A program made the translations under genes and the position numbers. Shown here piece after piece: positions 1 through 26,831 of a stretch of DNA of 26,831 nt. Location of the stretch: positions 1 through 26,831 of IMG/VR virus record IMGVR_UViG_3300006108_000050. One strand, given 5' to 3'. Numbering within the stretch: the stretch's first letter is position 1; each line of letters opens with the position of its first letter. This DNA comes from a virus. The notes beneath the pieces are model-generated. The model saw only the letters and a list, made by a program, of their open reading frames with translations, did no database searches and was not told the origin of the DNA.

Positions 1-199
1 GGATCATCCTGATGTGCGACTCTATAATGATGCTATGGATTTGTTTCGATCTTTTCTGGTAGTAGAAAATAATCCGGTTGATCTTGTTCATCTTCGTTCA
101 ACCGATACACACGAAACAATTCAGTTTAATCCGGGAATTTATGAAGTTCGTAGACAGCGGGAGTATTCTCCGCAAGGTTGGCAAAGGGCAGCAGACTGA
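1..199 (+). CDS. Small conserved phage protein, C-terminal part only
   Basis: The reading frame is open to the left edge (first full codon at base 2) and stops at 197-199, so only about the last 65 residues are seen. The tail contains GIYEVRRQREYSPQG, a signature I know from the end of a small beta-rich phage protein family without a known function. A GTG at 14 could be read as a start, but coding sense continues upstream of it, so I treat the gene as cut by the window. No catalytic residues are visible. The gene is followed by a promoter rather than another coupled gene, so it is probably the last gene of its unit. Confidence 0.7.
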   Translation, partial: DHPDVRLYNDAMDLFRSFLVVENNPVDLVHLRSTDTHETIQFNPGIYEVRRQREYSPQGWQRAAD

Positions 200-226
200 T
201 TTTTTCAAACGTTTGATGAAATCTTG

Positions 227-255
227 TTGACATAAATCGCGAATCATATTAAAAC
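227..255 (+). promoter_or_regulatory. Early-type promoter, TTGACA with TAAAAC
   Basis: TTGACA at 227-232 is followed by a 17 nt spacer and TAAAAC at 250-255. The -10 box is poor by the usual consensus, but two other promoters here (14410, 14023) have TTGACA, 17 nt, then TAAAA. It sits in a gene-free gap and would serve the 26-residue gene at 293. Confidence 0.5.
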
Positions 256-292
256 ATATTCATCGACAACAAAACTTTGAAAGGAATTTATT

Positions 293-373
293 TTGGCGCA
301 CGAGATTGACGGTGTGCAGTATTCTGCCAAAAAGATTTCGCCTCGTATTGAAGGCATTCAAATGCACACTTGA
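293..373 (+). CDS. Very small protein, 26 residues, TTG start
   Basis: A TTG codon at 293 follows AAAGGAA (279-285) with good spacing and opens a 26-codon frame (start AHEIDGV, end GIQMHT) that stops at TGA 371-373. That TGA lies inside the TTGACA of the next promoter, an arrangement seen at six other gene ends in this window, which supports real coding. I recognise no family. The product is charged and soluble-looking, with no membrane segment. A leader RNA without translation is the alternative. Confidence 0.45.
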   Translation: MAHEIDGVQYSAKKISPRIEGIQMHT

Positions 374-428
374 CATTATTCCAGATTCGTTTATGATGAA
401 AATATAGCTAGTGAAAAGGTGATTCGTT
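370..428 (+). promoter_or_regulatory. Early promoter plus conserved leader cassette (copy 1)
   Basis: TTGACA 370-375, 16 nt spacer, TATGAT 392-397. The -35 overlaps the TGA stop of the preceding small gene. The leader at 401-428 (TAGCTAGTGAAAAGGTGATT core) closely matches leaders at 16829, 17091, 17966 and 18414, and carries the AAAAGG ribosome site for the gene at 429. Confidence 0.85.
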
Positions 429-1154
429 ATGACTGTTGACCTGAATAAGATCAAGACCCGCATCCTTGCCATGTCTGCCAAGACTGTTGAGAATGGTTGC
501 ACTGAAGATGAGGCTATGGCAGCGATTGCTATGGTCGGTAAGTTGCTCCAGCAATACAATCTCTCGATGGATGAGGTAGAACTTCGCGCTGAAGTGTGTG
601 ACACTCTGAAGATTGACACTGGAAGCAAGGTTCGCAACGGTGTCTACTATGCAGTTCTGAGCATCGCTGGCTTCACCGGTTGCAAGGTGTGGACCAGTCG
701 TGGCGCTACTCTGAAGTATTGCTTCTTCGGTCAGGAGAGCGACCTTCTGATGGCAAAATATCTTTATGATATCATCACGGCTGCTCTGGTCACCGAAACT
801 GCAAAGTTCAAGAAGACTCGCGAATATAAGACTGCCTACAGTAAGAAGGGTGCCACCAGTTCGTTTGGGATTGGTATGACAAATCGCATTGCTACTCGTC
901 TCAATGAAATGAAGGCTGCGATGGTTGCCGAAGAGCGAGCCGCTCGTGGTGGTAGTAATGCACTGATCGTTCTGAAGAACCAGGTAGTTGCAGATGCCTA
1001 CCGTCAGTTGGGTATGCGTCTAAAGAGCAACTACAGCAAGACCAGCATTCGTGATGGTGCTGCATACAACAGTGGTCAGGCGGCTGGCGACCGAGTAAAC
1101 TTGAGCCGACCAGTAAATGGTCCTGGTGTCAAAGTTCTTCGCATTGCTGCCTAA
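429..1154 (+). CDS. DUF2786 domain protein
   Basis: This is a 241-residue soluble protein. The first 60 residues match the DUF2786 pattern: a helical start with NKIKTRILAM, then ENGCTEDEAMAA and a helix ending in LLQQYNLSMDEV. The rest is basic in places (FKKTREYKTAYSKKG) and includes a glycine-rich end. DUF2786 proteins are common in phages and bacteria and have no settled function. The ATG is chosen because it follows AAAAGG in the conserved leader. It stands alone behind its own strong promoter and ends just before a second promoter, so it is probably an early, well-expressed gene. Codons are richer in G and C than in most of the window. Confidence 0.85.
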   Translation: MTVDLNKIKTRILAMSAKTVENGCTEDEAMAAIAMVGKLLQQYNLSMDEVELRAEVCDTLKIDTGSKVRNGVYYAVLSIAGFTGCKVWTSRGATLKYCFFGQESDLLMAKYLYDIITAALVTETAKFKKTREYKTAYSKKGATSSFGIGMTNRIATRLNEMKAAMVAEERAARGGSNALIVLKNQVVADAYRQLGMRLKSNYSKTSIRDGAAYNSGQAAGDRVNLSRPVNGPGVKVLRIAA

Positions 1155-1165
1155 GGAGAAATATC

Positions 1166-1213
1166 ATGACAAAAAAGATTGACATTTTTTCGGTGTCTGA
1201 TATAACGGAATAG
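1166..1213 (+). CDS. Possible 15-residue ORF running through a promoter
   Basis: AAGGAG at 1153-1158 is well placed before ATG 1166, which opens a 15-codon frame (MTKKIDIFSVSDITE) ending at TAG 1211-1213. The frame runs across the TTGACA/TATAAC promoter at 1179-1206. It may be a tiny protein expressed from upstream, or the stump of a gene whose body was replaced by the promoter. The ribosome site is the only real support. Confidence 0.25.
   Translation: MTKKIDIFSVSDITE
1179..1206 (+). promoter_or_regulatory. Early promoter, TTGACA with TATAAC
   Basis: TTGACA 1179-1184, 16 nt spacer, TATAAC 1201-1206. The start point would fall near 1213, giving a short leader before the GTG start at 1231. 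Confidence 0.75.
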
Positions 1214-1230
1214 AAAGTGAGAAAAAGATT

Positions 1231-1791
1231 GTGTTGATTCTTTCGGACGCGGACGGAGTTTTGCTCGATTGGGAGTTTGGCTTCGACCAATGGATGCAGC
1301 GGCGCGGAATGAAGCGAGTTCGGGCAGATGTCTATGATGTCTGTCTTCGCTATGGGATTGCCAAGCCACTTGCTAAGGCTTTGATTCGTCAGTTCAACGA
1401 GAGTGCCGCTTGTGGGTTTCTTCCTCCTCTTCGTGATGCTGTGAAATATGTTCGGAAACTCTACGAGGAGAAAGGTGTTCGTATTCGTGTGATTACGAGC
1501 CTTAGCCGTGATCCCGCCGCCGTCAAGTTGCGTGAAGAGAACCTGAAGCGTATCTTTGGCGAAGCCATTGAGCAGGTCATCTGCCTTGATTGTGGTGCTG
1601 ACAAAGACGAGGCTCTGGCTCCCTACAAAGATAGCGGTCTGATCTGGTGTGAAGATAAACCCGAAAATGCGGAGGCCGGCGCTAAACTCGGTCTTCGCGC
1701 TCTTCTGATGGAACATGAACACAACGCCGATTACATTGAGGATGATGTTCAGGTCGTAGCCAACTGGAAGGAAATCTATAAATACATCTGA
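1231..1791 (+). CDS. HAD-superfamily phosphatase
   Basis: 186 residues with the HAD order: motif I LSDADGV (Asp6 nucleophile, Asp8 acid), motif II VITS (Thr89), and an acidic motif WCEDKPENA (Glu141-Asp142) near the end. This is the layout of phage 5'-nucleotidase-like HAD enzymes that remove phosphate from small molecules; the substrate cannot be read from the sequence. GTG at 1231 is chosen because motif I starts five residues later and GAGAAAAAG lies upstream. It has its own promoter and its last codons contain a T4-late-like box for the next gene. A second HAD protein lies at 12285, within the sugar block; either could act there. Confidence 0.8.
   Translation: MLILSDADGVLLDWEFGFDQWMQRRGMKRVRADVYDVCLRYGIAKPLAKALIRQFNESAACGFLPPLRDAVKYVRKLYEEKGVRIRVITSLSRDPAAVKLREENLKRIFGEAIEQVICLDCGADKDEALAPYKDSGLIWCEDKPENAEAGAKLGLRALLMEHEHNADYIEDDVQVVANWKEIYKYI
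1777..1784 (+). promoter_or_regulatory. T4-type late promoter box, TATAAATA
   Basis: An exact TATAAATA, the T4 late -10 consensus, lies 26 nt upstream of ATG 1810 within the final codons of the HAD gene. The box followed by CAT is also seen at 23079, and GATAAATA occurs twice at 4572. It has no -35, as expected for sigma-gp55-type promoters. Confidence 0.5.
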
Positions 1792-1809
1792 GTGTTTATA
1801 GGAGTTTCC

Positions 1810-2499
1810 ATGCGTCTACTGTCTTATCTATCTTATTTGAATGAAGGTGTCCACGATCCAGCAACACATAAGGTATTTTATGTTGTCGGCGGACCAGGAT
1901 CAGGCAAGTCTTATGTGTCTTCAAAGACCATGAAGGGTCTAGGACTAAAGACAATCAACTCTGATGAGGTGTATGAGAACGAGATGAAAAAAAGGGGCAT
2001 GGAAATGTCTCCCGAAAACATCTATTCTCCTCAGGGACAGGCTATCAGAGATAAAGCCAAGAGAATCACCAAGCAGAGAGAGAAACTATACACTCAGGGT
2101 CGTCTGGGCATGATCATGGACGGCACAGGCAAGGACTTTGAAAAGGTTCGCCAGCACGCCGAAAAAATGCGCGGCCTTGGATATGAACCACATATGGTGT
2201 TTGTCAATACATCTCTAGATGTTGCTAAACAGAGAAACAAGCAGAGAGAGCGTTCTCTTCCAGACTCAGAAGTTGAGAAGATGCACGGTGCAGTCCAGAA
2301 TAATCTTGGAAGGTTCCAGGAATATTTCGGACAACATATGCACATTGTAGATAACAGTGTTCCTGATGAAGATGTACTACACAAACTACATAAGACAATC
2401 AGAAAAGCTACAGTGTCTCCAATCAAGAGTCCTGTTGCCAAGCAGTGGCAGCAAGGTCAGATTCAGCAAAAACAGCAGAGTTTTGGAGTGGACGACTAA
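1810..2499 (+). CDS. P-loop kinase, zeta-toxin/AAA_33-like
   Basis: 229 residues. A Walker A loop GGPGSGKS lies at 27-34 after a beta strand (KVFYVV), and MIMDGTG (102-107) follows as the second strand with an acidic turn. VFVNTSLDVAKQRNKQRER resembles the lid region of small-molecule kinases. The fold fits the zeta-toxin/AAA_33 kinase group, which phosphorylates small substrates using ATP; the phage target is unknown. The start MRLLSYLSYLNEG resembles the N-terminal tag seen on many T4-like proteins. ATG 1810 is chosen over GTG 1792 because ATAGGAG lies correctly before it. The C-terminus is Gln-rich and probably disordered. Confidence 0.8.
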   Translation: MRLLSYLSYLNEGVHDPATHKVFYVVGGPGSGKSYVSSKTMKGLGLKTINSDEVYENEMKKRGMEMSPENIYSPQGQAIRDKAKRITKQREKLYTQGRLGMIMDGTGKDFEKVRQHAEKMRGLGYEPHMVFVNTSLDVAKQRNKQRERSLPDSEVEKMHGAVQNNLGRFQEYFGQHMHIVDNSVPDEDVLHKLHKTIRKATVSPIKSPVAKQWQQGQIQQKQQSFGVDD

Positions 2500-2501
2500 C
2501 C

Positions 2502-3401
2502 GTGTGTGTTGTGTCGGCAAAGTATTTGCCCAACATTGGTTGGGTGATTGCCAAAAACAGGGATCAGGATTATGTCTCGGACATCAAGTTTGAGGACAAA
2601 GAGCAATATTCTGTTGGTGAAATCCTTCTGATGTATGACAAGAATACTGGCTATACAGAAGGCATGAACTATCAAGGTCTGACAATCATCACAGCCAGTC
2701 TGACACCAAACATCAAAGACGAAACAGACAGGTCAGACGGCGACAAGATTGAGCAAGCACTAAAACTCAAGACTCCGGAAGAGGCTGCTAAATATCTGGT
2801 AAAGCATAAGCTAACTGGATTCCTTTTTATCTGCAACAAAAGCACATTGGTTCTGGTCGAAGCCGCCAGAATGAATGATGGCAAAGGCGAATACAAAGCC
2901 ACATCAAAAGTCATTCTACGATCAGAAACCGTTGTCAGAACAAATCATGGTGTGGAGTTTCCTTGGGCTGGGTTCCAGTTTGGAGTGGACGAGCAACAGG
3001 ATGCTTGGCGCAAGTCCAGCGAAAGACGCAAACAACTATGTGAGCGCGCACTGAGGACAGCAAAGACACCTGAGCAGATGTTGGACAACATGGCGCAGAA
3101 GTTGGATCCTGATCTTCAAATGAATCTGTTCCGTGTTGAGAATAAACCAAAACAGATGAGAACCATTTTCCAATGGGCTTTGGTACCATCAGAAGATATG
3201 GTCTATGTTCGTCCTATTCAATGCAGAATGAAACTTTTGGTGACAAAGGAAAAGATCAGCATTGAAGTTCTTGACAACAAGAATATCAAAAAGGTGTTTC
3301 CAACTGTAAAGCATCTGGCTAAGTTGGTAATAAAGGACAACGGCAAATATATAGAAGCACTACAAGAGAATGTGAAGTTGAGTTTCAAAAACTTTTTGTG
3401 A
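2502..3401 (+). CDS. Probable Ntn-hydrolase (TANGO2/NRDE or C45-like)
   Basis: 299 residues. Starting at GTG 2502 puts Cys at position 2 (MCVVSAKY) and KNRD at 18-21, matching the MC...NRD opening of TANGO2/NRDE and related N-terminal-nucleophile amide hydrolases, in which Cys2 becomes the nucleophile once Met is removed. Later features fit that fold: MNYQGLTIITAS (55-66), LVLVEA (116-121), VRTNHG (145-150) and SSERR (172-176). The substrate is unknown. A longer frame reaches back to 2445 but would overlap the kinase gene and bury Cys2. GGAG at 2485 is rather far (13 nt), so translation may depend on coupling to the kinase gene, which stops 2 nt upstream. Confidence 0.6.
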   Translation: MCVVSAKYLPNIGWVIAKNRDQDYVSDIKFEDKEQYSVGEILLMYDKNTGYTEGMNYQGLTIITASLTPNIKDETDRSDGDKIEQALKLKTPEEAAKYLVKHKLTGFLFICNKSTLVLVEAARMNDGKGEYKATSKVILRSETVVRTNHGVEFPWAGFQFGVDEQQDAWRKSSERRKQLCERALRTAKTPEQMLDNMAQKLDPDLQMNLFRVENKPKQMRTIFQWALVPSEDMVYVRPIQCRMKLLVTKEKISIEVLDNKNIKKVFPTVKHLAKLVIKDNGKYIEALQENVKLSFKNFL

Positions 3402-3410
3402 AGGAATATA

Positions 3411-3686
3411 ATGATGTATAATGTAAATGATGTGGTGTCTCTGAAGCTTTCTTCAGGAGATGAGGTGATTGGTAGATTCCAGGAAACAACCACAGGAAAG
3501 ATTGCTCTAAAGAAGCCCTGCACCTTTATGATGGGACAGCAGGGTATCGGTCTTGTTCCATATGCCTTTTCGGCCGATGAAGATGCAACACTGGAGTTCG
3601 GCACAGATTTTATCGTGGTCTCTTTCAAGACCAGCAAGATGATTGCGGATCAATACATCAAGCAAACCACAGGTCTGTTGCTATGA
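3411..3686 (+). CDS. Sm-like (LSm/Hfq-type) small phage protein
   Basis: 91 residues. The pattern VNDVVSLKLSSGDEVIGRF followed by TTGKIALKKPCTF is the Sm1-type beta hairpin order of phage LSm-like proteins, with a later strand TDFIVVSFKT. Such proteins have an SH3-like barrel and may bind RNA or assemble as rings, but no function is established for the phage family. AAGGAA at 3401 precedes ATG 3411; the ATG at 3414 is an alternative. It lies in the same run as the Ntn-like gene and overlaps the next gene by 4 nt. Confidence 0.65.
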   Translation: MMYNVNDVVSLKLSSGDEVIGRFQETTTGKIALKKPCTFMMGQQGIGLVPYAFSADEDATLEFGTDFIVVSFKTSKMIADQYIKQTTGLLL

Positions 3687-3829
3687 CAAAGAATCGTAAG
3701 ATAACACCAAAGAAGGCTATCGTCTTTGCCTTGTTGGGTGCTATCGGAACAGCCACTGTTGTTGCATACAATCTCTATAAACTAGGTAAGCAGATTGATG
3801 ATATTGATTGGGATAACCTGAACTTATGA
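3683..3829 (+). CDS. Small single-pass membrane protein, 48 residues
   Basis: ATG 3683 overlaps the previous stop (ATGA) and the frame ends at 3827-3829, again overlapping the next ATG. A basic start (MTKNRKITPKK) leads into one hydrophobic helix (about 12-30, AIVFALLGAIGTATVVAYN) and an acidic tail (QIDDIDWDN), so it should sit in the inner membrane with the basic end in the cytoplasm. No family is recognised. The 4-nt overlaps on both sides support coding. Confidence 0.75.
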   Translation: MTKNRKITPKKAIVFALLGAIGTATVVAYNLYKLGKQIDDIDWDNLNL

Positions 3830-4404
3830 AAATACATATCGGAAAATATAATGGCGATCTGATTCCTATCAGAAGACTTGAGCGTATCTACGAGTATTGG
3901 CGTGCAAAGGACAAATATTATCTCGATGAATCCGAATATACTTGGCACGATAAGATTGTGTTTGGTTTATTTGATAAGTTGGGTGATTTCTTTCTTCCTA
4001 TTAATCGTTGGTGGTATAGTCGTGATTGCAAGATCAAGATCAAGATTGACAATTATGATTTATGGAGTATGGATCATACATTGGCATTGATCATTCATCC
4101 TATGCTTTTGAAACTGAGGGAGAGTAAGTGTGGTTCTCCTGATGTGGCAAACGAGGATGTTCCTGAACACATTCGTTCTGAACAGCACAATGTTGATGGT
4201 GATACTGATGAACATTGGCACAAACGGTGGGAATGGGTTCTTGACGAGATGATATGGAGTTTTTCCCAGATTATTGACAACGATGATGTAGAATCACAGT
4301 TTTTCAAAAATGGGTTTGATAAGGATGGATACAATGAGTGGCAAAAACGAATCAACAACGGAACAAGACTTTTCGGGATCTACTATAGGGGACTCTGGAC
4401 CTAA
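3826..4404 (+). CDS. Conserved T4-like phage protein, function unknown
   Basis: 192 residues, rich in Trp, Asp and His. The block KIDNYDLWSMDHTLALIIHP, then EDVPEHIR and WEWVLDEMIWSF, is characteristic of a family widespread in large myoviruses and never given a function. There is no membrane segment. It is coupled to the membrane protein upstream (ATGA) and its neighbours are also small phage-only genes, so it probably belongs to a conserved myovirus module. Confidence 0.8.
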   Translation: MKIHIGKYNGDLIPIRRLERIYEYWRAKDKYYLDESEYTWHDKIVFGLFDKLGDFFLPINRWWYSRDCKIKIKIDNYDLWSMDHTLALIIHPMLLKLRESKCGSPDVANEDVPEHIRSEQHNVDGDTDEHWHKRWEWVLDEMIWSFSQIIDNDDVESQFFKNGFDKDGYNEWQKRINNGTRLFGIYYRGLWT

Positions 4405-4405
4405 T

Positions 4406-4573
4406 ATGACCATTGATTGGTCAGATGCGACGATAATCCTACAACCAAAGTATTCTGACTGGAAAGTAGAGATGTTTCCCGGAATAACCGTTTCAATTAT
4501 TGAAGGACATATTCCAAACTGGTTTCAAAGAAAAATGCAGGAATTGGTTTTCGGCTTTAGATGGCGAAAATGA
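4406..4573 (+). CDS. Small conserved phage protein, 55 residues
   Basis: ATG 4406 is one base past the previous stop and the frame ends at 4571-4573. The end IPNWFQRKMQELVFGFRWRK resembles the tail of a small T4-like family (PNWFHRKMQ...GFKW). The frame extends upstream to 4310 but that part overlaps the coding sequence of the previous gene, so the coupled ATG is preferred. There is no good ribosome site, which also points to coupling. Function unknown. Confidence 0.65.
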   Translation: MTIDWSDATIILQPKYSDWKVEMFPGITVSIIEGHIPNWFQRKMQELVFGFRWRK

Positions 4574-4612
4574 TAAATAGATATATGAAGAATGATAAAT
4601 AGATATATGAAG
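4569..4612 (+). repeat. Perfect 22-bp tandem duplication
   Basis: Bases 4569-4590 and 4591-4612 are identical (unit AATGATAAATAGATATATGA plus AG). Each copy carries a GATAAATA box, so the duplication doubles a late-promoter-like element just before the gene at 4623. Confidence 0.95.
4572..4601 (+). promoter_or_regulatory. Twin T4-late-like promoter boxes, GATAAATA
   Basis: GATAAATA occurs at 4572-4579 and 4594-4601, one per copy of the tandem repeat, differing from T4 TATAAATA only at the first base. The second box would start transcription near 4607, just before GAGGAG and ATG 4623. Confidence 0.45.
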
Positions 4613-4622
4613 AGGAGTATTG

Positions 4623-4937
4623 ATGCCAGTCTATCAATATAAAAACACAGAGACACAGGAAGAATGGGAAGAGTTCTGGTCCTATGATTCCCACAAGCAA
4701 TTTCTTGCGGAGAATCCACATCTTCAACAAGTATTTTCAATCAACATTGTAGGTGGCACAGGAGATCGCGTCAAGACTGATGCTGGTTTCAATGACATGC
4801 TAGGCAGAATCGCCCGTTCTAATCCGACCTCTCCTTTGGCGGACAGATACGGTGATAAAGGCATCAGAGCATCCAAGTCTCGTGATGCAGTCAGACGCCA
4901 GCAGAAAAAGCATGGAGTATCAACAAAAACATCATAA
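4623..4937 (+). CDS. Conserved phage protein, function unknown
   Basis: 104 residues. The opening MPVYQYKNTETQEEWEEFWS, the middle NPHLQQ...INIVGGTGDRVKTDAGF and the basic end with SPLADRYGDK match a family common in T4-like and cyanophage genomes. The start resembles FmdB-like 'MPxYxY' proteins, but the Cys pairs of that zinc ribbon are absent. GAGGAG at 4612 precedes ATG 4623. The C-terminal 30 residues are strongly basic (SKSRDAVRRQQKKHG) and could bind nucleic acid. It may be a late gene given the twin boxes upstream. Confidence 0.75.
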   Translation: MPVYQYKNTETQEEWEEFWSYDSHKQFLAENPHLQQVFSINIVGGTGDRVKTDAGFNDMLGRIARSNPTSPLADRYGDKGIRASKSRDAVRRQQKKHGVSTKTS

Positions 4938-5002
4938 GTTCGCTGTTATTATGGAGCAAGTGAGAATTACTCTAACCCTTCTAATAAAAGGTAACCTCCT
5001 GT

Positions 5003-5800
5003 ATGCAGTCACAGAACTTCTTTGATACTGTAGAAGAATATACTGAACAACCATCACGCCGTCAGCGTAAATCTGCTAGGAAAGCAAAAAGAAATTCCAA
5101 TAATGTAATTCAACTTCATAAGTCTCAACCAAAGCCACTTGAACTTCAAAACATTAAACCAATGACGGATAATCAGAAATTAGCATTCGAAGCATATCAA
5201 AATGGAAAAACAGTGGCATTGTTGGGCTGCCCCGGTACAGGAAAAACTTTTTTAAGTATATATTTTGCCATGTCTGAGATTTCAAAAGAAAATTCTAAAG
5301 TAGATAATCTGATTATCGTAAGAGCACCCCAACCAACAAAACAAATAGGATTTCTGCCCGGAAGCGAAACCCAAAAATTAGAAGTATATGAACGTGCCTA
5401 TAGAGAAATTTTCTCAGAATTATATGACAATAAAGATGCATATGATTCTTTGAAAAGATCAGGAAAAGTTAAGTTTGTTGGAACATCATTTCTGAGAGGC
5501 ATGACCTTAGAAAATTCTATTGTGATAATGGATGAGTGTCAATCTATGAGCTATATGGAATCAAAAACCGTGGCAACTCGTCTTGGAAAGAACAGCAGAT
5601 TACTTATTTGTGGAGACATTCACCAAGACGATTTAAGCAGCGAAAGATTCCACGAAACCTCTGGACTTCCACAACTAATTAAAGTATTAGAGGCAATGAA
5701 AGTGGTTGAAATAATTCAATTTCAACCACTTGATATAGTTAGATCGGGATTTGTTAGGAATTTTCTAATATCAGAATATGAATTAGGAATCTCTTATTAA
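5003..5800 (+). CDS. phoH: PhoH-like ATPase
   Basis: 265 residues. Walker A GCPGTGKT lies at 75-82, Walker B IVIMDE at 173-178, and GDIHQDDL fits the sensor region. This is the PhoH P-loop ATPase (helicase-like core) carried by many phages; proposed roles include RNA handling and phosphate stress, none proven. The first 50 residues form a basic, low-complexity tail (RRQRKSARKAKRNSNN). Codons are clearly more AT-rich (AAA, ATA, TTA) than in most neighbours, which suggests separate acquisition. Ribosome site AAAAGG is about 11 nt upstream. An endonuclease fossil abuts its stop on the other strand. Confidence 0.9.
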   Translation: MQSQNFFDTVEEYTEQPSRRQRKSARKAKRNSNNVIQLHKSQPKPLELQNIKPMTDNQKLAFEAYQNGKTVALLGCPGTGKTFLSIYFAMSEISKENSKVDNLIIVRAPQPTKQIGFLPGSETQKLEVYERAYREIFSELYDNKDAYDSLKRSGKVKFVGTSFLRGMTLENSIVIMDECQSMSYMESKTVATRLGKNSRLLICGDIHQDDLSSERFHETSGLPQLIKVLEAMKVVEIIQFQPLDIVRSGFVRNFLISEYELGISY

Positions 5801-6020
5801 GATTTTGATTTATTAGTTTTACGGGACCTGCGTTTTGGTTTTGAGATACGATTGGGGTTTTGTTTACAATAATCTCCGTGATGTTGTTTTATGTTAGTAG
5901 CGGTAGTCCATACATGGCAATGCTCACACCCTTATCTCGGTTGGATTTGTGGTAGAAGATATTGTGAGGTCTGGATTTGCCCGTGAGGTTATCATGGCCA
6001 TGATCAAATGTGGAATATAG
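5797..6020 (-). pseudogene. Decayed homing endonuclease, C-terminal fossil
   Basis: On the minus strand one frame reads FDHGHDNLTGKSRPHNIFYH then KSNRDKG (about 6008 down to 5934) and hits no partner start; a one-step frame change then reads CEHCHVWTTATNIKQHHGD and YCKQNPNR, with a basic tail, to a TAA at 5799-5797. The C-x2-C...H-x4-C end with 'NIKQHHGDYC' is the zinc-finger-like tail typical of phage HNH/GIY-YIG homing endonucleases (MKxxHFDNC). There is a stop at 6023-6021 and a frameshift, so nothing functional is left. It explains the otherwise empty 300 bases between phoH and the next gene. Confidence 0.7.
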
Positions 6021-6032
6021 TCATTTAGACTA

Positions 6033-6060
6033 TTGCCTGGTATTCGGATGTGTGTATACT
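6033..6060 (+). promoter_or_regulatory. Candidate promoter, TTGCCT with TATACT
   Basis: TTGCCT at 6033-6038, 16 nt spacer, TATACT at 6055-6060. It lies in the gap after the endonuclease fossil and would serve the exonuclease gene at 6099. Confidence 0.5.
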
Positions 6061-6098
6061 AGGAATATCAGTGCATGATTGGATCTATTGGAGATTAG

Positions 6099-6767
6099 TT
6101 GTTGTTTTATCATGATCTTATTGAGTTCCAAAAACTGGAACGAATAGATGCTCCTGATGGTCGTAGATATGTTACACCATCAGGAGTTTCCTATCCATCC
6201 GTAACCACAGTATTATCCGCTACTGCTGATAAATCCGGACTGGATGAATGGAGAAAGTCTCTGGGCGAGGAGAAGGCTGCCTGGGAAACCAAGAGGGCTG
6301 GAACTCGTGGTATAGGTATGCATGATCTCTGTGAACGATTTATCCGAAATGAAAAGATAGACCTTCGTAGAGAGTTTCCTGTTCCTGCTCAGTTGTTCTC
6401 ACAGGTCCGACCTATTCTATCCGAGAATGTAAATACCGTTCGTGGTATTGAGTGTGGTCTTTATTCTGACTATCTCAAGATTGCTGGTACTGCCGATCTG
6501 GTGGCAGAATGGAATGGTAAACTGGCAATCATTGACTATAAATCTTCCAACAAGAATAAGGAAGAGGATTGGATCCAGGATTATTGGGTCCAGACAGCTA
6601 TATATGCTATAGCTTGGGAAGAACGGACAGGCATTACAATCAACAAACTGGTTATTGTGATGGGTGTGGAACAGTCCACCAAACCTCTGGTGTTTGAGTC
6701 AACTCGCAAGGAGTGGCAAGATGCTGCTCTCCGGAGAATCTCCACATTTTATAAAATGAATGGTTGA
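6099..6767 (+). CDS. PD-(D/E)XK exonuclease, MGME1-like
   Basis: 222 residues. The start region RRYVTPSGVSYPSVTTVLS is typical of phage MGME1/Cas4-like nucleases. Core residues in order: GIGMHDLCE (His75, Glu79), Glu118 before a strand, GTADLV (Asp133), IIDYKSS (Asp146, Lys148) and a helix with Gln165 (WVQTAIYA). These form the metal site of a single-strand or end-processing DNA exonuclease, probably used in phage recombination or replication. TTG 6099 is chosen because TTGGAG lies 6-7 nt upstream; no ATG fits before the conserved region. Its TGA stop is embedded in the next -35 box. Confidence 0.8.
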   Translation: MLFYHDLIEFQKLERIDAPDGRRYVTPSGVSYPSVTTVLSATADKSGLDEWRKSLGEEKAAWETKRAGTRGIGMHDLCERFIRNEKIDLRREFPVPAQLFSQVRPILSENVNTVRGIECGLYSDYLKIAGTADLVAEWNGKLAIIDYKSSNKNKEEDWIQDYWVQTAIYAIAWEERTGITINKLVIVMGVEQSTKPLVFESTRKEWQDAALRRISTFYKMNG

Positions 6768-6791
6768 CATATTTCTCTGCTCGTGTATATT
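6764..6791 (+). promoter_or_regulatory. Early promoter overlapping a stop codon
   Basis: TTGACA 6764-6769, 16 nt spacer, TATATT 6786-6791. The exonuclease stop TGA (6765-6767) is inside the -35 box. It probably drives the long coupled run that includes the sugar genes. Confidence 0.8.
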
Positions 6792-6814
6792 GAGAATGTG
6801 ATTGGAGATTGATC

Positions 6815-6994
6815 ATGACTAACTTCATTGCAGATTATTCCTATGGTAAGGATGGCATTCTCAGCCGGACTCGTATTCAAGGATCGCCCCAGATTCATCT
6901 AAATGGTGCTAGGTCTGACTTTGCTGTTCAGTCTTATCTACAGCGGCTACATCCTGGTGCCGAGATTCTGATATATAGCATTTCATGGAGGTAA
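6815..6994 (+). CDS. Hypothetical small protein, 59 residues
   Basis: ATG 6815 follows TTGGAG with 7 nt spacing; the TTG at 6809 in the same frame is less likely. The product (start MTNFIADYSYGKDG, end ILIYSISWR) looks soluble and matches no family I know. It is the first gene after the promoter at 6764. Confidence 0.65.
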   Translation: MTNFIADYSYGKDGILSRTRIQGSPQIHLNGARSDFAVQSYLQRLHPGAEILIYSISWR

Positions 6995-6996
6995 GT

Positions 6997-7134
6997 ATGA
7001 TTCGTCGTAATCCCATTGCTGCCAACTCTTGGAAGCGGAATCGCTGTTCTTTCATTCCCGATAAGAAGAAAGAGGAACTCAAGCAGTTTGCACGAAAGCG
7101 TGTAAATCGTGTTTTGGATGAATATGAAGATTGA
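6997..7134 (+). CDS. Small basic protein, 45 residues
   Basis: ATG 6997 lies two bases after the previous stop, with GGAGG at 6987-6991. The 45 residues are very basic (SWKRNRC, DKKKEELKQFARKRVNR) and mostly helical by composition, fitting a nucleic-acid-binding or partner-binding mini-protein. No family is recognised. Tight spacing and a strong ribosome site support it. Confidence 0.7.
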   Translation: MIRRNPIAANSWKRNRCSFIPDKKKEELKQFARKRVNRVLDEYED

Positions 7135-7146
7135 AAAGGATTTGAT

Positions 7147-7650
7147 ATGTTTGTGGTTTATGGAAAAAACCAGTGCCAATATTGTGAAAAGACCAAGGCT
7201 CTCTTGACACAGAAGGGTCTTGAGTTTACATATCTGACTCTGGATAAGGATTTTACTCGCGAAGAACTTCTGGAAATGGCACCAGAAGCAAAGTCATTTC
7301 CTCAGATTTGGCGAGAAGACGAAGGTTATCTTTTTCACATTGGTGGTTATGATGATCTAGTAGAATATCTAGATACTGCCTTTGAAGAAGATGTTGTCTC
7401 TGCTCTGAATCGTGGCGGTATTGTGGTGGTGAAGTTCAACAAGTCGGATGGATCTGTTCGCACTATGCTTTGCACCAAGAATCCAGAGACTATTGCCGAG
7501 AACTATACTGCACCTGAAAAGAAGACTGATCGGGTTCGCAAGGAATCTGCTGATGTTGTGGCTGTGTTTGATCTAGAGAAGAACGATTGGCGCAGTTTTC
7601 GTCTAGATTCTGTGCTTGAATATATTGTGGTGGAGGAAGTTCATGACTGA
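7147..7650 (+). CDS. Glutaredoxin fused to a DUF2693-like SH3-fold domain
   Basis: 167 residues in two parts. Residues 1-80 are a glutaredoxin: active site CQYC at 10-13 near the first strand, SFPQIW with the cis-proline at 52, and GGYDDL in the glutathione-binding turn. Residues 85-167 read VVKFNKSDGSVRTMLCT...VFDLEKNDWRSFRLDSV, the pattern of DUF2693-type phage proteins (SH3-like barrel). Phage glutaredoxins supply electrons to ribonucleotide reductase; the joined domain may target it to a partner. In many phages these are separate genes. It overlaps the next gene by 8 nt. Confidence 0.85.
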   Translation: MFVVYGKNQCQYCEKTKALLTQKGLEFTYLTLDKDFTREELLEMAPEAKSFPQIWREDEGYLFHIGGYDDLVEYLDTAFEEDVVSALNRGGIVVVKFNKSDGSVRTMLCTKNPETIAENYTAPEKKTDRVRKESADVVAVFDLEKNDWRSFRLDSVLEYIVVEEVHD

Positions 7651-7807
7651 ACTTCGAGGATTTGAATATTGGCGGGCTGTGATTGCTAAGTGGATTGTTA
7701 TTCATATTGCATTTAGAATCAGTCGCATCGCTGTGACACATCTTTGCCTTGAGGTGGCGGATCTTTTCAACGAAAAATATATGGAAGAAATTGAGGTGCA
7801 AGAATGA
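7643..7807 (+). CDS. Hypothetical small protein, 54 residues, possibly membrane-associated
   Basis: ATG 7643 with GGAGGAA upstream overlaps the glutaredoxin gene by 8 nt and the next gene by 4. The middle (about 11-36, AVIAKWIVIHIAFRISRIAV) is hydrophobic with spaced Arg/Lys, more like an amphipathic or weak membrane helix than a clear transmembrane one; the end is acidic. Family unknown. Confidence 0.65.
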   Translation: MTELRGFEYWRAVIAKWIVIHIAFRISRIAVTHLCLEVADLFNEKYMEEIEVQE

Positions 7808-8256
7808 GTAATATTATAGAATATGCAAAGAGTGAACTTGACCGAATTGGTATGACCGAAGATGGTGATGAATATAATGCAATGGGTCGGAATGCCATTC
7901 TTGAACTGGTAGAAAAGTTTGCAGAACAAGGACATTCTGGGTTCTCAGCATCATATGTCACTAACTGTTTGGAGAAACTGCTTCGTTGGGAGCCTCTGTC
8001 TCCACTTACTGGAGAAGATTCAGAATGGACTCTTCTTGAGTATGATGATGAAACTCGTTATCAGAATAAGCGATGCAGTCGAGTATTCAAAGATTCTGAT
8101 GGTAGAGCATATGATATTGAAGGCAAGGTTTTCTGGGACTGGTATACAAATGAAGACGGCGAAAAGAGCAAGTCTTATTTCACCTGTAAAGAAGGTCGTG
8201 TATACATTGATTTCCCTTATGTTCCTACCACTGTATATGAGGAGCGCGTATCGTGA
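7804..8256 (+). CDS. Conserved phage protein, function unknown
   Basis: 150 residues. EQGHSGFSASYVTNCLEKLL, then EPLSPLTGEDSEW, CSRVFKDSDGRAYD and GRVYIDFPYVPTT form a well-conserved pattern seen in many tailed phages with no assigned role. The N-terminal half is helical, the C-terminal half beta-rich. It overlaps both neighbours (ATGA in, GTGA out) and precedes the sugar block in the same transcription unit. Confidence 0.8.
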   Translation: MSNIIEYAKSELDRIGMTEDGDEYNAMGRNAILELVEKFAEQGHSGFSASYVTNCLEKLLRWEPLSPLTGEDSEWTLLEYDDETRYQNKRCSRVFKDSDGRAYDIEGKVFWDWYTNEDGEKSKSYFTCKEGRVYIDFPYVPTTVYEERVS

Positions 8257-9218
8257 AGGCTTTGGTAACCGGTGCCGAGGGCTATATCGGTCGTATTCTC
8301 TGTAAGATTCTAAAAGATGAAGGCTGGCAGGTCTTTGGTCTTGATCTGAAAGAACCAGTTCATTGGGAACTTGATGAGACAGATTTTCATCATTACTATG
8401 TTGGTCATTATGGAAATCCTCGACCATATATTCAGCATAAGTATGATGTAATTTTCCATCTAGGTGCTAATAGTCTACTTGGTCCATCGGTAAAGAATCC
8501 TCTGGATTATTTTGATAATAATGTTTCTGGCATGATTGATATGCTAAAGAATATCAAAAACGAACAGCCTGATACACCAATCATCTTTGCATCATCTGCT
8601 GCAACTTATGGTGATCCTAACAAGAATATTGCTCTTAAAGAAGAAGATGCTGGTTATCCTATCAACCCTTATGGTTGGAGTAAATGGTTCGGTGAACGAA
8701 TCCTAGAACAAGCCTGTGAAGCATATGGTATGCGCGCATATTCTATGAGGTTCTTCAATGTCACCGGCAGTTATGCTGGTATGGGACAGGATTTGGATCA
8801 GCCACACATTCTCACCAAGATGTGTCAGGCGTCTATAAATAATGAGACATTCTACATCAATGGCAATGATTATGCCACCGGAGATGGAACTTGTGTTAGG
8901 GATTATGTCCATGTCTATGATGTCTGTCAGGCTCTTATTGCAGCCGCAAAGGAAATACAGACAGATGCTCCAACTTCATATACCGAATATAATGTAGGAT
9001 CCGGAGTTGGTTATTCTAATCTGGATATTGCTCGTTTTGTTCGTATGTATTATGGTCTAGTTTTTGACTATGCACCTAAGCGTCCCGGCGATCCCGGCTA
9101 TCTATTCTGTGATCCAACCGCAATCAGAACGGAACTAAAGTGGGAGCCCACAGTGGATATTTTTGGTATTATTACTTCCCATTATGAACATGTAAAGGCT
9201 AAAATGAATGAATATTGA
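8253..9218 (+). CDS. NAD-dependent sugar epimerase, GalE-like
   Basis: 321 residues of the extended short-chain dehydrogenase fold. TGAEGYIG (6-13) is the NAD-binding GxxGxxG, DVIFHLGA (65-72) the second strand, ASSAATYG (113-120) carries the catalytic Ser, YGWSK (140-144) is the YxxxK pair, and DGTCVRDYVHV with the RPGDPG end is typical of UDP-glucose/UDP-GlcNAc 4-epimerases. It acts on nucleotide sugars in the cytoplasm. It is not of the HldD heptose-epimerase type by motif. The GTG start overlaps the previous stop (GTGA). It is the first gene of the sugar block and overlaps the glycosyltransferase by 11 nt. Confidence 0.85.
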   Translation: MKALVTGAEGYIGRILCKILKDEGWQVFGLDLKEPVHWELDETDFHHYYVGHYGNPRPYIQHKYDVIFHLGANSLLGPSVKNPLDYFDNNVSGMIDMLKNIKNEQPDTPIIFASSAATYGDPNKNIALKEEDAGYPINPYGWSKWFGERILEQACEAYGMRAYSMRFFNVTGSYAGMGQDLDQPHILTKMCQASINNETFYINGNDYATGDGTCVRDYVHVYDVCQALIAAAKEIQTDAPTSYTEYNVGSGVGYSNLDIARFVRMYYGLVFDYAPKRPGDPGYLFCDPTAIRTELKWEPTVDIFGIITSHYEHVKAKMNEY

Positions 9219-10218
9219 TCCTAAGTTGTGGTCACGCAACGAAATGAATGCCAACTCTAAAGGTGGTTCAGAAATGATGATGGAGGGGATTATCTCTCGT
9301 CTTGATCCAAAGTTTCACGATAAGTTCCAGTTGATACCGTCTCGCGTAAGGGAGCTTCATGATGATCGCATAAGGATATTACATGTTCATGACCTTCCTT
9401 GGGACCAGCAGCTAAGTCATCTGGCTGATGCTAATAGTCGCAATCGGTTTCATAAGATTGTGTATTGCGGAAACTGGCAAATGCAACAGTTCCAGACCCA
9501 TCTGGGTATTCCACATGACCAGAAGACTTGTGTGATTGACACCGCTATTGATCCATTTGGTCCAATCAATAAGGGTGATACAAAGGAAGAGATTCGTCTG
9601 ATCTACACCAGCACACCACAGAGAGGACTATCTATTCTGGTTCCTGTGTTTGAGGAACTCTGTAAGCACCATGATAATCTAGTTCTGGATGTATTTTCCA
9701 GTTACAAGATTTATGGTTGGGCTGAGGCGGATCAGCAGTTCGAGGAACTGTTTGATCGGTGCCGCAACCATCCTAAGATCAACTATCATGGATTTGCTTC
9801 AAATGATGTTGTTCGTGAACATGTAGCAAAGGCTCATATCTTTGCTTATCCGTCTATCTGGCCAGAATGTAACAGTCGTTCATTGATTGAAGCTATGTCG
9901 GCTGGATGTGTTTGTATCCACCCTAACTATGCTGGGTTGACAGATACATCTGGTTCTGTTACAATCCAATATAACTGGGATAAGGACCAGAATGTTCATG
10001 TTAATATGTTCTATGCCGTCCTAAATGATACCATCAATCGGATGCAAGAAACTGATATGTATCCATATCTACAGTTCCAGAAGACTTTTGCGGATTATCG
10101 GTACAACTGGGATAGGATTGCTAATCAGTGGAACGCCCTCTGCACAGCATTGCTACATGAATACGAAGGTAAGGATCTAAAGGTTCCTGCTGCACAGTTT
10201 AGTTATAGGACTTCGTGA
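9208..10218 (+). CDS. GT-B fold glycosyltransferase
   Basis: 336 residues. The N-terminal half has NSKGGSEMM (acceptor-side glycine loop) and ILHVHDLPWD. The C-terminal half has IYTSTPQRGLSILV and the donor-site motif ECNSRSLIEAMSAGC (Glu220 to Glu228, the E-x7-E of GT4-type retaining enzymes), then HPNYAGLTD. It would move a sugar from a nucleotide donor to an acceptor; neither is known. Its place between an epimerase and heptose genes suggests it uses the sugar they make. No signal peptide or membrane segment is seen, so it works in the cytoplasm or at the inner membrane face. Confidence 0.85.
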   Translation: MNIDPKLWSRNEMNANSKGGSEMMMEGIISRLDPKFHDKFQLIPSRVRELHDDRIRILHVHDLPWDQQLSHLADANSRNRFHKIVYCGNWQMQQFQTHLGIPHDQKTCVIDTAIDPFGPINKGDTKEEIRLIYTSTPQRGLSILVPVFEELCKHHDNLVLDVFSSYKIYGWAEADQQFEELFDRCRNHPKINYHGFASNDVVREHVAKAHIFAYPSIWPECNSRSLIEAMSAGCVCIHPNYAGLTDTSGSVTIQYNWDKDQNVHVNMFYAVLNDTINRMQETDMYPYLQFQKTFADYRYNWDRIANQWNALCTALLHEYEGKDLKVPAAQFSYRTS

Positions 10219-10529
10219 TGTCATATTCATTATATAGAACAAGAGATGGTGCTGGAGATAGCGGTCTGATGAGTCTTGCTCGTATTCCGGCTTTTGATCA
10301 AGATACCGGTAAGGTTGTCTCGGTAGAAGAGATTGAGAATGCCGAGCCTCGTGTTGGTGCTGTTATGCGAGTTGGTTCTCATTATGCCAGATCATATTCG
10401 GCACAGGACTGGTGGCAGACCACACCCATCACAGAGATTTTAGAAGAACGAACCGATCCAGATAATCCTGAGTATCTCTATGTCCGTTTCAAGACAGGAA
10501 ACTCTGAATATGAATGGACAAGAAATTGA
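10218..10529 (+). CDS. Hypothetical phage protein within the sugar block
   Basis: 103 residues, polar, beta-rich, with SYSAQDWWQTTPITEILEE and a C-terminal strand YLYVRFKTGNSEYEW. I recall similar small proteins in other phages but no function. ATG 10218 overlaps the TGA stop upstream by one base and lies 7 nt after AGGA; the GTG at 10215 is the alternative. The end overlaps the kinase gene by 16 nt, so it is translated with the sugar genes without necessarily acting on sugars. Confidence 0.7.
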   Translation: MSYSLYRTRDGAGDSGLMSLARIPAFDQDTGKVVSVEEIENAEPRVGAVMRVGSHYARSYSAQDWWQTTPITEILEERTDPDNPEYLYVRFKTGNSEYEWTRN

Positions 10530-11467
10530 TCCTAGCTAAAGCGCCTCTTCGCATCTCAGCGTTTGGTGGTTCATCCGACATTCCTGCTCATTATCTTCAG
10601 TGGGGTGGAGCAACGATTTCTCTAGCTATTGATAAGTTCGTATATGTTGCTGTTGGTAAGACTCCACAGAATCATATTAAACTTAATTATTCTAAACAGG
10701 AATGTGTGACTAATGTTGACGATATTCAGCATGATATTGTTAGAAATACATTAAAGTTTTTTAATATTTCTTCTAATATTGAGATTACAACCTTTGCAGA
10801 TATTCCAACTATTGGTACTGGACTTGGTGGCTCGTCAGCATTTACCTCTGCACTTATTTCTGCATTGGTGCAATATTTAGGATTAAAGCCCTATAATGAA
10901 TATGAACTTGCAGAAACTGCCTGCCACACTGAGATCAATCTTTGTGGTTTCAAAATCGGAAAGCAAGATGCATATGCAAGTGCATTTGGTGGTATGAACT
11001 ATATTAAATATCTACAGAGTGATGGTGTGATTGTTTCTAAGATGGATCCAAATGGGATTGATTCTTGCATGGTTTTAATTCCAACGAATATTCAACGACA
11101 TTCTTCTGATATTCTTGAGAAAATTGATTTTGATAAGAAGTCGCATATTATTAGAGAACTTTCTAATATGGCTGACCAACAATCTCAATATCTTCCTTCA
11201 TTTGATAATTATGGCTTTCTGCTCAATAAGGCATGGGAATTAAAGAAGCAGACAGAAAATTCAATTAGTAATCCAGAAATTGACCTTTTATATGATCGTT
11301 GCATTTCTGCTGGTGCATCAGGCGCTAAACTTCTTGGATCTGGTGGCGGTGGCTATATGTTAGCCATGACAGGTAATAAATCAAAGATTAAGAATGAGTT
11401 TTCAGATAGAGTTTGTTTAGATGTTAATATTTCTAATGATGGAGCAAGAGTAGTTTATGCAGATTAA
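10514..11467 (+). CDS. hddA: GHMP kinase, D-glycero-D-manno-heptose 7-phosphate kinase-like
   Basis: 317 residues. RISAFGGSSDIP (13-24) matches the HddA opening RISFxGGGTDxP; GTGLGGSSA (101-109) is the GHMP ATP loop; GKQDAYA (149-155) and GASGAKLLGSGGGGYML (267-283) are the C-terminal motifs. HddA phosphorylates heptose 7-phosphate at C1. The related fucokinase/galactokinase group is less likely because the glycine pattern and length fit HddA. From about 10675 to the end the codons become very AT-rich (AAT, ATT, TTA), unlike the first 50 codons and the neighbours, hinting at mosaic origin. It overlaps the SIS gene by 11 nt. Confidence 0.85.
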   Translation: MDKKLILAKAPLRISAFGGSSDIPAHYLQWGGATISLAIDKFVYVAVGKTPQNHIKLNYSKQECVTNVDDIQHDIVRNTLKFFNISSNIEITTFADIPTIGTGLGGSSAFTSALISALVQYLGLKPYNEYELAETACHTEINLCGFKIGKQDAYASAFGGMNYIKYLQSDGVIVSKMDPNGIDSCMVLIPTNIQRHSSDILEKIDFDKKSHIIRELSNMADQQSQYLPSFDNYGFLLNKAWELKKQTENSISNPEIDLLYDRCISAGASGAKLLGSGGGGYMLAMTGNKSKIKNEFSDRVCLDVNISNDGARVVYAD

Positions 11468-12044
11468 AACCCTTGTTCAATATACAGAACAACTATATGA
11501 TGCACTCAGTGGGGTAGAGCCACAACCCATTGAAGATGCTATTAAGATTCTGACCAATGCCTTCGATATTGGTATGAATATCTATTCCTGTGGCAATGGT
11601 GGTTCCGCTGCAATCTCAGAGCACCTGGTTTGTGATTGTGTGAAGGGTGTGGCGCGTGACACTCATTTCTATCCAAGAATCGTATCTCTTCCGTCAAATG
11701 GCTCTCTGATGACTGCTATCGCCAATGATATTGGATATGATGAAGTATTTGCAAAGCAACTGGAATGGTCTGCTTCGGCTGGAGAAGTTCTAATCGTAAT
11801 CAGTTCTAGTGGCAAGAGTCCTAATATTGTAAAGGCTTTGAATGAAGCAAAGAAACTTCACATGAAAACTATTGCTATTGTGGGGTTTACTGGCGGACCA
11901 TGCAAAGACTTGGCTGATGTGTGTATTCATATTCCAGCCAAGAACTATGGTATTGTAGAAGATGCCAGTCAAGCCATCATGCATTACATTGCTCAAACTA
12001 TTCGCGTTAGACATTCTGCGAGAGATGAGGATCTTATTCTGTGA
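11457..12044 (+). CDS. gmhA: SIS-domain phosphosugar isomerase, GmhA-like
   Basis: 195 residues. CGNGGSAAISEH (45-56) and VISSSGKSPNIVKAL (114-128) are the two phosphate-binding SIS loops, and the overall order matches GmhA (sedoheptulose 7-phosphate isomerase), the first step to activated heptose. Linkage to an HddA-like kinase strongly supports that role. By hand alignment with E. coli GmhA, Glu65 corresponds to Asp60 and the catalytic His180 region reads VEDASQ (167-172), with no His there; His176 follows. Activity is therefore uncertain. Soluble and cytoplasmic. It overlaps neighbours on both sides. Confidence 0.8.
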   Translation: MQIKTLVQYTEQLYDALSGVEPQPIEDAIKILTNAFDIGMNIYSCGNGGSAAISEHLVCDCVKGVARDTHFYPRIVSLPSNGSLMTAIANDIGYDEVFAKQLEWSASAGEVLIVISSSGKSPNIVKALNEAKKLHMKTIAIVGFTGGPCKDLADVCIHIPAKNYGIVEDASQAIMHYIAQTIRVRHSARDEDLIL

Positions 12045-12301
12045 CGAAAATCATACATGTCAATCGGCAACACATTGCAATGAATGCCAAGGATGGTAAG
12101 AATCGTCCTGTGTATACTATCAAGGTTGCAGGTAAAACTCGTTATGCCCGTGAAGTTATGATTGAAGGACCATCGCGATTGGTGTATGATGGAACACAGT
12201 TGAGTTGTGGCGCTCGTGCATGGATCGAAACCGAAGCAGAACTTCAACTTATTGATGAAATGTCCTTTAGAGAGGCGAGAAACTATGAAGATTGCGCTTG
12301 A
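12041..12301 (+). CDS. Conserved phage protein, function unknown
   Basis: 86 residues with a GTG start overlapping the SIS stop (GTGA). IIHVNRQHIAMNAKDGKNRP, then GKTRYAREVMIEGPSRLVYD and LSCGARAWIET are strongly conserved in many unrelated tailed phages, usually in early or metabolic regions. It is probably beta-rich and soluble. Nothing links it to sugar chemistry except position. Confidence 0.8.
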   Translation: MTKIIHVNRQHIAMNAKDGKNRPVYTIKVAGKTRYAREVMIEGPSRLVYDGTQLSCGARAWIETEAELQLIDEMSFREARNYEDCA

Positions 12302-12779
12302 CATCGATGGCGTCATTTCTGATTTCAAGATGGAGACAGAAACCAAGGAAGAGTGGCAAAAGAAGTTTCCGCACTTCGTCCAAGACGGTGGATTTCTCAA
12401 ACTTCCTGTAAAAGAAGGTGCATATGAACTTGTAGAGTTTCTGGAGATGTGTCTGGAACTTGGTGTCATCGAGGATGTGTTCTATCTTTCGTCTGCTGGA
12501 GGCATCGATCCAGAGCATCTGGCTGAGATCACCGAGCAGAAGATCCAATGGCTTCAGAATAATGAGTTTCCGGACTGGACACCTGTTGTTGTTCATCGCA
12601 AAGGACTCAAGAAGCTTTGGGCTAAAGAAGGAACCATTCTGATTGATGATCAAGAATGCAATGTGCAGGACTTCCTAGATGCAGGAGGCGATGCTATTCC
12701 ATATAGAAACGCAGCAATCACAATGGACGTTCTCAAGCTGCTATTGTGGGACGAACTGGTAGGTAAGTTTTATGGGTGA
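12285..12779 (+). CDS. HAD-superfamily phosphatase, 5'-nucleotidase-like
   Basis: 164 residues. Motif I IALDIDGVISD (Asp6, Asp8), a motif II strand ending in YLSSAGG (68-73), a Lys-containing loop HRKGLKK (104-110) and motif IV ILIDDQECN (Asp121, Asp122) give a complete HAD site. The arrangement resembles 5'(3')-deoxyribonucleotidases. In this operon it could be the phosphatase that removes the C7 phosphate from heptose 1,7-bisphosphate (GmhB role), but the zinc-binding Cys loop of true GmhB is absent, so this is inference. ATG 12285 lies inside the end of the previous gene. Confidence 0.75.
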   Translation: MKIALDIDGVISDFKMETETKEEWQKKFPHFVQDGGFLKLPVKEGAYELVEFLEMCLELGVIEDVFYLSSAGGIDPEHLAEITEQKIQWLQNNEFPDWTPVVVHRKGLKKLWAKEGTILIDDQECNVQDFLDAGGDAIPYRNAAITMDVLKLLLWDELVGKFYG

Positions 12780-13035
12780 AGATTTTGATTTTGGATTTTC
12801 CACCGTATCTGAAGAAGATTTCAAGATTCGTGAAGTCGAGGCTGCAAAAAGAGCAGCAGACAAAATAAATAATGAAGACAAAAAGAAGGCGCAAAGAGTA
12901 TTTGATGCTATTATGCCTTTGCTAGAAAATCTACAGAAAGATGCAGATGTTCGGGAATATATTTACTGGCCTGGTAGGAAAGAAAAAATCTCTTCCTTTA
13001 TCAAGAAGCTCAAGTCAATCATCGACTCTGACTAG
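12772..13035 (+). CDS. Small conserved T4-like protein
   Basis: 87 residues, acidic start (MGEDFDFGFSTVSEEDF) followed by a charged helix and IMPLLENLQKDADVREYIYW, then PGRKEKISSFIKKL. The second half matches a family found in T4-like phages (PLLxNLxxxPxxxYIxWPxR). Function unknown. It overlaps the HAD gene by 8 nt and shares up to 95 nt with the next gene. Confidence 0.75.
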   Translation: MGEDFDFGFSTVSEEDFKIREVEAAKRAADKINNEDKKKAQRVFDAIMPLLENLQKDADVREYIYWPGRKEKISSFIKKLKSIIDSD

Positions 13036-13840
13036 CTATCTGGCGCTGGTGGCTGCAATATTGCTTTCCTGCGTTTCTGGATACTTCTCTGTTGTAGGAC
13101 TGGCCACTCTATTTTCTGGTGCTTTTATTGCTGTGGTCATCATGGCTTCAACACTAGAAGGCGCCAAGGTTATATCAGCCGCATGGCTAAAGACCAACTG
13201 GAGCATCGCATCAGGATTTCTCAAAGTATATCTCACGGCCGCTGTTGTGCTTTTGAGTTTTATCACCTCGATGGGCACCTTCGGTTATCTCTCCAGGGCG
13301 CACCTGGCAACAGCCGACAATGCTCAGTTATCTCAACTACAGATTCAACCTCTACAAGACCAGATCGATCTGGAACAAAGGAAACTGAAGAACGCCCAGA
13401 CTTCTCTGGATACACTGGATCGCTTTGCTAATACCTCAGATCCAAAAGATGCTGTTTTCGTTCGTTCTCGTCAAAAAGCGGAGAGGCAGCGCATTGATAA
13501 TGAAATCGGTGATGCAACCGGAAAACTGGAGACACTCAATGCTAAGTTGCTGCCTCTCAAAACTAAACAGGCAGTAATCACTTCCGACATTGGTCCTCTG
13601 AAGTATGTTGCAGAGATGATCTACGGTAAAGATGCATCTCAGCATTTCGACCAGGCAGTCAGACTTGTCATATCGATGATTGTTTTGGTATTTGATCCTT
13701 TGGCTATTGTTCTTTTGTTGGCTGCCACAACAGGCATAAAATACCAACCTATAGTAGAAACAGTTGCAACAAAAACGAAACGCAAGCCAAAGATCGTTGA
13801 GGTGCCTGAAAACTCAATCATGAACTTTGTGGAGAAATAA
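12941..13840 (+). CDS. Coiled-coil membrane protein of T4-like phages
   Basis: Up to 299 residues. Hydrophobic segments lie at about 32-70 (probably two helices), 94-116 and 241-265; residues 125-210 are a charged coiled-coil (QIDLEQRKLKNAQTSL, RQRIDNEIGDATGKLETLN). The pattern SYLALVAA...GYFSVVGLATLF is shared with membrane proteins of T4-like and marine phages that have no assigned role. The start is uncertain: ATG 12941 or 12947 would overlap the upstream gene by about 90 nt, while GTG 13049 would cut into the first membrane helix and has no ribosome site. It is the last large gene of the coupled run. Confidence 0.7.
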   Translation: MQMFGNIFTGLVGKKKSLPLSRSSSQSSTLTSYLALVAAILLSCVSGYFSVVGLATLFSGAFIAVVIMASTLEGAKVISAAWLKTNWSIASGFLKVYLTAAVVLLSFITSMGTFGYLSRAHLATADNAQLSQLQIQPLQDQIDLEQRKLKNAQTSLDTLDRFANTSDPKDAVFVRSRQKAERQRIDNEIGDATGKLETLNAKLLPLKTKQAVITSDIGPLKYVAEMIYGKDASQHFDQAVRLVISMIVLVFDPLAIVLLLAATTGIKYQPIVETVATKTKRKPKIVEVPENSIMNFVEK

Positions 13841-13841
13841 T

Positions 13842-14012
13842 ATGGCAAAGAGTCTACTTTGTCCGGTTCCGAAATACAAGCACCGGCAATGCAAAAATGG
13901 CAAAATGGTTGCATATGAGAAGAGGCCAGGTCAAGGATGGAAAAGATGTCTAACATCGGCGGCCCTCAAAAGACACCAAAACCAAAAAAGCCTAGGTGAT
14001 AAGTTTTTCTGA
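13842..14012 (+). CDS. Small basic Cys-containing protein, 56 residues
   Basis: ATG 13842 lies 7 nt after GGAG; 15 extra codons upstream would overlap the membrane protein. The product is very basic with three Cys (LLCPVPKYKHRQCKNGKM, WKRCLTS) and a terminal His, so a small metal-binding fold is possible but not shown. Family unknown. A promoter follows 10 nt after the stop. Confidence 0.65.
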   Translation: MAKSLLCPVPKYKHRQCKNGKMVAYEKRPGQGWKRCLTSAALKRHQNQKSLGDKFF

Positions 14013-14022
14013 AAAAAAGATG

Positions 14023-14051
14023 TTGACATATTTCCTGTTATGATCTAAAAG
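14023..14051 (+). promoter_or_regulatory. Probable early promoter, TTGACA with TAAAAG
   Basis: TTGACA 14023-14028, 17 nt spacer, TAAAAG 14046-14051, the same TAAAA-type -10 as at 227 and 14410. A better-looking TATGAT at 14039 is too close (10 nt). Confidence 0.55.
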
Positions 14052-14075
14052 GAATCATGACGAAAGGAGATTGTC

Positions 14076-14243
14076 ATGAATAACCCAGTTGTGGCATATT
14101 TTGGTGAACAGGCCGTCAAACAGGCCATAGGAGCCTACCTCAAGAAACGCGGTGTCAACGAGAAGAATCGGGATTATCTGATTGCTCTCGCTCCGGCTGA
14201 GTTCCTTGAGGTTGTTTGTGCTTTTATTGAGAAGGATGTTTGA
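14076..14243 (+). CDS. Hypothetical small helical protein, 55 residues
   Basis: ATG 14076 follows AAAGGAG (14063-14069). The product reads as two to three helices (YFGEQAVKQAIGAYLKKRG, then PAEFLEVVCAFIEKD) without membrane segments. No family recognised. First gene behind the promoter at 14023. Confidence 0.7.
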   Translation: MNNPVVAYFGEQAVKQAIGAYLKKRGVNEKNRDYLIALAPAEFLEVVCAFIEKDV

Positions 14244-14244
14244 T

Positions 14245-14400
14245 ATGCTGCCTTTTGTTCTGTTTATCGTTGGTCTACTGACGATGTGTGTTCCTGAAGA
14301 TGCTGGACTTCTTCGGTTTGTGGTTCAGGGAGGAATCGGACTGATTCTCTTCGAACTTGGTGTCGCGCTGGCGAATGAATATGATCGTCAGGAATATTGA
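14245..14400 (+). CDS. Small membrane protein, 51 residues, two helices
   Basis: ATG 14245 is one base past the previous stop with GAAGGA 8 nt upstream. Two hydrophobic stretches (about 2-16 LPFVLFIVGLLTMCV and 22-43 LLRFVVQGGIGLILFELGVALA) end in a polar tail NEYDRQEY. It should sit in the inner membrane. Function unknown. Confidence 0.65.
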   Translation: MLPFVLFIVGLLTMCVPEDAGLLRFVVQGGIGLILFELGVALANEYDRQEY

Positions 14401-14409
14401 TTTTATCTC

Positions 14410-14438
14410 TTGACATAGGAAGCGAATCAGTCTAAAAA
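14410..14438 (+). promoter_or_regulatory. Early promoter, TTGACA with TAAAAA
   Basis: TTGACA 14410-14415, 17 nt spacer, TAAAAA 14433-14438, upstream of the hexapeptide-repeat gene. Confidence 0.6.
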
Positions 14439-14465
14439 CGAAACATAACTGGTAAGGAATTAATT

Positions 14466-15014
14466 ATGGCTTATATTGAAAACCCCGATAATGTCTATGG
14501 TGGTGCTATTGTCTCTCGTAATGCTAAGGTCTATGGTAATGCTAGTGTCTATGGTGATGCTAGGGTCTATGGTAATGCTAGGGTCTCTGGTGATGCTAGG
14601 GTCTATGGTGATGCTATTGTCTATGGTGATGCTAGTGTCTATGGTGGTGCTATTGTCTCTCGTAATGCTAAGGTCTATGGTAATGCTAGTGTCTATGGTG
14701 ATGCTATTGTCTATGGTAATGCTAGTGTCTATGGTAAAGCTGATATTCAATCGAATGATGATTGGTTCAGTTTCATCTATCAGAAAAAGACTCTAACTGG
14801 TTATCGTTCTAGGAACAAACTTGGTTATGAATTGAATGTTAATGGTCTTGGTGTTGCTATTGATGATCTGGAATCCGATGCAATTCCTTTTGTAAAGAGT
14901 CTTATTAACAAATTTACCCCATTGACTAATCCAGAAAAGGAATATATTGAAAAGATTATTAGTGATCTGGAAAAACAACTAGATGATGCTAAGAATAAAC
15001 TGAAGAGTCTATAG
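14466..15014 (+). CDS. Hexapeptide-repeat (left-handed beta-helix) protein
   Basis: 182 residues. Residues 9-93 are about fourteen six-residue units of the form VYGDA(R/S/I), with variants VSRNAK and VYGGAI; this is the hexapeptide pattern that folds as a left-handed beta-helix, as in sugar acyltransferases. No acyltransferase active-site His is seen among the repeats, so it is more likely structural or a binding surface. Residues 100-155 are a mixed domain and 155-182 a charged helix (EKEYIEKIISDLEKQLDDAK). AAGGAA precedes ATG 14466. It has its own promoter. The coding DNA is an 18-bp tandem repeat array and can change copy number. Confidence 0.8.
   Translation: MAYIENPDNVYGGAIVSRNAKVYGNASVYGDARVYGNARVSGDARVYGDAIVYGDASVYGGAIVSRNAKVYGNASVYGDAIVYGNASVYGKADIQSNDDWFSFIYQKKTLTGYRSRNKLGYELNVNGLGVAIDDLESDAIPFVKSLINKFTPLTNPEKEYIEKIISDLEKQLDDAKNKLKSL
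14492..14706 (+). repeat. 18-bp coding repeat array with a 71-bp exact duplication
   Basis: Units of 18 bp (GTCTATGGTGATGCTAGG type) encode the hexapeptides. Bases 14492-14562 and 14636-14706 are identical over 71 bp; the offset is 144 bp, exactly eight units, so a block of the array was copied in frame. Confidence 0.9.
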
Positions 15015-15093
15015 AGGATAGGGATAGTCTAAGATTTTTCCTATGGCTATGCCAACGAGTCTGTCTATTTTTTTATGATATTATGAAATTATC

Positions 15094-15102
15094 TGTGGAT
15101 AA
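15094..15102 (+). other. DnaA-box 9-mer between genes
   Basis: TGTGGATAA is the exact reverse complement of the bacterial DnaA box TTATCCACA, in the 169-base gap between the hexapeptide-repeat gene and the DUF932 promoter. A single 9-mer can arise by chance. The rest of this gap is AT-rich without a clear gene. Confidence 0.35.
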
Positions 15103-15116
15103 CTTTGATTTTGATC

Positions 15117-15145
15117 TTGACATTTTTTTCAAAACAGATTATACA
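15117..15145 (+). promoter_or_regulatory. Strong early promoter, TTGACA with TATACA
   Basis: TTGACA 15117-15122, 17 nt spacer with a T7 tract and CAAAACAGAT, TATACA 15140-15145. The spacer is very like that at 17934. It drives the DUF932 gene. Confidence 0.85.
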
Positions 15146-15183
15146 TGATTTATCAACAATGATGATGTGAAAGGAAGTATATT

Positions 15184-16152
15184 ATGTCTCACGAACTTGA
15201 AATCCTCGAAAATGGTGAAGCTTCGATGGCTTATACCGGTGATGTTCCTTGGCACACGCTGGGAACAAAGGTTCCCGCCGATCTGACTCCCGTTCAGATG
15301 ATGGAAGCCGCCAATCTTAACTGGGAAGTCGAGAAGACTCCTCTGTTCACCAATGTCAACGGTGAGACTGTCCGTGTCCCTAAGCGGTATGCTCTGACCC
15401 GCAAGTCTGACAACCGCGTTCTGGATATCGTCGGTGGTGATAACTGGAATCCTACCCAGAATGTTGAAGCCTTTGAGTTTTTCAACGACTTCGTTGCTGC
15501 TGGCAACTGCAACATGGAGACTGCTGGTTCGCTCTCGGGTGGTCAGATTATCTGGGCACTCGCCAAGATCAACGAATCCATCGAGGTCGTGAAGGGTGAT
15601 GTGATCGAAGGTTATCTTCTCTTCTCGAACCCTCACAAGTATGGTAAGGCGATTGATATTCGCTCCACTCCTACTCGTGTGGTCTGCAACAACACTCTGA
15701 GTCTCGCTCTTGGTGAAAAGGCAAAGACCAACTATCGGGTCGATCACCGTCAGAAGTTCAACGCCGAGGAAGCCAAGATCGCTATCGGTGTTGCTAAGGA
15801 CAAGCTTCTTCGTTACAAGGAAGCGGGTGAGTTCCTCGCCTCGAAGCGTTTCAAGGACGAGGATGTGGTGACCTACTTCAACCGTGTCTTCAAGTGCGAC
15901 AATGCTCGTACCGAAGAGGGTGAGGTTGGTTCGCGTCCTGCTCGGATTGCTGCTGAACAACTGTTCACCCAGCCTGGTGTTCAGTATGCTGAAGGCAGCT
16001 TCTGGCAGTTGGTCAACTCTGTCACTTTCTACCAGAACCATCTCTCGGGTCGCTCGGCTGATACCCGTATGCAGTCCACTTGGTTCGGTGCTGGTGCTGA
16101 TCGCAGCATCAATGCTCTGAACATCGCTCTTGAAATGGCAGAGGCTGCCTGA
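15184..16152 (+). CDS. DUF932 (phage/plasmid-like TIGR03299) protein
   Basis: 322 residues. AYTGDVPWHTLGTKV near the start, then YALTRKSDNRVLDIVG, ALAKINESIEV and TRVVCNNTLSLAL are hallmark blocks of DUF932, a family spread among phages and plasmids (often called 'phage/plasmid-like protein'); its biochemical role is not settled. Length is typical. AAAGGAAG precedes ATG 15184. Codons are GC-richer and highly regular, with its own strong promoter and a terminator behind, so it is a single-gene unit that is probably abundantly made early in infection. Confidence 0.9.
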   Translation: MSHELEILENGEASMAYTGDVPWHTLGTKVPADLTPVQMMEAANLNWEVEKTPLFTNVNGETVRVPKRYALTRKSDNRVLDIVGGDNWNPTQNVEAFEFFNDFVAAGNCNMETAGSLSGGQIIWALAKINESIEVVKGDVIEGYLLFSNPHKYGKAIDIRSTPTRVVCNNTLSLALGEKAKTNYRVDHRQKFNAEEAKIAIGVAKDKLLRYKEAGEFLASKRFKDEDVVTYFNRVFKCDNARTEEGEVGSRPARIAAEQLFTQPGVQYAEGSFWQLVNSVTFYQNHLSGRSADTRMQSTWFGAGADRSINALNIALEMAEAA

Positions 16153-16162
16153 TAGGCGAAGG

Positions 16163-16190
16163 GGAGGGAGTTTCGGCTCCCTCCTTTTTT
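16163..16190 (+). terminator. Rho-independent terminator, UUCG loop
   Basis: GGAGGGAG (16163-16170) pairs with CTCCCTCC (16177-16184), with a T-G pair closing a TTCG loop, followed by TTTTTT. It ends the DUF932 unit; the next ribosome site (GGAG at 16191) begins right after it. Confidence 0.95.
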
Positions 16191-16201
16191 GGAGATACAC
16201 T

Positions 16202-16801
16202 ATGACACAAATCGTAAAAATGGGGCTGACAGAACCTTATATTCTGCCTTATAACGAAATCATAGCAAACGGCATTACCGGACTATTTTTGGGATCGGCC
16301 GATTTTGTTTGTCCTGAGATCAAGGTGGAATCCGATCTTGTGAAGAGCGGTGTTCGCCATGAATATAACATCAACTATACTCCTAATCAGAAAAATATTC
16401 TGAACTCTCGTGGTGTTTATATCATTTGGCGAAAAAATCCATTTGATGCTGACAATGATTCGTGTTATGTTGGCTCAACTTTGATTTCATTCCGCAAGAG
16501 ATTTTCAAAAATCATTCAATATATTCATGGGGTGTTTCACAACGGAGACCATAATCTTCCTTTTGCCAAGAAATGGCGAGAGAAGTATGGTGTCGGAAAC
16601 ACAAGCAATATGTATGTTCGATTCTTTCCTCTGAATAACTTCTCCAATGAAGGCATCAAGGAAATCGAGGCACTCATCATCAAAAACATCAAAAATGCTG
16701 TGGGTCGTCACAAGTGTTTGAATGTGGTCGAATATGCCACGTCGTCGTGTGTCAAAGAGACCGTCTCAGCAAATAACAGTCTTTGCGATTTTATCTCTTG
16801 A
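16202..16801 (+). CDS. GIY-YIG-type nuclease
   Basis: 199 residues. GVYIIW (71-76) and CYVGST (88-93) form the GIY...YIG pair, followed by FRKRF with the catalytic-type Arg (98 or 100), and EIEALII (154-160) supplies the metal-binding Glu. The spacing fits a GIY-YIG domain, so it probably cuts DNA; it may be a free-standing homing endonuclease or an anti-host nuclease. Residues 1-65 are unassigned. ATG 16202 lies after TTGGAG; an in-frame extension upstream would run through the terminator. The terminator just before it means expression depends on read-through. Its TGA stop is inside the next -35 box. Confidence 0.7.
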   Translation: MTQIVKMGLTEPYILPYNEIIANGITGLFLGSADFVCPEIKVESDLVKSGVRHEYNINYTPNQKNILNSRGVYIIWRKNPFDADNDSCYVGSTLISFRKRFSKIIQYIHGVFHNGDHNLPFAKKWREKYGVGNTSNMYVRFFPLNNFSNEGIKEIEALIIKNIKNAVGRHKCLNVVEYATSSCVKETVSANNSLCDFIS

Positions 16802-16856
16802 CATTTTTTTCAAAACCATTATGGTGAGAATGTAGTCAGTGAGAAAGGTTTTTGAG
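16798..16856 (+). promoter_or_regulatory. Early promoter plus conserved leader cassette (copy 2)
   Basis: TTGACA 16798-16803 (contains the upstream TGA stop), 16 nt spacer with the T7-CAAAAC tract, TATGGT 16820-16825. Leader 16829-16856 carries TGTAGTCAGTGAGAAAGG. Confidence 0.8.
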
Positions 16857-17063
16857 ATGATCGCCAAGCAACTCTTCAAGCAGATCAAGACCCACAAGGG
16901 TCCTATCATGGTCGCCTTCAACAACTTCAATGACAACTTCTATGTCGAAGTCAAGAAGCGTGATCTTCTCGTTCAACTCGGTGCTGCGTTTGGTCTTGAG
17001 GCTGAGACTGGCTTTGAACTCGACCACAACGGGTATCTCGACAAAGATTATAATGTTGCTTGA
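16857..17063 (+). CDS. Hypothetical early protein, 68 residues
   Basis: ATG 16857 ends the conserved leader; the GTG at 16839 in frame is part of the leader in the other copies and is not used. The product has a basic helical start (AKQLFKQIKTHKG), a beta middle (IMVAFNNFNDNFYVEVKKRD) and an acidic end. No family recognised. A promoter of its own and position in the small-gene cluster fit a host-takeover type early gene. Confidence 0.75.
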   Translation: MIAKQLFKQIKTHKGPIMVAFNNFNDNFYVEVKKRDLLVQLGAAFGLEAETGFELDHNGYLDKDYNVA

Positions 17064-17119
17064 CATTATATCCATCTCCGTTATTATAAAAATGTAGTCA
17101 GTGAGAAAGGTGATTCGTT
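17060..17119 (+). promoter_or_regulatory. Early promoter plus conserved leader cassette (copy 3)
   Basis: TTGACA 17060-17065 (contains the upstream TGA), 16 nt spacer, TATTAT 17082-17087. Leader 17091-17119 is the fullest form, AATGTAGTCAGTGAGAAAGG then TGATTCGTT. Confidence 0.85.
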
Positions 17120-17488
17120 ATGGCTTATATGTGTCAGACCAAGAAGGCTGCCATCGCACCCAAGGTCAAGGCGATTCTCAAGAAGTTTGGCGTGAAGGGC
17201 AGTCTTGCTGTTCGCGGCCACAGCATCTTGGTGTTGAACATCAAGGAAGGTCCTCTCGACCTGATCTATGAGAATGATCAGAAGTATGGTTACAGCCAGA
17301 TCAATCCTTACTGGCTCGAACGCGACTATCAGGGCAAAGAACTGAAGTTCCTCCGCGAAGTCAAGAAGGCTATGAACGCCGGCAACCACGACAACAGCGA
17401 TGCTCAGGTTGACTACTTCGATGTTGGTTGGTACATCAACATTCATGCCGGCAACTGGGATAAGCCCTACAAGAAGATTGCTGCATGA
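17120..17488 (+). CDS. Conserved phage protein, function unknown
   Basis: 122 residues. CQTKKAAIAPKVKAILKKFG, then GSLAVRGHSILVLNIKEGP and a C-terminal VGWYINIHAGNWDKPY belong to a family I know from several groups of large phages, always as hypothetical. N-terminal helical, then beta strands. It has its own promoter and leader and overlaps the next gene by 4 nt. Confidence 0.8.
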   Translation: MAYMCQTKKAAIAPKVKAILKKFGVKGSLAVRGHSILVLNIKEGPLDLIYENDQKYGYSQINPYWLERDYQGKELKFLREVKKAMNAGNHDNSDAQVDYFDVGWYINIHAGNWDKPYKKIAA

Positions 17489-17937
17489 CTAACGAAGAAA
17501 AGATGAATGAACTCGGACTGATGGGGGAGAAGGTGGTAATCAACTACCTGAACTCCATCGGTCGATTTGTTGAACAGTCAATAGACAAGTATGATTCAAC
17601 CAAGGACCTGCTTTGTGGAGACAAAAAGGTCGAGGTGAAGACACAAGTACCCTACATCATGGCGAAGGCGCTCACCTTTCGTCCTAACCAGCTTGCCAAG
17701 TGTAGGTCGGTTGATGAGTTATATTTTGTCACTGTTCCTGCTCCCAACAATGTATATGAGTGGTCTGGTTGGATTTTCAAGGTTGATCCAAAGGCATTCA
17801 AGCACCGAACATACCGAACCAAGTACGGACGCGAGATGTTGTTGGTCGATATCGAGCAAGAGGCGGTGGTGCCGGTTCAGAAAATCAAAGATGAATATAT
17901 CTCTCAACTGAGAAAATATACCGTATCCGCCTATTGA
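17485..17937 (+). CDS. Probable restriction-endonuclease-fold (PD-(D/E)XK-like) protein
   Basis: 150 residues. A helix with GEKVVINYL, then YDSTKDLLCGDKKVEVKTQ gives Asp and E-x-K spaced as in a PD-(D/E)XK site (D40-ish ... EVK), with the later strand LYFVTVPAPN. This is the layout of Holliday-junction-resolvase and type II restriction-like nucleases. A degenerate member without cutting activity cannot be excluded. It is coupled to the gene before it (ATGA) and its stop lies in the next -35 box. Confidence 0.55.
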   Translation: MTNEEKMNELGLMGEKVVINYLNSIGRFVEQSIDKYDSTKDLLCGDKKVEVKTQVPYIMAKALTFRPNQLAKCRSVDELYFVTVPAPNNVYEWSGWIFKVDPKAFKHRTYRTKYGREMLLVDIEQEAVVPVQKIKDEYISQLRKYTVSAY

Positions 17938-17994
17938 CATATTTTTAAAAACAGATTATACAGGGAGTGTAGTCAGTGAGAAAGGTGATTTGAT
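17934..17994 (+). promoter_or_regulatory. Early promoter plus conserved leader cassette (copy 4)
   Basis: TTGACA 17934-17939 (contains the upstream TGA), 17 nt spacer ending AAAAACAGAT, TATACA 17957-17962. Leader 17966-17994 carries TGTAGTCAGTGAGAAAGG and TGATT. Confidence 0.85.
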
Positions 17995-18171
17995 ATGGTA
18001 AAGGCACTACTCATCAACTTTGGTCGCGTCATCTATGAAGGCGAAAGTCTCTTTGATGCAATGGAAGCAGTAGAAGCCGCTGGCTTCGAGGCGAATGTCT
18101 TGGTCGACAAAACCATTCCTGAAAATAACGATCTCTATTTTAGCCCTATTGGTGGATGGAAACACATATGA
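17995..18171 (+). CDS. Hypothetical early protein, 58 residues
   Basis: ATG 17995 follows the conserved leader with AAAGG. The product (start MVKALLINFGRVIYEGES, middle AMEAVEAAGFEANVLVD, end FSPIGGWKHI) looks like a small alpha/beta protein without membrane segments; family unknown. It overlaps the next gene by 4 nt (ATGA). Confidence 0.8.
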   Translation: MVKALLINFGRVIYEGESLFDAMEAVEAAGFEANVLVDKTIPENNDLYFSPIGGWKHI

Positions 18172-18386
18172 CCGATAAATATGGCCGCGCCTTTACCTTC
18201 ACCCATGATTGGGCAGGTGGTATCGTTCTTGCTGAGACTGCCACCGGGTTGTCGGTATATTTTCAGCCTGGTGATGATGCTTCTGAGGTGGATGACTATT
18301 ATGACCATCTCGTTGGCGATTGTGGTTATGACGGTCAATATGCTCTGAAGATCATTTGGGATGGTTATAGCGATTTAGCTGCTTGA
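18168..18386 (+). CDS. Hypothetical early protein, 72 residues
   Basis: ATG 18168 overlaps the stop of the previous gene; ATG 18156 in frame is possible but lies deeper in that gene. The product is acidic and aromatic (DWAGGIVLAETATGLSVYF, DDASEVDDYYDHLVGD), probably beta-rich and soluble. Small acidic early proteins in phages often bind host enzymes, which is only a suggestion. Its TGA stop is inside the next -35 box. Confidence 0.75.
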   Translation: MTDKYGRAFTFTHDWAGGIVLAETATGLSVYFQPGDDASEVDDYYDHLVGDCGYDGQYALKIIWDGYSDLAA

Positions 18387-18438
18387 CATTATTCCTGATT
18401 CTGCTACATTGAAAATATAGTCAGAAAGGTGATTCAAA
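18383..18438 (+). promoter_or_regulatory. Early promoter plus conserved leader cassette (copy 5, short form)
   Basis: TTGACA 18383-18388 (contains the upstream TGA), 16 nt spacer, TACATT 18405-18410. Leader 18414-18438 reads ATATAGTCAGAAAGGTGATT, lacking four bases of the full leader. Confidence 0.8.
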
Positions 18439-18675
18439 ATGTTCAATACCATCCGTGAGTTCCTTGAATATGTCGAACGCTTCTACGGCGTAGGTGGCAT
18501 CTACGACATGGGCGCCACCTTTGATCAGATTGTCAAGGCATGGGATGTTTACATTTGTCGGACCCCGGTTGAAGACATTGATTTCGATTCGGTCGACCGT
18601 GAACGCATCCGTGATATTCTGATCGAAGATTTCGGTCTGGTTTTCCCTGAAGGAAACATCAAGATCGCTGCTTGA
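18439..18675 (+). CDS. Hypothetical early acidic protein, 78 residues
   Basis: ATG 18439 follows the conserved leader. Strongly acidic and helical (TIREFLEYVERFYG, DIDFDSVDRERIRDILIEDFG). No family recognised. A terminator lies 15 nt after the stop, so it is the last gene of the cassette series. Confidence 0.75.
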   Translation: MFNTIREFLEYVERFYGVGGIYDMGATFDQIVKAWDVYICRTPVEDIDFDSVDRERIRDILIEDFGLVFPEGNIKIAA

Positions 18676-18690
18676 GTTACTCCCCAACTA

Positions 18691-18722
18691 GAGGAGAGGA
18701 TTCGTCCTCTCCTCATTTTTTT
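18691..18722 (+). terminator. Rho-independent terminator, UUCG loop
   Basis: GAGGAGAGGA (18691-18700), loop TTCG, TCCTCTCCTC (18705-18714), then A and seven T. A perfect 10-bp stem. The next promoter begins two bases later. Confidence 0.97.
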
Positions 18723-18723
18723 G

Positions 18724-18752
18724 TTGACATATTTTTCATGGTCGCCTATACA
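18724..18752 (+). promoter_or_regulatory. Strong early promoter, TTGACA with TATACA
   Basis: TTGACA 18724-18729, 17 nt spacer, TATACA 18747-18752. It follows the terminator directly and drives the metallopeptidase gene. Confidence 0.85.
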
Positions 18753-18772
18753 AGGAATGTAAGGGAGTGATT

Positions 18773-19237
18773 ATGCAGATCAACACCAAGGGTTTCGCCA
18801 AGAACAAGGCTGCTGTGCTTGAAGAGGCCGCACGATTCTTTGCCCACATTCTGATGGATCCTAGAATGGTCCGGAATCTGGTCATAGATATAGAGCGCGA
18901 TAAGAACAGCGATGTTCAGGGCGAGTGTGTTGATGAGGACGGTGTTCGCAATCCTCGTTGGTTCACGATCAATCTCCGCGATGCCAAGGGCGATGAAGAT
19001 ATCATCAAGACCCTTGCTCATGAGATGGTCCATGTCAAGCAGCACGCCAAGAACGAACTCCAGACCGGAGTTTTGGTTGTCGCCAAAGGCAAGCTGATCT
19101 GTCGTTCTAAATGGAAGGGCGAGGTTTGGAAGCCCAAGAGAAAGCAAGATGCGTACTTTGATGCTCCTTGGGAAGTGGAGGCATTTGGCCTTGAAATAGG
19201 ATTATTTCAAAGATGGCTCGCAAGAAATGAAGCATAA
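18773..19237 (+). CDS. SprT-like zinc metallopeptidase
   Basis: 154 residues. LAHEMVHVKQ (81-90) is the HExxH zinc site (His83, Glu84, His87), and DAPWEVEAFG (130-139) supplies the Glu (134 or 136) typical of SprT/gluzincin-like phage peptidases. It would cut proteins in the cytoplasm; there is no signal peptide. SprT-like proteins in cells act on DNA-protein crosslinks, and phages may use them on host or phage proteins. GGGAG before ATG 18773 decides the start over GTG 18767. It has its own strong promoter and terminator upstream. Confidence 0.75.
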   Translation: MQINTKGFAKNKAAVLEEAARFFAHILMDPRMVRNLVIDIERDKNSDVQGECVDEDGVRNPRWFTINLRDAKGDEDIIKTLAHEMVHVKQHAKNELQTGVLVVAKGKLICRSKWKGEVWKPKRKQDAYFDAPWEVEAFGLEIGLFQRWLARNEA

Positions 19238-19247
19238 GGAATAAAAA

Positions 19248-20321
19248 ATGGCTATTCAAGTGAAGAGAAAGAAGGTTCGGAAGACAGCCAAACAGATTGA
19301 GTTTGGTGGCGAACCCCATATTCAGGGTCTTGCCTCGGAGTTGGAACTGACTCGGGCATTCAACTGGTATAATCTCCAGTTTGATCACACCCAAGCCAAG
19401 AAGTGGGTCCTGGAGTATCTGAAAAAGAACAAACGATCCGTAACCCTGATCAACCAGATCAAAGCCGCACCTGATTATAGGACAATCACCACGGCTGGTT
19501 GGATGGCTCGGATGATGCTAAACGGCGCCGAGTTTGACCACAAGTATATGGAGCGATTTGAGGAGAGGCTTCGCCTCAATGCTTTGTATGGAGTCAAGGA
19601 TGAAATCAAGGAAGAAAAGTCCACTGTCTCGATCCAGGATCGTGTGCGCCGTAGTATCTCTAACACTATGGCTGATGCTGAGGTTTACATTATTGACGAC
19701 CGTGGAGAGATGTATGAGTTCCTTCAAGGACGACAGGTAACACCTGCTGCGGCTAAGAAACTGCTGGAATATTATCAGCCGATCTATGATGAGATTCACT
19801 CTGATGATGATCAGGTCAAGGAGGCATTTGGTAAGAATCTAAAGACAGAGCGGATCTTTATGCAAGGTGTTGTTGATGATCTAAATCGCTATATAGGCAA
19901 TAAGAAGATCGTCAAGGTTCGCAAGCCTCGCGCAAAGAAGGTCAAGTCTGCTATTGACTTGGTAAAGAGTCTACAATATCAGAAGGAATATCCTGCACTA
20001 AAGATTGTGTCGGTCAATCCTGCTGAAATCATCGGAGCAAATCAACTATGGACATTCAACACGAAGACGAGGAAACTCAGCCAGATCGTATCAATGAGTC
20101 CGACCGGTCTAGGAGTGAAGGGGACAAGTATTACGGGATTGGATATCGAATTGAGCGTGTCGAAGTCGATTCGCCCCAACCTCCAATCCACCTTGATCCA
20201 GAATCTATTGTCATCTGGAAAAGTGGCACTGAGGAATTTTATGTCAAATATCAAGACCTCATCAACATGTGCAAGCCCGAGAATGAACGAGTTTACCGTA
20301 ATATTAAGGATTATTAAGTGA
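19248..20321 (+). CDS. Conserved phage protein, 357 residues
   Basis: The start is basic (AIQVKRKKVRKTAKQ). NLQFDHTQAKKWVLEYLK, a charged middle, a basic linker VKVRKPRAKKVKS, then IVSVNPAEIIGANQLWTFNT and KTRKLSQIV...GVKGTSITG match a family found in many large phages; the end GKVALRNFMSNIKTS...MNEFTVILRI also fits, so the frame is full length. Function unknown; the linker suggests nucleic acid contact. A 90-codon frame lies inside its 3' end (20048-20317). GTG of the next gene overlaps the stop by 3 nt. Confidence 0.85.
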   Translation: MAIQVKRKKVRKTAKQIEFGGEPHIQGLASELELTRAFNWYNLQFDHTQAKKWVLEYLKKNKRSVTLINQIKAAPDYRTITTAGWMARMMLNGAEFDHKYMERFEERLRLNALYGVKDEIKEEKSTVSIQDRVRRSISNTMADAEVYIIDDRGEMYEFLQGRQVTPAAAKKLLEYYQPIYDEIHSDDDQVKEAFGKNLKTERIFMQGVVDDLNRYIGNKKIVKVRKPRAKKVKSAIDLVKSLQYQKEYPALKIVSVNPAEIIGANQLWTFNTKTRKLSQIVSMSPTGLGVKGTSITGLDIELSVSKSIRPNLQSTLIQNLLSSGKVALRNFMSNIKTSSTCASPRMNEFTVILRIIK

Positions 20322-20716
20322 CAGATAATGTAGTTGATTTCACAGATCGTTGGATTAAGAAAGAAGAGCATAAAGAAAAGATTCAAAAGATTGAGGAAAT
20401 CAATGAAATCAATGAACTTCATGATATTTGCACTCTAGTAGCCAATGATGCTCTAAATGCATTATATGAAGAATATGATCTAGAGATTGATAAAATTGAG
20501 TTTAGTCCAGTGATGATTTTCTTCTTTGAGGCATTCAAGGGTCTTATTATGAAGTGTGCTGGACATTGGCATCCTTTTCAAGATGCTGCTCAGGATTTTT
20601 TTGATTCTCAGGGCATTGAAGTTCATGAAACTGAAGATGGTGGATATCATTTCGCTCTAGGTAATAAGGAAGAAATTTTACCGGCAAACGATGTTGACAA
20701 TATTCCGGAACCATGA
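20318..20716 (+). CDS. Hypothetical acidic phage protein, 132 residues
   Basis: GTG 20318 with AAGGA 7 nt upstream. A charged, repetitive start (KKEEHKEKIQKIEEINEINE) forms a likely coiled coil, followed by a helical middle SPVMIFFFEAFKGLIMKCAG and an acidic end. I recall similar proteins in T4-like phages, always hypothetical. Codons are AT-rich. The next promoter's -35 (20694) lies inside its last codons. Confidence 0.75.
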   Translation: MTDNVVDFTDRWIKKEEHKEKIQKIEEINEINELHDICTLVANDALNALYEEYDLEIDKIEFSPVMIFFFEAFKGLIMKCAGHWHPFQDAAQDFFDSQGIEVHETEDGGYHFALGNKEEILPANDVDNIPEP

Positions 20717-20722
20717 TATAAG
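20694..20722 (+). promoter_or_regulatory. Early promoter, TTGACA with TATAAG
   Basis: TTGACA 20694-20699, 17 nt spacer, TATAAG 20717-20722, immediately after the stop of the gene at 20318 and before the RNase H gene. Confidence 0.75.
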
Positions 20723-20754
20723 AAGAAATGTGATATAACTCTAAGGAAATAAAA

Positions 20755-21591
20755 GTGCTACTTATCGATCTAAGCCAGTTCCTAATCTCATCAGTCTTTG
20801 CTCAGTTGGGTAACACCAAGGGAGTGGAGATTGAAGAGGATCTGCTGCGACACATTCTTCTAAACTCCATTCGCATGATCAAAAACAAATACAAGTCTTT
20901 TGGTAATGTTGTGATTGCCTGTGATGACAAGAACTATTGGCGCAAGGATATCTTCCCTTACTATAAAGCCAATCGCAAGAAGGCACGAGAGGAATCAGAT
21001 GTTGACTGGAATGCAATCTTCGCTTGCCTAGACACCTTCAAGAAGGAACTCAAGGAGAACTTTCCATACAAGGTGATCCAGGTTCCTCGCGCCGAGGCGG
21101 ATGACATCATTGCGGTTCTGACCAAACACCACCACGCAGAGGGTATTCTGATTGCATCCTCAGATAAGGACTACCAGCAACTTCAGGTGTATCCTCGTGT
21201 GACTCAGTATAGTCCTATTCTAAAGCGAGAGGTCAACTGCTCTTACCCTGAACAGTTTATACTGGAACACATCATAAAAGGGGATTCGTCAGACGGTATT
21301 CCAAACTGTCTGTCTCCTGATAATACCTTTGTGATGGGACTTCGACAGAAGCCTATGACGACCAAGAAGTTGAATGAAATCAGTTACGATCCTTCGACTC
21401 TAGAGGGTGAGACTAAGCGAAACTATCTTCGCAACAAGGCTCTGATTGACTTCAATGAGATTCCTGCTGACATTGAAAAGCAGATTCTGGATGCATACGA
21501 GTCACAGGAGTTTGGTGACAGGTCAAAGTTGTTCAACTTCTTTATTGAAAAGCGAATGAAGAACCTTATGGAGGCAATCAATGATTTCTGA
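20755..21591 (+). CDS. rnh: 5'-3' exonuclease / RNase H of the T4 Rnh (FEN) type
   Basis: 278 residues. LLIDLSQ (Asp5), ACDD (57-58), YKANRKK (70-76), AEADDI (113-118), SSDKDYQQL (135-143) and KGDSSDGIPNC are the FEN/PIN-like metal-site blocks, and length and order match T4 RNase H, which removes RNA primers and flaps from lagging strands. The Asp cluster is complete. GTG 20755 is chosen because AAGGAA precedes it and the first strand starts at once. It has its own promoter and overlaps the following small gene by 11 nt. Confidence 0.9.
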   Translation: MLLIDLSQFLISSVFAQLGNTKGVEIEEDLLRHILLNSIRMIKNKYKSFGNVVIACDDKNYWRKDIFPYYKANRKKAREESDVDWNAIFACLDTFKKELKENFPYKVIQVPRAEADDIIAVLTKHHHAEGILIASSDKDYQQLQVYPRVTQYSPILKREVNCSYPEQFILEHIIKGDSSDGIPNCLSPDNTFVMGLRQKPMTTKKLNEISYDPSTLEGETKRNYLRNKALIDFNEIPADIEKQILDAYESQEFGDRSKLFNFFIEKRMKNLMEAINDF

Positions 21592-21793
21592 TTTGCGGGT
21601 GGTGCAGAAGAAAAAGAAAGTTTGTGGCTATCGCGCAGACAACAGCGGAAGGTTCATTTACGATGAATGGGAAGAAGTGACTTCATGGAAACTACAAGCC
21701 AAAAAGAGTGTTACCATGCCTAACTCCAGTGATCGTGGTATTCAACAATATGATTACTGGGACGATGTTCCTATTATTGTGGAGTGGGAATAA
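21581..21793 (+). CDS. Hypothetical small protein, 70 residues
   Basis: ATG 21581 lies inside the end of the RNase H gene. Basic first half (VVQKKKKVCGYRADNSGRF) with a strand pattern, then a Trp/Asp-rich end (YDYWDDVPIIVEWE). Family unknown. The TAATG junction with the next gene and the operon position support it. Confidence 0.7.
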   Translation: MISDLRVVQKKKKVCGYRADNSGRFIYDEWEEVTSWKLQAKKSVTMPNSSDRGIQQYDYWDDVPIIVEWE

Positions 21794-22047
21794 TGATTGA
21801 TATTTTTGTAACTTATATTATTCCTATTGTCGCCGGTTGGCAGTTTGGCACATGGATTGTTGAACTGATCAAATATATACATTGGCGCAGGAACTCCGAA
21901 AAGATTGATTTTAAGGCTTCTGCTGAGATCAAGGCTAATATTGAAGAGATTGCTCATCTAACACACCTCAATAAGGATCATGTTCTACGAGTTTTGATTA
22001 CTGATGCTGTATTGAGGCCAACTAGGAACGACAATGCCAACAAATGA
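21793..22047 (+). CDS. Small single-pass membrane protein, 84 residues
   Basis: ATG 21793 shares its first base with the previous stop (TAATG), GGAG 8 nt upstream. One hydrophobic helix at about 3-28 (DIFVTYIIPIVAGWQFGTWI) is followed by a basic turn HWRRNSEK and a soluble helical part. It should be anchored in the inner membrane. Function unknown. Confidence 0.7.
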   Translation: MIDIFVTYIIPIVAGWQFGTWIVELIKYIHWRRNSEKIDFKASAEIKANIEEIAHLTHLNKDHVLRVLITDAVLRPTRNDNANK

Positions 22048-22270
22048 AGAACGTCGTCTAGCATCGATGCTTTATTCTCTTGTCAACTCAGGAGAAAACA
22101 TATATAATAACAAGCGTGGTGATGGAGCGCAAAGATACTATTGTGATGTTTGTGATGAAGAAAACTGGCATTTTCCGTCAACAGTTTCTAGTCATGAGGA
22201 TCCGGTGGTTGAATATGTCAACATTATTCGTGAAATGAAACAATATATGGAACAAATCAAATATGAATAA
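22034..22270 (+). CDS. Hypothetical small protein with a CxxC...H motif
   Basis: 78 residues. YYCDVCDEENWHFPSTVSSH places two Cys and two His as a possible zinc site (Cys-x2-Cys, His, His), between a helical start and a helical end (VEYVNIIREMKQYMEQ). It overlaps both neighbours (14 and 8 nt). Family unknown. Confidence 0.7.
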   Translation: MPTNEERRLASMLYSLVNSGENIYNNKRGDGAQRYYCDVCDEENWHFPSTVSSHEDPVVEYVNIIREMKQYMEQIKYE

Positions 22271-22853
22271 AATCATGGGTATCGCAGAGATTCTAAAAGA
22301 AATCTCAAGTATCAAGAAGTTCGAGGAAAGACAGAACGCTCTGGCTTCTTGTGCAAACAATCAGGCTCTCGTCCAGGTGCTTCATGCAGCATTTCATCCG
22401 GATGTGAACTTCCTTCTGCCTGGTGGTCGACCTCCATTTACCAAACTTGACAAGAGTGTCGATGCTCAGGGGTCTTTGTATCGCGAGTCACGGAAGATGC
22501 ACTACTTCATCGAAGGTCTGTCTCCCGATCTGCATCCTCTGAAGCGAGAGACCATGTTTGTCCAGCTTCTTGAGTCTCTGGATCCAGATGACGCCGAACT
22601 ACTTCTGGCAGTCAAGGACAAGCAGATGCCTTATAAGGGTATCACATATGAACTCGTGGCTTCCACGTTTCCTGGTCTGCTTCCAGAAAAGTCTGAGACT
22701 GTCTCAGAGAAGAAGCAGAGTGCGGGAAAAAAGTTGCCCTGCCCTTTTGGTTGCGTAAGTTCTTCAGAGGACGGACTTTATTCCCCAGGTCCTCTGGCCC
22801 AGCACCTGAAGAGAGTGCATGGCGAATCCGAGAATGGTGAAGAAACAGATTGA
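22263..22853 (+). CDS. DUF6433-like phage protein with a C-terminal zinc finger
   Basis: 196 residues. QVLHAAFHPDVNFLLPGGRP, YRESRKMHYFIEG and LLESLDPDDAELLLAVKDKQ then KGITYELV are the signature blocks of a T4-like/cyanophage family (DUF6433 as I recall it). After a linker, CPFGC...LAQHLKRVH (Cys160, Cys164, His181, His186) forms a C2H2-type finger, so nucleic acid binding is likely. Its role is unknown. The TGA stop is embedded in the next promoter's -35. Confidence 0.8.
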   Translation: MNKIMGIAEILKEISSIKKFEERQNALASCANNQALVQVLHAAFHPDVNFLLPGGRPPFTKLDKSVDAQGSLYRESRKMHYFIEGLSPDLHPLKRETMFVQLLESLDPDDAELLLAVKDKQMPYKGITYELVASTFPGLLPEKSETVSEKKQSAGKKLPCPFGCVSSSEDGLYSPGPLAQHLKRVHGESENGEETD

Positions 22854-22878
22854 CAATATTTTCAACATAGTCTATAAG
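22850..22878 (+). promoter_or_regulatory. Early promoter overlapping a stop codon, TTGACA with TATAAG
   Basis: TTGACA 22850-22855 contains the TGA of the DUF6433 gene; 17 nt spacer; TATAAG 22873-22878. Confidence 0.8.
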
Positions 22879-22893
22879 GAGTCTATCAACAAC

Positions 22894-22911
22894 ATGGAAT
22901 ACGCTATCTAA
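22894..22911 (+). CDS. Possible 5-residue leader peptide (MEYAI)
   Basis: AAGGAG (22876-22881) precedes ATG 22894, which encodes MEYAI and stops at TAA 22909-22911, sharing its last base with the next ATG (TAATG). The real gene at 22911 has no ribosome site of its own closer than this, so the mini-ORF probably delivers ribosomes to it. Confidence 0.35.
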   Translation: MEYAI

Positions 22912-23078
22912 TGGCACACTCTAAGAACGATTATCATCGCAATAAGTATGACCGCGATGAGGAGTATAACTACCGAAACGATGTTCATGAGCGAAATCAA
23001 CATCGGCGAGATAAGCGAATCACCAATGCCCTACGGTCTAGGGACATCAACGCCCTTCTGGATGACGACGAGGAATAA
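22911..23078 (+). CDS. Small highly charged T4-like protein, 55 residues
   Basis: ATG 22911 to TAA 23078. Very rich in Arg, Asp, Asn and His (NDYHRNKYDRDEEYNYRNDV, HRRDKRI), ending LRSRDINALLDDDEE. A similar 'KR...NALR...ALLD' protein occurs in T4-like marine phages; function unknown and probably disordered. It starts at the TAATG junction behind the leader peptide. Confidence 0.75.
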   Translation: MAHSKNDYHRNKYDRDEEYNYRNDVHERNQHRRDKRITNALRSRDINALLDDDEE

Positions 23079-23086
23079 GATAAATA
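23079..23086 (+). promoter_or_regulatory. T4-late-like promoter box, GATAAATA
   Basis: GATAAATA followed by CATT directly after the stop of the small charged gene, 36 nt before the SpeD-like start; the flank resembles the TATAAATACAT at 1777. Confidence 0.45.
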
Positions 23087-23121
23087 CATTCTTTACACCA
23101 CACCTGGTTAGGAGAATTGAT

Positions 23122-23481
23122 TTGTCATATTGGGGATATCATTTGATTTTAGATTGTGGCGGATGCGATAAATCTTCGATCACCTCTCCTGATATAATCA
23201 GGAAGTTTTCAGAGACACTTGTGGAACGCATCAAGATGGTACCATATGGAGATCCACAAATCATTCATTTTGGCCATAATTCCCCGCATCTAACCGGGTG
23301 GACTCTTCTACAATTTATAGAAACATCCAACATACTTGCCCATTTTTGTGATATGTCTGGAGAAGGTTATATTGATATTTTTTCTTGTGAAGAATATGAT
23401 GTTGGTGTGGCAGTTGATGCTGTCAAGGAGTTTTTTTCTCCTGACAGTATCAAACAAACCTACTTAACTAGACAGGCGTAG
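23122..23481 (+). CDS. speD: S-adenosylmethionine decarboxylase-like protein (SpeD)
   Basis: 119 residues from TTG 23122, set by AGGAG 8 nt upstream. GYHLILDCGGCD opens as in SpeD, PYGDPQIIHFG and YIDIFSC (83-89) follow. Aligned by hand to bacterial SpeD, Ser69, His74 and Cys89 fall on the pyruvoyl-forming Ser, the processing His and the catalytic Cys (T. maritima Ser63, His68, Cys83, a constant offset). The cleavage site reads IETSN instead of SESH. SpeD makes decarboxylated AdoMet for spermidine; phage copies are known in marine T4-like phages. A longer upstream frame overlaps the preceding gene and is not used. Confidence 0.75.
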   Translation: MSYWGYHLILDCGGCDKSSITSPDIIRKFSETLVERIKMVPYGDPQIIHFGHNSPHLTGWTLLQFIETSNILAHFCDMSGEGYIDIFSCEEYDVGVAVDAVKEFFSPDSIKQTYLTRQA

Positions 23482-23556
23482 AGTGTGTGGGTATTTGCGT
23501 TACCGTGACAGACATTGTTATTTATATATTTTTGTAAATCATATTGGAGTTATATT

Positions 23557-23772
23557 ATGAGTGTTTTGAAGGAAATCTTTCTTTTTATTATTGGTCTTTG
23601 GTGGCTTTGGCTTATTGTGGCACTTTTTGCTATTATCACAGTAGCATCCGACCATGATGCGACAACTTCACGGGTGGGGTCTTCCATTTGTTATTCAAAA
23701 GGTATGATTCGGATTACCACCGATGCAGGATTTAGGTGTGTTGATCCCAAGAATCTGGTCGAGGTGAAGTGA
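23557..23772 (+). CDS. Small membrane-anchored protein, 71 residues
   Basis: ATG 23557 after TTGGAG. A hydrophobic helix at about 7-29 (IFLFIIGLWWLWLIVALFAI) anchors it, with the rest (ICYSKGMIRITTDAGFRCVD) having two Cys that could pair outside the membrane. Family unknown. Coupled to the nucleotidyltransferase by overlap. Confidence 0.7.
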   Translation: MSVLKEIFLFIIGLWWLWLIVALFAIITVASDHDATTSRVGSSICYSKGMIRITTDAGFRCVDPKNLVEVK

Positions 23773-24326
23773 TGAAGATTGGGTTCGTTGCCGGATCGTT
23801 TGATCTTCTCCACGCAGGACATATTCTGATGCTGGCTGAAGCTAAGTCAAAGTGTGATCGACTGATAGTTGGACTTCATACCGATCCTACTATTGATCGT
23901 AAAGAAAAGAATAAACCTATTCAATCAACATTTGAACGATATCTACAACTAAGAGCATTGCAGGTTGTTGATGATATTGTGCCTTATGACACTGAGGAAG
24001 ACCTGCTGAATATTCTGACTAATACTCAGATTGATATTCGTTTTCTTGGTGATGATTACAAGGCTCTCAAAGCTTATACTGGTTCGGGTCTTGACATTCC
24101 TATTCATTTCTGTCATCGTAAGCATAACTACAGCACAAGTGAACTTCGCAGTAGGATTGAACAAGCGGCTGCTGTAAGGAACATTGATGCTGTAATTCCT
24201 GCCAACAATGGAGAACCTTGGAATGCAGACTATTCAAGAAATAGTCGAGAGTGGGAAGGATGGGATGGACCGGCGATGCGCCAGTTGAAAAAAGAGTGGC
24301 AGAAAGCACACGACACTAAGTATTAA
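23772..24326 (+). CDS. HxGH nucleotidyltransferase (HldE-C/TagD-like)
   Basis: 184 residues. GSFDLLHAGHILML (8-21) holds the HxGH site (His14, His17), DRLIVGLHTD and KPIQSTFERYLQLRAL follow, and YSTSELRSRI (120-129) is the C-terminal nucleotide-binding motif. This family joins CMP or AMP to small phosphates: TagD uses glycerol 3-phosphate, and the HldE C-terminal domain uses heptose 1-phosphate to give ADP-heptose. The heptose genes 11 kb upstream make the latter attractive but unproven. Residues 145-184 (NNGEPWNADYSRNSREWEG onward) are an extra Trp-rich tail. ATG 23772 is preferred over GTG 23769 by ribosome spacing. Confidence 0.8.
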   Translation: MKIGFVAGSFDLLHAGHILMLAEAKSKCDRLIVGLHTDPTIDRKEKNKPIQSTFERYLQLRALQVVDDIVPYDTEEDLLNILTNTQIDIRFLGDDYKALKAYTGSGLDIPIHFCHRKHNYSTSELRSRIEQAAAVRNIDAVIPANNGEPWNADYSRNSREWEGWDGPAMRQLKKEWQKAHDTKY

Positions 24327-24337
24327 GGAGATATATA

Positions 24338-24556
24338 ATGACTGATGTTTTTGTGAAACTGACTTATGAACAAACTGATAAGATTGCCTATGATTCTCTA
24401 AAGGAAACTCGTGATCGTTTTCTCATTGATCTAGGCTCAGATACTCCTAATGTCTTTGTCTGGGGTGATCCAGAGGAAGATAAGAAGGAGATTCAGAAGT
24501 ATGTAGATGCTCTTGATCTTATTCTGGATTGGTATCGAGTTCCGGGCGATGACTGA
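24338..24556 (+). CDS. Small conserved phage protein, 72 residues
   Basis: FVKLTYEQTDKIAYDSLKET, then WGDPEEDKKEIQKYVDALDL and ILDWY match a small T4-like family of unknown role; two helices with acidic middle. AAGGAG at 24326 precedes ATG 24338. It overlaps the next gene by 8 nt. Confidence 0.75.
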   Translation: MTDVFVKLTYEQTDKIAYDSLKETRDRFLIDLGSDTPNVFVWGDPEEDKKEIQKYVDALDLILDWYRVPGDD

Positions 24557-24674
24557 GACAGACAAGCGAGTTCTTGGTTGCATAGACGCAGCAATCCGAG
24601 CAAAGAATCCAAAGTTCAAGGTGCTATGGGGAAACATTGTCATAGCCCTAGAAAAAGGTCGTGGGAGCCTTTGA
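24549..24674 (+). CDS. Hypothetical small helical protein, 41 residues
   Basis: ATG 24549 to TGA 24674, overlapping the gene before. CIDAAIRAKNPKFKVLWGNI resembles a small helix-rich phage family (ALRxKxPxFKxLW). Basic, soluble. Function unknown. Confidence 0.6.
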   Translation: MTETDKRVLGCIDAAIRAKNPKFKVLWGNIVIALEKGRGSL

Positions 24675-24708
24675 GTCTCACGTTGTACAACAAAATGGAG
24701 AATATTGA

Positions 24709-25182
24709 ATGAATAAGTTTGTAATTGCTGCTGCCGCTTTGGTTGCATTTTCTACCCCTGCTATGGCTAAGGACGCCTTTACTGGTACTCGTGTTGAAGT
24801 GGCTGCTGGTTATAATGATGTAACCAATGTTCCTTCAAACCGTAATTTTGCTTATGGCGTCGATGCTGGATATGATGTTAAGATTCTTGGTCCTGTCACG
24901 GCAGGTCTTGAAGTTGGTCTTGACAATATTCTAGATCGTCGTGATGTGAATGTTGGTGGCCGTCTGGGTGTGGCACTAAATGGTCATACTCAGGTGTTTG
25001 CTGATGTTGGTTATGATAATTTCCGCGATCTTGCTGCACACAATCTTGAGGGTGTTCGGTTTGGTGGTGGTCTTCAGATCAATGTTGTTGGTCCTGTATA
25101 TACTCTAGTTGAATACCATCGCACTGATCTTGGCACCACCAAGAAGAATGCTGTTGCCGCTGGTGTAGGTATTCGTTTTTAA
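24709..25182 (+). CDS. Outer-membrane beta-barrel protein with signal peptide
   Basis: 157 residues. MNKFVIAAAALVAFSTPAMA is a textbook Sec signal peptide with an AxA site after residue 20. The mature 137 residues alternate polar and hydrophobic in glycine/aromatic-turned strands (RVEVAAGYNDV, GLEVGLDNI, QVFADVGYDN, GVRFGGGLQI, YTLVEYHRTD) and end GVGIRF, a Bam-recognised terminal Phe. This fits a small OmpX/OmpA-type eight-strand barrel in the host outer membrane. A phage-encoded barrel may block phage adsorption or alter the surface. GGAG is about 10 nt before ATG 24709. A terminator follows. It may have been taken from a host. Confidence 0.85.
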   Translation: MNKFVIAAAALVAFSTPAMAKDAFTGTRVEVAAGYNDVTNVPSNRNFAYGVDAGYDVKILGPVTAGLEVGLDNILDRRDVNVGGRLGVALNGHTQVFADVGYDNFRDLAAHNLEGVRFGGGLQINVVGPVYTLVEYHRTDLGTTKKNAVAAGVGIRF

Positions 25183-25201
25183 TCTTTTAACTTAAAAGAT
25201 T
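25181..25201 (+). terminator. AT-rich inverted repeat after the OMP gene
   Basis: AATCTTTTAA and TTAAAAGATT (10 bp each, one base apart) begin in the stop codon. It is too AT-rich for a strong terminator and may be an mRNA 3'-end protecting hairpin or part of a bidirectional end. Confidence 0.5.
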
Positions 25202-25214
25202 AATTGTTATGGAA

Positions 25215-25247
25215 TGTCCTCGATATTTTCTATCGAGGACATTTTTT
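25215..25247 (+). terminator. Rho-independent terminator
   Basis: TGTCCTCGATA (25215-25225), loop TTTTC, TATCGAGGACA (25231-25241), then six T. It ends the unit before the promoter at 25249. Confidence 0.95.
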
Positions 25248-25248
25248 A

Positions 25249-25276
25249 TTGACAATAGATTTTATTCGTGTATAAT
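25249..25276 (+). promoter_or_regulatory. Strong early promoter, TTGACA with TATAAT
   Basis: TTGACA 25249-25254, 16 nt spacer, TATAAT 25271-25276, a full consensus. It starts right after the terminator T tract. Confidence 0.9.
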
Positions 25277-25311
25277 CGAATCATCAGAGACAAACAAGGA
25301 AACCTGTTGTA

Positions 25312-25593
25312 ATGAATATTATTCAAGCATATCCACTTGAACTAGTTCAAACTCAGTATATTGAGAATATCCCGTCGAATCATAAGATCCTTAAAGTTGA
25401 TTTTCAAGGAAATCAGATGTATGTATGGATCATGATCGCACCAAAAACTCTTGATGATCGACTATTCGTTCGTGATATTCGTATTGACATTTATAAAACT
25501 GGTATGCAGATTATTCAGGATCAAAAAGACTTAACTTATCTAGATAGTCTATCTAAGAATGGTCTTGAATATCATATTTTTAAGGTGTTTTAA
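25312..25593 (+). CDS. DUF7352-like small phage protein
   Basis: 93 residues. AYPLELVQTQYIENIPSNHK then ILKVDFQGNQMYVWIMIAP and the end GLEYHIFKVF match the Y-x-YPLE...IEMP-x-G-x-KIL...WHVF pattern of a widespread phage beta-protein family (DUF7352 as I recall). The role is unknown. It is the first gene after a strong promoter; AAGGAA lies about 11 nt upstream. Confidence 0.75.
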   Translation: MNIIQAYPLELVQTQYIENIPSNHKILKVDFQGNQMYVWIMIAPKTLDDRLFVRDIRIDIYKTGMQIIQDQKDLTYLDSLSKNGLEYHIFKVF

Positions 25594-25595
25594 TT

Positions 25596-25940
25596 ATGTT
25601 GACTCCAAGAGGATATATCATTAAACAAATGCACAATAGAATTATGAATAAGGATTCTACTGCCAATCTTGACTATCCGCAATGGAAGCGAAGAGTGTTG
25701 ATTGTATTTGGATTCATTGCCCTTCGATTTGAAAACGTATTTGAATGGTTGCTGTTACCAATTCTATGGCTACTGATCTTTGGATATGGGTTTTTTGAAG
25801 CAATCAGAGAATGTTATGAAGGATTTTCTGATATGGTTGGTGTGACTCGTTGCAATCTTGTTCGTGATATTATTGGTTGCAAGAATGCTTGGAGTGGCGT
25901 ATATGGTCTGGGTAAATTGATTGAACGTGGAGAAGATTGA
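25596..25940 (+). CDS. Membrane protein, 114 residues
   Basis: A basic N-terminal part (PRGYIIKQMHNRIMNKD) leads to one or two hydrophobic helices at about 35-70 (VLIVFGFIALRF, WLLLPILWLLIFGYGFF), then an acidic-to-basic tail with two Cys. ATG 25596 after AAGGTG. Inner membrane expected. Family not recognised; phage holin-like roles cannot be argued from this alone. Confidence 0.7.
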   Translation: MLTPRGYIIKQMHNRIMNKDSTANLDYPQWKRRVLIVFGFIALRFENVFEWLLLPILWLLIFGYGFFEAIRECYEGFSDMVGVTRCNLVRDIIGCKNAWSGVYGLGKLIERGED

Positions 25941-25942
25941 TT

Positions 25943-26173
25943 ATGGAAGATAGCATCTTTACCGCAAAGATCGAGGTGTGTGGTGTTTCCAAACATAATC
26001 ACACCACACATCTTTTCACAGAATATGTGTATGATGAGAATGACTATAACACTTTAATCAAAACGATTAAAGATCGCACATATTGGCAGTTATCTGGTAA
26101 TTATGCATATGATGGCAAACTTCGCGTTATTAGCGAAATCACTAAAACTGTGGAAAAGATTGAGGAATTTTGA
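25943..26173 (+). CDS. Hypothetical phage protein, 76 residues
   Basis: ATG 25943 with GGAGAAG upstream. Beta-rich pattern (FTAKIEVCGVSKHNHTTHLF, WQLSGNYAYDGKLRVI) and acidic end. Soluble, family unknown. In the operon led by the promoter at 25249. Confidence 0.7.
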   Translation: MEDSIFTAKIEVCGVSKHNHTTHLFTEYVYDENDYNTLIKTIKDRTYWQLSGNYAYDGKLRVISEITKTVEKIEEF

Positions 26174-26175
26174 TT

Positions 26176-26247
26176 ATGGACATTTGGTTTAATACAATCG
26201 TAGCACTTGAATTGTTTTTGTGCTTCTGCATCTATCGTATTAAATAA
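26176..26247 (+). CDS. Tiny membrane protein, 23 residues
   Basis: ATG 26176 lies two bases after the previous stop. MDIWFNTIVALELFLCFCIY followed by RIK is almost entirely one hydrophobic helix. Phage mini-membrane proteins of this kind are often regulators, which is only a suggestion. No clear ribosome site, so coupling is likely. Confidence 0.5.
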   Translation: MDIWFNTIVALELFLCFCIYRIK

Positions 26248-26248
26248 T

Positions 26249-26308
26249 ATGCAGTGGGCTGTAATTAGTCTGATAATTGCAGTCGCGGGTCTTTTGATGA
26301 AGGATTAG
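26249..26308 (+). CDS. Tiny membrane protein, 19 residues
   Basis: ATG 26249 begins one base after the previous stop. MQWAVISLIIAVAGLLMKD is a single short hydrophobic helix. Support is its exact packing between two other small membrane genes. Confidence 0.45.
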   Translation: MQWAVISLIIAVAGLLMKD

Positions 26309-26310
26309 TT

Positions 26311-26496
26311 ATGAAGTATATTATTTCTATTGTAATGACATTTGTTCTGGTATATCTTCTTTTTGCATTCTGTATGTGGGATATAAATGCCGGTCACTGG
26401 GATGCACTAACTCGTTCATTTTGTGCATTTCTATCAGCTATTCTTTCTCCCTTTTTACCAATCGGAATCATTCTCATAAAGGACCATATGCCGTGA
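26311..26496 (+). CDS. Small membrane protein, 61 residues, two helices
   Basis: ATG 26311 after AAGGA. Hydrophobic stretches at about 3-22 (YIISIVMTFVLVYLLFAFCM) and 35-55 (RSFCAFLSAILSPFLPIGII) with a polar loop (DINAGHWDALT). It overlaps the next GTG by 4 nt. Function unknown. Confidence 0.7.
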   Translation: MKYIISIVMTFVLVYLLFAFCMWDINAGHWDALTRSFCAFLSAILSPFLPIGIILIKDHMP

Positions 26497-26633
26497 CTCT
26501 AAAAGAAGCAGTTGACATTCTAAGCAGTTTCGAGTATTCCTCTGATGGATTTGTAAAACGATATCCTGATGAAGAACTTTATGAACAAGCTGTTATCTTT
26601 TTGTATAGTAAGATTGATACTTCTATGGAGTAA
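26493..26633 (+). CDS. Hypothetical small protein, 46 residues
   Basis: GTG 26493 overlaps the previous stop (GTGA) and AAAGGA lies about 9 nt upstream. Helical, acidic (LKEAVDILSSFEYSSDGFVK, EELYEQAVIFLYSKID). Family unknown. A frame extension to 26376 would run through the membrane gene. Confidence 0.65.
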   Translation: MTLKEAVDILSSFEYSSDGFVKRYPDEELYEQAVIFLYSKIDTSME

Positions 26634-26638
26634 GTATT

Positions 26639-26831
26639 ATGGCAAAGGCTAGACGGCAAAAAATGACTGCCATCATATATGATAAGCGCGGTAGAGTATT
26701 GAGTATTGGTAAGAACGACTATCTCAAGACACACCCCATTCAAGTCCGGCACGCCAATAAAGTTGGTTTGCCGGACAAGTGCTATCTACATGCAGAGGTA
26801 TCGGCAATCACTCGTTGCCGAGACATTTCTC
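26639..26831 (+). CDS. Cytidine/dCMP deaminase-like protein, N-terminal part
   Basis: 64 residues before the right edge. A basic start (AKARRQKMTAIIYDKRGRVL), SIGKNDYLKTHP and LHAEVSAI (50-57) give the first half of a CMP/dCMP-deaminase zinc site (H-A-E, with Glu53 as proton shuttle). The second half with PCxxC is outside the window. This phage-type enzyme deaminates a cytosine nucleotide or serves an unknown substrate. ATG 26639 is five bases after the previous stop. Confidence 0.75.
   Translation, partial: MAKARRQKMTAIIYDKRGRVLSIGKNDYLKTHPIQVRHANKVGLPDKCYLHAEVSAITRCRDIS

Follow-up and report, generated by a model that had tools for sequence, protein, structure and literature searches.

Gene content and organization of the locus

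The window analysed here is the whole 26,831-nucleotide stretch of the virus record IMGVR_UViG_3300006108_000050. Positions 8253–12779 carry a run of plus-strand genes that starts with a GalE-like epimerase and continues with a GT-B glycosyltransferase (GT), an HddA-like kinase, a SIS protein resembling GmhA and, at the end, a small protein of the HAD type, interspersed with two short ORFs (Table 1). Neighboring genes overlap by 4 to 20 bases. An HxGH nucleotidyltransferase (NTase) is encoded 11 kb from the run. All genes named in the original prediction are present, and its claim of a coupled run was borne out, the genes forming a translationally coupled set of overlapping ORFs on one strand. 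The gene limits required some adjustment: the NTase ORF starts at 23769 rather than at 23772, the two short ORFs have to be added to the run, and the HAD gene, listed with a GTG start at 12207, more likely begins at the ATG at 12285. Matches of the block proteins to their families are far above chance, with Pfam-type E-values of 1e-42 (Epimerase), 7e-10 (Glycos_transf_1), 4e-12 (GHMP_kinases_N), 3e-24 (SIS_2) and 9e-16 (CTP_transf_like), and NCBIfam E-values of 4e-36 (HddA), 1e-32 (GmhA) and 2e-20 (RfaE domain II). Every member scores below the curated NCBIfam equivalog cut-off (e.g., 113 versus 209 bits for the SIS protein against its best family, TIGR00441). Thus, the names used here are family-level and the activities are predicted. 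The genome carrying the block is that of a T4-like phage. An origin of the block as a contamination artifact was rejected, since T4-like genes lie on the flanks and the block is syntenic with that of Caulobacter phage Cr30 and with many contigs. When the window was compared with phage records by Megablast, no match was obtained. The contigs IMGVR 3300006120_000477 and 3300025470_000019 belong to close relatives of this phage.

Table 1. Genes of the block, its upstream marker and the distant nucleotidyltransferase.
Feature	Length (aa)	Position	Strand	Matches and remarks
Glutaredoxin-type protein		7147..7650	+	phrog_22 (thioredoxin domain) 9e-20; upstream flanking marker, no pathway enzyme
GalE-like NAD-dependent epimerase	321	8253..9218	+	PF01370 1.1e-42; GxxGxxG and YxxxK present
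GT-B (GT4-like) glycosyltransferase	336	9208..10218	+	PF00534 6.6e-10; phrog_2170 2.9e-40
Short ORF	104	10215..10529	+	Within run; overlaps both neighbors; kept in L002 (90%) and L014 (69%)
HddA-like GHMP sugar-1-kinase	317	10514..11467	+	NCBIfam HddA 3.6e-36
GmhA-like SIS isomerase, H-D-E-H subtype	195	11457..12044	+	TIGR00441 1.1e-32
Short ORF	86	12041..12301	+	Within run; phrog_8676 (unknown function) 1.5e-23; overlaps GmhA and HAD genes
Small HAD phosphatase, NT5C-like, candidate 7-phosphatase	164	12285..12779	+	phrog_2643 2.6e-14
HxGH NTase, RfaE-C/TagD superfamily	185	23769..24326	+	TIGR02199 2e-20; TIGR01518 7.6e-18; phrog_7878 3.1e-38

Family assignment of the encoded proteins

The HddA-like kinase was confirmed at the family level. 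HddA is its top NCBIfam match (125 of 600 bits), its closest solved relatives are 3k85, WcbL (4usm/4usk) and 4n3o, and the equivalents of the catalytic Arg13 and Asp163 of WcbL are kept as R13 and D152, as expected of an HddA/WcbL enzyme. The predicted GmhA-like protein has GmhA as its best-matching SIS family, at a score below the cut-off (113 versus 209 bits), and it departs from GmhA in the metal site. In Burkholderia pseudomallei GmhA this site consists of H64, E68, Q175 and H183, which are said to be completely conserved among orthologues. The window protein has H56, D60, E168 and H176 instead, and these residues are invariant in an alignment of nine phage copies; two of the four ligands are thus replaced (E to D and Q to E), and the H-E-Q-H signature is absent from the window and from all nine copies. 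In addition, an isoleucine occupies the position of the GmhA channel residue D61. The H-D-E-H subtype is the sole SIS protein in bacterial clusters containing HddA and an HddC-GmhB fusion, where it fills the GmhA slot.

The HAD protein, proposed earlier to remove the C7 phosphate, did not hold up in the role of GmhB. It has no NCBIfam match, and the GmhB models TIGR00213, NF006506 and HAD-IIIA were not matched; by sequence it is NT5C-like and matches phrog_2643, annotated as 5'-3' deoxyribonucleotidase, so that we rejected it as GmhB. The homologue in L004 matches NT5C slightly below the cut-off. The structural model (pLDDT 89) retrieves HisB-N and the T4 Pnkp phosphatase as top folds, both too weakly to decide. 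The epimerase scores far lower against the heptose 6-epimerase HldD (85 bits against TIGR02197, cut-off 274) than against GalE (204 bits). The AlphaFold model of the GT has a moderate mean pLDDT of 73 and matches GT-B enzymes such as TarM, SdgB and PimA with E-values of about 1e-8 to 1e-10.

In the NTase, the HAGH motif (residues 15–18) is intact. The protein scores 73 bits against RfaE domain II (cut-off 181) and 65 against TagD, and in its L281 relative TagD outscores RfaE domain II. No match to the PF00483 NTP_transferase family characteristic of the HddC guanylyltransferase was obtained in the window block; such proteins occur in many bacterial loci and in one of 79 viral HddA loci.

Distribution of the block and comparison with known systems

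The comparison across related phages suggested with the original prediction revealed a recurrent sugar-activation unit. The gene order recurs in the isolated phage Cr30 and in ~80 viral loci, with GT-HddA-GmhA as the core: among 79 viral HddA loci, on contigs that may all be fragments, GmhA is found in 76, the GT in 72 and the flanking glutaredoxin-type gene in 59. The epimerase is found in 23 of these loci and is thus considered accessory. The high-GC glycan genes of MT835644 (L020), a record listed as "Bacteriophage sp." from faeces, look bacterial; its use was therefore restricted to providing GmhB and HddC seeds for searches. The gene set as such is already annotated in phages, whereas the swapped NTase and the links to DNA-base modification were not found described within the searchable literature.

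In the Cr30 block (gp006–gp010 and gp178), the genes follow the window order glutaredoxin-epimerase-GT-HddA-GmhA, the NTase gene likewise lies close to rnh, and the proteins are 39–50% identical to those of the window. Unlike the window, Cr30 lacks the window-type HAD; it encodes a TET/JBP oxygenase and has, in addition, a gene with weak similarity to TAGT. Its products are known by annotation alone. SynMITS9220M01 (PMC7378029) combines GT-HddA-GmhA-[HAD-NTase]-epimerase in one run, with about 30% identity to the window in the kinase and SIS protein and 45% in the NTase, but its HAD and NTase are fused in one ORF between GmhA and the epimerase, HPGY replaces HxGH, and the genes lie inside a large glycan cluster. 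Bacterial HddA/HddC/GmhB clusters share the SIS isomerase, including the H-D-E-H subtype, and the GHMP kinase; in the window, the HxGH NTase stands in place of HddC and the NT5C-like HAD in place of GmhB. With the ADP-heptose pathway of bifunctional HldE, the window has a putative HldE-C-type NTase in common, and LR756511 encodes HddA and the NTase as a single kinase-NTase chain. By contrast, the window kinase is of the GHMP (HddA) rather than the HldE type, and the GT matches GT4 models and no LPS heptosyltransferase family. Finally, the RB69 UDP-arabinose/ara-hmC system (PMC6024577) belongs to a T4-like phage in which a protein with SIS and NTP-transferase domains is proposed to feed a GT-B enzyme acting on hmC DNA; its genes are for a pentose rather than heptose-type, and no GHMP kinase is seen in the passages covered.

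Gene arrangements in relatives speak for a linkage of the NTase to the block, although most of the family lies outside it. The NTase is found near few HddA loci, and HddA is present at one of the best 80 NTase loci. At the same time, among the 17 HddA contigs that are 30 kb or longer, 8 carry the NTase, compared with 136 of 50,697 phage records; these 8 include all four HddA contigs of that length with the window-type HAD. Complete NTase-GmhB-GT-HddA-GmhA runs are present in L195, L270, L281, G042 and G043; the GmhB copies of the first three match heptose 1,7-bisphosphate phosphatase models, mostly below cut-off. Given the HddA-NTase and HAD-NTase fusions and the complete operons in relatives, the distant NTase probably belongs to the block pathway, judging from gene arrangement. 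The same observations disfavor an unrelated glycerol-3-phosphate enzyme, yet the NTase is distributed more widely than the block.

A predicted sugar-nucleotide pathway

Leaving the acceptor aside, the block likely represents a phage sugar-nucleotide pathway of the GDP-heptose type feeding its own GT-B enzyme. In this route, predicted in each enzymatic step as well as in its sugar, nucleotide and heptose product, the SIS protein would convert sedoheptulose 7-phosphate to heptose 7-phosphate and the HddA-like kinase would phosphorylate C1 in the alpha configuration. The distal phosphate would be removed by a HAD phosphatase, GmhB-like in some relatives and here perhaps the NT5C-like HAD or a GmhB of the host. 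Nucleotide addition would then fall to the HxGH NTase in place of HddC, the GalE-like enzyme may epimerize the product, and the GT would transfer the sugar. The altered SIS metal site and D61 equivalent, the HAD sequence, and the distance of the NTase and its absence near most HddA loci argue against this route, as does the anomeric mismatch: HddA yields the alpha anomer, whereas the known HldE-C enzyme uses the beta anomer, and we know of no pathway that combines the two.

The SIS protein and kinase could instead act on a non-heptose sugar phosphate, leading to a different NDP-sugar. This is suggested by H-D-E-H at a site described as completely conserved in GmhA, by equivalog scores that all fall below cut-off and by the UDP-arabinose role proposed for the SIS/NTP-transferase protein of RB69 (PMC6024577), but we consider it unlikely, as the same SIS subtype fills the GmhA slot in the bacterial clusters, GmhB-like phosphatases lie within the same run in phage relatives and the kinase retains both its HddA match and its catalytic residues. 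Still less probable is a block limited to GT-HddA-GmhA (with or without the epimerase), in which the host supplies the phosphatase and NTase activities and the HAD and NTase of the window serve nucleotide metabolism or another modification. Most viral HddA loci do have only the three core genes nearby, the HAD resembles deoxyribonucleotidases, and the NTase family is common among block-free phages and sits with TET/TAGT genes. Such a division of labor is at odds with the fusions, with the complete runs and with the HAD gene directly following GmhA in several lineages (L004, L014, L205, L206), each on a contig with the NTase. The recurrent pairing of HddA with an HxGH NTase, in one case as a fusion, points to a candidate route to an activated sugar, whatever the acceptor.

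Candidate acceptors

Phage-borne heptose genes are usually classed as LPS genes. The original prediction named LPS, the virion or another target as the recipient; DNA is a candidate with specific evidence, namely a hydroxymethylase, TET/JBP and the NTase-TET linkage. As a tentative first guess, placed narrowly ahead of glycans of the host surface or virion, the sugar may be attached to hydroxymethylated pyrimidines in the DNA of the phage itself. A T4 gp42-type dCMP hydroxymethylase (287 bits to 1b49) is encoded on block contigs G024, G042 and G043, covering two block lineages. Of 42 TET loci, 20 have the NTase no more than 6 kb from TET, and TET, TAGT and NTase genes overlap in L309. When clustered at 70% identity, NTases of TET loci fall together with NTases from HddA blocks. 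The DNA-sugar supply proposed for RB69 (PMC6024577) is in line with such a role. Neither a hydroxymethylase nor TET was found in the window fragment or in the 128-kb block contig G020, and the block is absent from TET contigs apart from Cr30. No cytosine C5 methylase was found as a TET partner in Cr30, DLP6 and others, and a profile search with the TET protein against solved structures gave no match. The Cr30 thymidylate synthase was rejected as a hydroxymethylase, being a true thymidylate synthase; given this and the weak TAGT-like gene near TET, DNA is not necessarily the target of the GT in the Cr30 block. The full scheme, in which the HddA and HxGH-NTase pair, as a convergent counterpart of HldE, would make an activated heptose that the GT-B enzyme places on hydroxymethylated pyrimidines to give a heptosylated base, is considered rather unlikely. 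If the product does go to DNA, the resulting base modification would be of a new class and would bear on escape from restriction and CRISPR.

Slightly less favored than a DNA acceptor is transfer of the sugar made by the same pathway to the virion, on one of its proteins, or to the host surface, on a glycan such as the LPS core, the O-antigen or a lipid. This could, for instance, prevent superinfection or change adsorption; with a surface target, the block would be a self-sufficient receptor-editing unit. The GT model, which resembles GT4 enzymes of glycan synthesis, is consistent with this, as are the several GTs in the glycan cluster around the SynMITS9220M01 homologues, announced as heptose-related LPS genes (PMC7378029), the interpretation of pelagimyophage GTs as O-chain modifiers (PMC7029224) and the dependence of the Cr30 receptor, the S-layer, on LPS O-antigen (PMC5749776). 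Against it, the window clade has a single GT in the block, the dCMP hydroxymethylase occurs in two block lineages, and the block lies amid early DNA-metabolism genes (glutaredoxin, rnh, PhoH) rather than tail genes. Cr30 and Caulobacter provide a phage and a host strain with which the system can be tested in the laboratory.

Gene content of the block

The coupled run of the original prediction is borne out by seven ORFs with mutual overlaps of 4 to 20 bases. The window, a virus record, is 26,831 bases long. The block proteins have strong profile matches at the superfamily or family level, yet they remain under the curated equivalog cut-offs. T4-like genes of the window include PhoH, glutaredoxin and T4-type RNase H.

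Positions of the features discussed (window and compared records)
Record	Feature	Position	Strand
Window	Block; in order, GalE-like epimerase, GT-B glycosyltransferase (GT), 104-aa ORF, HddA-like kinase, GmhA-like SIS protein, 86-aa ORF, small HAD protein	8253-12779	+
Window	HddA	10514-11467	+
Window	Repetitive protein; repetitive ORF on the opposite strand	14466-15014	
Window	HxGH nucleotidyltransferase (NTase)	23769-24326	
Window	157-aa protein	24709-25182	
Contig L002	Opposite-strand ORF	8330-9202	-
Contig L014	Opposite-strand ORF	9190-9885	-
Contig L014	HddA N-terminus	10001-10060	
Phage locus L309	TET, TAGT and NTase genes	10001-12545	
Cr30 (NC_025422, L288)	PF12851 match	59356-60681	
DLP6 (L289)	PF12851 match	27179-28507	

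The epimerase scores far higher against GalE than against HldD. The kinase retains both catalytic residues named for WcbL, which appears to bind the alpha anomer (PMC4691232). The HAD protein, originally assigned to removal of the C7 phosphate, is NT5C-like by sequence, and its predicted model (pLDDT 89) gives weak matches to HAD phosphatases including HisB-N and T4 Pnkp. The GT model, of moderate confidence (pLDDT 73), has a GT-B fold. GT4-type enzymes retain the anomer; with an alpha donor, the linkage would therefore be alpha.

Conservation in other phages

The block is wholly or partly kept in related contigs (L002, L003, L004-L007, L010, L014). In the isolated Caulobacter phage Cr30 the window order of glutaredoxin, epimerase, GT, HddA and GmhA recurs, and the NTase lies near the RNase H gene at the opposite end of the linear record from the block. 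Phage heptose genes are already annotated in the Cr30 record and in PMC7378029. Among 79 viral HddA loci from an alignment-based scan, 76 hold GmhA and 72 the GT; glutaredoxin accompanies 59, rnh 50 and GalE 23. The NTase is present in 10 (counted inside the fetched flanks), a window-type HAD in four and the phosphatase GmhB in two. Based on these counts, the conserved core is GT-HddA-GmhA, and the epimerase, phosphatase and NTase are variable.

The window HddA is 99.7% identical to its L002/L003 relatives, versus 87% for GalE, 82% for GT and 74-76% for GmhA, and its GC content (35%) is below that of neighbouring genes. This far higher identity and lower GC suggest a mosaic block with recent recombination of single genes. 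Unrelated, homing-endonuclease-looking ORFs split the block near HddA in L002 and L014. The HddA N-terminus in L014 seems frame-shifted relative to other copies; either the indel is genuine or the sequence contains an error.

A putative subtype of GmhA

The metal site of GmhA (H64, E68, Q175 and H183) is described as completely conserved (PMC5705639). The window SIS protein and all eight other aligned phage copies have H, D, E and H at these positions. Among bacterial relatives, 65 carry H-D-E-H or H-D-E-S, with HddA within 6 kb in 28 and NTase in none, and 13 carry H-E-Q-H, with HddA in one and NTase in four; these proportions do not represent bacteria at large, since the set was collected with phage queries. 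In several H-D-E-H loci the sole SIS protein lies next to HddA and a fusion of the guanylyltransferase HddC with GmhB. We read H-D-E-H as a putative GmhA-like subtype of GDP-heptose-kind clusters; no report of it in phages was found in the open-licence literature searched.

Probable pairing of the NTase with HddA

The best models for the NTase are RfaE domain II (73 bits) and then TagD (65 bits), each under its cut-off. Fusions and shared gene runs support the view that it probably works with HddA. A single 458-aa ORF of LR756511 comprises HddA followed by an NTase of the window family, and in SynMITS9220M01 a HAD-NTase ORF sits between GmhA and the epimerase; both fusions have HPGY where HxGH is expected. 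The order NTase-GmhB-(GalE)-GT-HddA-GmhA is found in five loci (L195, L270, L281, G042, G043) and NTase-(GalE)-GT-HddA-GmhA in three (L269, L277, L282), with L272 following the latter as far as HddA. Of 17 HddA contigs 30 kb or longer, 8 carry the NTase, versus 136 of 50,697 phage records, a comparison that does not account for relatedness and genome size. Four phages that bear the GT but lack HddA yielded no convincing NTase match. Viewed from the NTase side, the family is mostly independent of HddA, which accompanies only one of the best 80 NTase loci. The HddA and HxGH-NTase pairing or fusion was not found in the literature searched (open-licence papers only), which is weak evidence of absence.

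Candidate acceptors of the sugar

DNA is our tentative candidate for the acceptor, at somewhat short of even probability. RB69 is a precedent for sugar on phage DNA, with a SIS/NTP-transferase protein proposed as supplier (PMC6024577). Three block-bearing contigs (G024, G042, G043) also encode a dCMP hydroxymethylase of the gp42 type; on G042 the operon is complete and the hydroxymethylase lies ~19 kb from the block. Cr30 and DLP6 may hydroxylate their own DNA, because a genome search gave TET/JBP oxygenase matches (PF12851; 77 and 70 bits, cut-off 34.9). The annotation of the matching proteins is SNF2 DNA repair. In 20 of 42 viral TET loci an NTase gene is found no more than 6 kb from TET, and TET-locus NTases group with HddA-block NTases at 70% identity (single linkage). 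In L309, genes for TET, the TET-associated glycosyltransferase (TAGT, PF20691) and the NTase overlap. Operons that join a TET/JBP oxygenase to a TAGT or GT4-like glycosyltransferase and an NTase of this HxGH family occur in L309, L295 and L303, phages without the heptose block. In the open-licence literature searched, no report was found that connects the block with dCMP hydroxymethylase or with TET operons. The GT is not bound to heptose genes in every phage, since homologues occur without HddA matches in DLP6, phiM12, RHph_I1_18 and vB_OspM_OC.

Several observations count against DNA. A TAGT gene lies near TET in DLP6, and a weak one in Cr30 (20 bits, under the cut-off); these could serve the TET product. 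TET contigs other than Cr30 carry no block, and neither TET nor a thymidylate-synthase-family gene was found on the block-bearing contig G020 (128 kb). Surface or virion glycans, a possibility we place only slightly below DNA, would agree with the GT4-like fold of the GT and with the gene context in SynMITS9220M01, together with its published reading (PMC7378029).

Elsewhere in the window, the N-terminal half of one protein is repetitive (for example VYGDARVYGNARVSGDA), and the opposite strand carries another repetitive ORF. The 157-aa protein has a signal-peptide-like start and resembles a small outer membrane protein, which is unusual for a T4-like phage.
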